NCBI GenBank assembly: GCA_004001285.1
Contig: AP018697.1
Coordinates: 2,914,001 to 2,978,000 of the forward strand
Direction: 5' to 3'
DNA length: 64,000 nucleotides
From: Arthrobacter sp. MN05-02
GTDB lineage: Bacteria > Actinomycetota > Actinomycetes > Actinomycetales > Micrococcaceae
The translations under genes were made by a program, and so were the position numbers. The notes under the pieces are model-generated. The model saw nothing but the letters and a program-made list of their open reading frames with translations, searched no databases and was not told the origin of the DNA. Positions 1 through 64,000 of this stretch are shown in pieces (within the stretch, counting starts at the first letter, position 1; each line of letters starts with the position of its first letter).

Positions 1-1
1 G

Positions 2-421
2 TCCACCGCACTGCACGCCGACACCGGGATGCCAACCATCTTCGTGTACGACGGCCACCCCGGTGGCGCCGGTTTCGCCGAACGGGGCTACGAGGCGGCG
101 CGCACCTGGTTGTCGGCGACCCGCGACGCGATCGAGGCGTGCGAGTGCGAGTCGGGGTGCCCCTCCTGTGTCCAGTCCCCGAAATGCGGCAACCGGAACA
201 ATCCGCTCAGCAAGGGCGGTGCCGTCGCGGTCCTCTCCCTCATCCTGAACCAGGCCGGTTCCGTTCCCGGCGCCGGTCCCGGTCCGGTTCGCGCATCGGA
301 CCCCGTCCACGACCCGGATCCGGCCACCAGCGGCGGACCCGTCCCCGCAGCGACGTCCCCGGTGTCCGCGTCCGCGCCTGGGGTGTCCGATGGAGAGGGT
401 CAGCGGACGGACGCCGGATAG
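2..421 (+). CDS. DEAD/DEAH-box helicase, C-terminal part (DUF1998/MrfA-like), 5' truncated by window
   Basis: The reading frame is open from base 2, so only the last about 139 residues are seen. They contain a FVYDGHPGGAGFAERGY segment followed by a cysteine cluster (CECESGCPSCVQSPKCGN), the zinc-binding end of DUF1998 superfamily-2 helicases such as MrfA and mycobacterial Rv3649. Family members unwind DNA in damage repair. The last about 50 residues are low-complexity Pro/Gly/Ala/Ser. The gene runs tail-to-tail into the tad cluster and overlaps its last gene by 22 bases. Helicases of this type neighbour tad genes in many actinobacteria, which supports the call. Catalytic helicase motifs lie outside the window. 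Confidence 0.85.
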   Translation, partial: STALHADTGMPTIFVYDGHPGGAGFAERGYEAARTWLSATRDAIEACECESGCPSCVQSPKCGNRNNPLSKGGAVAVLSLILNQAGSVPGAGPGPVRASDPVHDPDPATSGGPVPAATSPVSASAPGVSDGEGQRTDAG

Positions 422-822
422 TCCCTGCGCGACGCTCGCGGCGGCGGCCCGGCCCGGGCCGCGCCGAGGGCGTCGGGGAGCGGACCGGCGACATCGACCG
501 AGACCCGGACCAGCGCGGTTCCGGGGCCCGTTCCGCCGATCGTGCAGTCCTGCACCCTGGCCCCGTGGCGTTCCGCGACGCTCGAGGCCGCCGTGCAGGG
601 GTCTCCGGTGGCGAGTCCTCGCGCGACGTCCGCGGCTGCGAGCGCCGCGAGATCGGCCGCGGTCGCCGCCTTCGATGCAGCTGACGCCGCCTGGAGCAAC
701 AGGGCTGCTGCTGCGATCAGGAGGACTGCCACCAGTGCGAGGCCCGCCATCAGCAGCGTCCCGGCTCCGCTCTCGGCATCGAGGCTCCGCCCTGCGCCGG
801 CGACCGCCCGGCTCCTACCCAT
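400..822 (-). CDS. TadE-like pseudopilin-type protein of the helicase/secretion neighbourhood
   Basis: A 140-residue protein with a short basic N-terminus, then one hydrophobic helix (residues about 20-48, GAGTLLMAGLALVAVLLIAAA) and a small extracellular domain with two cysteines (DPCTAA and QDCTIG). This is the shape of the Rv3654c-type TadE-like proteins found beside helicase and tad genes. Such proteins are minor pseudopilins that help assemble Flp-type filaments or a related secretion apparatus. It is the last gene of the minus-strand tad operon. Its start overlaps the end of the preceding TadE gene by 8 bases, suggesting translational coupling. The C-terminal end overlaps the convergent helicase gene. 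Confidence 0.72.
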   Translation of the reverse strand: MGRSRAVAGAGRSLDAESGAGTLLMAGLALVAVLLIAAAALLLQAASAASKAATAADLAALAAADVARGLATGDPCTAASSVAERHGARVQDCTIGGTGPGTALVRVSVDVAGPLPDALGAARAGPPPRASRRDYPASVR

Positions 823-1402
823 CGTGTTCCTCCTTCCCCGAAGCAGTGGCTGTGAGTTCGATCCCCATCAGATCGATGACGGGTCCCTCGACCTGCGCGC
901 TCACGTCGACGGTGGTCCATCCCGAGCCTGTCGACACCCGGACCCTCGCGGTGGTCCCGGCGAGACGGTGCACCGTCTGCTCGACGGATCCGATGCTTTC
1001 GCCCCGCATCGCCTCGCGTGCGCCCGCACGCGCGGCTTCCTCCAGCCGTAGCTGGACGGTGCCGATGTGGGCCGTCCCGAGCAGCAGTGCGAGGAGGACG
1101 ACCAGGGCGGGAAGCACGACGGCGACCTCCGCCGTGACCGAGCCGCGCTGACCTCCGTCGGCAGCCTCGCAGTCCTTGCCAGGCCGCGCGTTCCGACGAG
1201 CACTCCGCGCTCCCGATGTCGCATCCACGGGGTGTGGTGCACGCGGTTCATGCAGGCCGTACGGCTCATACGGCGCGTGCCGACCTCGCGGTGTGCGCGT
1301 GTCGCGTAGCCCGTGGGCACCGCGCATCAGGCGCCGTTTGCGACGATGCTCTTCCGGTGGTCCTGCAGGGTCGCGTCCCGGCCCGCCCTGGCCGGTCGCC
1401 AT
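815..1402 (-). CDS. TadE family pilus assembly protein
   Basis: A 195-residue protein whose N-terminal about 85 residues are rich in Arg, His and Pro and of low complexity. After them comes the TadE hallmark GSVTAEVAVVLPALVVLLALLLG, a small residue plus conserved Glu at the head of a hydrophobic helix, followed by a helical stretch (LEEAARAGAREAM). Such proteins are pseudopilins of the tight-adherence machinery. The ATG at 1402 overlaps the stop of the upstream pilin-like gene (TGATG), favouring the long form. An internal ATG about 25 codons later is possible, since the N-terminal extension looks poorly conserved. Confidence 0.78.
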   Translation of the reverse strand: MATGQGGPGRDPAGPPEEHRRKRRLMRGAHGLRDTRTPRGRHAPYEPYGLHEPRAPHPVDATSGARSARRNARPGKDCEAADGGQRGSVTAEVAVVLPALVVLLALLLGTAHIGTVQLRLEEAARAGAREAMRGESIGSVEQTVHRLAGTTARVRVSTGSGWTTVDVSAQVEGPVIDLMGIELTATASGKEEHDG

Positions 1403-1857
1403 CAGCCGAAGTTCAGGGCCGACGTGATCAGGGACATCAGCAGTCCCTTGATCTCGCCGCTCGACAGGACGGCGACGAGAAGCGCCGCGAAAGCGACGGC
1501 CGCGAGCGTTGCGATGGCGTACTCAGCGGTTGCCATCCCGGCTTCCTGGCCTGTCACCCGATCCTTGCGACGGCGGATGATCCGCTCGTTCGACCGCCGG
1601 CGTCGGGCTTCCGCCCGACGGCTCATCCGGTCGACCGGCATCGGAGCCGGTGCGCCGGCCCTATGCTCGTTCCTCTCGCGCTCCGGCTCCCCTTCGGCCT
1701 CCATCAGCGGACGATACGGTGCCGATGGTGCCGCCTGCCAGGACCCGGACGGCGAAGAACGTACCGGCGTGCCGCAGTCTGCCGCACCGGCCGGAGGGAC
1801 GACAGCGCTCCGGAACGCTGTCCCGGGCACCGCCCTGAGCTGGGTTTCCTCTGACAT
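1402..1857 (-). CDS. DUF4244 pilin-like protein
   Basis: A 151-residue protein. The last 50 residues carry the Flp-pilin-like element GMATAEYAIATLAAVAFAALLVAVL, in which a conserved Glu sits just after the putative processing site, then a short C-terminal segment. This is the DUF4244 type found next to tad genes in actinobacteria. It is probably the major pilin or structural subunit of the filament. The start at 1857 is chosen because AAAGGAC lies about 7 nt upstream; a longer ORF begins at 1935 without such a site. The first 100 residues are Pro/Arg-rich and unusual for a pilin, so a shorter mature form is likely. Confidence 0.75.
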   Translation of the reverse strand: MSEETQLRAVPGTAFRSAVVPPAGAADCGTPVRSSPSGSWQAAPSAPYRPLMEAEGEPERERNEHRAGAPAPMPVDRMSRRAEARRRRSNERIIRRRKDRVTGQEAGMATAEYAIATLAAVAFAALLVAVLSSGEIKGLLMSLITSALNFG

Positions 1858-2141
1858 GGACTGTCCTTTCCTCGACGAGGGACACGGGTCCCGCGTGCTG
1901 TGCGCGACGATCGCCGCAGGACCAACTCTCGTCACCGGCCGGTGCTCGCTGGACGACAGAACGGGCTAAGTGGATAACACCTGCGCCCGACGGAGTGCAG
2001 CCATCCTGCTCCCGAACGCACTCCCCGGCGCGGCGGAACGAACACCCGACCGGCGCAGCGGGACGCACGTCCGGATCCTGCAGCAGGAAGCACGGGATGC
2101 ACGGAACGCACTCGCGAACGCTCCGCGGAACGCCGGCACTC
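1858..2141. other. Intergenic gap inside the tad cluster
   Basis: About 284 bases separate the tadC-like gene from the pilin-like gene. No convincing small gene is visible; ORFs here have shadow-like composition. The gap holds two copies of GAACGCACTC (2014-2023 and 2104-2113), and an inverted repeat GGAGTGC/GCACTCC at 1992-1998 and 2018-2024. It is the likely leader or promoter region of the pilin-like gene, which in tad clusters is often expressed more strongly than the machinery genes. Confidence 0.4.
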
Positions 2142-2753
2142 CTATCGGAGCGAGGGCAGGAGCCCCAGGACGACAGGCACGACGCCGAGGCAGATGAAGG
2201 CCGGCAGGGAGCACAGGCCGAGGGGCAGGACGAGCTGCACGCCCAGGGCTGCTGCCTTCCTGTCGATCTCACGGTTGTACCGTCGCCGCAGCTGCGCTGC
2301 ATGGGCGTGGAGGAGCGCAGCCGAGGGCGCACCCGTCGATGTGGCGAAGCGCAGACCACGCCGTACGTCCTCCACGGTGCGGTCCCGATCGCGGACGGAC
2401 CGCCGGCCGACCTGGCGCAGGAACCCCGGGGACGGCGTATCCTCCCGGCTCCCCGCTCCGGCTTCCCAGGCCGCCTCCCACGACGCACCGAGGAGCCGTG
2501 CCGTGTGCACGCGGGCCAGCTGCGAGCGGATACCGGGCTCGCAGGATCCGGCGACGAGCGCCAGCGCATGCTCCACCGATGCTCCGGCGGACAACAGCGC
2601 TGCCAGCAGGTCGAGGAGCAGCGGGCCGTCGCGGATCCCGGGGCCCTGCTCCACGCCCCGTCGCTCCGCGCGGGCCGCTCGGAGCCGGCCCGACGGCGTC
2701 GTCATCGCGAAGGACGCAGCAGCCAGCAGGGCGAACACCAGGAGACCGGGCAT
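2142..2753 (-). CDS. tadC: Type II secretion F family protein (TadC-like)
   Basis: A 203-residue protein starting MPGLLVFALLAAASFAM, with one N-terminal helix, a cytoplasmic middle (LLLDLLAALLSAGASVEHALALV, the typical T2SF helix-loop motif) and a C-terminal hydrophobic pair ending LGLLPSLR. T2SF membrane proteins form the inner-membrane platform of Tad/type II machines. The ATG at 2753 shares its A with the TGA of the preceding gene, so coupling is expected and the long upstream extension of the frame is rejected. It is shorter than typical TadC (about 300 residues), as is common in actinobacterial versions of this cluster. Confidence 0.78.
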   Translation of the reverse strand: MPGLLVFALLAAASFAMTTPSGRLRAARAERRGVEQGPGIRDGPLLLDLLAALLSAGASVEHALALVAGSCEPGIRSQLARVHTARLLGASWEAAWEAGAGSREDTPSPGFLRQVGRRSVRDRDRTVEDVRRGLRFATSTGAPSAALLHAHAAQLRRRYNREIDRKAAALGVQLVLPLGLCSLPAFICLGVVPVVLGLLPSLR

Positions 2754-3538
2754 CACGGTGATCCCCTTCCCGCCCGCTGTACCAGCCACCGGGACCACAG
2801 CCGCGATGCGATCATCAGCAGGGCGCCGACGACCAGGGCGAGGCGCCCCGGCGGTGACGCGGTGAAGACCTCCAGCGGGTTGGTGCCCAGTGCGAAACCG
2901 AGGACCAGGCCGATGGCCGGCAACCAGGCGAGGAGCACCACCGTCGCCCGCGGACCCGCCAGTGCCGTATCCCTGGCGGACAGTCCATCGAGGTGCGCGT
3001 CCAGTTGCGCGGCGTAGCGCTCGAGGATCCCAGCCAGTGGCGCGCCGCTGCGCTGCGCCACCTCGAAGCATCCCGCGAGGTCGATCCACAGCCGGTCGAC
3101 GTGCGCGGCGGACGATGACGCCCCGGCGTCACCGCCGCCGTGAGGCGTCCCCTGGCGGAGAGCATCGGGTACACCCAGGCCGAGGTCCGCGGCACGCCGT
3201 GCTGCAGCGATCATCGGGCGCGCTGCGGCCGCGAAGGTGCTGCTCCCGTCGGCGTAGACGGCCTCGATATCCGCCCAGAGGACGTGCGCAGGCCGCCCTG
3301 CCCGGAGGAGCCCGGCCAGTTGATGGACGAACAGCGGGAGCTCGTGAAGGTCGACTGCCGGACGCCGGGACCCCAAGGGCCGATCCGTCCGGGAGGCCCC
3401 CGCTTCCGCAGGCGTACTGCCGTCCCGGGCAGGACGTGTCGTACGACCCGACGCCCGTCCGCCGCTCCGGCTCGTAGCCGGCACCACCAGCACCGTGCCG
3501 GCCACCGCCAGGAGGAATGCCACGACGACTCCGGTCAT
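2753..3538 (-). CDS. tadB: Type II secretion F family protein (TadB-like)
   Basis: A 261-residue protein: N-terminal helix MTGVVVAFLLAVAGTVLVV, a basic linker, the T2SF domain (VDLHELPLFVHQLAGLLRAGR through LAGCFEVAQRSGAPLAGILERYA) and two C-terminal helices (VVLLAWLPAIGLVLGFALG and LALVVGALLMIASRLW). It pairs with the following TadC-like protein as the inner-membrane platform on which the CpaF ATPase acts. The ATG at 3538 overlaps the end of cpaF (stop at 3535), so the genes are probably co-translated. The 120 residues ahead of this ATG in the open frame are arginine-rich shadow of cpaF and are not counted. Confidence 0.8.
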   Translation of the reverse strand: MTGVVVAFLLAVAGTVLVVPATSRSGGRASGRTTRPARDGSTPAEAGASRTDRPLGSRRPAVDLHELPLFVHQLAGLLRAGRPAHVLWADIEAVYADGSSTFAAAARPMIAAARRAADLGLGVPDALRQGTPHGGGDAGASSSAAHVDRLWIDLAGCFEVAQRSGAPLAGILERYAAQLDAHLDGLSARDTALAGPRATVVLLAWLPAIGLVLGFALGTNPLEVFTASPPGRLALVVGALLMIASRLWSRWLVQRAGRGSP

Positions 3539-4812
3539 GGCCCGTCCCCGGTCCAGCCCACCCGCAGGGCGAAATCGTCCCATCCGGAGGCTCGTCGGCA
3601 TTCCCCGCCTGCATCGACGAGGACCGGCCGCACCAGGAGACCGCCGCCCGGGCCGAGCTCCAGGAGCCCGATGCTCTCCACCCGGCGGCCGACCACGTCG
3701 CGCACGACGTGTACCAGCACATCGAGTGCGCTCGCTGCCTGCAGGGCGAGGGCTTCGGGCGACAGGCCGGCGAGCGCTGCGAGCGCCGCCAGGCGCGCCG
3801 GGACGGCGTCGGCCGAATTCGCGTGGATCGTCCCCCCACCGCCGTCGTGCCCGGTGTTCATCGCGGCCAGCAGCTCCCGGACCTCGGCGCCCCGGCACTC
3901 CCCCACGACCAGCCGGTCCGGTCGCATGCGCAGGGCCTGTCGCACGAGCTCGGTGAGGTCCAGGACGCCGGCGCCCTCGAGGTTGCCGTGGCGGGACTGG
4001 AGTCCGACGGTATGCGGGTGTGCAGGGTCGAGCTCTGCGGCGTCCTCGACCAGCACCACACGCTCCCGCTCACCGGCCAGTCCGAGGAGCGTCGAGAGGA
4101 GGGTGGTCTTTCCCGTCCCCGTCGCGCCGCTGATGAGGAAGTTGAGGCGGCGCCGCATCATCAGGGTCAGCGCCAGCGCCATCATGGGGGCCACGGTCCG
4201 GCGGTCGACGAGTTCCGGGAGCGAGAACTGGAGCGGCCTCCTGATCCTGATGGACAGGAGCGTTCCCGCCGTCGAGATGGGCGGGAGCACCGCATGGATC
4301 CGGAGCCCGTCCAGCCGCACGTCGACGGCAGGACTGCCGTCGTCCAGCCGCCGCCCACCCGCGGCGACGAGGCGCACAGCGAGCGCACGGACCTCCGCGT
4401 CGTCGGCGAAGACGGGGCCCACCCGCTGCAGCCCCGCCGCGCCGTCCACCCACACGTCCGAGGGCCCGTTGACGAGGATGTCGGTCGTGGATTCCTGGGC
4501 GAGGAGGTACTCGAGCGGTCCGAGTCCCTTGAGTTCCGCACGAACCTGGTCGAGGGCCGACAGGGTGCCCTCCGATCCGAGGAGCCTGCCGCTCGATCCC
4601 ACGGCGTCGGCGAGGGCCGCACCGGTAGCCTGCACGTTCCCGGCGAGAACCGCCCTGCGCACCGACTCCACCATCGATGCTGCAGCCGGATCCCGGTCGC
4701 GCGTCCCGTCGGCAGCCGGCCGGGGTGGCGCACCCCGGTGAAGGGTGGCGGCTCCGAGACCGGCGCGTAGCTCGCGCCGGGTCGGCTGCCCCTGGAGGTC
4801 CGGCTCCTTCAT
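3535..4812 (-). CDS. cpaF: TadA/CpaF family secretion ATPase
   Basis: A 425-residue hexameric ATPase of the type II/IV secretion superfamily that powers Tad filament assembly. Visible motifs: Walker A SGATGTGKTTLLS, Asp box VVLVEDAAELD, Walker B-like RPDRLVVGECRGAEVRELL, and His box GGGGTIHANSADA. An N-terminal domain (LGPLEYLLAQESTTDILVNG) matches the CpaF ring domain. The ATG at 4812 overlaps the upstream ssd stop as ATGA. The order ssd-cpaF-tadB-tadC matches mycobacterial Rv3660c to Rv3657c, which strengthens the assignment of all four genes. Confidence 0.92.
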   Translation of the reverse strand: MKEPDLQGQPTRRELRAGLGAATLHRGAPPRPAADGTRDRDPAAASMVESVRRAVLAGNVQATGAALADAVGSSGRLLGSEGTLSALDQVRAELKGLGPLEYLLAQESTTDILVNGPSDVWVDGAAGLQRVGPVFADDAEVRALAVRLVAAGGRRLDDGSPAVDVRLDGLRIHAVLPPISTAGTLLSIRIRRPLQFSLPELVDRRTVAPMMALALTLMMRRRLNFLISGATGTGKTTLLSTLLGLAGERERVVLVEDAAELDPAHPHTVGLQSRHGNLEGAGVLDLTELVRQALRMRPDRLVVGECRGAEVRELLAAMNTGHDGGGGTIHANSADAVPARLAALAALAGLSPEALALQAASALDVLVHVVRDVVGRRVESIGLLELGPGGGLLVRPVLVDAGGECRRASGWDDFALRVGWTGDGP

Positions 4813-5882
4813 GCGTCCGCATCCCCCTCGGCCACGACGGACTCGACGGTCCTGCGTGCCTTCCTGGGCAGGGCGAAGTCGAGCATCCTGCCGCTCGCCT
4901 CGGCAGTGGCGGCCCCCCGGACGAAGGGGAGGTACGGGAGCGGACCCGGGCGTCCCGCCAGCTCGGCGACCGCCCAGGCGTCGAGGCCGTCGAGGACCGG
5001 CCCACGCAACACCACGGTCACCGGGATGGACCCGCACTCCTGGAGGACGGCGGACGCTGCAGCGACGCCGCGCGGCCTCGACGGCACCAGGAGGACCAGA
5101 CGGTCGCATGCGGACGCCAGGGCCCGGCTACCTGTCCCGGTGCTGCCGAGGTCGATAAAGCTCGTGTCGAACGCGCCGCGCGCGGCTTCCATGACAGCTC
5201 CCGCCGGTCCCGGAGCGTCCCCCTGCCGGACGCCGGGCGCTCCGGGTCGCATGCCGTGCGACAGCACGGAGAGGTCGCCCACGGAGGGCAACGCGGAGGC
5301 GAGTTGCTCGGCACTGAGCGTCCCGCGGATCTCTTCGAGGTCGTTCCACCGCACGCCGGGGAGCTCCTCGATCCCGAGGGCACGATCGAGGCCGCCGCCG
5401 AGGGGATGCGCGTCCACCAGCAGCACGGACCTACCCTGGTCCGCGGTGCGTCGGGCACACCAGAAGGCGAAGGTACTCACGCCGCAGCCGCCGGCGGTAC
5501 CGAGGAAACCGACCACCGCGCCGGTGGCGGCGGGATGAACCCGCCGTCCGAGGTGTTCGGCGAGCCAGCCCGCGCCCTGCGGCAGGATCACGACGCGGGA
5601 CGAGGCGAGGGCCGCAGCGCTTCCCCAGGTCCGTTGCTCGTCGTCGGCGGTCCCCACGACGATGACCTCGCGCTGGCCGTGCACTCCCGCTGCGGCCTGG
5701 TCCTGGGCGACGAGCAGCACCAGCGGATCGTGGGGAAGTGCTTCGGCGACGGTGGGAACGAACAGGGCTGCGATCCCGGCGGCAGCACATGCGCGTGCCA
5801 CCTGATCCAGGACGAACTGCGTCCCGCCGGCGAGGACCACGGGCTGCCGTCGTTCCACCCGCGTCCGCGTCTGCTGAGTCAT
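4809..5882 (-). CDS. ssd: Septum-site-determining protein Ssd / CpaE-like MinD-fold protein
   Basis: A 357-residue protein of the ParA/MinD fold. The nucleotide loop is GFLGTAGGCGVSTFAF, a deviant Walker A with GGxGxST but without the signature lysine, as in CpaE/TadZ and Ssd. Next come VLLVDAHPLGGGLD (switch I/Walker A') and FIDLG. An N-terminal receiver-like segment precedes it (VVLAGGTQFVLDQVARAC). Family members place the Tad machine or influence septum placement (Rv3660c). The start at 5882 has GAGG about 9 nt upstream. It is the first gene of the tad operon; its promoter should lie in 5883-5981, shared with the divergent polymerase gene. Confidence 0.82.
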   Translation of the reverse strand: MTQQTRTRVERRQPVVLAGGTQFVLDQVARACAAAGIAALFVPTVAEALPHDPLVLLVAQDQAAAGVHGQREVIVVGTADDEQRTWGSAAALASSRVVILPQGAGWLAEHLGRRVHPAATGAVVGFLGTAGGCGVSTFAFWCARRTADQGRSVLLVDAHPLGGGLDRALGIEELPGVRWNDLEEIRGTLSAEQLASALPSVGDLSVLSHGMRPGAPGVRQGDAPGPAGAVMEAARGAFDTSFIDLGSTGTGSRALASACDRLVLLVPSRPRGVAAASAVLQECGSIPVTVVLRGPVLDGLDAWAVAELAGRPGPLPYLPFVRGAATAEASGRMLDFALPRKARRTVESVVAEGDADA

Positions 5883-5981
5883 GCGGCAAGCCTCGCTGCA
5901 CCGGGCGGGCGTCGCCGCAGGGTTCCCCCCTATGTGGACAAGCACCAGGATTGAAGGAATGACAGCGCGACCGCCGACAAT

Positions 5982-7682
5982 ATGCTCATGTACATAGCCG
6001 TGGCGTCCCTGCCGTCGGGTCGCGGTGGCGACGCCGCCGCGGCGTTGCAGCGCCTCGATGCGGAGGGCGGGCCCGTCGGTGAGCCGGACGTGGTCCGCCG
6101 CGACGGACTCGGCGACGCCGTCGCCCGCCTGGAGGGCGCGCGCCCGCGCTGGGTGTGGAGCAGCACCCGGGACTGGTATCCCGCTCTCCTGACCGCGGGC
6201 GTCGCGGTGGACCGCTGCTGGGATCTCGCACTGACCCGGGACATCCTGGCCTGCTCGGCGTCCTGCCGGCCCTCCCCCTACATCGATGCGCTAAGGTCGG
6301 CGGCCCCGAAGGACGACGGCACGGAGCCGCCCCGACTCCTGATGCCACCCCCTCCGCCGCCGAACCAGCACTCGCTGTTCGACGAGCCCCGGAAGCCCTC
6401 CGGGCCGCCCCTGGACGAGGTCCTCGGGACGTTCCGCGACCAGCTCGCCGCCATCTCCGATGCCATGGAGCCGGGACGCCTCACCCTGCTGGTCGCCGCC
6501 GAGTCCGCGGGCTCGCTCATCGCCGCCGAGATGGAACACTGGGGACTCCCGTGGCGCAGGGACGTGCATGAGGAGCTGCTCGAGCGGATGCTGGGGCCAC
6601 GGCCCGCGGAGGGTGCGCGGCCTGACGAACTCGAGCGGCTCGCCGCGGTGCTGCGCGCCGAGCTGGGTAGCCCGGCGCTCAATCCGGACTCCCCGCAGGA
6701 GGTGCTGCGGGCCCTGCACCGGGCCGGTATCGAGGTCAGGACCACGCGCTCGTGGGAACTCGAGCGGCAGCAGCACCCCGCCATCGAACCGCTCCTGGCC
6801 TACAAGAAACTGTCGCGGCTGCTGACGGCCAACGGCTGGAACTGGCTCGACACCTGGGTCCACGCGGGACGCTTCAGGCCGGAGTACGTCGTGGGCGGCG
6901 TCGTCTCCGGGCGGTGGGCGTCCCGGGGCGGTGGTGCGCTGCAGATCCCTCGGCAGGTGCGCGATGCCGTCCGGCCCGACGAGGGTCATGTCTTCCTCGT
7001 CGCCGACGCGGCGCAGCTGGAGCCCCGGGTACTGGCGGCGCTCGGCCAGGACTCGGCGCTGGCCGCCGCGGCGCGCGGCAGGGACCTCTACCAGGGCATC
7101 GCCGACCAGGGGTTCGGGGGCGACCGCGCGAAGGCGAAGCTCGCGATGCTCGGCGCGATGTACGGTGCGACGAGCGGTGAGTCCGGGCGGCTCATGCCGC
7201 AGCTGACCCGCGCCTACCCGCGCGCCATCGGCGTCGTCGAGGCGGCCGCGAGGGCGGGGGAAGCCGGGGAGGGTGTCTCGAGCTACCTCGGCCGGGGCTG
7301 CCCGCCCGCGTCCGAGGAGTGGCGCGCGAGGCAACGGACGACGACGGCGGAGGAGCAGCGCCGCGCGGACGCGGCGGCGCGGGCCCGGGGCCGCTTCACG
7401 CGGAATTTCGTGGTGCAGGCCTCGGCCGCGGAATGGGCCCTGTGCTGGCTGGCGGAGATCCGGCGGCGGTTGACCGCGAGCAGCATCCCGCAGCCGCGGA
7501 GCCGCATCGCCTTCTTCCTGCACGACGAGGTGGTCCTGCATGTCCCGGTGGAGTGTGCCGCCGAGGCGGAGGCCCTCCTCGGCGACGCCGCGCGGGCCGC
7601 GACGCGGCTGATCTTCGGTGCCATCCCGATCGAGTTCTCCATCACCACGGTCACCGTGACGTCGTACGCGGACGCGAAGTAG
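5982..7682 (+). CDS. Bifunctional 3'-5' exonuclease/DNA polymerase (family A, actinobacterial type)
   Basis: A 566-residue stand-alone family A polymerase, shorter than PolI. The N-terminal half resembles a degenerate 3'-5' exonuclease domain (LTLLVAAESAGSLIAAEME). The polymerase domain shows motif A (VADAAQLEPRVLAAL), motif B (RAKAKLAMLGAMYG, the O-helix) and motif C (FFLHDEVVLHVP with the HDE triad). No 5' nuclease domain is present. Enzymes of this kind are widespread in actinobacteria and thought to act in repair or translesion synthesis; the exact role is unproved. ATGs at 5982 and 5988 are both possible. It is divergent from ssd and has no operon partner. Confidence 0.85.
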   Translation: MLMYIAVASLPSGRGGDAAAALQRLDAEGGPVGEPDVVRRDGLGDAVARLEGARPRWVWSSTRDWYPALLTAGVAVDRCWDLALTRDILACSASCRPSPYIDALRSAAPKDDGTEPPRLLMPPPPPPNQHSLFDEPRKPSGPPLDEVLGTFRDQLAAISDAMEPGRLTLLVAAESAGSLIAAEMEHWGLPWRRDVHEELLERMLGPRPAEGARPDELERLAAVLRAELGSPALNPDSPQEVLRALHRAGIEVRTTRSWELERQQHPAIEPLLAYKKLSRLLTANGWNWLDTWVHAGRFRPEYVVGGVVSGRWASRGGGALQIPRQVRDAVRPDEGHVFLVADAAQLEPRVLAALGQDSALAAAARGRDLYQGIADQGFGGDRAKAKLAMLGAMYGATSGESGRLMPQLTRAYPRAIGVVEAAARAGEAGEGVSSYLGRGCPPASEEWRARQRTTTAEEQRRADAAARARGRFTRNFVVQASAAEWALCWLAEIRRRLTASSIPQPRSRIAFFLHDEVVLHVPVECAAEAEALLGDAARAATRLIFGAIPIEFSITTVTVTSYADAK

Positions 7683-7745
7683 TCCGCGCGGCCTCCGGTC
7701 ACGCTCCCGCGCGAGGCCCGGCGATCGTCCTCCGGGCTCGGCACC

Positions 7746-8432
7746 TCACAGGGGTGCGGGGATCTCCTGCGACCGGTCCCACGGCTCCGTCCAGCCGAGA
7801 CCGTCGAACACCGCATCCAGCAGCATGGCCGTGAAGCCCCAGATCACGGCCTCCGGCGCCAGAAAGGCGGGCGTCCGGCTGACGAATCCGTCGCGCCGGA
7901 CGACCGCCGTCCTGCGGCGAGACGGGTCGAGGAGCGTGTCCACGGGACACCGGAAGACCAGCTCGGACTCGGCAGTGTCCACGACGCGGATCGGGGACTG
8001 CTCGACCCACCAGCCGAGCACCGGGGTGACCATGAAATTGCTGACGGGGAGTCCCACGTCGGGCAGGGTCCCCAGGACCTCGATGCCCTGAGGGTCCGCA
8101 CCCGTCTCCTCCTCTGCCTCACGCAGGGCTGCCGCGCCCTCGTCCGCGTCCCCTGCATCGATCGCGCCGCCGGGGAACGCCACCTGGCCCGGGTGGTTGG
8201 CGAGTGAACTCGCCCGCATCACGAACAGGACGTCGAGTTCGTCGCGGCCGAGATCCCTGCCGGATCGTCCGGACCGGCCCTCGTCCCTGGCTCCGAAGAG
8301 GATCAGCACCGCAGCACGACGGCTCCTGGTGGGATCGAAGGTCGCGAACTGCCAGCCGTGCGGCTGCAGCAGCGTGGCGCCGGGACGGTCCATCGACCTG
8401 AGCCACCGGGTCAGCTCGTCGTACGCCGTCAC
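7746..8432 (-). CDS. NUDIX hydrolase, CoA pyrophosphatase type
   Basis: A 228-residue protein with the NUDIX box running from GGAIDAGD to LREAEEETGA, preceded by a LANHPGQVAFPGGAID segment typical of the CoA diphosphatase (NudL/Rv3672c) subgroup. It probably hydrolyses CoA, acyl-CoA or related nucleotide-diphosphate derivatives to limit oxidised CoA. It lies downstream of nth on the minus strand with a 48-base gap. In M. tuberculosis the counterparts (Rv3672c and nth Rv3674c) are also neighbours, though there marP adjoins them while here marP is 16 kb away. Substrate preference is inferred from family only. Confidence 0.85.
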   Translation of the reverse strand: MTAYDELTRWLRSMDRPGATLLQPHGWQFATFDPTRSRRAAVLILFGARDEGRSGRSGRDLGRDELDVLFVMRASSLANHPGQVAFPGGAIDAGDADEGAAALREAEEETGADPQGIEVLGTLPDVGLPVSNFMVTPVLGWWVEQSPIRVVDTAESELVFRCPVDTLLDPSRRRTAVVRRDGFVSRTPAFLAPEAVIWGFTAMLLDAVFDGLGWTEPWDRSQEIPAPL

Positions 8433-8480
8433 CGCCGGATCTCCCGGATCCCCCGGGTCCCTCCCGGCACGGGCCGGGTC

Positions 8481-9284
8481 CTAGGCACCCAGGCCGTGCC
8501 CGGCCTCGCGAAGCTCCGCACGGGTCCGGCCGGCCCGCATCAGCTCCAGCAGCTCCTCCCGGCCCGGCGCGAGCTCGTACTTGAGCAACTTGGCCGCCTT
8601 CATCGGGTCCGTCTCACCCTCCCCGTAGGACGGGCACAGCGCGGCGACGGGACAGACCCCGCACGCCGGCTTCTTGGCGTGGCAGATGCGGCGACCGTGG
8701 AACACGACGTGGTGGGACAGCATCGTCCAGTCCTTGCGGTCGAACAGCGCGCCGACGTCGAGTTCCACCTTCACGGGGTCCTCCGACGTCGTCCAGCGGA
8801 ACCGGCGCGACAGCCGCCCGAAGTGCGTGTCCACGGTGATGCCGTGCACTCCGAATGCGTTGCCGAGGACGACATTCGCGGTCTTGCGCCCCACCCCCGG
8901 CAGGGTCACGAGGTCCTCGAGCCTGCCCGGCACCTCGCCGTCGAAGTCGTCGACGAGCCGTCGGGAGAGCGCAAGGAGGCTGTTGGCCTTCGCGCGGTAG
9001 AACCCGGTGGGGCGGATGATCTCCTGCAGCTCGAGCTCCTCGGCCTCGGACATGGTCCGCGCGTCGGGGTACCGCTCGAAGAGGGCGGGGGTGGTGAGGT
9101 TGACCCTCACATCGGTGGTCTGCGCGGACAGTACGGTCGCCACCAGCAGTTCGAACGCGTTCCGGAAGTCGAGCTCCGCCACCGCGTAGGGGTAGGTCTC
9201 ACCCAGGATCTTGTTGATCCGGCGGGCCCGGCGCTTGAGGGCGACGGGCGATTCCTCCTCGATCTTCGCTTTCCTGCCTGCCAC
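8481..9284 (-). CDS. nth: Endonuclease III
   Basis: A 267-residue bifunctional DNA glycosylase/AP lyase that removes oxidised pyrimidines in base excision repair. The helix-hairpin-helix is [14 protein letters not shown] with the catalytic lysine, followed by the catalytic aspartate in ITVDTHFGR. The C-terminal [4Fe-4S] loop is complete: [17 protein letters not shown] (C-x6-C-x2-C-x5-C). About 35 residues follow the cluster, longer than in E. coli Nth (211 residues) but usual in actinobacteria. The start ATG at 9284 gives [20 protein letters not shown], a basic N-terminal tail common in this phylum. Confidence 0.95.
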
Positions 9285-9346
9285 TCGTGTCTCCTCTCGG
9301 TGGTGCTGCTCGAGCCACCGGCCACCACGGGCGGGGGCGGACTGCG

Positions 9347-10672
9347 TCAGTCGCGGGGAGCGCGTTCGATGTTGCGCAGGTCCCGCAGGATGCCGATCGA
9401 TCCCGTGCGCTTGTCCTGGACCAGGAACTCGCTCCCGCGATCCTCGATGCCCACTTCCCAGTCGCCCGGCTGGAGCGTGAAGACCTCTCGGCCCGTCTGT
9501 TCGTCGACGACGGGACGCGGCGAGCCGACCGCGAACCAGAAGGCCTCGACGACGGGCTCCTCCTCCGCGAAGCGCGTGGCGGTGATGGGCTCCTGGTGGC
9601 TCCGCTCCTCCGGGACCTCCGCCGAGGAGGACCCCGGGAGGTCGTCGCGGACGACCTCGTGGACCCGCGTCACATCCGTCGCGGACTGCGACGGGATGGC
9701 ATGGGAGGCGTTCGGATCCGAGGAACCGGCCGCACGCAGGCCCGCATTCTCCACGGTGGCCTCCGAACCCTGCCCGACCGCGGAGGAACCGGACGGGTCG
9801 GCCGCCGGAGTCGTGCCGGTGACCGGGGCGTCGTCCGTCGACGTGCCCTGCGACGCTCCCCGCTCCATCCCGGACTGGCCCGATGCGGCAGCACCGGCAC
9901 CGACCGCGCCGGCCCCTCCCGCACCGTACAGGCCCGCGCCGTTCTGCAGCACTGCGGCAGCGGCAGGATTGACGCCCGCCTTGCCCGTACCGGATGTCGT
10001 CGAGGCCTGCCGGGTCTTCGCTCCGGCCTCGGGCTGCTTGGCCGGACGGGGGCGGGCTGCGGTGATGGGGCGGGCCGCGGCGTGCGCGGGTACCTCCGGC
10101 CGCTCCGCGAAGTCGTTGCGGAAGACCGGGAGGAAGGGACCGGTGACGGTCGCGGCCAGCATGGCCAGGGACCCGATGAGGGCGAGCAGGGGTCCGGGGT
10201 GGAAGTCGGTCACGGTCTGGAGGAAGAAGTACGTCGCGGCCAGGACGGCGGTGACCGATGCGAACTGGTCGACGGAGAGGGACCCGACGCGGAGCCCCGT
10301 GCTTCCCAGGCGTCGTCCGGCCAGGAGGGCGAGGGCGATCACGGGCAGCAGGATGCCGATGCCGATGAAGAAGAGCGGGCCGCTGTTCCAGAAATTCGCG
10401 TAGCGCACCATGCCGTCGATGAACGGCAGGAGCGTCCCGATGAACACGAGCACCACGCCTCCGCCGAAGACGGCCTCGCGCAGGGTGAAGGGACCGAGCA
10501 CGGCCTCGCTCGGTCCTGTGGCGCCGGCCTGCCCGGTCGCCGTCGTCGTGCCGGACGGGCCGGCCGTGCCCGAGGCTTTCCCGGCCGCCTGCACGCCCGT
10601 GTCCCCCGCGTCGGGCCGGGATGCCGTCGCCTCCTGCCCGAAGGCGAGTCGCCCCTCGGTTGCTTCCGTCAT
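9347..10672 (-). CDS. Membrane protein with low-complexity linker and C-terminal cytoplasmic domain
   Basis: A 441-residue protein not recognised as a named family. It has a Thr/Gly/Ala-rich N-terminal 60 residues and four predicted helices between about residues 68 and 185 ([71 protein letters not shown]). Then comes a long Gly/Ala/Ser-rich linker (about 190-320) and a compact C-terminal domain ([19 protein letters not shown] to [23 protein letters not shown]) of about 90 residues. The C-terminal part resembles a small beta domain conserved in Micrococcaceae membrane proteins; function unknown. GGGAG precedes the ATG. It is divergent from acsA. Confidence 0.6.
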
Positions 10673-10829
10673 CTCAAACTCCCGTTTCTAGCGCTGGTCA
10701 CCGGCTGCCATCGGCGACCGGGATCACTTACCTCCTTCCACCCTAGCCATCGGCCCGCGCCTTCTCCACCGAAGGCGATGCCGGGCGGACCGCCACTCAC
10801 CGCACAATCGCCGCATCTCGGCTAGGCCC

Positions 10830-10845
10830 TGTGACGTCGCGCACA
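10830..10845. promoter_or_regulatory. Candidate CRP/GlxR-type operator upstream of acsA
   Basis: TGTGACGTCGCGCACA matches the CRP consensus TGTGA-N6-TCACA at 9 of 10 fixed positions. It lies 112 bases before the acsA start codon. A CRP gene is encoded at 27991 in this window. CRP control of acs is established in E. coli; control here is inferred from the site alone. Confidence 0.55.
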
Positions 10846-10956
10846 CACCGGCCGGGAGAACTCGATAGTGTTCCACTGGAGCACGTTGCGGTGCGGCGAG
10901 CCTTCGCGGCACCCTGCGTCCTGTCCGTCATTGAACACGTCACAAAGGGGTAGAAC

Positions 10957-12915
10957 ATGACTGCCGAACGACAAGGCGATGCCTTCGAGAACCTGCTGCA
11001 CGAGGAACGGCGCTTCCCGCCCAGCGACGCGTTCGCCGCGAACGCCGTCGCCCAGCCGTCCCTCTACGACGAGGCACGCGAGCAGGGCACGGAGTTCTGG
11101 GCCCGGCAGGCGCGGGAGCTCCTCACCTGGGACCAGGACTTCACCGAGACGCTCGACTGGTCGGACGCGCCCTTCGCGAAGTGGTTCGTGGGCGGCACGG
11201 TCAACGCGGCCTACAACGCCCTGGACCGCCACGTCGAAGCCGGCCTCGGCGACCGCGTCGCCATCCACTTCGAGGGCGAGCCCGGTGATACACGCACCAT
11301 CACGTACGCGGAACTGACCCGGGAGGTCAAGAAGGCGGCGAACGCCTTCGAGTCGCTCGGCGTCGGGAAGGGCGACCGCGTCGCCGTCTACCTGCCCATG
11401 ATCCCCGAGGCGGTCGTCACGATGCTCGCCTGCGCCCGGATCGGCGCCGTCCACTCCGTCGTCTTCGGCGGCTTCTCGGCGGACGCCCTGCGCAGCCGCA
11501 TCGACGACGCCGAGGCCAAGCTCGTGGTCACCTCCGACGGCACCTACCGCCGCGGCAAGCCGAGCCCCCTCAAGCCGGCGGTCGACGGGGCCCTCGAGAA
11601 GGAAGGCCACACCGTCACGAGCGTGGTCGTGGTCCGCCGCAACAACGAGCCGGTCGAATGGACCGAGGGGCGCGACACCTGGTGGCACGACGTCGTCGAC
11701 GGCGCCCCGGAGGAGCACGTCGCCGTGGCGCACGACTCGGAGCACCCGCTGTTCATCCTCTACACCTCGGGCACCACGGGGAAGCCGAAGGGCATCCTGC
11801 ACACGACCGGCGGTTACCTCACCCAGACAGCATTCACCCACAGGAACACCTTCGACCTGCGACCCGAGACCGACGTCTTCTGGTGTACGGCGGACATCGG
11901 CTGGGTCACCGGGCACAGCTACGTCACCTACGCGCCCCTCGTGAACGGCGCCACCCAGCTGATGTACGAGGGCACGCCGGACACCCCGCACCAGGGCCGC
12001 TGGTGGGAGCTGATCGAGAAGTACAGGGTATCCATCCTCTACACGGCACCGACGGCCATCCGCACGTTCATGAAGTGGGGCCGGGACATCCCGCAGAAGT
12101 ACGACCTCTCGTCGATCCGCGTGCTCGGATCCGTCGGGGAACCGATCAACCCCGAGGCCTGGATGTGGTACCGGGAGGTGATCGGCGGCGGACAGGCGCC
12201 GATCGTGGATACGTGGTGGCAGACGGAGACCGGCGCGCACATGATCGCGCCGATGCCCGGGGTGACCGCGACCAAGCCGGGTTCCGCGCAGGTCGCCGTA
12301 CCGGGCATCGCCGTCGACGTCGTCGACGAGATGGGGGTGTCGGTGCCGGACGGCTCCGGCGGCTACCTGGTGATCCGCGAGCCGTGGCCGGCCATGCTTC
12401 GGGGTATCTGGGGCGACCCGCAGCGGTTCAAGGACACCTACTGGTCCCGCTTCGACGGCATGTACTTCGCCGGGGACGGCGCCAAGAAGGACGGCGACGG
12501 GGACATCTGGCTCCTCGGCCGGGTCGACGACGTCATGAACATCTCCGGCCACCGCCTGTCCACCACCGAGATCGAATCGGCGCTGGTGAGCCACCCGTCG
12601 GTCGCGGAGGCCGCCGTCGTCGGCGCCAGTGACGAGACGACGGGCGAGGCCGTGGTCGCGTTCGTCATCCTGCGGGGCTCGGCGAAGGACGACGACGACA
12701 TCGTCACCACCCTGCGCAACCACGTGGGCAAGGAGATCGGACCCATCGCCAAGCCGCGGAACATCCTGGTGGTGCCCGAACTGCCGAAGACCCGCAGCGG
12801 GAAGATCATGCGGCGCCTGCTCAAGGACGTCGCCGAGGGCCGCGAGGTGGGCGACGCCACGACGCTGTCCGATCCCACGATCATGCAGCAGATCGCCGTC
12901 TCGCTCCGGAAGTAG
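10957..12915 (+). CDS. acsA: Acetate-CoA ligase (acetyl-CoA synthetase)
   Basis: A 652-residue adenylate-forming enzyme that makes acetyl-CoA from acetate, ATP and CoA. Motifs: the P-loop-like [20 protein letters not shown] (A5), [31 protein letters not shown] (A7-A8 region, given in part) and the terminal [11 protein letters not shown], whose lysine is the site of regulatory acetylation in the family. Length equals E. coli Acs (652). Start ATG at 10957 is preceded by AAAGGGG. It stands alone with its own terminator. A CRP-type operator upstream suggests carbon-source control. Confidence 0.96.
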
Positions 12916-12925
12916 TGCTCGACAC

Positions 12926-12969
12926 GATACGGAGAGGCCCCCGCGCCCGCGGGGGCCTCTCCGCGTATC
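12926..12969. terminator. Bidirectional terminator between acsA and ohr
   Basis: A 15-bp GC-rich stem (12931-12945 with 12948-12962, loop CC) lies between two convergent genes. GATAC at 12926-12930 and GTATC at 12965-12969 extend the stem after a small bulge. There is no long T tract, as usual for actinobacterial terminators. Confidence 0.8.
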
Positions 12970-12981
12970 GGCCGGAACGGA

Positions 12982-13404
12982 TCAGCCGATCGTGGCGTCG
13001 ACCGTGACCTCGATGTTGCCGCGCGTCGCGTTCGAGTAGGGGCACACCTGGTGAGCCTGCTCGACGAGTGCGTCCGCCGTCTCCTGGTCCACGCCGCCGA
13101 TCTCGGCGTGCAGGGCGACGGCGAGCTGGAAGGCGCCGCCGTCGACCGCGTCGATACTCACCTCGGCGGTGACCGCCGTGTCGCTGATCCTGGCCTTGGT
13201 GCGGCTCGCGACGAGCTTCAGCGCACTGTGGAAGCAGGCGGCGTAGCCGACGGCGAAGAGCTGCTCGGGGTTCGTGGCGCCACCGGCGCCGCCCATCTCC
13301 TTGGGGACCGCCAGGTCGACGACGAGCTGCCCGTCGTCCGTGTGCGCCTTGCCGTTGCGTCCGTCGCCCGTGGCTGTTGCGACCGCGGTGTAGAGAGCAC
13401 TCAT
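12982..13404 (-). CDS. ohr: Organic hydroperoxide resistance protein (Ohr/OsmC family)
   Basis: A 140-residue thiol peroxidase that reduces organic hydroperoxides. Both catalytic cysteines are in family context: AACFHSALKL (peroxidatic) and QVCPYSNATRGN (resolving). The Ohr signature NPEQLFAVGYAACF is present. Ohr-type proteins, as distinct from OsmC proper, carry the CPYSNATRGN end. The gene is divergent from a TetR regulator 108 bases away, which is the probable local regulator. In other bacteria ohr is usually controlled by a MarR-type OhrR, so a TetR partner is a variation. Confidence 0.92.
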   Translation of the reverse strand: MSALYTAVATATGDGRNGKAHTDDGQLVVDLAVPKEMGGAGGATNPEQLFAVGYAACFHSALKLVASRTKARISDTAVTAEVSIDAVDGGAFQLAVALHAEIGGVDQETADALVEQAHQVCPYSNATRGNIEVTVDATIG

Positions 13405-13452
13405 GTGGGGAGATCCTTCCGTCGTGGGGGCCGGAGTGGCCCCCTACTCCTT

Positions 13453-13479
13453 CCGGTAGACTAACTAGTAACTCCACCT
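13453..13479. promoter_or_regulatory. Candidate operator/promoter in the ohr-tetR divergent region
   Basis: The 108-base divergent spacer contains an AT-richer island, TAGACTAACTAGTAACTCCA, centred on the palindrome ACTAGT with partial dyad symmetry outside it (4 of 7 flanking positions). TetR regulators usually bind such short palindromes in the shared promoter. No perfect operator is present, so this is suggestive only. Confidence 0.35.
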
Positions 13480-13512
13480 GACCCAAATCCTCCCCTTCCC
13501 ACTGGAGCATCC

Positions 13513-14094
13513 ATGAACGCCCCGCTCTCCGTCCGGGACCGCATCCTCGCGTCCGCGACCCGACTGTTCGACGCCGACAGCATCCGCTCGGTCAGTGCGG
13601 ACAGGGTGATCGCCGACGCCGGGACCACGAAGGTGACCTTCTACCGGCATTTCCGGTCCAAGGAGCACCTCGTGGTGGCCTACCTCGAGCACCAGCTGGA
13701 GCAGCTGCGGACCGCCGTCGACAGGGAGCGTGCTGCGGGCCCGGATGCCTGCAGCGTCCTGCTCGCACTGGCCGCCGCCAACGGCAGTGCGGCCTGCCGG
13801 CCGGGATTCCGCGGATGCACCTTCATCAATGCGGCCGCAGAGTACCCGGCGGCCGGCAACGTGGTCCGCGCCACCGTCGAGCGGTACCGCGCGTGGTTGC
13901 ACTCCGTCGTCACGGAACTGCTGTCCGAGCTCGGGGTGGAGCGGCCCGAGGCCGTCGCGGACCAGCTCATCATGCTGCGCGACGGCGCCATGGTGCAGGG
14001 CTACATGGGCGACCCGACGGCGATCACGGAGTCGCTCATCGCCACGGGACGTGCCATCATCACCGCCCGCACCGGCTCCGCCCTGCCCGCCTGA
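13513..14094 (+). CDS. TetR/AcrR family transcriptional regulator
   Basis: A 193-residue regulator. The N-terminal helix-turn-helix is typical (VRDRILASATRLFDADSIRSV then ADAGTTKVTFYRHFRSKEHLVVAYL). The C-terminal ligand domain contains two cysteines in an unusual short spacing (AACRPGFRGCTFIN), which could be redox-active. Given the divergent ohr gene, it probably represses ohr and itself and might sense organic peroxide through those cysteines; this is inference from position. A GGAGC site precedes the ATG. Confidence 0.85.
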   Translation: MNAPLSVRDRILASATRLFDADSIRSVSADRVIADAGTTKVTFYRHFRSKEHLVVAYLEHQLEQLRTAVDRERAAGPDACSVLLALAAANGSAACRPGFRGCTFINAAAEYPAAGNVVRATVERYRAWLHSVVTELLSELGVERPEAVADQLIMLRDGAMVQGYMGDPTAITESLIATGRAIITARTGSALPA

Positions 14095-14192
14095 GCGGCC
14101 CCGGCCGCGTCCGCAACGGGGGCGGCCCGCCCGGGATGTGACGTTCGTCCGAAAAGATGGCCCCTACGCCGGAGCGAGAGGATGATTTCAGC

Positions 14193-15518
14193 GTGTCCAC
14201 TACCGTGCAGCAACCCCCCGTATCGAATCCGCGCATGGCCCGCCGCGTCGCCGGAGCCTCCTTCGTCGGAACAGCCCTCGAGTCCTACGACTTCTACGTG
14301 TTCGGCACCGCCGCCGCGCTCGTCTTCAACACCGTGTTCTTCACCGAGCAGGATCCGCTCGCGGGGACGCTCTCGGCGTTCCTGGTCTTCGCGATGGGAT
14401 TCGTCGCACGCCCGCTCGGCGCGATCCTCTTCGGACACCTCGGTGACCGGATCGGGCGCAAGCGCACCCTGATCTGGACCATCACCCTGATGGGGCTGGC
14501 CACCGGCACCGTCGGGCTGCTGCCCGACTACAACACCATCGGTGTGTGGGCGCCGATCATCCTGACCGTGCTGCGACTGCTGCAGGGCCTCTCCCTCGGC
14601 GGTGAGTGGGGCGGCTCGATCCTCATCGCCACCGAGCACGCCGAACCCCGCAAGCGCGCGCTCTACGCCTCGATCCCCCAGCTCGGGTCCCCCGTCGGCA
14701 CCATGCTGATCTCCGCCATCTTCCTCGTCCTCGCCGTCGTCGCCCCGGACGTCATGACGACCTGGGGCTGGCGCATCCCGTTCCTGCTCGCCTTCCCGTT
14801 CCTCGCCATCGCGATCTACCTCCGGCTCGCCATCGACGAGACGCCCGTCTTCCAGGAGACGAGCCGGCAGCACGCCCTCCCCCGCGTCCCCTTCCTCGAG
14901 GTCCTGAAGTCCCAGCCCACCGCGATCGTGGTCGCCATCGCCTCCGCGGTCCTGGGCATCGGCTCCTACTTCCTCATGGTCACCTACACCCAGGCCTACG
15001 GCACCGGGACCCTCGGCCTGTCCCAGGCGACGGTGCTGAACGCGGCCCTCGTGGGGTCGATCCTCCAGCTCGTCACCATCCCGGCCTTCGGCTACCTGGC
15101 GATGCGCATCGGGTCCGCGAAGGTGGTCGCCGGCGGGGCGCTCGGGACCGCGCTGATCGCCTTCCCGCTGTACTGGACCATCAGCATCGCGACGGAACCC
15201 CTGTACATCGCCGCGATCATCCTCGGCGGGATCCTGCCGACCGCCAGCTGGGCAGCCCTCGGCGGCTTGATGGCGGACATCTTCCGGCCGGCGACGGCGT
15301 TCACCGCCCTGTCCTTCGCCTACAGCATCGCCGCGATCGTCGCAGGCTTCGCCCCGTCGATCACCCAGCAGTTCGGCATCGCGACGGACGGTGCCTGGTG
15401 GCACCCGGGCGTCGTCCTCGCCGCCATGAGCCTCGTGACGGTGGCCGGCGCGGTGGGCGCGGTGCGGTTGCGCTCGCGCCTCCCGGTTCCGTCGGCCGGC
15501 GCCGGGAGTGCGGCATAG
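14193..15518 (+). CDS. MFS transporter, metabolite:H+ symporter (MHS) family
   Basis: A 441-residue 12-helix transporter. The family motif between helices 2 and 3 is clear (GFVARPLGAILFGHLGDRIGRK), followed by LRLLQGLSLGGEWGGS, the MHS signature also found in ShiA and ProP. The substrate is unknown; relatives carry shikimate, ketoglutarate, proline/betaine or citrate. aroQ follows by 7 bases, so uptake of a shikimate-pathway compound is a reasonable guess but unproved. The GTG at 14193 is preferred because GAGAGGA lies about 10 nt before it; an ATG at 14157 in the same frame lacks a ribosome site. Confidence 0.85.
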   Translation: MSTTVQQPPVSNPRMARRVAGASFVGTALESYDFYVFGTAAALVFNTVFFTEQDPLAGTLSAFLVFAMGFVARPLGAILFGHLGDRIGRKRTLIWTITLMGLATGTVGLLPDYNTIGVWAPIILTVLRLLQGLSLGGEWGGSILIATEHAEPRKRALYASIPQLGSPVGTMLISAIFLVLAVVAPDVMTTWGWRIPFLLAFPFLAIAIYLRLAIDETPVFQETSRQHALPRVPFLEVLKSQPTAIVVAIASAVLGIGSYFLMVTYTQAYGTGTLGLSQATVLNAALVGSILQLVTIPAFGYLAMRIGSAKVVAGGALGTALIAFPLYWTISIATEPLYIAAIILGGILPTASWAALGGLMADIFRPATAFTALSFAYSIAAIVAGFAPSITQQFGIATDGAWWHPGVVLAAMSLVTVAGAVGAVRLRSRLPVPSAGAGSAA

Positions 15519-15525
15519 TTAGGGC

Positions 15526-16011
15526 ATGACCCCGGCACGTACCCCCAGCATCCTCGTGATCAACGGCCCGAACCTGAACCTGCTCGGCACCAGGGAACCG
15601 GCCGTGTACGGGACGGCGACGCTCGACGACGTCGTCCGCCTCGCGTCGGACGCCGCGCGGGAGCGCGGGTGCACCACGACGGCGATGCAGTCCAACCACG
15701 AGGGCGAGATCATCGACGCCATCCACGCCGCACGCACAACGTCGGACGGGATCGTCATCAACGCCGGCGCCTTCACGCACACCTCGATCGCCATCCGGGA
15801 CGCCCTCGCCGGGGTGGGCCTCCCGGTCGTCGAGGTGCACATCAGCAACGTGCACCGGCGCGAGGAGTTCCGGCACCACTCCTTCCTCTCGGGCGTCGCG
15901 GACGCCGTGATCGTCGGCGCGGGCGTCGACGGCTACCGCCTGGCGGTGGACCACCTCGCGGCCCGACTCACCGCTGCGGCCGGCGGCGCCGCATCGTTCC
16001 CGAAAAGTTAG
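15526..16011 (+). CDS. aroQ: Type II 3-dehydroquinate dehydratase
   Basis: A 161-residue enzyme that converts 3-dehydroquinate to 3-dehydroshikimate in the shikimate pathway or quinate catabolism. Type II signatures: [18 protein letters not shown] (active-site Arg and Tyr), [17 protein letters not shown] (Asn) and [17 protein letters not shown] (catalytic His). It is 7 bases downstream of the MHS transporter and probably co-transcribed. No other aro genes are nearby, so a catabolic role with the transporter is possible. Confidence 0.95.
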
Positions 16012-16066
16012 CCGGGGCGCCGTCCGGTGGACGGCGACGGCCGCGGACATAGGGCACGATGGTGCT

Positions 16067-17974
16067 ATGACGGACATCACTCCCGCCGGAAGCGCGGCCG
16101 CCCAGCCAGAGAACCTCGACGCACCCCTGCTCGAGGTGCGCAACCTGGCGGTGAGCTTCCGGACCACCCACGGCGAGGTCCGGGCGGTCGAGGACGCGAG
16201 TTTCACGCTCGAGCGCGGCAGTGCCCTGGCGATCGTCGGAGAATCGGGGTCGGGCAAGTCGACGACGGCGATGGCGTGCATCGGTCTCCTGCCCGGCAAC
16301 GGCCGGGTCACCTCCGGCAGCATCCTCTTCGAGGGCCAGAACCTGGTGGACCTGCCGGAAGCGAAGATGCGCTCCGTCCGCGGCAGGGCGATCGGCCTCG
16401 TACCGCAGGACCCGATGTCCAACCTGAACCCGGTGACGAAGATCGGCACGCAGGTCGCCGAGACACTCCTCGTCCACGGCATGGCGACCAAGAAGGACGT
16501 CAAGCAGCGCGTCATCGACGTGCTGACCGCCGCGGGCCTGCCCGACGCCGGCGAGCGCGCCAAGCAGTACCCGCACGAGTTCTCGGGCGGCATGCGGCAG
16601 CGGGCCCTGATCGCGATCGGCCTCGCCTGCCAGCCCCGCCTGCTCATCGCCGACGAACCGACGTCGGCCCTGGACGTCACCGTGCAGCGCACCATCCTCG
16701 ACCAGATCGAGACGATGACCGAACAGCTCGGTACATCGGTCCTCCTCATCACCCACGACCTCGGGCTCGCTGCCGAGCGCGCCTCGCAGCTCGTGGTGAT
16801 GCATCGCGGCCGCGTGGTCGAGACCGGCCCGGCCGAGCAGCTGCTCAACGATCCACAGCACCCTTACACGCAGTCCCTCGTCCGGGCGGCTCCGAGCGTC
16901 GCCGCCGTACGCCTGCGCCCCGGTGCCTTCACGGCGGACGCCGCCAGCAGACTCAAGCTCGCCGAGGCCGTCTTCGCCGAGCACGAGGCGGGACACGACG
17001 GCGCGGGTCCTACCGGGCACGCCGCCGGCCACGCCGTGGACCACCTCTCCACGTCGATCGATGGGGATGCCCAGGACGCACCCCGCGCTGCTGCCGGAGC
17101 GCACGCTGCGACGACGTCGTCGGACCGTCCGGCCGAACCCGGCATTCACACGGCTCCCGCCGGCCCCGCCGCTCCCGCGAACATCGTCGAGATCCGCGAC
17201 CTCACGAAGATCTACAAGCGCCGCGGCAGCAAGGAGGACTTCTACGCGGCGAAGAACGTCACGCTCGATGTCCCGCGCGGGCAGACCGTGGCGATCGTCG
17301 GCGAGTCCGGCTCGGGCAAGACCACCACGGCCCGCATGCTCCTCAAGCTGATCGAGCCGACCTCGGGGACCATGACGTTCGACGGCATGGACGTGGCCAC
17401 CCTCGACAAGGCGCAGCTCAACGACTTCCGCCAGCGCGTGCAGCCGATCTTCCAGGACCCCTACTCCTCGCTGAACCCGATGTTCACGATCGAGCGCATC
17501 GTCGAAGAACCCCTCAACGCCTACAAGCGCGGGTCCCGCAAGGAGCGTGCGGCGCGCGTCCGCGAGCTGATGGACCAGGTGTCCTTCCCGCAGAACGCCC
17601 TGCGCCGCTACCCGGCGGAACTCTCCGGGGGGCAGCGGCAGCGTGTGGCGATCGCACGGGCCCTCGCCCTGCAGCCCGAGCTGATCGTCTGCGACGAGCC
17701 CGTCTCCGCGCTCGACGTCCTGGTGCAGGCGCAGATCCTGAAGCTCCTCGGCGACCTGCAGTCCGAACTGGGTCTCAGCTACCTCTTCATCTCCCACGAC
17801 CTCGCCGTCGTCCGCCTCATCTCGGACTACGTGTGCGTGATGAAGGACGGCGAGCTCGTGGAGGCCGCCAGCTCCGAGGAGGTCTTCCAGAATCCACGCC
17901 ACCCCTACACCCGGAGGCTGCTCGCCTCCATCCCGGGCAACGAGCTCAACATCGACGAGGACCTCGCCTCCTAG
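16067..17974 (+). CDS. Dipeptide/oligopeptide ABC transporter, fused double ATPase (DppD-DppF type)
   Basis: A 635-residue protein with two complete ABC domains. Domain 1 (about 20-270): Walker A GESGSGKSTTA, signature FSGGMRQRA, Walker B LLIADEPTSALD. Domain 2 (about 375-620): Walker A GESGSGKTTTA, signature LSGGQRQRV, Walker B LIVCDEPVSALD. A long His/Ala/Gly-rich linker joins them. Each half ends with the oligopeptide-type tail (HPYTQSL, HPYTRRL). It supplies both ATPases for uptake of peptides or nickel-type ligands. The matching permeases and lipoprotein lie 3-8 kb away on the other strand, separated by the reverse transcriptase and DUF5996 genes. Confidence 0.9.
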   Translation: MTDITPAGSAAAQPENLDAPLLEVRNLAVSFRTTHGEVRAVEDASFTLERGSALAIVGESGSGKSTTAMACIGLLPGNGRVTSGSILFEGQNLVDLPEAKMRSVRGRAIGLVPQDPMSNLNPVTKIGTQVAETLLVHGMATKKDVKQRVIDVLTAAGLPDAGERAKQYPHEFSGGMRQRALIAIGLACQPRLLIADEPTSALDVTVQRTILDQIETMTEQLGTSVLLITHDLGLAAERASQLVVMHRGRVVETGPAEQLLNDPQHPYTQSLVRAAPSVAAVRLRPGAFTADAASRLKLAEAVFAEHEAGHDGAGPTGHAAGHAVDHLSTSIDGDAQDAPRAAAGAHAATTSSDRPAEPGIHTAPAGPAAPANIVEIRDLTKIYKRRGSKEDFYAAKNVTLDVPRGQTVAIVGESGSGKTTTARMLLKLIEPTSGTMTFDGMDVATLDKAQLNDFRQRVQPIFQDPYSSLNPMFTIERIVEEPLNAYKRGSRKERAARVRELMDQVSFPQNALRRYPAELSGGQRQRVAIARALALQPELIVCDEPVSALDVLVQAQILKLLGDLQSELGLSYLFISHDLAVVRLISDYVCVMKDGELVEAASSEEVFQNPRHPYTRRLLASIPGNELNIDEDLAS

Positions 17975-17980
17975 CGGCCG

Positions 17981-19443
17981 TCACCAGCTGATGCGGTCGA
18001 AGGCCTCCCGGAGCTTGCGGCCGCGCAGCGGGTTCAGGGACTCCACCCAGGAGATGCGCCCGCCGAGGTGTGCACGGAAGTCGGCCTGCCCGCGTCGCTG
18101 CGACTCCGGGCCGTGGACGAGGCAGTTGTGCAGGGTCGCCTTGAGGGCGTCGTAGTCGGCCCGTGCCACGTTCGGATGCGCATTGACGACGACGCCCGTC
18201 ACGGTCTGCCGCGTCGCCGCGCCGCGCACGCGGGTCTTGCGCCTGTTCACCAGGTGGCCCTCGGCCGCGACGATGCGCTCCACGCCCCGGAGGAAAGCGT
18301 CCGCCCGGCGGGCGAGGCCGGCCGGGCCGCTGAAGGCGAGGTCGTCCGCGTAGCGCGTGTACGAGCCACCGGCTGCCTCCGCCCAGCCCGCCAGCCGGGA
18401 GTCGAGCCGCCGCACCGCGAGGTTGGCGAGGCCGGGTGACGACGGCGCGCCCTGCGGGAGATGCGCGGCACGCAGCGCCTGGACGAGTGCGAAGCGCTCC
18501 TCCGCAGTGCCGCCGCCGGGCATGGCTCGCAGCACCGCCTCGGGAACGGAGTGGGTGCAGAGCCCGGTGAGGACATGCGCGGTGGCCTCGGGGCAGCCCG
18601 CCTGCCGCAGCACGCCGAAGATCCGACCCGGTGACACACGCGCGAAGAAGGAGACGAGGTCCAGGGAGATGACGACGTCGGTCCCGGCGTGGACAGCCGC
18701 ACCCGTCCTCGCGCTGCGCCCCGGGACGAACCCATGGGCGGCGGGGTGCAGGGGGATCGGGGCGAGGACGAGATCGAGCACCCGGCGCTGCACGGTGCGC
18801 AGGCGGATCCCGGGGACCTCCAGGAGCCGCGGAACTCGTCCCGGGCGGGAGCGCCACTCGTAGCGGTAGTGCCGCAGCGCCTGGTTCGGTGCACGCCGGT
18901 TCCAGGACCGGGTGTCGGCGAACCAGTCGAGCTCGCCCGGGGTCAGCCTGAGCTCCTGCGCGAGCCGGCCCGGATCCCCGGCGCCCGGTGGTGCCGGTGC
19001 CCCCGTCCCGGGGTCCACGAGGGATAGGCGGCGCCCCTCCTCCGGGCCTCCTGCGGTCAGGTACCGGGCCGGAGTGACCGGGACGCCTCTCGCGGCCGCT
19101 CTCCCGATCGCGTCCGTGAACACCGGTTGGGCGCTGATCCAGCGGCCCAGCTCACGCGGCGCGCCGCCGGGCCGCCGCGGGTAGCCGGCGAGCACGGCGC
19201 GGACGAGTGGCCCGAGCCAGCGCCGCCGGCCCCGAGGATGGTGGCACCGGCGTCCAGGAGGTCCTCGCGCTGCCAGACGGGCGCGTCAGGAACGCCCCGC
19301 GAGGAGGAACGCGAGCCCCGGGCCGCCGGGCGCAGGCGTCCGGGCGAGCGTCCTGGCCGCCGCCGTCGCACGACGGGCCCGGTCCGGGCCGCCCCGGGCA
19401 GGGAGGAGTCCGCGGTCGTCCGCCAGGGATCCGGTGTCGTCCA
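17981..19443 (-). CDS. Retron-type reverse transcriptase (N-terminus frameshifted as assembled)
   Basis: The uninterrupted frame is 17981-19195 (GTG start, 404 residues). Numbering from there: AHGFVPGRSARTGA (153-166), catalytic ISLDLVSFF (177-184), LPQGAPSSPGLANL (246-259), YTRYADDLAFSG with YADD (282-285), and TVTGVVVNAHPNVAR (331-345), the VTG/NAxxN region typical of retron RTs. Upstream coding-like sequence continues in shifting frames (AFLTRP, then VWQREDLLDAGATILG, then RRRWLGPLVRAV) back to an ATG at 19443 with AAGGGGAG just before it. Three single-base gaps would restore one protein of about 488 residues. No maturase, endonuclease or integrase domain is seen. The gene ends 6 bases from the convergent ATPase gene. 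Confidence 0.85.
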
Positions 19444-19488
19444 TGGCTCCCCTTCGCCTGGGCATCGCCGCACCGGTGTGGGACAGCG

Positions 19489-19649
19489 CGACGGATCCCG
19501 GCCGACCTGTCCCTCTGTTCGGGCGCTGAGCTGCGCGGAGCGCAGTCAGGCGCCTGAGGCGCCCTGTGCTGGTCGGTCTGCGTGCCCCGGGGTGACCCCG
19601 GAGAGGAACGCGCACTGCGTACGTGTTCCGCCTCGGCCGGGATCCGTCG
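19489..19649 (-). ncRNA. Candidate retron msr-msd non-coding RNA
   Basis: A perfect 17-bp inverted repeat, CGACGGATCCCGGCCGA (19649 to 19633, a1) and its complement (19505 to 19489, a2), encloses 127 nt. On the minus strand the interior folds as follows. SL1 at 19629-19605: about 10 bp with one mismatch. SL2 at 19601-19587: CCGGGG-TCA-CCCCGG. A longer GC-rich msd-like hairpin at 19564-19521: outer GGGCGC/GCGCCC, inner CTGCGC-TCC-GCGCAG. Two G residues directly follow a1, where the branching G of retrons is expected. The RT start lies 45 nt beyond a2. This is the standard a1-msr-msd-a2-RT order; no sequence match to a known retron is claimed. Confidence 0.72.
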
Positions 19650-19655
19650 GATGCC

Positions 19656-19661
19656 ACCCTA
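19656..19661 (-). promoter_or_regulatory. -10 element of the candidate retron promoter
   Basis: TAGGGT on the minus strand lies 6 bases before the first base of the a1 repeat, so transcription would begin at a1 as retron RNAs do. The -35 region is weak (near CATGAC, 16-17 bases upstream). The region is shared with the divergent DUF5996 gene. Confidence 0.5.
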
Positions 19662-19744
19662 GCAAGCGCCACGAATCGTCATGGCCTGTACCAGCGCGGG
19701 AAGGGCGCATAGATTGGCCGCACACGACGAGGCGGAGGAACAGG

Positions 19745-20692
19745 ATGAGCGACCAGGTGATCACGGGGACGACGACGGGCTGGCCGGCGCTACGCGTCGC
19801 GGACTGGCAGGACACACAGGCGACGCTGCACATGTGGCTCCAGGTGGTCGGCAAGATCCGCATGGCGCACGCTCCGCTGGTCAACCACTGGTGGCAGGTG
19901 CCGCTCTACGTGACACCGCGCGGGCTCGGCACCTCCGCCATCCCCTATGGGGACGGGATGTTCGACATCGAGGTCGACGTCGTGGCGCACCGCCTGGTGG
20001 TGCGCAGCAGTTCCGGAGAGGACCGCAGCGTGCCCCTCGAGCCGCAGTCGGTGGCCGAGTTCCACGCACGGACCATGACGGCACTGGCCGAGCTCGGCAT
20101 CGACGCACCGATCCGGGCCGTGCCCACGGAGGTGGATCCCGCCGTGCCCTTCGCCGAGGACCACCACCATGCGTCCTACGACGCAGTGGCCGTCACGGCG
20201 TTCTGGCGGCAGCTCATCCAGGCGGAGCGGGTCCTCACGCGCTTTCGCGCCGAGTTCCTCGGCAAGGTGAGCCCCGTGCACTTCTTCTGGGGCGCCATGG
20301 ACCTCGCGTGCACGCGCTTCACCGGACGCCCTGCCCCCACCCATCCGGGCGGTGCCCCGAACTGCGCCGACTGGGTCATGGAGGAGGGTTACTCGCACGA
20401 GCTCTCCAGCTGCGGGTTCTGGCCCGGCGGCGGCGACGAGGGCGCCTTCTACTCCTATGCCTACCCCGAGCCCGACGGATACCGCGATGCCGTCATCGAC
20501 GTCGAGGGCGCCTACTACAGCACCGAGTTCCGCCAGTTCCTGCTGCCCTACGAGGCCGTGCGGAACAGCGAGGATCCGGATGCGACGCTGCTGCGGTTCC
20601 TGCGGGCCACCTACCGGGCCGCGGCGACCGCGGGTGGCTGGGACCCCGCCCTGCTCATCGATCCGCACCGGCTGGACCGGCACGCCCGGTAG
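19745..20692 (+). CDS. DUF5996 family protein
   Basis: A 315-residue soluble protein starting MSDQVITGTTTGWPALRVADW. Conserved blocks include NHWWQVPLYVTPRGLGTS, SPVHFFWGAMDLACTRFTGR and the Gly/Trp-rich CGFWPGGGDEGAFYSYAYPEP. These fit the DUF5996 family, common in actinobacteria and proteobacteria and of unknown function. No catalytic motif can be named. GGAGG lies before the ATG. It is divergent from the candidate retron with under 100 bases between them; it could be a partner but is more often found alone. It ends at a strong terminator. Confidence 0.75.
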   Translation: MSDQVITGTTTGWPALRVADWQDTQATLHMWLQVVGKIRMAHAPLVNHWWQVPLYVTPRGLGTSAIPYGDGMFDIEVDVVAHRLVVRSSSGEDRSVPLEPQSVAEFHARTMTALAELGIDAPIRAVPTEVDPAVPFAEDHHHASYDAVAVTAFWRQLIQAERVLTRFRAEFLGKVSPVHFFWGAMDLACTRFTGRPAPTHPGGAPNCADWVMEEGYSHELSSCGFWPGGGDEGAFYSYAYPEPDGYRDAVIDVEGAYYSTEFRQFLLPYEAVRNSEDPDATLLRFLRATYRAAATAGGWDPALLIDPHRLDRHAR

Positions 20693-20735
20693 GAGGACGT
20701 CCGGCCCTCGGGCCTCCTGCACCTGACCCCGTCAC

Positions 20736-20775
20736 CAGCAGCGGCCACCACCCCGAGGGGTGGTGGCCGCTGCTG
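20736..20775. terminator. Bidirectional terminator between DUF5996 and dppC
   Basis: A 19-bp perfect stem, left arm 20736-20754 and right arm 20757-20775 with a GA loop. It serves both convergent genes. Confidence 0.85.
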
Positions 20776-20792
20776 CACCGGAGCGCCGGTCG

Positions 20793-21734
20793 CTACTTCC
20801 TGCGGGTCTTCGGATCGAGTGCCTCGCGCAGCGACTCCCCCAGGAGGGTGAAGCCCAGCGCCGTGATCGCGATGCACGCTCCGGGCAGGAAGGCGAGCTG
20901 CGGAGCGACCGCGAGTTCCGCCTGCGCGTAGGTGAGCATGCGCCCCCACTCCGCAGCCTGGGGCAGCCCGCCGCCGAGGCCCAGGAACGACAGCGCCGCC
21001 GCGTCGATCACGGCGGTGGCGAGCGTGAGGGTCGCCTGCACGATCACCGGCCCCATGCTGTTCGGCAGCAGGTGGCTCATGGTGATGGTCCGGCGGCTGA
21101 GCCCGAGTGTCTGGGCCGCCAGGATGTAGTCCGCTCCCCGCTGCGACAGCATGGAGGACCGCAGGAGCCTCGCGAAGATCGGGATCTGCGAGACGCCGAT
21201 CGCGATCATGATGGCGTACGAACTCTGGCCGAGGACCGCTGCGATGCTGACGGCGAGCAGGAGGTTGGGGACGGACAGCAGGATGTCCACGAAACGCATG
21301 ATGAGGTTGTCCACCCAGCCACCGAGCCCGCCGGCCAGGACGCCGAGCAGCATGCCGCCCGCCAGGCCGAGCGCCGTCGAGACGACACCGATCAGCAGTG
21401 ACGCCTGGGCGCCCCAGATGAGCTTGCTGAGCACGTCCCCGCCGAACCGGTCCAGACCCAGCGGGAACCCGTCGATCTCACCGGGACCGGGGATGGTGGT
21501 GGGCGTGATGGAGGTGCGGCCCGGGAGCTCGTTGCCGCCGTACGGCGCCAGGATGGGCGCGAGGACGGCCACGAGCAGGAAGAGGCCGATGATGACGGCA
21601 CCGACGATCGCCTGGGGGTTTCTGCGCAGGCGGAGGAAGGCGTCCTTCCAGAGGCCGGTGCCCCGACCGCTGTCGATGGCGGGATCGTTCGGAGCCGCTG
21701 AACCGCCGGCGGCGGGAGGCAGGATGGTACTCAT
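20793..21734 (-). CDS. dppC: Peptide ABC transporter permease (DppC type)
   Basis: A 313-residue permease. After a cytoplasmic N-terminus it has a first helix (AIVGAVIIGLFLLVAVLAPILA), a periplasmic loop with GRTSITPTTIPG, then the BPD-transport domain with the EAA loop GADYILAAQTLGLSRRTITMSHLLPN. DppC/OppC proteins carry this long first loop. ATG at 21734 overlaps the dppB stop (ATGA), so the longer upstream frame is rejected. It forms the membrane channel with DppB. The ATPase partner is probably the fused protein at 16067. Confidence 0.9.
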   Translation of the reverse strand: MSTILPPAAGGSAAPNDPAIDSGRGTGLWKDAFLRLRRNPQAIVGAVIIGLFLLVAVLAPILAPYGGNELPGRTSITPTTIPGPGEIDGFPLGLDRFGGDVLSKLIWGAQASLLIGVVSTALGLAGGMLLGVLAGGLGGWVDNLIMRFVDILLSVPNLLLAVSIAAVLGQSSYAIMIAIGVSQIPIFARLLRSSMLSQRGADYILAAQTLGLSRRTITMSHLLPNSMGPVIVQATLTLATAVIDAAALSFLGLGGGLPQAAEWGRMLTYAQAELAVAPQLAFLPGACIAITALGFTLLGESLREALDPKTRRK

Positions 21735-22735
21735 TGCACACGCACCCTCGGGTCGATGACGGAGTAGGACAGGTCGACGATCAGGTTGATCAGGGCGTAC
21801 AGGATCGCGATGAAGATGATGAAGCCCTGGAGCACGGGGTAGTCCAGGCCGAAGATCGCGTCGCGCAGGAACCGGCCGATGCCGTTGAAGGCGAAGACCG
21901 TCTCCGTCAGGACCGCCCCCGAGATGAGCAGGCCCAGCTGCAGGCCGATGGTCGTGACGACGGGGAGCATGGCGTTCCGCAGGATGAAGCTGCCGCGGAT
22001 GGTGCGTTCCATCAGGCCCTTGGCGCGGGCCGTGCGGACGTAGTCGGCGTTCTGCACCTCGAGGACCGAGGCGCGCGTGATGCGGACGATGATCGCGAGC
22101 GGGATGGTCCCGAGGGCGAGGCCCGGCAGGATGAGGTGCAGGAACGCGTCCCACGCGGCGTCGTACTCGCCCGTGAGCAGTCCGTCGAGCACGTAGAACT
22201 GCGTGTAGTGGGTCGCGTCGATGCGGGGGTTCTGCCGGCCGTCGGGCGGCAGCAGGGACCACTGGATGGCGAACAGGTACTTGAGGATGAACGCCAGGAA
22301 GAAGACGGGCACGGTGATGCCGATGAGGCTCAGCACCACGGAGCTGTGGTCGAGGAACCGGCCGTAGTACCGCGCGGCCAGGTAGCCGAGCGGGACACCG
22401 ACGCCGATCGCGAAGATCAGGGCGACGACGGTGAGCTCGAGGGTCGCGGGGAAGCGGGTGGCGAACTCCTCGAGCACCGGGCGCCCGGTGTTGATCGAGA
22501 CGCCGAAGTCGCCCCGGAGCAGCCGGCCCATGTAGGTGAGGTACTGGGTGAGCAGGGGTCGGTCGAAACCGTACAGCTCGTTGACGCGGGCGATCGCCTC
22601 GGGTGTCGCCTTCTCCCCGAGCAGGGCGGTCGCCGGACCGCCGGGGAGGCTGCGGACCCAGAGGAACAGCAGGATGGACAGTCCGAACAGGGTGGGGATG
22701 AGCAGGGCTAGCCGCTTGCCGATGACGCGTAACAC
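21731..22735 (-). CDS. dppB: Peptide ABC transporter permease (DppB type)
   Basis: A 334-residue permease starting MLRVIGKRLALLIPTLFGLSILLFLWVRSLPGG, the DppB signature N-terminus, with six helices and the EAA loop NADYVRTARAKGLMERTIRGSFILRNA. It pairs with DppC in the transporter pore. It follows the binding-protein gene by 100 bases, in which a strong hairpin may lower permease expression relative to the lipoprotein. Confidence 0.92.
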   Translation of the reverse strand: MLRVIGKRLALLIPTLFGLSILLFLWVRSLPGGPATALLGEKATPEAIARVNELYGFDRPLLTQYLTYMGRLLRGDFGVSINTGRPVLEEFATRFPATLELTVVALIFAIGVGVPLGYLAARYYGRFLDHSSVVLSLIGITVPVFFLAFILKYLFAIQWSLLPPDGRQNPRIDATHYTQFYVLDGLLTGEYDAAWDAFLHLILPGLALGTIPLAIIVRITRASVLEVQNADYVRTARAKGLMERTIRGSFILRNAMLPVVTTIGLQLGLLISGAVLTETVFAFNGIGRFLRDAIFGLDYPVLQGFIIFIAILYALINLIVDLSYSVIDPRVRVQ

Positions 22736-22792
22736 TCGGGGGATCCTTCCGGGTCGACCGGCGCGAGCCGGACAGGGGGCCTACAGCGCGAT

Positions 22793-22820
22793 GGAGCCGG
22801 TCCCGACCGGGACCGGCTCC
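22793..22820 (-). terminator. Intercistronic hairpin between dppA and dppB
   Basis: GGAGCCGGTCCC (22793-22804) pairs with GGGACCGGCTCC (22809-22820) over a GACC loop, directly after the lipoprotein stop. Partial termination or RNA stabilisation is the usual role for such a hairpin between an abundant binding protein and its permeases. Confidence 0.65.
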
Positions 22821-22835
22821 ACACGGGTACTGCTG

Positions 22836-24530
22836 CTACTCGCTCAGCTCGATGTCGGTGAAGACCTCGTCGTTGACGGGGCTCGCCGGGTACGAGGTGA
22901 CGCGGGGCGCGAAGGCCAGCGAGGGAGCCGGGTGGGCGAGCGGGATGGCCGGGTTGAACTCGGCGATCTGCTCGTTGATCTCCTTGTACATCTCCGTCTG
23001 CTGCTCCCGGTCGCTCATGCCACGGGCCTCGTCGAGGGCCGCGAACAGCTCGGGGTTGTCGAAGCCGAATTCCAGCTTCTCCTGGCCGAAGAAGACGCCG
23101 ATGAAGTTGTCGGTGTCGTTGTAGTCGCCGGTCCAGCCGAGCAGGTGCAGGCCGTGGTCCGGGGTGCCCTGCACCTGGTTCAGGTAGTCGGGCGACCAGG
23201 CGGCGGGAGCCGGCGTGACCGTGATGCCCACCTCGTCGAGCTGCGCCTGGAGGTTGGTGAAGACCTGCTCGGGCGTCGGCATGTACGGACGGGAGACGTT
23301 CGTCGGGTAGTTGAAGGTGACCTCGAAGCCGTCCGGGTAGCCGGCTTCGGTCAGCAGTTCCTTCGCACGCTCGGGATCGTAGTCGTACGTCGTGACGTCC
23401 TCGTTGTAGCCGTCGACGACGTCGGGGATGAACTGGGTGGCGACCTTCGTGCCCTCGGGCAGCGTCTGGGAGACGAGCGCGTCCTTGTCGATCGCGTGGG
23501 CGATGGCCTCGCGGACCTTCGGGTCCTTGAGTTCGGGGATGGCCTGGTTCATGCCCAGGTAGAGGATGGTGAACGGATCGCGCGGGGTGATGTTGTAGCC
23601 GGCGTCCTTGAGCGACTGCGTGTCGGCGGGAGCCACGAGGTCGTAGCCGTCGATGTCCCCGGCCTCGAGGGCCTGGCGGCGTGCCTGCGGGTCGTCGATG
23701 ATGCGGAAGATCGTGGTGGTGATCTGGCCCTTCTCGCCCCAGTAGTCGTCGAAGATCGAGAGCTCGAGCTGCTGCCCGACGTCCCAGGAGTCGAACTTGA
23801 ACGGCCCGGTGCCCACGGGGTGGCCGAGGGCGTACTCGCTCAGCGAGGGGGCTTCCGCGGTGCCGCCGATCTCGTCGGCGGCGAACTCCTCGAGGGCCGT
23901 CGGGCTCTGCATGGCGAAGGCCGGCAGGGAGAGCGCGGCGATGAATCCGGCGAAGGGCTTGGCGAGGTTGACGGTGACTTCGTTGTCCCCGTTGGCCTCG
24001 CAGGACTCGTAGACGGCATTCTCGGGGCTGTCCGCGAAGCCGCGGAACAGGGAGCCGTAGTAGTACGACGTCGTCTCGGCCTGCTGGATGCCGGTCCAGT
24101 TGTACCAGCGGTCGAAGTTGAAGCAGACGGCTTCCGCGTTGAAGGGCGTGCCGTCGTGGAAGGTGACGCCTTCCTTGAGCTGGAAGACCGTGGACAGGCC
24201 GTCCTCGGCCGTCTCCCAGGACTCGGCGAGCAGCGGCGCGGGGTCGGCGGTGCCGGGCTCGACGCCGACGAGGCCCTCGAAGATCTGGCGGCTGACGCGG
24301 AAGGACTCGCCATCGCTGGCGAAGGCGGGATCGAGCGACTTCGGGTCGGACGACGCGGCGAAGACGAAGGTGGAGTCGACGGCGGCTTCGCCCTCGGTGC
24401 CGGTGCTCTCCTCGCGCTGGCTCTGGACGCAGCCGGTCAGGAGGAGTGCTGCGATGGAGAATCCTGCAGTGAGCGCAGCGCGTTTCCTCGCGAAACCTGC
24501 GCCGCGCACGGATGTGCCTCGGTTGGACAT
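22836..24530 (-). CDS. dppA: Peptide ABC transporter substrate-binding lipoprotein (DppA/OppA type)
   Basis: A 564-residue SBP family 5 protein. The lipobox LLLTGC lies after a basic N-terminus and a hydrophobic helix (AALTAGFSIAALLLTGC), so it is a membrane-anchored lipoprotein. Family blocks: DPKSLDPAFASDGES, LKEGVTFHDGTPFNAEAVCFNFDRW, GTGPFKFDSW and VREAIAHAIDKDAL. It captures peptides or related ligands and delivers them to DppBC. The ATG at 24530 is preceded by AGGGAG; an ORF extension to 24662 lacks a ribosome site. Confidence 0.92.
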   Translation of the reverse strand: MSNRGTSVRGAGFARKRAALTAGFSIAALLLTGCVQSQREESTGTEGEAAVDSTFVFAASSDPKSLDPAFASDGESFRVSRQIFEGLVGVEPGTADPAPLLAESWETAEDGLSTVFQLKEGVTFHDGTPFNAEAVCFNFDRWYNWTGIQQAETTSYYYGSLFRGFADSPENAVYESCEANGDNEVTVNLAKPFAGFIAALSLPAFAMQSPTALEEFAADEIGGTAEAPSLSEYALGHPVGTGPFKFDSWDVGQQLELSIFDDYWGEKGQITTTIFRIIDDPQARRQALEAGDIDGYDLVAPADTQSLKDAGYNITPRDPFTILYLGMNQAIPELKDPKVREAIAHAIDKDALVSQTLPEGTKVATQFIPDVVDGYNEDVTTYDYDPERAKELLTEAGYPDGFEVTFNYPTNVSRPYMPTPEQVFTNLQAQLDEVGITVTPAPAAWSPDYLNQVQGTPDHGLHLLGWTGDYNDTDNFIGVFFGQEKLEFGFDNPELFAALDEARGMSDREQQTEMYKEINEQIAEFNPAIPLAHPAPSLAFAPRVTSYPASPVNDEVFTDIELSE

Positions 24531-24742
24531 GTGTTGCTCCCTGGTGAACGAGTGATTCCTACCGGATGTGACCGGTATCCATGGGGACCACAGCGGCGAA
24601 CGCGCTGATCCGTGTGACGAGCCTAACTTCCGGCGGGGCCGCCGGCGGCATTTCGGGAGCATCAGTGGTTACGATTTGGCATCGCGCGCGACGGATCGGG
24701 CCGGCGACATCCGCGCGAAACGTTCCTGAAACCGGAGGACCG

Positions 24743-25747
24743 ATGACTGAAACAGACACTGCGACATCCGTGCGCTATCGCAGCTTCGCCGAGGTCGAGA
24801 CGCGGGGCTATTCACCGCTGTACGACGAGTGGTGCATGGGCGTCAGCGGCGACGACGAGCTCCTCGCCCTGCTGGACACGCTCCCCGCGGCACGCCGCCA
24901 GCCCGTCCTGTTCCTCGGAGCAGCGCGTTTCGTCGGGGTCCCGCTCGGGGACTACGCCGCCTTCCGGTCCTTCGTGCTCGACTCCTGGGAGACCATCCGG
25001 CATGTGATGGAGACGCGAGCCACCCAGACCAACGAGGCCGGCAGGTGCGCGGTCCTGCTGCCGTCCCTGGCGGCGATCAGCGCCGACGAAGGCAGGCCGC
25101 TCGCGCTGGTCGAGGTCGGCGCTTCCGCCGGGGCCTGCCTGTACCCCGACCGCTACGCCTATTCCTACTCCCCCGGCCCCTCCCTGCACCCGCCCGGCGG
25201 GTCCCCGGTACCGCCGCTGGGCTGTGCGGTGGAAGGCCGCGTGCCCGTGCCGTCGTCGCTGCCCGAGGTGGTCTGGCGGGCGGGCATCGACCTGAACCCG
25301 CTCGATGCGGGGAACGACGACGACGTCCGCTGGCTCGAGTCACTCGTCTGGCCCGAGCACCGCTTCCGAGCGGAACGCCTCCGCGCGGCCCTCGGCGTCG
25401 TCCGCGCGGAACCGCCGCTGCTCATCCGCGGGGACCTGAACGAGCAGATCCTGCCGCTCGTCGCCCGTGCGCCCTCCGACGCCGTCGTCGTCGTGTTCCA
25501 CAGCGCCGTGCTCGCCTACCTCGACCGGGCGGGGCGGGACCGCTTCCGGGACACGATGATGCGGCTCGCCACGGACCGGCAGCGCCCGGTGCACTGGCTT
25601 TCGCACGAGGGCCACGGCACGCTGGCCGGTGTGGCCGGCGCGATGGAGAAGGCGCCCGGGGAGGAGGACGGGCGGTTCGTGCTGCAGCACAACGGCGTCA
25701 CGGTCGCACGTACCGGGCCGCACGGACAGTCCATCGAGTGGCTGTAG
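24743..25747 (+). CDS. DUF2332 family protein
   Basis: A 334-residue protein with the DUF2332 features: YSPLYDEWCMGVSGDDELLALLDTLP near the N-terminus, EVGASAGACLYPDRYAYSY (a Rossmann-like glycine motif) and a C-terminal VVVFHSAVLAYLDRAGRDRF. The fold resembles class I methyltransferases, but no substrate is known. The ATG at 24743 has GGAGGA 4 nt upstream; the 54-codon extension to 24581 is rejected. It is divergent from dppA with no partner gene. Confidence 0.8.
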   Translation: MTETDTATSVRYRSFAEVETRGYSPLYDEWCMGVSGDDELLALLDTLPAARRQPVLFLGAARFVGVPLGDYAAFRSFVLDSWETIRHVMETRATQTNEAGRCAVLLPSLAAISADEGRPLALVEVGASAGACLYPDRYAYSYSPGPSLHPPGGSPVPPLGCAVEGRVPVPSSLPEVVWRAGIDLNPLDAGNDDDVRWLESLVWPEHRFRAERLRAALGVVRAEPPLLIRGDLNEQILPLVARAPSDAVVVVFHSAVLAYLDRAGRDRFRDTMMRLATDRQRPVHWLSHEGHGTLAGVAGAMEKAPGEEDGRFVLQHNGVTVARTGPHGQSIEWL

Positions 25748-25769
25748 CCCGGACGGACGCGGGCAGTCG

Positions 25770-26504
25770 TCAGCGCAGGCGCACCGCGTGCCGCGCCATG
25801 CGTGCCACCAGGTGCGCGCTCGTGTCGCGAGGACTGACGTAGCAGCGCGGCAGGGTGAACCGGTCGCCCGGGTCGTAGTCGCCGATCACGCAGCCGTGGT
25901 CGTACCCGGCTGCACGGACGGCATCCGCGGCCGCCTCGTCGAACTCGCCGTAGGGATAGCAGAAACTCGGGACCTCCGTCTGCAGGATGTCCTGCAGGAC
26001 CGTCCGGCTGCCGCCGATCTCCGCGGCCAGGAACTCCGCATCGGCACCGGGCAGGTGGGGATGGGTCAGAGTGTGGCTGCCGACCTCCTGGCCGGCGGCG
26101 GCGACGGCGCGGAGCCCGTCGGCATCCATCAGGCCGAGCCGCGGGCCGTCGTCCCACTCGTTGCCGCCCCCGAGGCGTCCGGCCACCGCATAGAGCGTGC
26201 TGGTCATCCCGTGCCTCTGCAGGATCGGGAGGGCGTGCTCCAGGTAGTCGGTGTAGCCGTCGTCGAAGGTGAGCCCGACAAGACCGCGCGCCTCGCCCCG
26301 TTCCGCCGCCCGCAGCAGCTCCGACAGGGACACTCCACGCAGGCCCAGCCGCCGCAGCAACCGCAGGTGCCGGTCCAGTCGGTCCGGGTGCACCCGCAGC
26401 CGGTACGGATCCGGCTGGTCCGACGGGCTGATGGAGTGGTACATGAACACCGGTGGTGTCTTCGTGCGCACCGGCCCGGTGCGGGCACCCCGTTCGCGGG
26501 CCAT
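25770..26504 (-). CDS. Polysaccharide deacetylase (CE4/NodB domain)
   Basis: A 244-residue NodB-type protein. Catalytic motifs: LTFDDGYTDYLEHALPIL (Asp-Asp), GSHTLTHPHLPG (the His-His metal site, HxxxH) and FCYPYGEFDEAAADAV. No signal peptide is visible, so it may be cytoplasmic or use another route. Substrates of the family are N-acetylated sugars in peptidoglycan, chitin or capsule. It follows marP on the minus strand with a 44-base gap and its own GGGGAA ribosome site. Confidence 0.85.
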   Translation of the reverse strand: MARERGARTGPVRTKTPPVFMYHSISPSDQPDPYRLRVHPDRLDRHLRLLRRLGLRGVSLSELLRAAERGEARGLVGLTFDDGYTDYLEHALPILQRHGMTSTLYAVAGRLGGGNEWDDGPRLGLMDADGLRAVAAAGQEVGSHTLTHPHLPGADAEFLAAEIGGSRTVLQDILQTEVPSFCYPYGEFDEAAADAVRAAGYDHGCVIGDYDPGDRFTLPRCYVSPRDTSAHLVARMARHAVRLR

Positions 26505-26548
26505 ACCGGTTCCCCCTGGTCGAAGAGCGACGTGTGGCTGTCAGCGTA

Positions 26549-27760
26549 TCAGCGGGCCTGGTCCGCCCTCGTGCACTGCCCGGCGGAGACGGCGTCCTGC
26601 AGCCCTTCGGCGCTCTCGACGATGGGACGCAGCTCCGCGAGCGAGAGCGCATAGCCGACGGGCGCGTCGGCGGTGGACTTCGCGAAGACCACGCCGGCGA
26701 CCCGGCCCTGCAGGTCCAGCAGCGGACCGCCCGAATTCCCCTGCTGGACGTTCGCGGCGAGGCTGTACACCTGCAGCGGCCGCGGGTTCGCGCCGTAGAT
26801 GTCGTTCACCAGCACGGGGGTGAGTCCCTGGACGCTCGCGGGCTGGATCCGGTACGGGCCACCTGCCGGGTAGCCCGCGAATGCCGCCGTCGTCCCGTTC
26901 GCCAGGTCGTCGCCGAGCGGCAGCGGAACGGCGTCGAGGCCGTCGACCGCGATCACGGCGATGTCGCGGGCCGTGTCGAGCTGCACCACCCGACCGGGCA
27001 GCGCTACCGCACCCGGAACCTCGACGACGGGCTCGTCCACCCCGGCGACGACATGCGCGTTGGTGACCACCCGGTCGGGCGCGACGACGAAACCCGATCC
27101 GGTCTGGTTCTGGCCGCACTGGAAGGCCGTGCCGGTGATCCGGACTACCGAATCGGCCGCTGCTGCGAGCTCGGGAGTGTCCACGGACTCGTCCGGCACG
27201 TCGGCCGGCGTCACGGGCCCGACGCTCTCCAGGATGGTGGGGATCCCGTCGTCGACCGCGATGGTCCGCAGCTGCGCCAGCCACGAGCGCACCGGCCCCG
27301 GCGTCGCCGTGTCGATGCCGCGGATCACCTGGGAGGACGCCAGCTGCTGGGACAGGAACGGGACGCCGAGCGTCCCGACGCTGAAGGCCAGCATCGACAG
27401 GACCAGCGCGGCGACGACCACGTTGACGACGCCGCCGAGGAGACGGTCGACGACCCGCAGCGGAGGAAAGTCGGACCAGCGGCGGATCGAGGCGCCGAGG
27501 GCGGAACCGACGGCCTGGCCCACGATGATGAGGACGATCACGGTGGCGATGACCGCGATCAGGCGCCAGGGGTTGTCCGGCACCCAGGCGCTGACGAGGG
27601 GTACGGCGAAGAAGGCCGCCACCGCACCCGCGACGAACCCGGCGATGCCGCCCAGCGTGACGAGGAACCCGTTCCGGAGCCCTGTCACGAGGTATCCGAG
27701 GAGGACCAGCGCCAGGACGAGGTCGAGGAGGGTGAACTCGGCGAGGCTGAAGTCCGGCAC
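26549..27760 (-). CDS. marP: MarP-like membrane serine protease (colicin V production domain plus trypsin domain)
   Basis: A 403-residue protein. The first about 160 residues hold four helices of the CvpA type (LLDLVLALVLLGYLVTGLRNG...). The C-terminal periplasmic trypsin-like domain has the full triad: His in VTNAHVV, Asp in TARDIAVI, Ser in QQGNSGGPLL. Two cysteines (AFQCGQN, GQCTRA) could form a disulfide as in M. tuberculosis MarP (Rv3671c). MarP proteases act in acid and oxidative stress survival. GTG start with GGGGAG upstream. crp is divergent, as close relatives are in Mtb. Confidence 0.88.
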   Translation of the reverse strand: MPDFSLAEFTLLDLVLALVLLGYLVTGLRNGFLVTLGGIAGFVAGAVAAFFAVPLVSAWVPDNPWRLIAVIATVIVLIIVGQAVGSALGASIRRWSDFPPLRVVDRLLGGVVNVVVAALVLSMLAFSVGTLGVPFLSQQLASSQVIRGIDTATPGPVRSWLAQLRTIAVDDGIPTILESVGPVTPADVPDESVDTPELAAAADSVVRITGTAFQCGQNQTGSGFVVAPDRVVTNAHVVAGVDEPVVEVPGAVALPGRVVQLDTARDIAVIAVDGLDAVPLPLGDDLANGTTAAFAGYPAGGPYRIQPASVQGLTPVLVNDIYGANPRPLQVYSLAANVQQGNSGGPLLDLQGRVAGVVFAKSTADAPVGYALSLAELRPIVESAEGLQDAVSAGQCTRADQAR

Positions 27761-27888
27761 GTATATTCTCCCCTGGCTATGGTGGACGGAGGGCTACGTT
27801 CCTCACGACGCTTCGAGCGATTCTAGCGGCGCAGCATGGGAGGAGTGTGGGAACGAGGGTGCTGCACCCGGAATAGGGCCACCGGAGC

Positions 27889-27904
27889 GTGTATCAGTCG
27901 TCAC
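27889..27904. promoter_or_regulatory. Candidate CRP site upstream of crp
   Basis: TGTATCAGTCGTCACA fits TGTGA-N6-TCACA at 8 of 10 fixed positions and lies 87 bases before the crp start, in the marP-crp divergent region. Autoregulation is inferred. Confidence 0.45.
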
Positions 27905-27990
27905 AACCGCTTCGGTACGGCAAGATGGAGGGCGGAGGACAGCGCGGACCGCCGCATGGACGACGTACTAGAGACGCATCAGGAGAATCA

Positions 27991-28668
27991 ATGGATATCG
28001 AGGTACTGCGCAGGGCGCCCCTCTTCGCTTCGCTGGGGGACGACGTCTTCGCCGCACTCACGGACGAGCTGATCGAGGTGGACCTCCCCCGCGGGTCGTC
28101 GGTGTTCCGCGAGGGCGACCAGGGCGACCAGCTGTACTTCATCGTCTCCGGCAAGATCAAGCTCGGCCGCACCGCGCAGGACGGCCGGGAGAACCTCCTC
28201 GCGATCCTCGGCCCGGGCGAGCTGTTCGGCGAGATGGCCCTCTTCGATCCGAGCCCGCGCACCGCGACGGCGACGGCCGTCTCGGAGACGCGCCTCGCCG
28301 GCCTGAAGAACGAGAACCTCCGCACGCTGCTCGAGACCCGTCCCGAGGTCTCGGCCCAGCTCCTGCAGGCCCTTGCGCGCCGCCTCCGCCGCACCAACGA
28401 ATCGCTCGCGGACCTCGTGTTCTCCGATGTCCCCGGTCGTGTGGCCAAGGCCCTGCTCGACCTCGCGGACCGTTTCGGCCGGCCGGCGACCGACGGCATC
28501 CTCGTGGCGCACGAACTCACGCAGGAGGAACTGGCACAGCTCGTCGGGGCTTCGCGTGAGACCGTCAACAAGGCCCTGGCGGAGTTCGTCCAGCGCGGTT
28601 GGCTCCGCCTCGAGGCGCGCGCCGTCGTCATCCTGGACATCCAGCGGCTGCGCCAGCGCAGCCGCTGA
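27991..28668 (+). CDS. crp: CRP/FNR family transcriptional regulator (Crp/GlxR)
   Basis: A 225-residue global regulator, nearly the length of M. tuberculosis CRP (224). The cyclic nucleotide domain shows the phosphate-binding cassette GPGELFGEMALFDPSPRTATATAVS with Glu and the Arg-Thr of cAMP-binding forms (given in part). The C-terminal helix-turn-helix is ELTQEELAQLVGASRETVNKAL. ATG at 27991 is preceded by AGGAG; the 34-codon extension to 27889 is rejected. Probable targets inside this window include acsA and possibly the ABC exporter at 33691. Confidence 0.95.
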   Translation: MDIEVLRRAPLFASLGDDVFAALTDELIEVDLPRGSSVFREGDQGDQLYFIVSGKIKLGRTAQDGRENLLAILGPGELFGEMALFDPSPRTATATAVSETRLAGLKNENLRTLLETRPEVSAQLLQALARRLRRTNESLADLVFSDVPGRVAKALLDLADRFGRPATDGILVAHELTQEELAQLVGASRETVNKALAEFVQRGWLRLEARAVVILDIQRLRQRSR

Positions 28669-28680
28669 TCCCTCTCAGCA

Positions 28681-28718
28681 CGGAAAAGGCACCTGCCCGT
28701 GGGCAGGTGCCTTTTCCG
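28681..28718. terminator. Bidirectional terminator after crp
   Basis: Perfect 18-bp stem: CGGAAAAGGCACCTGCCC at 28681-28698 pairs with 28701-28718 over a GT loop. The A4/T4 tracts inside the stem let it act as an intrinsic terminator for both crp and the convergent NUDIX gene. Confidence 0.9.
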
Positions 28719-28734
28719 TCGTCGGGCGGGGTGG

Positions 28735-29649
28735 TCAGCGGCCGCGCTGCACGGACCCGCCCTCGCTGAGCTTGGGGCACTCGACCTGCAGCATGAGGTC
28801 GCCGTCGTGTTCGGCGAGCTGCGGATGGTAGATCTTCACCGGGCGCTTGTGCGACAGGTAGGCGATACAGCCGCGGGAGGAGCCGATCTTCTCGAGGATG
28901 ATCTCCACCGCGGGGACCGCGAGTTCGCTGAGCGTGCGGCCCACCGTATTGGGCTGGCCCACCTCGTCGCCGAGCCTCGTGGTGCCGCGGTCCGCGACCT
29001 CCTGGGCGGCCCAGCGCCACTGGCCCCAGACGCCCTTGCTCGCGAGGATGCTCGGCTCCTGGTTCACCGGCTGGGCCGCGGCGAAGTAGTGGGTGTCGAA
29101 GCGCCGATGGGCGAAGTCCGGCGTGAGCCAGTGCGAGAGCGGCTTGATGAGGTCCGTGCGCACGCCCAGTCCCCGCCGGGTGAGGATCTCCGAGAAGCGG
29201 CACTCACCCTCGTTGATCGCCTCGCGCGCCTTCATCCACTCCTTGGCCTGCGTGCCCTCCACCATGGACGAGGCATCCGGCCCGGCGAGCAGCACCCCGG
29301 TCTCCTCGAAGAGTTCACGGATGGCGCACAGCACGTGCCGGCGGGCCGTCCGGTGGTCGTCGACGCCGAGGGTCTTCGCCCACATCGAGGGGGTCGGGCC
29401 GAACCACGGGAGGTCGTCGTCGTCGGACTCCTCGATGCTTCCACCCGGGAACCCGATGACGCCCAGGGGCGACTGCCCGCGACGGTAGGAGAGGTAGGTC
29501 TCCGTACCGATCGCGCTGTCGCGCAGGAGGACGACCGACGACGCCGGCCGGGCTTTCAGCGGCGTGCGCTCCCCGTGTTCGATCCAGCTCTGCGCCGCGG
29601 TGCGCTGGTCCGGATGGACGGGGAAGAGCCGGGTGCTGAGACGGTCCAC
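28735..29649 (-). CDS. NUDIX hydrolase (NUDT19-like, long insertion)
   Basis: A 304-residue protein with a NUDIX box interrupted by an insertion of about 40 residues: GFPGGSIEES, then an acidic and aromatic insert, then RHVLCAIRELFEETGVLL. This form occurs in peroxisomal-type NUDT7/NUDT19 CoA hydrolases and their actinobacterial relatives. The substrate is unknown. It is the last gene of a minus-strand group with ridA and a DUF4177 gene; only 3 bases separate it from ridA. GTG start at 29649. Confidence 0.78.
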   Translation of the reverse strand: MDRLSTRLFPVHPDQRTAAQSWIEHGERTPLKARPASSVVLLRDSAIGTETYLSYRRGQSPLGVIGFPGGSIEESDDDDLPWFGPTPSMWAKTLGVDDHRTARRHVLCAIRELFEETGVLLAGPDASSMVEGTQAKEWMKAREAINEGECRFSEILTRRGLGVRTDLIKPLSHWLTPDFAHRRFDTHYFAAAQPVNQEPSILASKGVWGQWRWAAQEVADRGTTRLGDEVGQPNTVGRTLSELAVPAVEIILEKIGSSRGCIAYLSHKRPVKIYHPQLAEHDGDLMLQVECPKLSEGGSVQRGR

Positions 29650-29652
29650 GGC

Positions 29653-30141
29653 CTAGACGAACTCCGCGATGACCTCGACCTCGACGGGCGAGTCGAGAGG
29701 GAGGACCGCCACGCCGACGGCGGAGCGGGCGTGGACGCCCGCGTCGCCGAGAACTGCTCCGAGCAGCTCCGAGGCGCCGTTGATGACGCCGGGCTGGCCT
29801 GTGAAGGACGGGTCGGACGCCACGAACCCCACGACCTTGACGATCCGCGTGATGCGGTCGAGGTCGCCGATCTGGCTCTTGATGGCGGCCAGGGCGTTGA
29901 CCGCGCAGGTGGCGGCGAGGGAGGCGGCGGTCGCCGCATCGACGCCGTCGGCAGCGCCGACCTTGCCCGAAGCTGTGAGTTTGCCCCCAATGAAGGGCAG
30001 CTGGCCGGAGGTGTACACATGGCTGCCCGTGACGACGGCAGGAACGTAGGAGGCCACTGGCGGGACCACGTCGGGAAGGGTGATGCCGAGGTCCGCCAGG
30101 CGCGCCTCGACCACTGAAATCGCGGTATCTCCAGCGGACAC
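29653..30141 (-). CDS. RidA family protein (Rid enamine/imine deaminase superfamily)
   Basis: A 162-residue protein. Family features: VTGSHVYTSGQLPFIGGKL, LAATCAVNALAAIKSQIGDLDRI and ARSAVGVAVLPLDSPVEVEVIAEF. RidA proteins hydrolyse reactive enamine/imine intermediates of PLP enzymes; the homologue Rv3678c keeps the same location near crp and ponA2. The GTG at 30141 is used because AGAGGGAGAAG precedes it and the upstream small gene stops 3 bases before. A longer frame to 30219 overlaps that gene. The canonical active-site Arg motif is not clearly kept, so activity could differ. Confidence 0.85.
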   Translation of the reverse strand: MSAGDTAISVVEARLADLGITLPDVVPPVASYVPAVVTGSHVYTSGQLPFIGGKLTASGKVGAADGVDAATAASLAATCAVNALAAIKSQIGDLDRITRIVKVVGFVASDPSFTGQPGVINGASELLGAVLGDAGVHARSAVGVAVLPLDSPVEVEVIAEFV

Positions 30142-30143
30142 TG

Positions 30144-30299
30144 CTAGTTCTTCTCCCTCTTGAGGTACGCCACGAGACCGTTTCCGTCGGGTCCGGGAAC
30201 CACCTGCACGAGCTCCCATCCGTCATCGCCCCACTGGTCGAGGATCTGCTTCGTTGCGTGGATGATGAGCGGAATCGTAGAGTACTCCCATTTCTTCAT
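30144..30299 (-). CDS. DUF4177 small protein
   Basis: A 51-residue protein, MKKWEYSTIPLIIHATKQIL at the start, then QWGDDGWELVQVVPGPDGN and ending KREKN. The WEY...GWELV pattern is that of DUF4177 proteins, small beta-sheet proteins of unknown role common in actinobacteria. It lies 3 bases ahead of ridA on the same strand, so the two are co-transcribed. AGGAAAG-type sequence lies upstream toward the divergent ponA2 promoter. Confidence 0.85.
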   Translation of the reverse strand: MKKWEYSTIPLIIHATKQILDQWGDDGWELVQVVPGPDGNGLVAYLKREKN

Positions 30300-30334
30300 G
30301 AGGAAAGCCTAGCGCGTGCTTGTAAACTGGAATA

Positions 30335-32617
30335 ATGGCTGCGCGCAAATCACCCCTGTTCGACACGGCAACCACCCTCGGCAAGATCATTGCATTCCTC
30401 GGGATCAGTGCGCTCGCCGGTGTGCTCGCCGCGGGCCTCCTCGTGCCCGTGGCCGCCGCCGCAGGAACGGGGGCTTCCGCGTCCATCCAGTTCTTCGAGG
30501 AACTGCCGGCCGAGCTCGAGCGCGAGGCGCTCGCCCAGCCGACGAAGATCGTGGCGGCCGACGGCTCCCTCATCGCGACGCTGTACGAGGAGAACCGCCA
30601 GCCGGTCACGCTCGACCAGGTCTCCCCGACCATGCGGGACGCGCTGGTCGCGATCGAGGACTACCGGTACTACGAGCACGGCGGTGTCGACCTCGAGGGC
30701 ATCCTGGGTGCGATCGCCAGCAACGTCTCGAACGGTACCTCCCGTGGTGCGTCGACCATCACCCAGCAGTTCGTCAACAACGTCCTGATCGACACGGCCC
30801 GCCAGAACGGTGGAGCCATCACGCTGAGCGGTGGCGGGAAGACCGTGGGCGACAAGCTGCGCGAGATGAAGCTCGCCATCGCCGTCGAGAAGGAGCTCAG
30901 CAAGGACGAGATCCTCGAGGGCTACCTCAACATCGTGCCCTTCAGCGGCACCACGTACGGCGTGCAGGCGGCGTCGCGGTACTTCTTCAACGTGGATGCC
31001 AAGGACCTGAACATCCCGCAGAGCGCGATGCTGGCCGGCCTCGTCAACGGTCCGAGCGCGTACAGCCCGGAGTCCAACCCGGAGGGTGCGCTGCAGCGCC
31101 GGAACCTCGTCATCGACGCCATGCTGACCCGCGGGAAGATCACGCAGGAGGAACACGACGCCGCCATCGCCACGGACCTCGGCCTCGCCATCTCCCCGAC
31201 CCTCAGCGGTTGCGTCGGCGCCGCGCAGGCTCCGTACTTCTGCGACTACGTCACGCACCTGATCCTCAACGATCCTGCCTACGGCGACACGGAAGACGCG
31301 CGCCGGAAGGTCCTGTACCGCTCCGGCCTGACCATCAAGACCACGCTGGACCCCCGCGTGCAGAGCGCCGCGCAGACCGCCGTGACCGAGACCGCGAATC
31401 CCGACACCACGGACGGCAAGGTGGGCCACACCATGCTCAGCCTGGATCCGAAGACCGGCAACATCCTGTCCATGGCGCAGAACACCCGCTACAACCCCGA
31501 GGCAGCCCAGGGCAACACGGTGCTCAACTTCAACGTCGACCAGTTCGACGGCGGGGACCCGAGCAAGAGCCTGGGCGGCGGCGGCGGCTTCCAGCCCGGT
31601 TCGACCTACAAGCCCTTCACGGTCGCGGCCTGGGTCGAGGACGGCAAGAGCCTCAACCAGGTCCTCGACGGCACCAAGAAGACCTACCGCCAGTTCGACA
31701 AGTGGGAGGCGAGCTGCGCGCAGGGCGGGGAGTTCTTGATCCAGGAGGAGGACGGGTACACGCCGCAGAACTACGGCGACATCAACTACCGGTTCACCAC
31801 CGTACTGGACGGTCTCGCCCAGTCGCTGAACACCATCACCATGGCGAGCGCCAAGCAGCTGGACCTCTGCCGCATCCGGGACATCGGCTACGACATGGGA
31901 GTCCACCAGGCGAAGAGCTCCGAAGGCGAAGAGGTCCCGTTCGGCTTCGGCCCGTCCTCGCTCATCGGTGGTGGCGGTGAAGCCGCCCCCATGTCCATGG
32001 CCAAGGCCTACTCCGGTTTCGCCAACGAAGGCGTGGTCTGCGATCCCCGCGCCCTCACCGAGGTGACGGCCATCGACGGGACGAGCTACCCCGTCCCCGC
32101 CGTGTCCTGCGAACGCAAGATCGCCGCGGACGTGGCCCGTGGCGTGAACTACGCGACGCAGCGCGTCATGACCAACGGCTCCGGGCAGCTCCTGGAGTAC
32201 GGGGACATCCCCATGGCGGGCAAGACCGGCACCAACGACGCGCGTTCCCAGACCTGGTTCATGGGCTACAACTCCGGGATGGTGACGGCGAGCTGGGTCG
32301 GCAACTGGCAGGGCGAGGGAGACACCAGTTCGCTCGGCGGGCTCGAGATCGGCGGGCAGGTGTACCCGGAGATCGACGGCTCGCTCATCGCCGCTCCGTC
32401 CTGGGCGCGTTTCATGCAGCAGATCCCCGGCCTGTACGTCGGGGCGCCGTTCGCCAACCCTCCCGCCGGCATGATCGCCGGCCAGCGCTCGACGAATCCC
32501 GGCCGGAACTCGGGCAACAACACCGGGACCAACACGGGTGGCACTGGCACTGGCGGCACCACCGGTGGTACCACTGGAGGACAAGCGGGCAACAGCGGCA
32601 ACGGAGGCAACGGCTAG
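30335..32617 (+). CDS. ponA2: Class A penicillin-binding protein (bifunctional transglycosylase/transpeptidase)
   Basis: A 760-residue cell-wall synthase. One N-terminal helix (LGKIIAFLGISALAGVLAAGLL) anchors it. The glycosyltransferase domain has EDYRYYEHGGVD (catalytic Glu), TSRGASTITQQFVNN and a KELSKDEILEGYLN block. The transpeptidase has the three motifs: PGSTYKPF (SxxK), SLN (SxN) and AGKTGTND (KTG). The last about 60 residues are Asn/Gly/Thr repeats, unlike the PASTA tail of mycobacterial PonA2. It precedes the metallophosphoesterase gene by 1 base, as Rv3682-Rv3683 do in Mtb. Confidence 0.95.
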   Translation: MAARKSPLFDTATTLGKIIAFLGISALAGVLAAGLLVPVAAAAGTGASASIQFFEELPAELEREALAQPTKIVAADGSLIATLYEENRQPVTLDQVSPTMRDALVAIEDYRYYEHGGVDLEGILGAIASNVSNGTSRGASTITQQFVNNVLIDTARQNGGAITLSGGGKTVGDKLREMKLAIAVEKELSKDEILEGYLNIVPFSGTTYGVQAASRYFFNVDAKDLNIPQSAMLAGLVNGPSAYSPESNPEGALQRRNLVIDAMLTRGKITQEEHDAAIATDLGLAISPTLSGCVGAAQAPYFCDYVTHLILNDPAYGDTEDARRKVLYRSGLTIKTTLDPRVQSAAQTAVTETANPDTTDGKVGHTMLSLDPKTGNILSMAQNTRYNPEAAQGNTVLNFNVDQFDGGDPSKSLGGGGGFQPGSTYKPFTVAAWVEDGKSLNQVLDGTKKTYRQFDKWEASCAQGGEFLIQEEDGYTPQNYGDINYRFTTVLDGLAQSLNTITMASAKQLDLCRIRDIGYDMGVHQAKSSEGEEVPFGFGPSSLIGGGGEAAPMSMAKAYSGFANEGVVCDPRALTEVTAIDGTSYPVPAVSCERKIAADVARGVNYATQRVMTNGSGQLLEYGDIPMAGKTGTNDARSQTWFMGYNSGMVTASWVGNWQGEGDTSSLGGLEIGGQVYPEIDGSLIAAPSWARFMQQIPGLYVGAPFANPPAGMIAGQRSTNPGRNSGNNTGTNTGGTGTGGTTGGTTGGQAGNSGNGGNG

Positions 32618-32618
32618 C

Positions 32619-33566
32619 GTGGAATCGACTCAGACAACCCGGAGCGGGGCACCGCTCGGCTGGATGGCAGGCCTCACCCTGACCGCCGCGGCCGCAACCC
32701 TCGCCTACGCCTCGGCTGTCGAGCGCACGCTGTACCAGCTGCGGGAGGAGACAGTGCCCATCCTGCCGCCGGGCGCCGCCCCCCTGCGGGTCCTCCATCT
32801 CTCGGACATCCACATGGTGCCCGGCCAGACGTCGAAGGCCGACTGGCTGCACAGCCTGGCCAGCCTGAATCCCGATCTCGTGGTCAACACGGGCGACAAC
32901 CTCAGTTCCAAGAAGGCCGTCGGCCCGTTGCTGGAGGCGCTCGAGCCCCTCCTGAAGGTCCCGGGCGTCTTCGTCCCCGGATCCAACGACTACTACGCGC
33001 CGGTCTTCAAGAACCCGCTGCGGTACTTCGCAGGGCCGTCGATCCTTCCGAAGAAGTCGAAGGCGCAGGACCTGCCCTGGGCCGACATGTTCAGCGCCTT
33101 CGGCGCAGCCGGCTGGGTGGACCTCACCAACAGGTCACAGTCCGTCGGCTTCGGGAATCTGCGGATCGACTTCACGGGGGTCGACGATCCGCACCTCGAC
33201 CGGGACAGGTACGCGCCCTACCCTCCGGGCAGCAGCACCTCGGCAGATGCTCCCCACATCCGCATCGCCGTCGCGCACTCGCCCTACCAGCGCGTCCTCG
33301 ACTACTTCACCGCCGGTGGGGCGGACCTCATGCTGGCCGGCCATACGCACGGCGGCCAGGTGTGCATCCCGGGCTACGGGGCGCTCGTCAGCAACTGCGA
33401 CCTGCCGACCTGGCGTGCCCGCGGACTGACGCAGTGGGACTCCGACGGCCGTACCGTGCCGCTGAACGTGTCGGCCGGTATCGGGACCTCACGCTTCGCT
33501 CCGATCCGGTTCGCCTGCAAGCCGGAAGCCGTGCTGCTGACGCTGACTCCCCGGACGGCCCGCTAG
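32619..33566 (+). CDS. Metallophosphoesterase (Rv3683-like)
   Basis: A 315-residue calcineurin-like phosphoesterase anchored by an N-terminal helix (GWMAGLTLTAAAATLAYA). Metal motifs: LHLSDIHM (DxH), VVNTGDNL (GDN), PGSNDYYAP (the GNH/D position written as GSND) and AGHTHGGQ (GHxH). The GTG at 32619 lies 1 base after the ponA2 stop and has GGAGG 11 bases upstream; the longer frame from 32538 overlaps the ponA2 tail. A role in cell-wall or lipid phosphate turnover is likely from location. The changed Asn-His dyad deserves note but SND variants occur in the family. Confidence 0.85.
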   Translation: MESTQTTRSGAPLGWMAGLTLTAAAATLAYASAVERTLYQLREETVPILPPGAAPLRVLHLSDIHMVPGQTSKADWLHSLASLNPDLVVNTGDNLSSKKAVGPLLEALEPLLKVPGVFVPGSNDYYAPVFKNPLRYFAGPSILPKKSKAQDLPWADMFSAFGAAGWVDLTNRSQSVGFGNLRIDFTGVDDPHLDRDRYAPYPPGSSTSADAPHIRIAVAHSPYQRVLDYFTAGGADLMLAGHTHGGQVCIPGYGALVSNCDLPTWRARGLTQWDSDGRTVPLNVSAGIGTSRFAPIRFACKPEAVLLTLTPRTAR

Positions 33567-33581
33567 TCGGCTTCCTGCCCG

Positions 33582-33617
33582 CTTCTCCGGAACTGTGATC
33601 TTCTCCGGACCTGTGAT
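33582..33617. repeat. Two tandem 18-bp direct repeats before the ABC exporter operon
   Basis: CTTCTCCGGAACTGTGAT (33582-33599) is followed directly by CTTCTCCGGACCTGTGAT (33600-33617), 17 of 18 identical. Each copy ends in the CRP half-site TGTGA(T). The second copy forms the left half of the CRP-like site at 33612. Confidence 0.7.
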
Positions 33618-33627
33618 CGGGGTTACA
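33612..33627. promoter_or_regulatory. Candidate CRP-type operator upstream of the ABC exporter
   Basis: TGTGATCGGGGTTACA matches TGTGA-N6-TCACA with one change. A possible -10 (TAGGAT, 33640-33645) lies 12 bases downstream, so the site would overlap the -35 region and repression is the likelier mode. Inference only. Confidence 0.45.
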
Positions 33628-33690
33628 GCCCTCCTGACCTAGGATGGTTGCTGAAGGACACCAACACGCATCGATCACCGAAGAGTTGGC

Positions 33691-35514
33691 ATGAAGAACC
33701 AGAACACCCTGTGGGAATCGCTCGGACGGCTCTATCCGCACGTCCGGCCCATCATCCCCCGCCTGCTCCTCGGACTCCTCTGCGCCCTCGGGGCGAGCGT
33801 CATGGCGCTCGCCATCCCCCAGGTGCTGCGCGTCCTCATCAATGACGCGCTGGCGGAGGAAGGATCGGCCCGGACCGTCTGGATCGCCTCCGGCGTCGTC
33901 CTGCTCCTGGGCGTCCTGGAAGCCACGTTCGTCGCGCTGCGCCGGCAGTTCGTCATCGCCCCGGCGACGACGGTCGAGACGAACATGCGGACGTCCTTCT
34001 ACCGCCACCTGCAGGACCTGACCATCGAGTTCCACGACCGGTGGGGCAGCGGACAGCTGCTCTCCCGCGCGATGAGCGACCTCAACCTGATGCGCCGGTG
34101 GATGGCCTTCGGCCTGATCATGCTGGTGGTCACCTCCCTGACCGTGGTCATGGGCGTGGTCGTCATGTTCCTGACCAGCTGGGCCCTGGCCCTGATCTTC
34201 GTCGCAGCCGCCGTGCCGCTCATGGTGTACGGCTACCGCTTCCGCACCTCCTACAGCCGCGTCTCCCGCAAGAGCCAGGACCAGGCCGGGGACCTCGCGA
34301 CGACGGTCGAGGAATCCGTCCACGGCATCCGCGTCCTGAAGGCCTTCGGACGCAGCCGCGAAGCGCTGGAGGACTTCGAGGAGCAGGCCGAGGAGCTGCG
34401 CCGGACGGAGATCTTCAAGGCGAAGTCGCTCGCCAACTTCTCCATGGTGGTCACCCTGCTGCCCGAGCTCGCCCTCGGCGCCTCCCTCACGGTCGGCGTG
34501 ACGCTGGCCGCGAGCGGCGACGTGTCCATCGGCGCGCTCGTCGCCTTCTTCGCGACGGCGGCCGCCGTGGCCGGACCCGTCGAGTTCATCGGTCCGCTGC
34601 TCGCCATGACCTTCACCGCCAAGACGGCGATCGACCGGCACTACGAGGTCATGGAGTCCGAGAACACCATCACCGATCCCGCCGAGCCGGTTCACCTCGA
34701 GGCACCGAGGGGTGACGTCGTGTTCGACGCCGTCCACTTCCGCTACCCCGACGCGCAGGACGACACCGGTGACGTCCTGGACGGTATCGACCTCACGCTG
34801 CGGGCCGGTGAGACGATGGCACTGGTCGGCGTCACGGGCTGCGGCAAGAGCACCCTCCTCCAGCTCGTCCCCCGGCTCTACGACGTCACGGGCGGCAGTA
34901 TCAGCATCGACGGTGTCGACCTCCGCGAGCTCACCCTCGCCGAGCTGCGCACCCTCGTGGCCGTCGCCTTCGAGGACACGACGCTCTTCTCGAACTCCGT
35001 CCGCGACAACGTCCTGATGGGCTCCGACACCACGGGCGCGGAGGCGGACCGGGTGCTCGCCGAGGCACTCGAGGTCGCCCAGGCGCAGTTCGCCCACGAC
35101 CTGCCCGAGGGGCTCGACACGCTCATCGGCGAGGAGGGCCTCAGCCTGTCCGGTGGCCAGCGCCAGCGGATCGCCCTCGCCCGCGCCATCGCGGCCCGGC
35201 CCACGGTGCTGGTGCTCGACGATCCGCTCTCGGCGCTCGACGTCGCGACGGAGGAACGCGTCGAGGAGGGGCTGCGCGCCGTCCTCGGCTCCACCACGAC
35301 GCTCATCGTCGCGCACCGGCCCTCGACGGTCGCGCTGGCGGACCGTGTGGCCCTGTTGCAGGACGGACGCATCACCGACGTCGGCACCCACTCGGAGCTG
35401 CTCGCGCGCAGCGACCACTACCGCTACGTCATCGCCAGCCTCGACGACGAGGAGATCGCGCAGCTCGGGCGTTCGGTCCAGTCCGAGCACGACGACGAGG
35501 AGGCACTGGCATGA
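33691..35514 (+). CDS. Heterodimeric ABC exporter, subunit 1 (degenerate ATP site)
   Basis: A 607-residue half-transporter with six helices (residues about 20-310) and one ABC domain. Walker A is [11 protein letters not shown], the signature is canonical [14 protein letters not shown], and Walker B is [12 protein letters not shown], where the catalytic Glu is replaced by Asp. H-loop IVAHRPSTV. Its stop overlaps the start of subunit 2 (ATGA), showing they are made together. Exporters of this type move lipids or drugs outward. The Asp change marks this as the non-hydrolysing site in the usual asymmetric pair. Confidence 0.92.
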
Positions 35515-37370
35515 GCCGCACCACGACGACACCCGGGGGCGATCCGCCCAGGGACGGGCAGGGCGCCACCTCCACCGGAGTGCTCAATGAGGACGACGTC
35601 CTCCTCGACCGGGCCCGGAGCAGATCGGTCCGCTCGAGGTCCTTCCGGCTGCTCGGGTCCCTGATCAGGCCGAACCGACGCCAGTTCGTCTGGACCGTGC
35701 TGCTGGTGGTCATCTCGCAGGCCGCCCGGGTGGCCGGCCCTGCCATCATCGCCTTCGGCATCGACCGGGCGCTGCCGGCCCTGATCGACGGCGACCCGCT
35801 CATGCTCTGGGTGGCCGGTGGCACCTACCTGCTCGCTGCAGTCCTCGCCTCCGTCCTCACGGCCGGTTACGTGCGGGCCACCGCGCAGCTCAGCCAGGCC
35901 ATGCTGCTGGACCTCCGCGTGCGCGTGTTCCGCCACACCCAGCGGCTGAGCCTCGAGTTCCACGAGAAGTACACGTCGGGACGCATCATCTCGCGGCAGA
36001 CCTCCGATCTCGAGGCGCTGCGCGAACTGCTCGACTCGGGCGTCAGCTCCCTCGCCTCGGGCGCCATCTTCATGCTGTTCACCGCGGCCACGATCTTCGC
36101 CCTCGACTGGCGGACGGGCTTCCTGATCCTGGCGGCCGCCGTCCCCATGTTCTTCCTGGCCCGCTGGTACCAGAGACACTCCCAGATCGCGTACCGGGAG
36201 TCCCGGGTGGTCTCGGCGAAGCTGATCGTCCACTTCATCGAGACCATGACCGGCATCCGCGCCGTCAAGGCCTTCCGCCGCGAAGCGGTCAACGGGAGGC
36301 GCTACGACGAACTGGCCGAGGACTATCGCAGGGTCACCGTCCGGTCCATCAACCTCAACGGCGTCTTCCAGCCCGGACTCGTGCTGATCGGCAACGTGAC
36401 GGTCGCCGTCGTGCTGGTGTTCGGCGGTTTCCGGGTGCTCGACGGCACCCTCGAGGTGGGTGCCCTGCTCGCCCTGCTGCTCTACAGCAAGCGGTTCTTC
36501 CAGCCGGTGGACCAGATGGCCATGTTCTACAACTCCTTCCAGTCGGCCGCAGCGGCGCTCGAGAAGGTCTCCGGCCTGCTCGAGGAGGTACCGACCGTCC
36601 GCCCGCCGAAGAACCCCGTGGCCTTCCCGCACCCGCGCGGTGCGATCGACTTCCAGAAGGTCGGGTTCCGGTACGGGAACGGACCCGTGGTGCTGCCCAC
36701 CATGGACCTGTCCATCGGTGCCGGGCAGACGGTCGCGCTCGTCGGGCAGACCGGCGCGGGCAAGTCCACGCTGGCGAAGCTCATCGCCCGCTTCTACGAC
36801 GTGTCCGAGGGCAGACTCACGCTCGACGGCGTGGACCTCCGGGACCTCGCACCGAAGGACCTGCGGCGCGCCGTCGTCATGGTGACGCAGGAGGCGTTCC
36901 TCTTCAGCGGCTCCGTGGCGGACAACATCGCCCTCGGCAAGCCCGAGGCCACACGGGAGGAGATCGTCGCGGCAGCACGGGCCGTCGGCGCGGAGGACTT
37001 CATCCTCGAACTCCCCGAGGGCTTCGACACCGACGTCAACAAGCGGGGCGGACGCGTGTCCGCGGGCCAGCGCCAGCTCATCAGCTTCGCCCGGGCGTTC
37101 CTCGCCGATCCCGCGGTCCTCATCCTCGACGAGGCGACGTCCTCGCTGGACATCCCGAGCGAGCGCCTGGTGCAGGAGGGCCTCCAGAAGCTTCTCGGCA
37201 ACCGGACGGCGCTGATCATCGCGCACCGTCTGTCCACCGTGGCGATCGCCGACCGCGTGCTCGTGGTGCACGACGGCCGGGTCGTGGAGGACGGGACACC
37301 CGCGGAGCTGATCGGCGGTACGGGGCGGTTCGCGACCCTGCATGCGGCCTGGAAGGACTCGCTCGTCTGA
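35511..37370 (+). CDS. Heterodimeric ABC exporter, subunit 2 (catalytic Walker B)
   Basis: A 619-residue half-transporter. After a disordered N-terminus it has six helices (about 50-330) and an ABC domain with Walker [13 protein letters not shown], signature [14 protein letters not shown] (not the usual LSGGQ), Walker [13 protein letters not shown] with the catalytic Glu and IIAHRLSTV. Combined with subunit 1, the consensus site is Walker A/B of this subunit with the LSGGQ of the partner. The degenerate site pairs this VSAGQ with the Asp-containing Walker B. The same split occurs in studied heterodimeric exporters. Confidence 0.92.
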
Positions 37371-37471
37371 GGAGCCGGCCCCCATCGCGGTCCCGGTTTT
37401 CCTCGCCGCGCATCCTCGGCTATTCTTGGACAGTTGCTGTTCGGGAGGTTTCCGCCTTCCGTCCGTGACAC

Positions 37472-37550
<79 letters not shown>

Positions 37551-37558
37551 GTCGCCAG

Positions 37559-37594
37559 AGAAGGGCCCGCCGGCAAAAGCCGGCGGGCCCTTCT
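37559..37594. terminator. Terminator after tRNA-Pro
   Basis: AGAAGGGCCCGCCGGC (37559-37574) pairs perfectly with 37579-37594 over an AAAA loop. It also faces the convergent secreted-protein gene. Confidence 0.88.
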
Positions 37595-37609
37595 CGTCGT
37601 GGTCCAGGT

Positions 37610-38611
37610 TCAGCGTGCGTCGACCGTCACGACCTCGTACCCGTCGGGGTCCACCGCCCCGAACTTGGCGTTGGCCAGCGCCAGCGTGTTGCCGAAGAGC
37701 GCCACCGTGGTGGGAACGTCGAACAGCGGACTCGTGATGACGTCCTCGACCTCGCCGGCCGAGAGGTCCCTCGCCAGATCGATCCTGCTGACCTGGTTGA
37801 TCCGGTTCTGGACGGCGTAGACGGTGTCGCCCTTCGCGAGGATGCCGTCGACGTTCGGCAGCGGTGCTGTCGCGATGACGGCGCTGGCCCCGGTTCCCGG
37901 GTCCACGGTGTAGAGCGCCTGATCGGCCGAGTGCGCCACGATCAGGGTCCTGCCGCGGTCCACCGAGGTGATGCCGTTGAGGTTGAAGGCCGGTGCCGGT
38001 GCGACCTCCGCTGCCGGGCCGCTGAGCCGTATGGTGCGTGGCTCTCCGAGCGCTCCCTTCTTCCCCACCGGGAGGAAGTACAGTTCGGCGCTGCGAGAGT
38101 TCGTGAAGTAGGCGCCGTCCTTCGTGAGTGTGACGTCGTTGATGAACGCGCCGCCCGTGGCCAGCTCGATGTCGGCCACCGTGGCTCCGGACCGCGTGTC
38201 GTAGACGTACGCATGCCCGGTTCCGCCACCCGCGACGAACAGCAGGTCGTTCCTGACATCCGCCTTCAGGCCGACGGCCGCCCTGCCCTCCGGCGCGTCG
38301 ATGAACAGCTCCGCCGTTCCCCGGCGGAGGTCGCCGCGGAAGATGTCCCCGCGGCCGAGGTCGCCCGCGTAGAACGTGGATCCCCTGCCCGCCGCGATCC
38401 CCTCGGCCGACGACGCGCCGGGCAACGGGATGCTGAGGCCCTGCTGCCTGTGCGACGCATCCTGCGACGACGGTACGGGCGATGGCGGTGCAGCGACGGC
38501 TCCCGCAGCCGGCAGCAGGAGACCGCCGATCGCGAGGACGGCGGCGGTGGCAAGTACGGCGCCCCGCCGGGCGGCCGACGGGTGGGGTGTGGTCCTGGTG
38601 GTGGTTCTCAC
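37610..38611 (-). CDS. Secreted beta-propeller protein (SMP-30/NHL-like)
   Basis: A 333-residue protein with a signal peptide of about 40 residues (RRGAVLATAAVLAIGGLLLP... AVAAPP). The mature part holds repeats of the form GIAAGRGSTFYAGD, NGITSVDRGRTLIVAHSADQALYTVDP and VDGILAKGDTVYAVQNRINQVSRIDL, as in six-bladed propellers of the SMP-30/strictosidine synthase-like superfamily. No catalytic metal ligands can be assigned with confidence. It lacks an operon partner. Possible role: extracellular lactonase or binding protein. Confidence 0.72.
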   Translation of the reverse strand: MRTTTRTTPHPSAARRGAVLATAAVLAIGGLLLPAAGAVAAPPSPVPSSQDASHRQQGLSIPLPGASSAEGIAAGRGSTFYAGDLGRGDIFRGDLRRGTAELFIDAPEGRAAVGLKADVRNDLLFVAGGGTGHAYVYDTRSGATVADIELATGGAFINDVTLTKDGAYFTNSRSAELYFLPVGKKGALGEPRTIRLSGPAAEVAPAPAFNLNGITSVDRGRTLIVAHSADQALYTVDPGTGASAVIATAPLPNVDGILAKGDTVYAVQNRINQVSRIDLARDLSAGEVEDVITSPLFDVPTTVALFGNTLALANAKFGAVDPDGYEVVTVDAR

Positions 38612-38975
38612 TGTGTGCTCCTCGATGGTTCGGCGCTGGAGCGGCCCTCCGCGGGTTCCGCACAGCGCTGTGTCGGAAGGGATTGTCGATCATCGTGAAC
38701 TGCGGCCGGGGCCCGGTGCCGGTCTGTACCGACCGGACCGTAACCATAACGCTCCGGTTCCGACCATCGTCCCCGGATCGACCGATGGAGGACCGGCGTG
38801 GCCTGTCTCCCGGCACTGGGTAGTCTGGTCTACCAGCGGGGAGCAGCTGGGGCTCGTCACCGCGGTGCACGTCGCCCCGCCGATCGAAGGGAAGTGGCGT
38901 GCACGAGGCATACCCGGAGTACGTGGCGGCCGCGGCATCGCCGGCCGGGAGCATCGTCCAGGAGGCGGACGCCCT
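38612..38975. other. Non-coding stretch upstream of the EamA transporter
   Basis: No plausible gene. It contains the palindrome CTGGTCTACCAG at 38825-38836, which resembles FadR-type GntR operators (TGGT-N2-ACCA), 140 bases before the transporter start, and AGGAGG just ahead of its GTG. Confidence 0.4.
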
Positions 38976-39946
38976 GTGAACCGGAACCGCCTCGTCGGCC
39001 TCGGTGCGATCACCGCCACCTCCCTGCTATGGGGGACCACGGGAACCGCGGCGACCTTCGCCCCGTCGGCCGGCCCGTTGGCCATCGGGGCTGCCGCCCT
39101 GGGCATCGGCGGCCTGCTGCAGGCCCTGATCGCCGTCCCGGCGCTGACGGCGGCCCGCGCGCTGCGGGCGAACCTGCCCGCAGTCCTCCTCGGCGCGGTC
39201 GCCGTCGGGATCTACCCTCGCGTTCTACAGCTCCATGCACCATGCCGGTGTCGCCGTCGGCTCCGTGGTGTCCCTCGCCTCGGCGCCCCTTGCCTCCGGA
39301 GTCCTCGAACGGCTCATCGACCGCCACCCGTTGAGCAGGTGGTGGATGCTCGCCGCCGGTCTCGGCGTGCTGGGCAGCGTCCTGCTGTGCCTGTCGAAGC
39401 TGCAGGGCCCGGCCGCCGACGCCGCCTCGACCGTCCTCGGCACGGGCCTCGGCCTGGTGGCAGGGGCACCTACGCCACGTACTCGTGGGCCGTCCACCGC
39501 CTCATGGCCCGCCGGATCAGCCGGGCAGCCTCGATGGGGTCGGTGTTCGGCGGGGCGGGCTGCTCATGCCGGTCCTCCTCATCACCGGAGCCCCGCTCGT
39601 CGCCACCCGCGAAACGTTCCTGGTCGCCGCCTACATGGCGCTCGTGCCCATGTTCCTCGGCTACCTGCTGTTCGGCTTCGGCCTCGCACGGGTCTCGGCG
39701 AGCACCGCGACCACGGTCACCCTCACGGAACCCGCGGTCGCCGCGATCCTCGCCGTGGTCGTCGTCGGGGAACGGCTCTCGGCCCCGGGCTGGACGGGCC
39801 TGGGCATCATCGGCGCAGCGCTGCTCGTCCTCGCCGTGGCTCCGGCGAATGCGACGGCTCCCGGGCACGGCCGGGCGCGGACGACGCCGGCCGGTCCGTC
39901 CCCGGCGCGCGGGGCGTCGACGGGGAGCGGTCCGGCGCGGCGCTGA
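38976..39946 (+). CDS. EamA/DMT family transporter, three frameshifts as assembled
   Basis: A GTG at 38976 with AGGAGG upstream opens VNRNRLVGLGAITATSLLWGTTGTAATF, the start of an EamA drug/metabolite transporter (about 10 helices, about 325 residues). The frame changes near 39219 (after VGIYP, continuing LAFYSSMHHAGVAVG), near 39462 (continuing GTYATYSWAVHRLMARRI) and near 39563 (continuing LLMPVLLITGAP). Each change is explained by one missing base in a C or G run. The C-terminal EamA half is intact (TATTVTLTEPAVAAILAVVVVGERLS). Either the gene is dead or, more likely, the assembly has indels. The substrate is unknown. Confidence 0.75.
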
Positions 39947-39967
39947 GCTCCGGGCGGAGCGGAAGCG

Positions 39968-40867
39968 TCAGGCGAAGGTGCGGCCGGTCAGGCGTTCGTA
40001 GGCCTCGATGTAGCGGGTGCGCGTGCGCCCGACGACGTCGTCGGGCAGGGCCGGTGGTGCGGACCGCCGGTCCCAGCCCGAGGCGTCCGAGGTCAGCCAG
40101 TCGCGCACGAACTGCTTGTCGAAGGACGGCTGCGCCTGCCCCGGCGCATAGAGGGCGGCGTCCCAGAAGCGCGAGGAGTCGGGCGTCAGCACCTCGTCGC
40201 CCAGCGTGATGCGGCCCGTCGCCGGATCGAGTCCGAACTCCACCTTGGTGTCCGCGAGGATGATCCCGCGCTCCCGGGCGATCGCCTCGGCGCGGCTGTA
40301 GATGTCGAGCGTGAGCGACCGCAGTTCCGCTGCGGCGTCGTCGCCCACGGTCATGACCACGGCGTCGTACGTGATGTTCTCGTCGTGCTCGCCCACCTCG
40401 GCCTTGGCGGACGGCGTGAACAGGGCCGGTTCCAGGCGTGATCCGTCCACGAGTCCGGCGGGCAGCGGCAGGGAGCAGACCGTCTGCGACTGCCGGTACT
40501 CGAGCAGCCCGCTCCCGGTCAGGTAGCCGCGGGCGATGCACTCGATCGGGTACATGGCGAGTCTCCGGCAGATCATGGCCCGGCCCTCGACGGCCGCGGG
40601 GACGCCACCTGCCACATCGGACGCGATCACGTGGTTGGGGATACCGGCGAGGCGGTCGAACCACCACAGGCTGAGCTGCGTCAGGACGCGACCCTTGTCC
40701 GGGATCTCGGAGGAGAGGACGTGGTCGTAGGCGCTGATGCGGTCGCTCGCGACCACGAGGACGACGTCGTCGCGTCCGTCCTCCGGTTCGTAGAGGTCCC
40801 GGACCTTGCCGGAGTAGACGTGCCGCCAGCCCGGCAGCTCCGCGTGCGCGGGGGCGAAGGTGCTCAT
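39968..40867 (-). CDS. purC: Phosphoribosylaminoimidazole-succinocarboxamide synthase
   Basis: A 299-residue SAICAR synthetase, which joins CAIR and aspartate with ATP in purine synthesis. Motifs: VYSGKVRDLYE (nucleotide-binding), VVASDRISAYDHVL, ECIARGYLTGSGLLEYRQ (signature), LADTKVEFGLDP and DEVLTPDSSRFWD. Length and insertion pattern fit the eukaryote-like long type common in actinobacteria. The ATG at 40867 overlaps the purD stop (ATGA), so purD-purC form an operon on the minus strand. The large frame extending upstream is purD shadow. Confidence 0.96.
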   Translation of the reverse strand: MSTFAPAHAELPGWRHVYSGKVRDLYEPEDGRDDVVLVVASDRISAYDHVLSSEIPDKGRVLTQLSLWWFDRLAGIPNHVIASDVAGGVPAAVEGRAMICRRLAMYPIECIARGYLTGSGLLEYRQSQTVCSLPLPAGLVDGSRLEPALFTPSAKAEVGEHDENITYDAVVMTVGDDAAAELRSLTLDIYSRAEAIARERGIILADTKVEFGLDPATGRITLGDEVLTPDSSRFWDAALYAPGQAQPSFDKQFVRDWLTSDASGWDRRSAPPALPDDVVGRTRTRYIEAYERLTGRTFA

Positions 40868-42156
40868 GCCGGTGCCGCCGCGGGTCCCGTGACGGTGACT
40901 TCGGAGCGGGAGGCCCTGAGCGCGATGTCCGTGCGGAACTGGCCGCCCTCGAGTCCGATCAGCGAGAGGCTCTCGTAGGCGGTGGTCCGCGCGTCTCCCA
41001 GTGAGTCCCCGAGCCCGACGACGGCGAGCACGCGGCCGCCGGCGCTGACCACCTTCCCGTCGCGGAGCGCGGTGCCCGCGTGCAGCACGTGCGCGCCGTC
41101 GATCTTCGCGGCCTTCCTGAGGCCGCGGACGCGGCGACCGGTTGCGGGAGCATCGGGGTAGTTCTCGGACGCGAGCACGACGGCGACGGCGGTCCTGGGC
41201 GACCACTTGAGCTGGTCCACCTGGTCGAGGGTGCCCTTCGCGGCGGCGAGCAGGACCCCCCCGAGGGGTGTCGACAGCCGGGCGAGCACCGCCTGCGTCT
41301 CGGGGTCGCCGAACCGTGCGTTGAATTCGATGACCCGCATGCCGCGCGAGGTGAGGGCGAGGCCGACGTAGAGGACGCCCGCGAAGGGCGTGCCGCGGTG
41401 TGCCATCTCGTCGATCACGGGTTGCGCGACGCGGGAGACGACCTCGTCCACGAGGCCGGCGGGGGCCCATTCGAGCGGCGAGTAGGCGCCCATGCCACCG
41501 GTGTTCGGACCCTGGTCGCCGTCGGCGATGCGCTTGAAGTCCTGCGCCGGCGCGAGCGGGACCACGGTGCGCCCGTCGGACAGGACGAACAGGGAGACCT
41601 CGGGCCCGTCGAGGTACTCCTCGACGACCACGGTGCCGCCGGCCCGGAAGCACGCCGCGGCGTGCGCGCGGGCCTCGTCGAGGTCGTCCGTGACGACGAC
41701 GCCCTTGCCTGCGGCGAGTCCGTCGTCCTTCACCACGTAGGGAGCCCCGAAGGTGCAGAGCGCCTCGTTCGCCTCCTCGTCCGTGGCGGCGACCCGTGCC
41801 ATCGCCGTCGGGACCCCGGCGGACGCCATGACCTGCTTGGCGAAGGCCTTGGACGCCTCGAGCTGGGCCGCAGCCTTCGTCGGCCCGAAGACCGGGATCC
41901 CGGCCTCGAGCAGGGCGTCGGCGACGCCGGCTGCGAGCGGGGCCTCGGGACCGATCACCACGAGGTCCGAGCCGAGCCGTCGGGCCAGGTCCGTCACGGC
42001 GGCGGGATCGTTCGCGTCGATGTCGTGGGTCGGCACGTCCTCCGCGATGCCGGCGTTGCCGGGGGCCGCATGCACCTCGCCGACGAACGGGTCGGCCAGC
42101 AAGGCCCGGACGATGGCATGTTCGCGGCCTCCGGGGCCCAGCACAAGTACCTTCAC
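40864..42156 (-). CDS. purD: Phosphoribosylamine-glycine ligase
   Basis: A 430-residue ATP-grasp enzyme that makes GAR from phosphoribosylamine and glycine. Hallmarks: N-terminal MKVLVLGPGGREHAIVRAL, ATP-grasp loop VVKDDGLAAGKGVVV, the GARS signature RFGDPETQAVL, and GPNTGGMGAYSP. Length equals typical PurD. It is the first gene of purDC, divergent from the oxidoreductase gene with a 101-base spacer. No sequence-specific purine operator was recognised there. Confidence 0.97.
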   Translation of the reverse strand: MKVLVLGPGGREHAIVRALLADPFVGEVHAAPGNAGIAEDVPTHDIDANDPAAVTDLARRLGSDLVVIGPEAPLAAGVADALLEAGIPVFGPTKAAAQLEASKAFAKQVMASAGVPTAMARVAATDEEANEALCTFGAPYVVKDDGLAAGKGVVVTDDLDEARAHAAACFRAGGTVVVEEYLDGPEVSLFVLSDGRTVVPLAPAQDFKRIADGDQGPNTGGMGAYSPLEWAPAGLVDEVVSRVAQPVIDEMAHRGTPFAGVLYVGLALTSRGMRVIEFNARFGDPETQAVLARLSTPLGGVLLAAAKGTLDQVDQLKWSPRTAVAVVLASENYPDAPATGRRVRGLRKAAKIDGAHVLHAGTALRDGKVVSAGGRVLAVVGLGDSLGDARTTAYESLSLIGLEGGQFRTDIALRASRSEVTVTGPAAAPA

Positions 42157-42257
42157 AGTAGGACAGCGTACTGGAGGGGCCCGCGCCCTCCCAGCGTGCG
42201 GGCCCTGTTACGCGGGGGTCCACCCATACCCTTCGGAGCCCTCTCCGAATACTTCGC

Positions 42258-43917
42258 ATGAGCAACTCGACCGGGCCCCGCCGCGGCATCGCCCTCCTCG
42301 CCGCCCTCGCCGGGATCATCGCCGCCGGCGTGGTGCTCGGTGTCGCCGAACTCGCCGGTGCCTTCTTCCGGGCGAGCGCGACCCCCGTGATCGCGATGGG
42401 CTCCACCTTCATCGACTTCACCCCGCCGTGGCTGAAGGACTTCGCGATCACCACCTTCGGCACCCATGACAAGCAGGCGCTGCTCGTGGGCATGGCTGTC
42501 ACCATCGCGATCCTGGCCGCCGTCCTCGGCGTCGTCGCCTACCGGCGCTGGGCACTCGGTGCCGCCGGGGTGATCCTCATGGGCGCGATCATCGTGGCGT
42601 GTGTCCTCACCCGCGCCGGTGCCTCCCTCCCGGACGCCGTCCCCTCGGTGCTCGGCACCGCCGCAGGGCTGCTCGCCCTGCGCCTGCTCATCGCCCGGCT
42701 CCGCCACGCCGCTGTCGTCCCCGCCGGTGCCGGGACACCGGCTCCTGCCGGGATCACGAGAACCGGATCCGGCACCGATACGACGGACGGCGTCGTCCAC
42801 CCGTCCGGTAGCCGGTCGGCGGCCACGGCCGCGCACCGCAGCGGTACCACCTCCCGCCGCGGCTTCTTCGCCGCCGCCGGGGCCACCGCCGTCGTCGCTG
42901 CGGCCGCCGCCGGCGGTGGGCGGCTGCTGTCCGGAGCGCGCAACAACATCGCCGCCCTCCGCGACGGCCTGCAGTTCCCCGCGCCCGCCGGCCCCGCGCC
43001 GGCCCTGCCTGCCGGGGTGCAGTCCCCCGTTCCGGGCGTGACACCGTTCGTCACCCCGAACGGCGACTTCTACCGCATCGACACCGCGCTCAGCGTCCCG
43101 CAGCTCACCACGGACGACTGGGTGCTCCGCGTGCACGGCATGGTCGAGGAGGAGTTCGAGCTGTCCTTCCAGGACCTCCTCGACGCCGACCTGATCGAAC
43201 GCCACATCACCCTGACCTGCGTGTCCAATCCCGTGGGCGGCTACCTCGCCGGCACGGCCAAGTGGCTGGGCTACCCGCTGCGGGAGGTGCTGGCGCGGGC
43301 CAGGCCGCTCGACGGCGCCGACATGGTCCTGTCCACCAGTTCGGACGGTTTCAGTGCCTCCACTCCCCTGCCCGTCCTCCAGGACGACCGCGACGCCATC
43401 CTCGCCGTCGCCATGAACGGCGAGCCGCTGCCGGTGGAACACGGATTCCCCGTCCGCATGGTGGTCCCCGGCCTCTACGGCTACGTCTCCGCGACCAAGT
43501 GGGTGGTGGACCTGGAGGTCACCCGCTTCGCCGACAGGACCGCCTACTGGACGGACCGCGGCTGGTCCGAGGAGAGGCCCCATCAAGACGATGGCCCGCG
43601 TGGAGGTGCCGCAGTCCTTCGCCTCGGTCGACGCCGGCACGGTCATGATCGGCGGCGTGGCCTGGTCGCAGCAGCGGGGCATCACGAAGGTGGAGGTCTC
43701 CGTGGACGGCGGTGACTGGGAGGCCGTGACCCTCGCGGCCGAGGCGTCCGTGGACACCTGGCGCCAGTGGTCCCACGGACTGGACCTCGAGCCCGGCCTG
43801 CACACCGTCCGGGCGAGGGCGACGGACGCGGCCGACGGCCTCCAGACCGACCAGCGCGCGGACACCGTGCCGAACGGGGCCTCGGGCTGGCAGTCGGTGC
43901 AGTTCACGGTCACGTAG
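42258..43917 (+). CDS. Membrane-anchored molybdopterin-dependent oxidoreductase (sulfite oxidase-like), one frameshift as assembled
   Basis: The N-terminal part has four helices (residues about 10-160), then a twin-arginine-like SRRGFFAAAGATAVVAAAA and the sulfite oxidase fold: GLQFPAPAG..., ITLTCVSNPVGGYLAGTAKWLGYPL with the molybdenum-ligand Cys, STSSDGFSASTPL and HGFPVRMVVPGLYGYVSATKWV. After WSEERP at about 43580 the frame shifts to PIKTMARVEVPQSFASVDAG and the Mo-dimer Ig-like domain, ending at 43917. One extra C in a CCCC run would explain it. Expected length is about 550 residues. Substrate unknown; it acts outside the membrane. Confidence 0.82.
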
Positions 43918-43942
43918 CCGCCCCTGCGCGGAACCTCAGAAC

Positions 43943-43981
43943 CTGTGCCCACCGGATGACCGTCCTCTCCGGTGGGCACAG
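43943..43981. terminator. Terminator after the molybdopterin oxidoreductase
   Basis: CTGTGCCCACCGGA (43943-43956) pairs with TCCGGTGGGCACAG (43968-43981), a 14-bp stem with an 11-base loop, 25 bases after the stop codon. Confidence 0.75.
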
Positions 43982-44022
43982 CCTTACCGGAGCACCGGCC
44001 CCTGATGGGGAATACTGGGACC

Positions 44023-45027
44023 ATGCCCTCCACCTTCTCCACGGCTGACGCCGTCGACTTCGCCGTCCTCGAACGCAACGGCTTCATCGAATCCCGCCAC
44101 GTCGGTGCCGCCGTCGTCCTCGCGGCGGACGGCTCCGTGGTGACGGAACTCGGCGACATCGACAGACCGGTCTTCCCCCGCTCGACGCTCAAGCCGTTCC
44201 AGGCGCTCGCCAGCATGAAGGCCGGCGTCCCGCTGCGCGGCCCTCAGGTGGCCCTCGCCGCCGCGAGCCACGTCGCGAGCAATGAACACATGGACGTGGT
44301 GCGGACCATGCTCGACGCCGCCGGCGTCACCGAGGACGACCTCCAGTGCCCCGAGGACTGGCCGCAGGACGAGGGTGCCCGCAACGACCTCGTGCGCAGC
44401 GGCAAGGGCAAGCAGCGCATCGCCTTCAACTGCTCGGGGAAGCACGCGGCCTTCCTGTGGGCCTGCACCGAGAACGGCTGGGACACGGCCACCTACCTCG
44501 AGCCCACGCACCCGCTCCAGCGCTCCGTGGCGTCGGTCATCGAGGAGTACACGGAGGAGTCCGTGGCTGCCTGGGGCGTCGACGGCTGCGGCGCGCCCGT
44601 CGCCGCGGTGTCCCTGAAGGGGCTCGCCCGCGGCATCGGCAGGATCGCGAAGGCGCCGTCGGACAAGCACGCCGACGCGCGTGCGGCGACGATCGCCACG
44701 GCGATGCTCGACTACCCGTGGGCCGTGCACGGCACCGGCATGGAGAACTCGGTGGTCATGGAGGACCTCGGCGTCCTCGCCAAGAGCGGGGCCGAGGGTG
44801 TCCTCGTCCTCGGCGCGCAAAACGGTGCGTCCCTGGCCCTGAAGGTCCTGGACGGCAACGCCCGTGCGGCGACCCTCGTGGGCCTGACGCTGTTCGCCGC
44901 ATCGGGGGCGATCGACGCCGAGAAGGTGGGCGCGGTCCTCGAGAAGGTCGTCCCGCCGGTCCTCGGCGGCGGACGTCCGGTCGGCAGCCTCCGGCTCGCC
45001 GCCCCGGTCCTGGCCCTGCTCGACTAG
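44023..45027 (+). CDS. Asparaginase (asparaginase II family)
   Basis: A 334-residue protein of the thermolabile/Rhizobium-type asparaginase family, unrelated to E. coli AnsA/AnsB. Family blocks: [38 protein letters not shown] (catalytic Ser-Lys region), [13 protein letters not shown] and [19 protein letters not shown]. These cysteines bind zinc in the Rhizobium etli enzyme. Start ATG at 44023 gives [20 protein letters not shown]; the frame to 43972 overlaps a terminator. It heads a run of plus-strand genes (SCP-like, DUF2079). Confidence 0.85.
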
Positions 45028-45040
45028 GCCCAGCCCGACC

Positions 45041-45406
45041 ATGGCGCGACGACGCATTCGAGCAGAGGACGGCCACCGGGCCCTCGCGCGCGTGGCCGAC
45101 GGCTCGGCCGGCCGACCCGAGCTCGCGACCGCCGTCCGGTTCACGCTGGAGGAGCTCGCCGAACTGGCGCCCGGCAACAGCGTCGAGGTCCGCGTGCCGC
45201 CCTTCGGCGTCACCCAGTGCGTCGAAGGCCCGCGTCACACCCGCGGCACGCCGCCCAACGTCGTCGAGACGGACGCCACCACCTGGCTCGCCCTCGTGAC
45301 GGGCACGACGACCTGGCCGGAAGCCGTCGCCGCGGGCAGGGTCGCGGCGTCGGGCCAGCGCGCCGACCTCGGCGCCTGGCTCCCGCTCTTCGGGCGACGC
45401 ACGTGA
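45041..45406 (+). CDS. Sterol carrier family-like protein (SCP orthologue)
   Basis: A 121-residue protein with basic start [18 protein letters not shown], then [36 protein letters not shown] and [20 protein letters not shown]. This fits the small bacterial sterol-carrier-like domain found in actinobacteria next to purine and asparaginase genes. Role unknown; the fold binds hydrophobic ligands in relatives. It lies 13 bases after the asparaginase stop and overlaps the next gene (GTGA). Confidence 0.78.
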
Positions 45407-46884
45407 GCAGGGACGGCACGGGCACGACGGCGTCGACCGCGAGGGACGAGCCTCCCCGTGCCGCGGACCGCCTGGGTGCCCTGCGTGGGAAGGTCGTCGC
45501 GGCAGTCCGGAGCCAGCCCGCCGGGGCGTGGGCGGCCGGCCTGGCGGCCACCCTCCTCTACACCCTGTTCTCCGTCACGCAGTGGTACCGGCTGGACTCG
45601 CCGTCGTGGGACCTCGGGATCTTCACACAGCTCGCCAAGGCCTACGCAGCGCCCGGCGCACCGATCGTCCCGATCAAGGGCGAGGACTTCAACCTGCTGG
45701 GCGACCATTTCCATCCGCTGCTCGTGCTGCTCGGACCGGCCTACGCCCTCGCGCCGTCGGGCCTCACCCTCCTGATCGTGCAGGACCTGCTGTTCGGCCT
45801 GTCGGTGGCCGTGGTGGCTCGGACGGGGATGACGCTGCTCGGGCGCGCCGCCGGGATCGGGGTGGGGATCGCCTACGCCCTGTCCTGGGGCCTGCAGTCC
45901 GCGGTCGCGGCGCAGTTCCACGAGATCGCGTTCGCCGTCCCCCTCCTTGCGCTCAGCCTCGAGGCGGTGCTGCGGCGCCGCGTGCTGCCCGCCGTGGCGT
46001 GGGCCGGGCTCCTCGTCTTCGTCAAGGAGGACCTGGGGCTCACCGTCATCGCCCTGGGACTCGTCCTCGCATGGCGCCTGCGCACCGTCGCCGGACTGTG
46101 GCTCTCCCTGTGGGGAGCCCTGTGGCTCATCATCTCGGTACGCCTGATCCTCCCGGCACTCAACGCCTCCGGCCAGTACGACTACTCGGACCGCATCGAC
46201 GTGGGGGGCATGATCGCGGATCCCGCCGGCGCCGTCGTCGACCTCGTCTCCGGGACCGCGAAACACGAGACGCTGCTGCTGCTCCTGCTCGCCGGTGGTG
46301 TCCTGTTCCTCCGATCCTCGATCGGCCTGGTCCTGCTGCCGACGATCCTGTGGCGGTTCGCCTCCGGCCAGGAGGGGTACTGGGGGCCGGAGTGGCACTA
46401 CAGCGCCGTCCTGATGCCCGTGCTCTTCCTCGCACTCGTGGACGGCGTGCGGACCCTGCGGAGGAACCGCCGTCCCTGGGTGCGCTCCACCGCCCTGGTC
46501 GGCGTCCCCGCCGCGCTGCTGGCCTGCCTGGTGCTGCTGCCCGCCCAGAAGTTCGCCGCCCTCGCCGATCCGGAGACGTACCGCCCGTCGGAGCGCTGGA
46601 ACGCAGCCCACCGCATGATGGACCTCATCCCCGCAGGGTCCAGCGTGGAGAGCGGGGTGGTGCTGATGGCCTACCTCGTCCCCGAGACCCGTGTGTACTG
46701 GCTCGGCAACGCCAATCCGGCGCCGGACTACCTCGTCGTCGACGCGGAGGACTGGAGCTGGGGCCCTGTCCGGCCGAGCGACGCGGAGGCCCATGCCGAG
46801 CAGCGCTTCCCCGGAACCGACTACACCCTGGTGTTCGACGAGGCGGGCTACCAGCTCGTCGAGCTGGACGCTGACGCCCGGTAG
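45403..46884 (+). CDS. DUF2079 multi-spanning membrane protein
   Basis: A 493-residue protein with about 11 helices. After a short N-terminus come [21 protein letters not shown] and the DUF2079 signature [20 protein letters not shown] with [20 protein letters not shown]. It resembles GT-C type glycosyltransferases (acidic residue WD in the first loop), so transfer of a lipid-linked sugar is possible but unproved. GTG at 45403 overlaps the previous stop. A soluble tail ends at VDADAR-like residues. Confidence 0.82.
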
Positions 46885-46893
46885 CCTTAAACC

Positions 46894-47313
46894 ATGACCG
46901 CCGAGCAGCCCCCGCCGAACAGCACCTCCGAGCAGCCCGACACGCGCGGCGCCGTGCCTGCGGACGGGCAGCCGGCGCCCGTCGACCGGGACGGCACGCA
47001 GGACCCCGGCGCTGCGGTCCCCGCACCCGACGCCCCGGCCGTCCGGGAGGTGACCGTCCGGAGGGCTCCGAAGTTCGTCCCCTTCATGGCCATCGGGGCG
47101 ATCCTCGGCTTCCTCGCGGCACTCGTGGTCGCCTACACCGGACCCGAGGATCCCACCCTCACGCGCGAGTCCGTCCTCGGCTTCTTCACCGTGGCGTTCG
47201 CCCTGCCCGGACTGCTCCTCGCGGCCCTGGTGGTGCTCATCGTGGACCGCCGCAGCGTCCGGCGTGCCGAGCGCGCGCGCGCCGAGCGCACGTACGACGA
47301 CGACTCCGCCTAG
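46894..47313 (+). CDS. Small membrane protein with disordered N-terminus
   Basis: A 139-residue protein: about 60 Pro/Ala/Gln-rich residues, then two helices (FMAIGAILGFLAALVVAYTG and GFFTVAFALPGLLLAALVVLIVD) and a basic tail (RRSVRRAERARAERTYDDDSA). Not assigned to a characterised family; similar proteins follow DUF2079 genes in Micrococcaceae. Nine bases separate it from the DUF2079 gene, so it is probably co-transcribed. Confidence 0.65.
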   Translation: MTAEQPPPNSTSEQPDTRGAVPADGQPAPVDRDGTQDPGAAVPAPDAPAVREVTVRRAPKFVPFMAIGAILGFLAALVVAYTGPEDPTLTRESVLGFFTVAFALPGLLLAALVVLIVDRRSVRRAERARAERTYDDDSA

Positions 47314-47439
47314 GCCGGCGTCACCACCGCTCCCGATCGGATGCGACGGTTCGGCTAACGATGTCTCCCGACCTGACGACAGTAGGGGTGGGGGCAATCG
47401 ATGAGGCCGGTCCGAGGGCCGCGGAAGAGGGAGTTTTCC

Positions 47440-47613
47440 ATGAAGGCATTCGCATGCGGAGATGTCGTACCGGGGTGTGAAGCCCGCTGGGTCTGCAGTT
47501 CGGAGGACGAGATCCTCGCCCGCGTCGGCGAGCATGCCGCGTCCGTCCACGGACTGACCGACCTCGCACCCGAGCTCGTCGGGGCCGTGCGCACCCGCAT
47601 CGTCGCCGCCTGA
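47440..47613 (+). CDS. DUF1059 small protein
   Basis: A 57-residue protein starting MKAFACGDVVPGCEARWVCS and containing EILARVGEHAASVHGL. The two N-terminal cysteines and the HAxxxHG pattern are typical of DUF1059, a small putative metal-binding family. GAGGGAG lies about 7 bases before the ATG; the longer frame to 47401 is rejected. It precedes the EAL gene by 14 bases. Confidence 0.82.
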   Translation: MKAFACGDVVPGCEARWVCSSEDEILARVGEHAASVHGLTDLAPELVGAVRTRIVAA

Positions 47614-47627
47614 CCCCGCCGGCTCCG

Positions 47628-48761
47628 ATGCACGCCCCCGGGAACGACCAGGCTTCCCGCGAGGCCGCCGAACTGGACGGCGCATGCCGCGGCGAGGGCA
47701 TCTCCTCGGCGTACCAGCCCATCATCGACACCGTCCGCGGCTCGGTGGCCGGCTACGAAGCCCTCGTGCGCTTCCCCGGCTACGAGGAGAAGAACCCCGA
47801 GGCATGGTTCGCCCGGGCACGCCGGGAGGGCCGGGACGCCGACCTCGAGGCGGCAGCCCTGCGCAGTGCCTTCGCGCACCGCGCAGACCTGACGGGGAAC
47901 TGCTTCCTCACCGTCAACGTGTCACCCCACCTGCTGCCCTCCCCCGTGGTCCGGGACGTCTGGGCGGAGCAGGGGAACCTGGGCGGCGTGATCGTGGAGC
48001 TCACGGAACAGACCCCCATCGACTCCTATCTGCAGCTGGAACCCCACCTGGACGCGCTGCGCTCCGCAGGCGCCCTGATCGCGGTCGACGACGCCGGGTC
48101 GGGGTACGCGGGCCTGCAGCACCTCCTCGCGCTCCGGCCCGCCATGATCAAGGTGGACCGGGAACTGGTCCGCGGCATCGACACGGACGAGGCCAAGCGC
48201 GCCCTGATCGAGATGCTCGGGCTCTTCGCGGGAAGGGTCGATGCGTGGCTCCTCGCGGAGGGCATCGAGAGGGTCGAGGAACTCGACGCGCTGGCCGCCC
48301 TCGGGGTACCCCTCGTCAAGGGGTACCTGCTGGGCCGACCGGCACCCCCGTGGTCCACCCTCGACGTGGATCTGGCGCTGCGGCTGTCCTCCTCCCCGCG
48401 CTCGACGTCGTCGCAGACCGTGCGCGGCGTCATCGAGCCCGCCGCCACGGCCCCGTCACCGGCGCGGGCCGCAGCACTGTTCGCAGCGGACCCGTTCCTC
48501 GCCGACGTCGTGCTCCTCGACGGCCGACGTCCCGTCGCCGTCCTGCCCGAGGAGGCCGCCCGGCTCGGCGTCGTCACGTCGGGCCTGGTGGTCAACGTGG
48601 ACACCCCCATCGGCGAGGCGCTGTCCCGCGCCATCACCCGGGACAGCAGTGCACGCTTCGCTCCCCTGCTCGTGACGGACAACGCGGGCCGCTTCGTGGG
48701 CCTCGCACGGATGGAGCGGCTGATCGGAAGGATCGCCGGTACGCACGTCCCGGCCGTCTGA
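47628..48761 (+). CDS. EAL-domain protein with C-terminal CBS-like domain
   Basis: A 377-residue protein. The EAL domain (about 20-240) has YEALVRFPG, VNVSPHLL, ELTEQTP, AVDDAGSGYAGL, IKVDRELV and AEGIERVEEL, so most metal and catalytic residues of c-di-GMP phosphodiesterases are kept. The usual QGYLLGRP motif reads KGYLLGRP, replacing the conserved Gln. The last about 110 residues look like a CBS pair (FLADVVLLDGRRPVAVLPEE and FAPLLVTDNAGRFVGLARMERL). It could hydrolyse or only bind c-di-GMP, gated by a nucleotide. No GGDEF domain is present. Confidence 0.82.
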   Translation: MHAPGNDQASREAAELDGACRGEGISSAYQPIIDTVRGSVAGYEALVRFPGYEEKNPEAWFARARREGRDADLEAAALRSAFAHRADLTGNCFLTVNVSPHLLPSPVVRDVWAEQGNLGGVIVELTEQTPIDSYLQLEPHLDALRSAGALIAVDDAGSGYAGLQHLLALRPAMIKVDRELVRGIDTDEAKRALIEMLGLFAGRVDAWLLAEGIERVEELDALAALGVPLVKGYLLGRPAPPWSTLDVDLALRLSSSPRSTSSQTVRGVIEPAATAPSPARAAALFAADPFLADVVLLDGRRPVAVLPEEAARLGVVTSGLVVNVDTPIGEALSRAITRDSSARFAPLLVTDNAGRFVGLARMERLIGRIAGTHVPAV

Positions 48762-48858
48762 CGCGGCGTCGTCGCGGCGGACCGCTGCGCGGCCCGGGCC
48801 GTCGGCCCTGCGCCGCCGATCGCGCGGGCGGCATTGCCTGCCGTGAGAGAATGAGCGC

Positions 48859-50418
48859 ATGGTGCGCGGCGACGGACAACTCTCCCACGATCTTCTCCCC
48901 GGCGAGAAAGGACCCCAGGACGCATGCGGCGTCTTCGGCGTCTGGGCGCCCGGTGAGGAAGTAGCCAAGCTCACCTACTACGGGCTGTACGCGCTGCAGC
49001 ACCGGGGCCAGGAATCGGCCGGTATCGCCACGAGCGACGGACACCGGATCAACGTCTACAAGGACATGGGCCTCGTGTCCCAGGTCTTCGACGAGGCGAC
49101 GCTCAACACCCTGACCGGCCACATCGCCGTCGGGCACTGCCGCTACTCCACCACCGGGTCCTCGCACTGGGCAAATGCGCAGCCCACCCTCGGCGCCACC
49201 TCCGCCGGCACCGTCGCCCTCGCGCACAACGGCAACCTCACGAACTCCGCCGAGCTGTACCAGATGGTCCTCGACCGCCACGGCAAGCCCCGCGCCGGCG
49301 AGCTCGCGCAGGGCAACACCACCGACACGGCCCTCGTGACCGCGCTGCTCGCCGGGAACGACGGCCGCTCGCTCGAGCAGACGGCCATGGACCTGCTGCC
49401 GAGCATCCGCGGCGCCTTCTGCTTCGTGTTCATGGACGAGGGCACCCTCTACGCCGCGCGCGACGCCTACGGCGTCCGTCCGCTCGTCCTCGGCCGCCTC
49501 GAGCGCGGGTGGGTGGTCGCCTCGGAGCAGGCCGCCCTCGCCACCGTCGGGGCGAGCTACATCCGCGAGATCGAGCCCGGCGAGTTCATCGCCATCGACG
49601 AGGACGGCGTGCGCAGCAGCCGCTTCGCCGCCCCGACCGCCGCGGGCTGCGTCTTCGAATACGTCTACCTCGCGCGGCCCGACGCCGCGATCGCCGGCCG
49701 CTCCGTGTACGAGTCCCGCGTGGAGATGGGCCGGCAGCTCGCCCGCGAGAACTCCGCCGCCGCGGACATCGTGATCCCGGTCCCCGAGTCCGGCACCCCG
49801 GCCGCCGTGGGCTTCGCGGAGGAGTCCGGCATCCCCTTCGCCCACGGCTTCGTGAAGAACGCCTACGTGGGCCGCACGTTCATCCAGCCCAGCCAGACAC
49901 TGCGCCAGCTCGGCATCCGGCTCAAGCTCAACGCCCTCGAGTCGGTCATCCGGGGCAGGCGCATCATCGTCGTCGACGACTCGATCGTGCGCGGCAACAC
50001 GCAGCGCGCCGTCGTCCGGATGCTGCGCGAGGCGGGCGCCGCCGAGGTGCACGTCAAGATCTCCTCGCCGCCCGTGCGCTGGCCCTGCTTCTACGGGATC
50101 GACTTCGCCTCCCGTGCGGAGCTCATCGCCAACGGCGCCGCGATCGACGAGATCAGCAAGTCCATCGGCGCCGACAGCCTCGCGTACATCTCCGAGGACG
50201 GCATGATCGACGCCACGCAGCAGCCCCGCGAGCGCCTCTGCACGGCATGCTTCACCGGCACGTACCCGATCGAACTGCCCGACGACGACCGCCTGGGCAA
50301 GAACCTGCTCGAGCGCACCAACCCCGCCGACAAGTCCGGAGCCACGGGATGCGATCCCGGACCGGACGCCGAGTTCGAAGCCGTACTGACCGACGAAGAC
50401 AAGAAAGAGCGGGTATGA
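48859..50418 (+). CDS. purF: Amidophosphoribosyltransferase
   Basis: A 519-residue enzyme that commits PRPP to purine synthesis. After a short propeptide (…GPQDA) comes the N-terminal nucleophile ACGVFGVWAPGEEVAKL, then ALQHRGQESAGIA, GNTTDTALV and the phosphoribosyl motif IIVVDDSIVRGNTQRAV. C-terminal cysteines (RLCTACFTG and others) may bind a [4Fe-4S] cluster as in the B. subtilis enzyme. The stop overlaps purM (ATGA). Confidence 0.97.
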   Translation: MVRGDGQLSHDLLPGEKGPQDACGVFGVWAPGEEVAKLTYYGLYALQHRGQESAGIATSDGHRINVYKDMGLVSQVFDEATLNTLTGHIAVGHCRYSTTGSSHWANAQPTLGATSAGTVALAHNGNLTNSAELYQMVLDRHGKPRAGELAQGNTTDTALVTALLAGNDGRSLEQTAMDLLPSIRGAFCFVFMDEGTLYAARDAYGVRPLVLGRLERGWVVASEQAALATVGASYIREIEPGEFIAIDEDGVRSSRFAAPTAAGCVFEYVYLARPDAAIAGRSVYESRVEMGRQLARENSAAADIVIPVPESGTPAAVGFAEESGIPFAHGFVKNAYVGRTFIQPSQTLRQLGIRLKLNALESVIRGRRIIVVDDSIVRGNTQRAVVRMLREAGAAEVHVKISSPPVRWPCFYGIDFASRAELIANGAAIDEISKSIGADSLAYISEDGMIDATQQPRERLCTACFTGTYPIELPDDDRLGKNLLERTNPADKSGATGCDPGPDAEFEAVLTDEDKKERV

Positions 50419-51527
50419 GCGCGTCCAACCCCATCACGTACGCCAGCGCAGGAGTGGACGTCGAAGCGGGTGACCGCGCCGTCGAGCTCATGAAGGACGC
50501 CGTGCGGGCCACGCACGGCGAGCAGGTTCTCGGCGGGGTGGGCGGTTTCGCCGGGCTCTTCGACGTGTCCCGCCTCCTCACCTACACGCGGCCGCTGCTC
50601 TCGACGTCCACCGACGGCGTGGGCACCAAGGTTGCCATCGCGCAGGCCATGGACATCCACGACACCATCGGGTTCGACCTGGTGGGCATGGTGGTCGACG
50701 ACATCGTGGTGGTCGGCGCGGAGCCGCTCTTCATGACCGACTACATCGCGTGCGGGAAGGTGGTCCCCGAGCGCATCGCGGACATCGTGCGTGGCATCGC
50801 GGCCGGCTGCTCGGCCGCCGGCACGGCCCTGGTGGGCGGCGAGACCGCCGAGCACCCCGGCCTGCTCGGTGAGCACGAGTACGACGTCGCGGGCGCCGCG
50901 ACCGGCGTGGTCGAGGCGGACCGCGTCCTCGGCCCCGAACGCGTCCGCGCGGGCGACGTCGTGATCGGCATGGCGTCGTCGGGCCTGCACTCGAACGGGT
51001 ACTCGCTGGTTCGGCGCGTCATCAACCAGGCCGGCTGGGCCCTGGACCGCCAGGTCTCCGAGCTCGGGCGGACGCTCGGCGAGGAGCTGCTCGAGCCGAC
51101 CCGGATCTACGCGGCCGACTGCCTGGCACTGGCCCGCAACGACGCCGCGCAGGTCCACGGCTTCAGCCATGTCACCGGCGGCGGGCTCGCGGCGAACCTC
51201 GCCCGCGTGCTGCCCCGTGGGCTGGAAGCAACGGTGGACCGCTCCACGTGGGAACTGCCTCCGGTCTTCACGCTCGTCGCGCAGCTCGGCTCCGTCCCGC
51301 TGCCGGACCTCGAGCGCACCCTCAACCTCGGGGTCGGGATGGTCGCGATCGTCGGCGCCGAGGGCGCGGACGCCGCGCTCGCCCAGCTCGCCGCGGCAGG
51401 TGTCCCCTCCTGGGTCATGGGCAGCGTGCAGGTGGCCGGGAACGGGAGCACCGACGGGCCGGACTACGTCCAGGGCGCCAAGGGCGTGGACGGCGGATCG
51501 GTGCGGCTGCTCGGCGCCTACGCCTGA
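50415..51527 (+). CDS. purM: Phosphoribosylformylglycinamidine cyclo-ligase
   Basis: A 370-residue AIR synthetase that closes the imidazole ring in purine synthesis. Hallmarks: ITYASAGVDVEAGDRAVELM at the start, STDGVGTKVAIA, GFDLVGMVVDDIVVVGAEPLF, LVGGETAEHPGLL and SSGLHSNGYSLVRRV. It is translationally coupled to purF. The rest of the pathway here (purDC) lies 8 kb away on the other strand. Confidence 0.97.
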   Translation: MSASNPITYASAGVDVEAGDRAVELMKDAVRATHGEQVLGGVGGFAGLFDVSRLLTYTRPLLSTSTDGVGTKVAIAQAMDIHDTIGFDLVGMVVDDIVVVGAEPLFMTDYIACGKVVPERIADIVRGIAAGCSAAGTALVGGETAEHPGLLGEHEYDVAGAATGVVEADRVLGPERVRAGDVVIGMASSGLHSNGYSLVRRVINQAGWALDRQVSELGRTLGEELLEPTRIYAADCLALARNDAAQVHGFSHVTGGGLAANLARVLPRGLEATVDRSTWELPPVFTLVAQLGSVPLPDLERTLNLGVGMVAIVGAEGADAALAQLAAAGVPSWVMGSVQVAGNGSTDGPDYVQGAKGVDGGSVRLLGAYA

Positions 51528-51595
51528 CCGACTCCCCGCAGTCCCCGGGTCCCGCAGTCCCGCTCTACCGGCGTCGGGCCCGCTACGGGCGGGTC

Positions 51596-51665
51596 CTCCC
51601 ACTGATCGGGGCCCGACGGTGGGCAGGTTCGAACATCCCCGCCGACCGGCAGCGATCAGTGGGAG
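51596..51665. other. Structured inverted-repeat element between purM and its terminator
   Basis: CTCCCACTGATCG (51596-51608) pairs perfectly with CGATCAGTGGGAG (51653-51665). Inside, CGGTGGG pairs with CCCGCCG, and the loop contains the palindrome TTCGAA. The surrounding bases 51528-51703 hold no gene. It could be a structured 3' UTR, a small RNA or remains of a mobile element. Confidence 0.45.
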
Positions 51666-51703
51666 CGAGCGCGCCCGCGGGTGGGCCCGGCCAGGGACTG
51701 CGC

Positions 51704-51743
51704 GGCGAAGCCCCTGCCCTCGGGAGAGGGCAGGGGCTTCGCC
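51704..51743. terminator. Bidirectional terminator between purM and the xylanase gene
   Basis: GGCGAAGCCCCTGCCCTC (51704-51721) pairs with 51726-51743 over GGGA, an 18-bp stem between convergent genes. Confidence 0.85.
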
Positions 51744-51771
51744 GTGTTCAGCTGCGTCCGGCGCGGCCTCG

Positions 51772-54700
51772 TCAGTGCTTGCCCGCCTGCTTGCGCGTCA
51801 CGACGACGTCGAACGAGCTGGTCCGGGTATTGCCGGCCTCATCCGTTGCCGTGCACGTGACCGTCGTGGTGCCGACGGGGAACCGGCCGCCCGGTGCGGG
51901 GAGGCACGTGATCGGCACGACGCCGTCGAGGGTGTCGATGGCCGACGGCGACACGTAGCTGACCTTGGCACCGCTGGCTCCGTTGGAGACGGCGGTCACG
52001 TCCGACTGGTCGGCGATCCGCGGTGGCAGCACATCGGCGGGCCGGGCGGGCAGCTCGGCCGGATCCACGATGCCCCAGTAGGCCGGCGTGACCTGCAGTT
52101 CGTCGTCGAAGGGCAGCGGCTGCTCCCAGGGACGTGCCATGGGCCAGGTCCGCAGCCAGGTGCGGGCGTTGCTGATCCCCCAGAAGGTCACCGAGTCCAC
52201 GGACGCGTTGTGCTCGCGGAGCATCGCGAAGAGGTCCCGGTAGTAGTAGCCCACCTCCGCCGCCGCGTCCGCGTCGTCCTCGAACGCCGGGCTGTACGGT
52301 TCCGCCGGAGCGCCGCTGACGTCGGCCCCCTGGTTCTCCGTGGAGGCGTTGACGTCGAGTTCCGTGATGGCCTGCAGGAGAGCGGGGTCCAGTGCCTCGA
52401 CGGCCTCGATGGAGTCCTCGAGCCACTGCACGGGGCGGGCGACGTCCACGTGGGCCTGGTGACCCACGCCGTCGATCGGCACCGCCCGGGCCTTCAGTGC
52501 GCGGATCAGGTCGAGGTAGTCCGCCCGTTTCTCCGGCATCTCCGTGTTGTAGTCGTTGATGAACAGGGCTGCCTCGGGGAAGTAGCGGTCCGCCAGGCGG
52601 AAGGCCTCGTCCACGAAGCCCTCGCCGAGGACCTGGAACCACCGGCTGTCGCGCATGTCGTGCGGGTTCGCCGTGTCACCGTCCGCGATGACCTCGTTCA
52701 CCACGTCCCAGGCCCAGATGGGGCTGTTCCCCTCGGGGTAGCGGGCGTCGATGTGGTCGGCGATACCCTTGATGTGCGCTTCCATGCGTGCCTTGAGCAG
52801 CGCCTGGTCGGCGGGGCTGTCGGTGAGGTCGCGGGCGCCGTCCTTGAAGAACCAGGCCGGGGTCTGCGAGTGCCAGGCGAGGACGTGCCCGTAGACCTGC
52901 ACGTCGTTGGCGTCCGCGAAGTCCAGCAGCTGGTCCAGCTGCTGGAAGGCGAACTGGCCCTCGACCGGCTGGACGCTCTCCGGCTTGCCCGCGTTCTCCG
53001 GTGTGAAGGCGTTGAAGTGTTTCCGCACGAGGTCCGCGGCCGTTCCCACGGTCTCACGGGCATCGATCGCGACGCCGACGTGCTCGATCCCGTCCGCGCC
53101 GAGCACGTCCTTCAGCCCGGGGACGTCCGCCTGGATGGGCTTCTCGACGATCGGGGCGAGGCTGAAGTCGTCCAGTAGGAAGTCCGCTCCCACCGGTCCC
53201 TCGACGTACACCTGGGCCTTGTCCGCGGCCGCACCGAGCGTGTAGGTGCCTTTGAGCTGGACCCACCCGTCGGCCGTCACGGAGGCACTGGCGCCGGCGA
53301 CGCCGTCGTACGCGCTTCCGCCGCCGTTGTCGCGCTGCACGGACACCTTGAGCGAGGCCGGGGACTGGCCCGGAGCGAGCTTCGCCCACCGACACCTGCA
53401 CGGCGGTCCCGACGGGCAGGCCCGCCGTGACGTCGAGCGCGGCACCGTGCCAGGGCTGGGTGCGGTTCGTGACGAGCAGGCTGCCGGTGCCGGTGCGGGC
53501 ATCGCTGCTCGTGGCGACGGAGACGCCGTCGCCACGGGCCGTCCAGCCGTCGGTGCCGGTCTCGAAGCCGGAGGTGACCTCGACGGGTGCGGCTCCGACG
53601 CCGCCCTGCGGCAGGGTGAAGGTCCATCCCTCGGCGAGCTTCTCGCTCACCACCGTCGTGACGGCCCGGACCGTGTTCGAGCGGTCGCCGCCGCCGTCGT
53701 GGGCGAGGACCACGGCGCCGGGGGTGAAGGCCGCGCGGAGGTTGGCGGTCAGGGTCGCCTCGCTGAGGTCGTTGCCGTCCCAGTCGAAGATGACGTTGCC
53801 GAGGCCGAGCGGCTGCATGCCGAGCGCGGCGGCCACCCCACCGGTGGCGCCCCAGCTGCCGTTCGGTGCACGGAAGTAGGGCACCTGCAGGGACGGATCA
53901 CCGACGGCGGTCCGGATGATGCGTAGGTTCTCCTTCAGGTCGGTCTCCACCTGGGCCTGCGACCAGGAGCCCATGTCCGCGTAGGACGTGCCGTGGTTGC
54001 ACAGCGTGTGGCCGTCGGCGACGATCCGCCGCAGCAGGTCGGCGCCGCCGGGAGCCTGGACGTTCTGCCCGATGATGCAGAACGTCGCGGTGATGCCCCT
54101 GTCCCGCAGGAGGTCGAGGACCGCTGCGGTCTCCCCCGGGTTCGGCCCGTCGTCGAACGTCAGGGCGACGGTGTTCCCGGTGCCCCGCGCCGCGGCGAGG
54201 GGTGTGCTCGTGGGGTTCGCTGCGCCGCCCGGGACGAAGGACGCGTCGGGGGTGGGCTGCCAGGCTCCACCGGACCCGGCCGTCCCGGTGATCACGACGT
54301 CGTCCACGAGGTAGTCGTAGGGTGCACCCAGGTCTCCCGTTCCGAGGTAGGCCCGCAGGGTCGCCGGGCTGGCTCCGGCCGGGGCGTTGAAGGTACCGGT
54401 CACCGTGGTCCAGGCATCCGCGGACACCGTGGTGTCACCCACCCAGCTGTAGGCGGGTTCCACGACGAAGTGAGCCGACGTCGTCGTTCCTGCCGGCGCC
54501 GAGAGTCTCACCTGTGCGGAGAACGTGTAGGTCCCGCCGGCCTGCAGGAGGCCGGCCGGCGTCTTGATGCCGTCGTAGTCGTTGACCCGGCCCTTCACCA
54601 GCAGGGCCTTGTCGCCGTCGGCGTCGACGACCGACAGGGTGGGCCCGCCGTTCTGCGCCAGCGGGCTGAAGCTGCCGTCCTCGAAATCCTCGTTCAGCAG

Positions 54701-54802
54701 CACCGACGGCTCGTCCGCCTGGGCGGTCGGCAGCGTCAGCACGCCGGCTCCCGTGATCAGGCCGAATGCCGTGGCGCCTGCGATCAGACGTCCTTGTCTC
54801 AT
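51772..54802 (-). CDS. Multidomain secreted CE4-GH10 xylan-degrading enzyme, one frameshift as assembled
   Basis: From the ATG at 54802 (AAGGAGAACC upstream) to 51772 the coding sequence makes a protein of about 1010 residues if one frameshift near 53395 is corrected. In order: signal peptide (GLITGAGVLTLPTAQAD), a CBM4/9-like module (VLLNEDFEDGSF), a CE4 deacetylase (VALTFDDGPNPGE, CNHGTSYADMGSW, FRAPNGSWGATGG), a second CBM-like module and a GH10 xylanase. The GH10 part has WAWDVVNEVIADGD acid/base Glu and ITELDVNAST nucleophile Glu. A C-terminal HYR/Ig-like domain ends it. It would both deacetylate and cut acetylxylan. The CE4 HxxxxH motif lacks the usual second His. Confidence 0.82.
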
Positions 54803-54819
54803 GGTTCTCCTTGATGGTG

Positions 54820-54845
54820 TGGCCCGCCCGTGGAGGGGCGGGCCA
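54820..54845 (-). terminator. Hairpin between the two xylanase genes
   Basis: TGGCCCGCCC and GGGCGGGCCA (54820-54829 with 54836-54845) form a 10-bp stem just upstream of the CE4-GH10 gene, after the GH10 stop in transcription order. It may attenuate read-through. Confidence 0.5.
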
Positions 54846-54890
54846 CCGACTGCTGGGGGGTTGTCGTGCTGCTTGTCGTGCTGGTGCTGC

Positions 54891-56030
54891 CTAGCGGTTA
54901 CCGCGCCCCGGGGACGCCTGCTCGAGGCTCTCCTGCAGTGCGTAGTAGGCCGGCTTGCGGGTGAAGTCGTTCCACATGACGGTCGCCTCGCCCTCACCGG
55001 AGAAGAACACCGGGACCCAGGAGTACTTGTCGGTGAAGCCCCAGATCGTGAAGGAGTTGCACTCCTCCACCGCGATGCAGGCGTCGAGTGCCCGCTGGTA
55101 GTAGCTCGCCTGCTTCTCGAGCTGCGCGGCGGTAGGTTCGGTCCCCGCTGCCACGTCCATCCGGACGTCGATCTCGGTGATCGCCGTCTCCAGCCCGAGG
55201 TCGTCGAAGCGCTGGAGGTTGGTCCGGAGGTCACCCGGGAAGCCGTAGCGTGTGCTCAGGTGTCCCTGAATGGCGAAGCCGTCCACGGGGACGCCCTGGG
55301 CCTGCAGCCGCGGGATGAGCTCGAGGTAGGCGTTGCTCTTCGCGTTGACGCTCTCCACGCCGTAGTCGTTGAAGAAGAGCTTCGCCTTCGGATCCGCCTC
55401 GTGGGCCCAGCGGAACGCGTCGGCGATGATCTCCGGGCCGAGTTCGCGGATCCAGATGTTGTCCGTGGTGCGCAGGGTGCCGTTGTCGTTGAAGATCTCG
55501 TTGGCCACGTCCCACTGCTGGATCTTGCCGGCGTACCGGCCGACGACGGTCTGGATGTGGTCCTTGAGGATGGCGCGCAGCTCCTCCTCGGAAAAATCGC
55601 CCTCCTCCAGCCAGGCGGGGTTCTGGCTGTGCCAGAACAGGGTATGGCCGCGGACCACCTGCTTGTTCTCCTGCGCGAACTCGACGATGGCGTCCATCTC
55701 GGCGAAGCGGTAGGTGCCGCGCTCCGGGTGCACGAACTCCCACTTGAGCTGGTTCTCGGGCGAGACGGAGCTGAACTCGGCGGCGAGGTGCTGCAGGTAT
55801 TCCCGGTCGTTGGGGAAGGGGGCCGGGTAGGGCTGGGTCTCGTGGTGGCCGCCGCCGGCGACGGCGGTGCCGATCTTGAGATCGTTCGGGGCGACCCAGC
55901 GGAGGGTGTCCTGCTTCTGGATCCCGGGCGGACGAGGGGCCTGGTGCTGTGCTGCGAGCGCGGGGGCCGCGGTGGGAAGGATCATCGCCGAAGCGAGGAC
56001 TGCGGCAGCGAGTGAGTGGTGGACCTTCAT
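54891..56030 (-). CDS. Secreted GH10 endo-1,4-beta-xylanase
   Basis: A 379-residue single-domain xylanase. Signal peptide MKVHHSLAAAVLASAMILPT to PALAAQ. GH10 hallmarks: SPENQLKWEFVHPERGTYRF, GHTLFWHSQNPAWL, QQWDVANEIFND (acid/base Glu) and ETAITEIDVRMDV (nucleophile Glu), ending with the conserved ITIWGFTDKYSW-like block (SFTIWGFTDKYSWVP). No binding module. ATG at 56030 has AAAGGAG upstream. The divergent LacI regulator and an array of palindromes in the shared promoter point to xylo-oligosaccharide induction. Confidence 0.95.
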   Translation of the reverse strand: MKVHHSLAAAVLASAMILPTAAPALAAQHQAPRPPGIQKQDTLRWVAPNDLKIGTAVAGGGHHETQPYPAPFPNDREYLQHLAAEFSSVSPENQLKWEFVHPERGTYRFAEMDAIVEFAQENKQVVRGHTLFWHSQNPAWLEEGDFSEEELRAILKDHIQTVVGRYAGKIQQWDVANEIFNDNGTLRTTDNIWIRELGPEIIADAFRWAHEADPKAKLFFNDYGVESVNAKSNAYLELIPRLQAQGVPVDGFAIQGHLSTRYGFPGDLRTNLQRFDDLGLETAITEIDVRMDVAAGTEPTAAQLEKQASYYQRALDACIAVEECNSFTIWGFTDKYSWVPVFFSGEGEATVMWNDFTRKPAYYALQESLEQASPGRGNR

Positions 56031-56065
56031 GAGCTCTCCTTTGAGGTACCTGAGGTGCGGTCGTC

Positions 56066-56101
56066 CGAAACTTTCCTCGGAACTTTTCCGGAACTTTCCG
56101 G
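56066..56101. promoter_or_regulatory. Array of LacI-type operators in the xylanase/regulator divergent promoter
   Basis: Three near-identical pseudo-palindromes in a row: CGAAACTTTCC (56066-56076), CGGAACTTTTCCG (56078-56090) and CCGGAACTTTCCGG (56088-56101). A fourth palindrome TTCCGGAA is at 56165-56172, nearer the regulator start. This resembles the CGAAA/TTTCG operators of actinobacterial LacI regulators of plant-polysaccharide use. The likely ligand is the product of the adjacent lacI-type gene. Confidence 0.65.
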
Positions 56102-56209
56102 AAATACCGTTGCTGTAGGTTAGGAACACGGCGCAGGAGAGGTCAAGGGCGGAAGCGAAAACAGTTCCGGAAGGCCTCGACCTTGCTCCAGGCGCCCCGA
56201 GGAGGATTT

Positions 56210-57235
56210 GTGCACGACAACACCCAACCCGCCGTGACGATCTCGGCGATCGCCTCGGCCGCCGGAGTCTCGGTCCCCACGGTGTCGCGCGTCCTCAACG
56301 GCCGGTCCGACGTCGCCCCCGCGACGCGCGAACGCGTGGAGGCACTCCTCCGCGACTACGGGTACCGCCGCCGCGGCGCGGCCCAGGCGGCCCCCTCCGG
56401 GCTGGTGGACCTCGTCTTCAACGACCTCGACAGCCCCTGGGCGGTGGAGATCATCCGCGGCGTCGAGGAGGCCCTGAACGCCGAGGGCATGTCCGTGGTG
56501 GTGTCCGCCATCCATCGGCGGGGCAGCGCGGACTCCACGCGCAAGTGGCTCGACACCCTCGGCGCCAGGACCAGCGACGGCGCCATCCTCGTCACGACGG
56601 ACCTCGACTCCTTCCTCCACGCCGAGCTGCAGCGGCTCAACGTCCCCGTGGTGGTCGTCGATCCTGCGGGTGTGCCGGATCTCCAGGTGCCGACGATCGG
56701 GGCGACCAACTGGACCGGTGCGGTCACCGCCACGGAGCACCTCACCCAGCAGAACCACCGCCGCATCGGATTCGTCGCCGGACGCCCGGGGCTGTGGTGC
56801 AGCCGTGCGCGCCTCGACGGCTACCGGGCGGGGCTCGACGCCGCGGGCATCGCCTTCGACCCAGCCCTCGTGATCAGCGGGGACTTCGACTACGCCTCGG
56901 GGTTCGCGGCAGGGAAGGAACTCCTCGGGCACCCCGACCGGCCCACCGCGATCTTCGCAGCCAGCGACCAGATGGCCCTCGGCGTGTACGAGGCGGCCCG
57001 CCAGCAGGGCCTGCGCATCCCGGACGACCTCAGCGTCATCGGCTTCGACGACCTGCCCGAGGCGGGGTGGGCATCCCCTCCGCTGACGACGGTCCGACAG
57101 CCGCTCTCGGAGATGGGAGCGCTCGCGGCCCGCACCCTCGTGCGGCTGATCGCCGGTGACGCCGTCGAGAGTCCACGGATCGAGCTGTCCACCCGCCTGG
57201 TCACCCGGGCGAGCGTGGGAGCACTCGGCGCCTGA
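56210..57235 (+). CDS. LacI family transcriptional regulator of xylan use
   Basis: A 341-residue regulator. Helix-turn-helix: VTISAIASAAGVSVPTVSRVLNGRSDVAPATRERVEALL (given in blocks). The sugar-binding domain is the periplasmic-binding-protein type (IIRGVEEALNAEGMSVVVSA; PTAIFAASDQMALGVYEAARQQGLRIPDDLSVIGFDDL, in part). GTG start at 56210 follows GGAGGA closely; the frame to 56183 is rejected. It is divergent from the GH10 gene and followed by xylA, so it probably represses the xylanases and responds to a xylo-sugar. Confidence 0.88.
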   Translation: MHDNTQPAVTISAIASAAGVSVPTVSRVLNGRSDVAPATRERVEALLRDYGYRRRGAAQAAPSGLVDLVFNDLDSPWAVEIIRGVEEALNAEGMSVVVSAIHRRGSADSTRKWLDTLGARTSDGAILVTTDLDSFLHAELQRLNVPVVVVDPAGVPDLQVPTIGATNWTGAVTATEHLTQQNHRRIGFVAGRPGLWCSRARLDGYRAGLDAAGIAFDPALVISGDFDYASGFAAGKELLGHPDRPTAIFAASDQMALGVYEAARQQGLRIPDDLSVIGFDDLPEAGWASPPLTTVRQPLSEMGALAARTLVRLIAGDAVESPRIELSTRLVTRASVGALGA

Positions 57236-57281
57236 AGCGTGTCCAGCAGATCCGCCGTATCCACCGACTCGCGATCCGGGC

Positions 57282-57327
57282 TTGACTCTGGCGGCAAACC
57301 TAATATGTTTGTAACGGCAACATATTA
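57282..57327 (+). promoter_or_regulatory. xylA promoter with palindromic operator
   Basis: TTGACT (57282-57287) and TATGTT (57304-57309), 16 bases apart, form a candidate sigma-70 promoter. The -10 is inside a perfect 9-bp inverted repeat, TAATATGTT (57301-57309) and AACATATTA (57319-57327). This differs from the xylanase operators, so a second regulator such as a ROK-type XylR, not in this window, is expected. Confidence 0.6.
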
Positions 57328-57353
57328 ATCACACACACTTCCTGGAGCACTCA

Positions 57354-58546
57354 ATGGCGATCGAGCCCACCCGCGACGACAAATTCTCCTTCGGACTCTG
57401 GACGGTGGGCTGGGAAGCCCAGGACCAGTTCGGATCCGCGACCCGTGCACCCCTCGATGTCGTCGAGGCGGTCAACCGCCTGAGCGACCTCGGCGCGTAC
57501 GGCATCACCTTCCACGACGACGACCTCTTCCCCTTCGGCTCCTCCCCCGCGGACCGCCAGCGCGAGATCGACCGCCTGAAGGGCGCGCTGAAGTCCACCG
57601 GGCTGATCGTGCCCATGGTCACCACCAACCTCTTCAGCCACCCGGTCTTCAAGGACGGCGGCTTCACGAGCAACGACCGCGGCGTCCGCCGGTTCGCCCT
57701 GCGCAAGGTGCTGGACAACATCGACCTCGCGGCAGAGCTCGGCGCGAAGACGTTCGTCATGTGGGGCGGACGCGAAGGCAGCGAGTACGACGCCGCCAAG
57801 GACATCCGCGGCGCCCTCGAGCGCTACCGCGAGGCCGTCAACCTGCTCGGCGACTACGTCACCGACAAGGGGTACGACATCCGCTTCGCGATCGAGCCCA
57901 AGCCCAACGAGCCGCGCGGCGACATCCTCCTGCCGACCCTCGGTCACGCGATGGCGTTCATCGAGACGCTGGAACGCCCCGAACTCGTGGGCATCAACCC
58001 GGAGACGGGCCACGAGCAGATGGCCGGGCTGAACTTCACCCACGGCATCGCGCAGGCCCTCTACCAGGGCAAGCTGTTCCACATCGACCTCAACGGCCAG
58101 CGCAGCATCAAGTTCGACCAGGACCTCGTGTTCGGGCACGGCGACCTGCAGAACGCCTTCTCGCTCGTGGACCTGCTGGAGAACGGCGGCCCCGCGGGCG
58201 GTCCGTCCTACGACGGCCCCCGCCACTTCGACTACAAGCCGAGCCGCACCGAGGACATGGACGGCGTCTGGGACTCGGCCGCAGCGAACATGCAGACCTA
58301 CCTGCTGCTCAAGGAGCGTGCCGCCGCCTTCCGCGCGGACCCCGAGGTCCAGGCCGCACTGGAAGCATCACGGGTCTCCGAGATCAACGTGCCCACGCTC
58401 GACGAGGGCGAGGGCTACACGACGCGCTCCGCGCGGACCGCGCGTCCTACGAGGAGTTCGACACGGACGCCTACTTCAACGGCAAGGGCTTCGGCTTCGT
58501 GAAGCTGCAGCAGCTCTTCATCGAGCACCTGCTCGGCGCCCGCTGA
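57354..58546 (+). CDS. xylA: Xylose isomerase, one frameshift as assembled
   Basis: About 397 residues when a single missing base near 58425 is restored: the main frame ends its homology at DEGEGYT and resumes as [20 protein letters not shown] in another frame to the stop at 58546. Conserved sites: [13 protein letters not shown] (active-site His and Asp), [15 protein letters not shown] (metal Glu and Lys), [14 protein letters not shown] and [19 protein letters not shown] (metal Asp/His). It interconverts xylose and xylulose. xylB follows by 3 bases. The frameshift falls in a conserved enzyme and is probably an assembly error. Confidence 0.93.
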
Positions 58547-58549
58547 TCC

Positions 58550-60025
58550 ATGGCCCTCGTTGCCGGCGTCGACTCGTCGACGCAGAGTTGCAAGGTCGTC
58601 GTCGTCGACACCGGGACGGGCGCGGAAGTCCGGACCGGCCGTGCCCTCCACCCGGAGGGCACGGAGGTCGACCCCGGCGCCTGGTGGAAGGCCCTGCTGT
58701 CAGCGCTCGACGCCGCTGACGGACTCGGCGACGACGTCGACGGGCTCGCCGTCGCGGGCCAGCAGCACGGGATGGTGCTGCTGGACCGTGACGGGCGAAT
58801 CCTCCGCGACGCCCTGCTGTGGAACGACACCCGATCCGCCGGTGCCGCCCGGGACCTGATCGGTGAACTGGGCGTCGACGGCCTCGTGGAGCGGACGGGC
58901 TCCGCCCCGGTGGCGTCCTTCACCAGCACCAAGGTGCGCTGGGTGCGCGACGCCGAACCGGACGTCGTCCCGGCCATCGCGGCCGTGGCACTGCCGCACG
59001 ACTGGCTGACGTGGCGCCTGCGCGGCTTCGGACCCGAGGGGGAGGCTCCGCTCGGGCCGGTGCTGGAGGAACTCGTCACGGACCGCTCGGACGCGAGCGG
59101 CACGGGCTACTGGGAGTCCTGCCGCGGACGCGTACGATCTCGCCCTCTTCGAGGACATCCTCGGCCGTCCGGCACGTGAAGCCGGACAGCCGGGGCGCGA
59201 GCCGGACCAGGTCGTCCTCCCCCGGGTCCTCCCGGCGGAGGCCTCCGCGGGCACCGTGCATCCCTCGTTCCTGGCGGGAGACCGCCGGATCGTCCTGGGC
59301 TCCGGCGCCGGTGACAATGCGGGTGCCGCCCTCGGACTGGGTGCGGAAGAGGGGGACGTCGTCGTGTCCCTCGGGACGAGCGGTACCGTCTTCGCCGTCG
59401 CCCCGCAGGCGGTGGCCGACCGCTCCGGGACGGTGGCGGGGTTCGCCGACGCCAGCGGGCTGTTCCTGCCGCTGGTGGCGACCCTCAACGCCGCCCGCGT
59501 GCTGTCGTCGGTGGCCGGCATCCTCGGCGTGGACCACGACGGCTTCGCCGACCTGGCCCGCGAGGCAACACCGGGCTCGGATGGTGTGGTCCTGGTGCCC
59601 TATTTCGAGGGCGAGCGCACACACCCAACCTGCCGACGGCGAAGGCCAGCTTCCACAATCTCAGCATCGCCTCCTCGACGCGCGCCAACATCGCCCGTGC
59701 CGCGATCGAGGGCATGCTGTGCGGACTGGCCGACGCCCTCGACGCGGTGCGGGCTGCCGGTGTCACGCCGCGCCACCTGCTGCTGATCGGCGGGGCCGCA
59801 CAGAACGCGGCGGTCCAGGAGGTCGCCGCCCAGGTGTTCGACCTGCCCGTGCGCATCCCCGGCCCGGGCGAGTACGTCGCGCGGGGCGCCGCGGTACAGG
59901 CCGCGTGGGCCGTGGCGGGATCCCGGCCGCAGTGGTCGGTGGAGACGCTCGAGGATCGCGCGTCCGACCATCGGCCGGTCATCCGGGAGCAGTACCGGGC
60001 CGCGGTGGCATCCGTGGCGTTCTGA
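58550..60025 (+). CDS. xylB: Xylulokinase, two frameshifts as assembled
   Basis: A FGGY kinase of about 490 residues that phosphorylates xylulose. Start: [20 protein letters not shown] with [11 protein letters not shown] and [14 protein letters not shown]. The frame breaks near 59120 (resuming [19 protein letters not shown]) and near 59624, where an extra AC in the ACAC run after GERT interrupts [17 protein letters not shown]. The C-terminal FGGY motifs follow ([34 protein letters not shown]). Only the indels break it; all conserved blocks are present. Confidence 0.9.
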
Positions 60026-60034
60026 CCGGTCCTG

Positions 60035-60085
60035 CACCGACGACGAGAGGCACCACCCCACGGGTGGTGCCTCTCGTCGTCGGTG
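60035..60085. terminator. Very strong bidirectional terminator after xylB
   Basis: A perfect 24-bp stem: left arm 60035-60058, right arm 60062-60085, with a CAC loop. It separates xylB from the convergent membrane protein gene. Confidence 0.9.
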
Positions 60086-60105
60086 GATGGTGCGGCGTCG
60101 TCCGG

Positions 60106-60727
60106 TCAGAGGCCGGTCTGGTGGTCGATGCCGACCTGGTCGACCTTGCGGTGGAAGCGCATCCCGGCCTTGCCCCCGAGGATCGCGCCGAGAAGGGGCA
60201 CGAGGATCGCGATGGCCAGTCCGATGAGTCCGCCGGCCGTCAGGGCGCTGCCGTCGACGGGGATGTTGGGCTGGCCCTGCACCTGCGCGAGGACGTTGAA
60301 CCGGCTGCCCGCGACGGCGGCGAGGATCGCCAGGACGATCGCGACGATGATGCCCCACAGCCAGACGGCGAGGCCCTGCTTGACGCCGTCGAACCGTGCC
60401 ATGCGCCCGGCGACGTACCCGCCGCAGTAGTAGGCGACGAACAGGATGACGGCCAGGACGATACCGCTGGCGATGCCGATTCTCTGGGCGTTCTCCTGTG
60501 CCTGGTTCGCGGCGTCGGACGCGGTGCCCGTGGTGGCCGCTCCGATGCCGACGCCGATCGCCGTCGCCAGGGCACTGAGGATGACGGTGAGGCCGATCGC
60601 CGTCAGCCACCCGAAGAACGCCGATCCCCACTTGATGCCGCCGAACCGCTCCTTCTCCCGCGGCGACGACGTCGTTGCGCCGACTCCTCGGTGTGCTCGC
60701 GCCCGATGATGTGTTCTCTGGTGCCAT
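60106..60727 (-). CDS. Membrane protein of the YrzE/TIGR04086-like type, one frameshift as assembled
   Basis: From the ATG at 60727 (MAPENTSSGAS...RRNDVVA) the frame shifts near 60665 into EKERFGGIKWGSAFFGWLTA, then four helices (TVILSALATAIGVGIGAA, IVLAVILFVAYYCGGYVAG, LAVWLWGIIVAIVLAILAAVAG, GLIGLAIAILVPLLGAILGGKAG). About 206 residues. The conserved downstream frame alone starts at MARFDGVKQ (60402). Function unknown; similar proteins are common in Micrococcaceae. No partner gene. Confidence 0.65.
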
Positions 60728-61040
60728 GGTGTCGATTCTCCTTGGTAGGTGGAAGGAACCCCTCGGGCTGCAGCACCGCAGTACCGCCGCCGGATTGCTC
60801 AGCCTACTTACTACCGTGGGGGAATCCGCCGGCTGACGCAACCGGCTTATGTTGCCCTCCGTGCAAGAAAGCGGCAAGCTGCGGCCGGATAGGCCCTACT
60901 CCCCTGCTCTGCCGCGGAAGTTCACCGCGACCCCAGGGTCCCGGACCGGGGCATCCCCGGAGAAGGGAGTACTGCACCGGCTCGTGATCGAATCGCCGCT
61001 TGCCGGAACGCGATGTCCGGGTACACGGTGCCTCCAGCGC
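60728..61040. other. Gene-free stretch between the membrane protein and GH3 terminator
   Basis: No ORF with convincing coding character, no clear promoter or repeat was seen. It holds the upstream region of the minus-strand membrane gene. Confidence 0.4.
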
Positions 61041-61074
61041 GGCAACCCGCCCCCATGGACGGGAGCGGGTTGCC
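61041..61074 (-). terminator. Terminator of the GH3 gene
   Basis: GGCAACCCGC (61041-61050) pairs with GCGGGTTGCC (61065-61074), with additional C/G pairs inside, 23 bases past the GH3 stop. Confidence 0.75.
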
Positions 61075-61096
61075 GGTGGTGCGGTGAGGGCGGATC

Positions 61097-63439
61097 TCAG
61101 GTGACGTCCACCTGCACGTCGCAGTGCAGCCGGCGCGTGTGGTCCACGGGCCGCACGCCGCCGGTCAGGGTGAGGGGCAGGGCAGCGCGGATGTCACTGC
61201 TCGAGGCCCCCAACCGCAGCTCGAGCGCACCCGGCTCGACGATCCGCAGTCCGTCCCGTCCCGTGAAGGACGTGACGTCCGCCGGGACGGTGAACGCGAC
61301 CCGCGCCGAGGCTCCTGCGGCCAGCGGCACGCGGGCGTAGGCGACGAGGCGCTGCACGGGCCGCACGACGGACGCCACGGGATCGTGCAGGTAGAGCTGC
61401 ACCACCTCGACGCCGTCGCGCTCCCCCGCATTGGTGACCGTCACGTGCACGGTGACCTCGCCGTCGGTGGGTGCCGATTCCGCGGTGGATCCCGCACCCG
61501 TCCAGGTGAAGTCCGTGTACCCGAGGCCGTGGCCGAAAGCGAACGCCGCCGTCGGATCGATATTGGACACTCCACTGGCCTGCGCCAGGGGCGCCGCGAG
61601 GTAGGTGGAGGGCTGGGCTCCCGGCGTCCCGGGGATACTGACGGGCAGGCGTCCGCCGGGGTTGATCCGTCCGCTGAGGACGCCGGCCACGGCGGCTGCA
61701 CCCTCCTCGCCGGGAAAGAACCCCTGCACGATCGCGGCGGCGTCCGTGGTCGCGGACCCGAGCGCGTACGGGCGGCCGGTCAGCAGCACGACGACGACGG
61801 GCTTGCCGGTGGCGAGCAGTTCGTCGAGGAGCTGCTGCTGCACACCCGGGAGCGCCAGTGATTCGGCGTCGCATCCTTCGCCGCTGGTGCCGCGCCCGAA
61901 GAGTCCCGCCCGGTCGCCGAGGACCGCGACGACGACGTCGGCTCCGCCGGCGACCGCGAGGGCCTCGTCGAATCCGGTGGTCGCGGTGCCGTCGATCGTG
62001 CACCCGGCCGCGACGGTGATGTCGCTCGCGCCGAACTCGCGCTGGAGGGCTTCGGCGACCGTCGGGATGGCGAGGCCGATCTCGACGTCGGGGTGCTGCT
62101 CGCCGACGTGCGCGGGGAAGGAGTAGCAGCCCAGGAACGCGCGGTGCGTGTCCGCGTTGGGGCCGATGAGGGCGATGCGCGGTGCGGTGGCGAGCGGCAG
62201 GATCCCGCTGTTCCTGACGAGGACGATCGACTGCTCCGCGAGCTCGCGGGCGATCTCGCGGTTGCCCGGGGAATCGAGGTCGACGACGGGTGTCCCGGCG
62301 CCGGCCCGGTCGAGGGCCGGCGGGACCGGGGACCACCCGGGATCGAGCAGGCCCAGGTCCAGCTTCTGCCGGAGGACGCGGCGGAGCGCACGGTCCACGA
62401 GGCCTTCGTCCAGCCGCCCGCCGTCGATCTCGGCGAGGAGGTGCTCGCCGAAGGTGTGCACGGTCGGCAGTTCGACGTCGACCCCGGCGGTCAGGGCCGC
62501 GGCCGCCGCCTCACCGAGCGTCGCGGCCACGCGGTGCAGTTCCTGGAGGAAGGCGATGCCGAAGTAGTCGGCCACGACCGTGCCGTCGAAGCCCCAGGTG
62601 TCCCGCAGGAGCGAGGTGAGGAGCGAGGCGTCCGCCGCTGTCGGCACGCCGTCGATGTCGGTGTAGGCATGCATGACCGACCGTACGCCGGACTCCCGGA
62701 TCGCCATCTCGAACGGCGGCAGGAGCACGTCCGCCCGCTCGCGTTCCCCGATGGAGACGGGCGCGAGGTTGCGACCGGCCTTCGACGCCGAGTACCCGAC
62801 GAAGTGCTTGAGCGTGGCGACGATCCCGCTGCTCTCGAGTCCCTGCACGTACGCCGTCGCGATGGTCCCGATCAGGTACGGGTCCTCGCCGATGGTCTCT
62901 TCCACCCGCCCCCACCGGGCGTCGCGTACGACGTCGAGCACCGGGGCGAGACCCTGGTGGACGCCGACGGAGCGGAGGTCCGCGCCGATGGCCGAGGACA
63001 TGGTCCGGACGAGGTCGGGGTTGAAGGTGGCCCCCCAGGCGAGGGGGACCGGGTAGGCCGTGGCCTTCCACGCCGCGAACCCGGCGAGGCATTCCTCGTG
63101 GACGAGGGCGGGGATGCCGAAGCGGTTGGCCGCCGTGATGCGCTCCTGGGTGCGCTGCAGCGACAGGGCCCCGAGTCCCGGCTCCACGGGGGCGGTGCCG
63201 AAGGGACGGGTCAGCTGGCCGAGTCCGTGCGGCAGGAGTTCGTCGAGGTCCACGGCCTCGTTCATCTCGTGCTGGTGCGGGGCCACCTCCCCGCCCTCGG
63301 TGTTGGCGCCGACCCAGACGCCGACCAGCTGGGCGACCTTCTCGCGCAGCGTCATCGCCTGGATGAGGGTCTCGACCCGGTCCTCGGGTGCGGCGGCGGT
63401 GTCCCGCCAGGGGGCGTCGTTCAGTGTTGTCTCAGTCAT
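61097..63439 (-). CDS. Glycoside hydrolase family 3 (beta-xylosidase/beta-glucosidase)
   Basis: A 780-residue intracellular enzyme: no signal peptide, start MTETTLNDAPWRDTAAAPEDR. Catalytic nucleophile Asp lies in GFDGTVVADYFGIAFLQ; substrate-binding blocks include ARWGRVEETIGEDPYLIG and KHFVGYSASKAGRN. The C-terminal GH3 domain and fibronectin-like domain end the protein (FGHGLGYTDFTW ... VTVTNAGERDGVEVVQLYLHDP). The ATG at 63439 follows the sugar permease stop by 2 bases. Location next to xyl genes suggests hydrolysis of imported xylo-oligosaccharides. Confidence 0.9.
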   Translation of the reverse strand: MTETTLNDAPWRDTAAAPEDRVETLIQAMTLREKVAQLVGVWVGANTEGGEVAPHQHEMNEAVDLDELLPHGLGQLTRPFGTAPVEPGLGALSLQRTQERITAANRFGIPALVHEECLAGFAAWKATAYPVPLAWGATFNPDLVRTMSSAIGADLRSVGVHQGLAPVLDVVRDARWGRVEETIGEDPYLIGTIATAYVQGLESSGIVATLKHFVGYSASKAGRNLAPVSIGERERADVLLPPFEMAIRESGVRSVMHAYTDIDGVPTAADASLLTSLLRDTWGFDGTVVADYFGIAFLQELHRVAATLGEAAAAALTAGVDVELPTVHTFGEHLLAEIDGGRLDEGLVDRALRRVLRQKLDLGLLDPGWSPVPPALDRAGAGTPVVDLDSPGNREIARELAEQSIVLVRNSGILPLATAPRIALIGPNADTHRAFLGCYSFPAHVGEQHPDVEIGLAIPTVAEALQREFGASDITVAAGCTIDGTATTGFDEALAVAGGADVVVAVLGDRAGLFGRGTSGEGCDAESLALPGVQQQLLDELLATGKPVVVVLLTGRPYALGSATTDAAAIVQGFFPGEEGAAAVAGVLSGRINPGGRLPVSIPGTPGAQPSTYLAAPLAQASGVSNIDPTAAFAFGHGLGYTDFTWTGAGSTAESAPTDGEVTVHVTVTNAGERDGVEVVQLYLHDPVASVVRPVQRLVAYARVPLAAGASARVAFTVPADVTSFTGRDGLRIVEPGALELRLGASSSDIRAALPLTLTGGVRPVDHTRRLHCDVQVDVT

Positions 63440-63441
63440 GG

Positions 63442-64000
63442 TTACTTTCCGCCAGCGCCCATGAGGCCCTGGACAAGCGCGCGGCGCGCGAACAGGTAGA
63501 CGAGCAGGACGGGCACCATCGAGAGGGTGACCGCGGCGAGCAGGCCCGGGATGTTGATGCCGTACTGCGTCTGGAAGTTGAAGAGGCCGAGGGTCACCAC
63601 GCGGGTGCTCTCGGACTGCGTGAGGATCAGGGGGAAGAGGAATCCGTTCCACGCCTGGAGGGCGGAGAAGACGGCGATCGTGGAGATGCCACCCTTGGAC
63701 AGCGGCAGGACCAGCCGGAAGAAGGCGCGCGCCGGGCTCGCTCCGTCCATGGCCATCGCCTCGTACAGCTCCCCCGTGATGTCGCGCATGGTGCCACTGA
63801 GGATCAGCGTGCAGATGGGCAGCGCGAAGGCCGCTGTGGGCAGGATGACGCCGATCAGGTTGTCGTACAGGCCGACGGTGTTGATCAGGTAGAACACGGG
63901 CACGATCACGGCCTGCGCCGGGATCGCGAGGCCCAGCAGGAAGAAGCGGAACACGAACGACGCCGCCCGGCTCTGGCTGCGCACGATCGCGTAGCTGAGC
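63442..64000 (-). CDS. Carbohydrate ABC transporter permease (MalG type), 5' end beyond window
   Basis: The frame is open to the window end. The visible part (about 186 residues) has five helices, the EAA loop ELYEAMAMDGASPARAFFRLVLPLSKGGI, and a C-terminal RALVQGLMGAGGK tail typical of CUT1 permeases. It is the last permease of a sugar importer whose other parts lie outside the window, and it is coupled to the GH3 gene. Xylobiose or a similar oligosaccharide is the likely cargo. Confidence 0.88.
   Translation of the reverse strand, partial: LSYAIVRSQSRAASFVFRFFLLGLAIPAQAVIVPVFYLINTVGLYDNLIGVILPTAAFALPICTLILSGTMRDITGELYEAMAMDGASPARAFFRLVLPLSKGGISTIAVFSALQAWNGFLFPLILTQSESTRVVTLGLFNFQTQYGINIPGLLAAVTLSMVPVLLVYLFARRALVQGLMGAGGK

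Follow-up and report, generated by a model that had tools for sequence, protein, structure and literature searches.

Retrons are described as assemblies of a reverse transcriptase (RT), an RNA and a toxic effector (PMC12548924). The same account tells of lone retrons as well; Retron-Bth1 has no obvious effector there, yet it makes RT-DNA (PMC12548924). By definition a retron has an RNA ahead of the RT whose two ends pair, a conserved G past a1, an msr with 1-3 hairpins ahead of a single long msd hairpin, and an RT of the retron class; the validated retron RTs treated in this 2019 review come from Gamma- and Deltaproteobacteria only (PMC6868368).

PADLOC-DB 2.0.0 contains two retron-related RT families, RT_outgroup (PDLC03740) and RT_other (PDLC02949), that are the closest described relatives of the system studied here. 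Their listings give neither a type nor a partner, and the models are restricted to the protein, the RNA not being part of them. In retrons the usual context of the branch point is TAGC or AGC. In the RNA of Retron-Eco1 (Ec86), a1 ends in A followed by G, and the msr precedes the msd.

Here we analyze a locus of Arthrobacter sp. MN05-02 whose RT has its best matches in these two PADLOC families. The whole stretch of 64,000 nucleotides that was analyzed is called the window below, and its positions are used throughout. The locus is very probably a retron, consisting of an msr-msd RNA with its own -10 promoter, which would start at or next to a1, and of a dedicated RT that follows it (Table 1). 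We read it so because a covariance model of the RNA finds it beside homologous RTs, the paired positions covary, a promoter-like box stands at a fixed distance, and the RT is of the retron class.

Table 1 Features of the putative retron locus in the window
Feature	Positions	Strand	Support
-10 box of the RNA promoter, TAGGGT	19656..19661	-	TANNNT at a fixed distance in 74/79 aligned loci
msr-msd RNA, a1 to a2, 161 nt; predicted 5' end at or next to a1	19489..19649	-	covariance model R1
a1 arm of the closing stem, CGACGGATCCCGGCCGA (read from 19649 to 19633)	19633..19649	-	exact complement of a2; covariation
Predicted branching (priming) G, first base past a1	19632	-	GA then GG in 68/79 RNAs; role inferred from known retrons
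Hairpin 1 (msr), covarying	19605..19629	-	helices 4 and 5: 86.3% and 76.0% of cells paired
Hairpin 2 (msr), near-invariant CUCCGGGG-NNA-CCCCGGGG	19585..19603	-	99.2% of cells paired
Linker between msr and msd hairpins; predicted stop of reverse transcription	19558..19584	-	consensus unpaired
Hairpin 3, msd stem (template)	19519..19557	-	helices 7-9, 95.5-96.8% of cells paired; 9/12 pairs changed on both sides
a2 arm of the closing stem	19489..19505	-	exact complement of a1; covariation
Retron RT gene, frame broken at about 19230-19300 in the assembly	17981..19444	-	Pfam RVT_1, PADLOC
All-helical N-terminal domain of the RT, partly in the broken stretch	19084..19324, approximate (transferred from A. 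agilis UMCV2)	-	
Region X motif GAAVH (NAXXH-like, N replaced)	18689..18703	-	
YADD catalytic motif	18341..18352	-	29/29 relatives aligned
VTG of region Y	18194..18202	-	25/29 relatives aligned

An initial annotation of this DNA had proposed a retron RNA bounded by a perfect 17-bp inverted repeat. The 17-base arms are indeed exactly complementary, and they enclose an inner loop of 127 nt. The minus strand reads TAGGGT, 6 nt, a1, 127 nt, a2, 44 nt and the ATG of the RT, with GGGGAG ahead of this ATG. Accordingly, the -10 box in front of a1, the GG after a1 and the RT start with its ribosome site behind the repeat, all of which had been claimed, are present. A fold of the minus strand from 19470 to 19670, suggested at the same time, gives -108.8 kcal/mol versus a mean of -93.6 for shuffled sequences (z -3.1), with none of the 200 shuffles reaching this value. 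In this single-sequence fold the 17-bp stem closes a series of hairpins.

The repeat had been considered hard to explain by chance. No other perfect inverted repeat of at least 14 bp was detected in the window at a span of 60-300. In DNA this rich in GC, however, repeats of 17 bp are not particularly rare: 60 Markov-simulated windows with matching composition contained two of at least 17 bp. Taken alone, the repeat is weak evidence and is only mildly unusual. What excludes chance is its conserved position and length and its covariation beside homologous RTs, so we regard a chance inverted repeat or a terminator as refuted and its probability as negligible.

Genome contigs were searched for relatives of the RT. 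This gave 353 stretches encoding a relative, and the best 80 loci of these were fetched. The covariance model R1 was built by aligning 35 RNAs from upstream of these RTs (A2), the window included; their consensus has 42 pairs, 25 of them with compensatory change. The window RNA, itself one of the 35 model sequences, scores 165.3 bits (E 8e-31) and is the sole match of R1 in its own genome. Upstream of the RT, R1 matches were found in 76 of the 80 best relatives (E up to 2.4e-4); the paired region is thus conserved upstream of homologous RTs, as the initial annotation implied. The model used 34 of these matches, and the other 42 lie outside it, some of them being near copies of model rows. The match is full length in 74 loci and covers positions 12-160 in L068 and L072. 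The four misses are L035 and L036, whose contigs begin just 90 and 27 nt ahead of the match, L078, whose contig starts 614 nt ahead of an RT match that begins at residue 78, and L055, where 5 kb upstream contain no R1 match and the RT is matched only from residue 93.

Covariation was tested in a MAFFT alignment of 79 RNAs (A4), with the 3' partners slid along as a control. In the consensus, 92.6% of cells pair versus 41.3-46.2% after sliding, both sides have changed in 36 of 45 pairs, and the covariation score is 0.452 versus 0.063-0.103. Both sides have changed in 16 of the 17 pairs of the a1/a2 stem, and compensatory changes are abundant in this stem and in the msd hairpin, as expected if the proposal was correct. 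Even the structure folded from the window only, before any relative had been seen, is 79.9% paired in the 79 RNAs versus 37.4-44.1% in the control. Of the 78 relatives, 60 have standard pairs in at least 14 of the 17 a1/a2 positions; the median over all 78 is 16 and the minimum 7. Pairing in this alignment is poorer in the most diverged rows; for the four in which at most 7 letters of a1 agree with the window, the median drops to 9.5 of 17. An interior of precisely 127 nt is seen in 46 of the 78 other RNAs.

Three hairpins had been described within the repeat. Hairpins are present there, and the comparison contradicts the split of the third region seen in the window-only fold, placing one long hairpin in it (Table 1). 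The retron layout, in which hairpins 1 and 2 are followed by hairpin 3, is backed by covariation or near-invariance. In Tsukamurella and Dietzia the sequence of hairpin 2 has changed with compensation, and this hairpin is likely the element that the RT recognizes.

A search of Rfam (release 15) returned no match at the window RNA (E up to 1), and likewise none at the RNA of 14 diverse loci (E up to 0.5). We found no description of the RNA in the literature searched, a comparison that stands apart from Mestre 2020 and the PADLOC RNA models. Two side observations concern other RNA families. A Guanidine-II-like match at 19385-19427, inside the RT gene of the window, has 20.3 bits versus a gathering score of 32 and is probably due to chance. 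At L116:1319-1375 the Rfam family F6 TB sRNA exceeds its gathering score (63.6 bits); this match apparently has nothing to do with the retron.

The sequence TANNNT begins 6-11 nt ahead of the start of the RNA model in 74 of the 79 aligned loci (all except L061, L090, L093, L101 and L103); elsewhere within 60 nt upstream it occurs only once in the 79 loci. As the box keeps a fixed distance to a1, the transcript most likely starts at or next to a1.

The structure could instead serve as a leader or attenuator, regulating RT expression from within the RT mRNA, and contain no template. In the window the RNA lies 44 nt ahead of the RT start and would share a transcript with it. However, in all four Rathayibacter loci (L057, L065, L068 and L072; about 4650-4860) the RT is encoded on one strand and the RNA with its -10 box on the other, so that the RNA there cannot be an RT leader. 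A covarying terminal stem that closes the whole element and an interior of nearly constant length, 127 nt, are retron-like rather than attenuator-like. Moreover, RNA and -10 box still stand in an Arthrobacter genome with a damaged RT (G031, see below). We therefore consider a leader highly unlikely. The gap between RNA and RT in Rathayibacter carries the palindrome AGCCTAGGCT, which gives a TAGGCT box to both strands; back-to-back -10 boxes thus seem to occupy one short region there.

The inner end of a1 reads GA followed by GG in 68 of the 79 rows as aligned, with the G conserved; AGC, as commonly seen at retron branch points, is mostly missing from the family. GAGG is the reading of most Actinomycetota rows. 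Three of the four alphaproteobacterial members (L096, L100 and L101) have AAGC at this end, and L099 has AAGA; an Archangium MAG (among L095, L096, L099, L100 and L101) has CAGGC. The AAGC of L096, L100 and L101 is nearer to classical retrons, and a shift of the priming site inside one RNA family is possible.

The frame 17981-19195 of the window matches Pfam RVT_1 (4.5e-15). Among PADLOC models the best for the window RT were RT_other (544.6 bits) and RT_outgroup (509.6 bits), which were also the best for all six relatives tested, from three phyla. The next-best family and the best typed one was RT_XIII with 269.7 bits, half of the RT_other score, and the other typed retron RTs listed also scored far below these two; the RT_outgroup match is well above the profiles of typed RTs. 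NCBIfam retron models gave matches below cutoff.

A profile of 13 RTs, including that of the window, was searched against the PDB. Retron RTs came first (Ec86 at 1e-42, Ec67, Kva2, Ec83, Ec78 and Eco8), followed by group II and DRT2 RTs. The RT of A. agilis UMCV2, intact with 488 residues, was modeled (mean pLDDT 85). With this model, retron RTs make up the first 18 rows of Foldseek and the first 14 rows of VIA-align, where one more retron chain ranks lower, just under DRT2. The RT of Retron-Eco1 is the best solved match, by profile and in Foldseek (3e-18), and is near the top in VIA-align. By profile and fold, the RT is of the retron class.

These searches also bear on another reading, in which the RT belongs to a non-retron defense system (DRT2-like or another RT of an unknown group) and its template RNA is copied otherwise. 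DRT2 likewise couples an RT with a structured RNA (PMC11100668), and DRT2 and DRT9 chains occur in the fold lists of the model. The Drt2 model scores the window RT at 33.5 bits, its cutoff being 390. We consider such a system highly unlikely as well.

The YADD, region X and VTG motifs of retron RTs are present, region X with its N replaced. In 29 relatives this region reads AxxH with invariant A and H, and the N of NAXXH is mostly replaced by G. This N is also known to be substituted in two retron RTs that have been validated (PMC6868368). The RT core is preceded by a helical domain of about 90 residues that can be aligned in 28 relatives from several phyla. Pfam had nothing above cutoff on this N-terminal domain in the four relatives tested, and a fold search with it returned no significant match. 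This family-specific domain might be a docking part, although this is a guess.

The RT frame of the window is interrupted between about 19230 and 19300 (about 70 nt, near the N-terminus), a break that the initial annotation does not mention. Relative to the 94%-identical gene of A. agilis UMCV2, there are three single-base length differences in the break, in or adjoining short G/C runs, that cancel each other, and a second cancelling pair of length differences lies farther upstream. The other 404 RT codons of the window are open and conserved, and relatives carry intact copies.

Among 37 other genomes of the genus, the RT of G031 has an internal loss, and G006 and G020 retain only C-terminal scraps of the RT, beside the same neighbor gene. 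These remains show that loss of the retron occurs in the genus. The stages of decay beside this gene are represented by G031 (L014/L022/L137), G006 (L018/L126) and G020 (L020/L134). Next to the damaged RT of G031 the RNA is still present with its -10 box, and its hairpin 2 is altered, which hints that the RNA is selected only while the RT works.

The broken frame and the losses in the same genus make it conceivable that the retron of the window strain is dead, its RNA being a remnant and its RT a pseudogene. This reading concerns this strain only and is compatible with a retron family. Hairpin 2 of the window RNA has retained the sequence typical of the family, in contrast to G031, where it is altered beside the broken RT. 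The RT gene thus has either assembly errors or a recent break; an assembly error is likelier, because it fits better with cancelling single bases, open codons and an intact hairpin 2. A dead retron in this strain is unlikely in our opinion, but it has to be reckoned with.

We used R1 to follow the co-occurrence of RNA and RT. Over 297 genomes of the order, R1 gave 14 matches, one in each genome; ten of them were fetched, the window among them, and all ten have this kind of RT directly downstream. In a phylum-wide draw of 396 genomes, an RT match was found in eight. Four strong RT matches were obtained phylum-wide besides the window. The RNA is upstream of three of these (L115, L116 and L117), and the fourth (L118) has only a weak RNA match with E 0.11. 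At the weaker phylum-wide RT matches (L119-L121, L123 and L124), R1 found no RNA.

In Myxococcota, 38 of 97 genomes have an RT match. The RNA is present in all ten best-scoring newly fetched loci (L156-L165; nine with E <=1e-4, and L157 with 0.01). Among the 19 weaker-scoring RTs (L166-L184) it is found only at L167 (6.8e-4); it is absent at L166, and the 17 lower-score loci (L168-L184) have no credible R1 match. The genome that led to Myxococcota has the RNA at L152 and lacks it at L153 and L155. The weaker-scoring myxobacterial RTs of L168-L184 are presumed to be of the Mx162 (Retron-Mxa1) kind. In a tree of 91 RTs, five such lower-scoring RTs form a branch apart from the RNA-bearing clade with full support, several such branches being long. 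The Mx162 kind resembles the system studied here in combining an RT with an extended N-terminus and a retron architecture, and its msDNA is 162 nt long (PMC6868368), versus a predicted product of about 52-79 nt here.

Relatives were also found in a plasmid collection, from which four of 20 records were fetched. Three of them, from Tsukamurella, Dietzia and Burkholderia, have the RNA (E <=4.5e-5), and R1 has no credible match at the fourth, from Methylobacterium. The three annotated RTs of this collection are named "reverse transcriptase family protein". Overall, the RNA stands beside the RT in Actinomycetota, in Myxococcota, in alphaproteobacterial MAGs and in a Burkholderia replicon. The locus had initially been called a compact actinobacterial retron; retron is upheld, and actinobacterial is too narrow.

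In the RT tree, Curtobacterium, Agreia, Frigoribacterium, Rathayibacter and Subtercola form clades, and Arthrobacter and Cryobacterium are split. Judging from this tree, the retron looks to be kept largely by vertical descent within genera. One contig, L025, comes from a genome titled Vibrio cholerae strain 35D, and its retron RT groups inside Arthrobacter; the assembly is probably mislabelled or mixed, and the same may hold for L064 (Sporosarcina) and L049 (Acidobacteria MAG).

Neighbor genes were compared all-against-all in the 80 loci, using frames of at least 110 aa within 5 kb of the RT (less at contig ends) and leaving out frames that overlap the RT or the 250 nt ahead of the RT match. 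No family was common to more than four genus groups, and the common ones stand at varying distances; most of the recurrent families listed are limited to one or two genus groups. The annotated neighbors are ordinary cellular genes in Burkholderia and Tsukamurella and include a mercury reductase and a transposase in Dietzia.

In the window, the divergent neighbor gene at 19744-20692 encodes 315 aa and has no Pfam match at E 0.01. It is matched in 23 of 38 genomes of the genus (its own included) and adjoins the retron in several of them.

With respect to the typed tripartite systems (types I-XIII), no linked effector was found among recurrent families, which were sought as such rather than by gene name, and Pfam gave no fused effector domain in the N-terminal domain of the four relatives tested. 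The system therefore looks like a solitary retron lineage and fits no typed tripartite system. This applies also to type XIII, whose RT is the nearest typed one: no recurrent neighbor was found here in a comparison by families rather than by the names of type XIII partners. By the tests made, the element belongs to RT_outgroup/RT_other according to its RT and not to a typed tripartite system. By the features that can be tested in a sequence, it is a retron, and RT-DNA is predicted to be its product. It shares with the Eco1 RNA an a1 ending in A then G and the order of msr and msd. In contrast to Eco1, it has no linked effector found, possesses an extra N-terminal helical domain and has other RNA hairpins.

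By analogy with known retrons, the following mechanism can be proposed. Transcription of the RNA would use its own -10 promoter and begin at a1 or right beside it, and a1 would pair with a2. The RT would hold the msr with hairpins 1 and 2, hairpin 2 being most likely the recognition element. It would prime on the 2'-OH of G19632, the first G past a1. Copying is expected to start at 19506, the base before a2, and to run through hairpin 3. With a stop within the linker (19558-19584), the product would be a branched DNA of about 52-79 nt attached to the RNA. The priming G, both end points of copying and the product itself are all inferred.

The most likely role would be conflict or stress sensing together with a partner encoded elsewhere. 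With modest confidence, we regard a partner elsewhere in the genome as more likely than none.

More tentatively, and with clearly less than even probability, the family may be a deep effector-less lineage with its own RNA family and N-terminal helical domain, held at fixed chromosomal sites within genera. Its RT-DNA would then have a cellular role, or the N-terminal domain would act as an output module, rather than the system being a phage alarm in the toxin-antitoxin style. In Rathayibacter the RNA would have been turned round, with a palindromic promoter region in common with the RT.

A widespread lineage of RT and RNA, with no linked effector found, raises the question of what RT-DNA does without an adjoining toxin. 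The R1 model makes the family easy to locate in genomes and turns annotations of the "reverse transcriptase family protein" kind into retron annotations. The family also offers compact GC-rich retrons of Actinomycetota for testing and for tools of DNA production.
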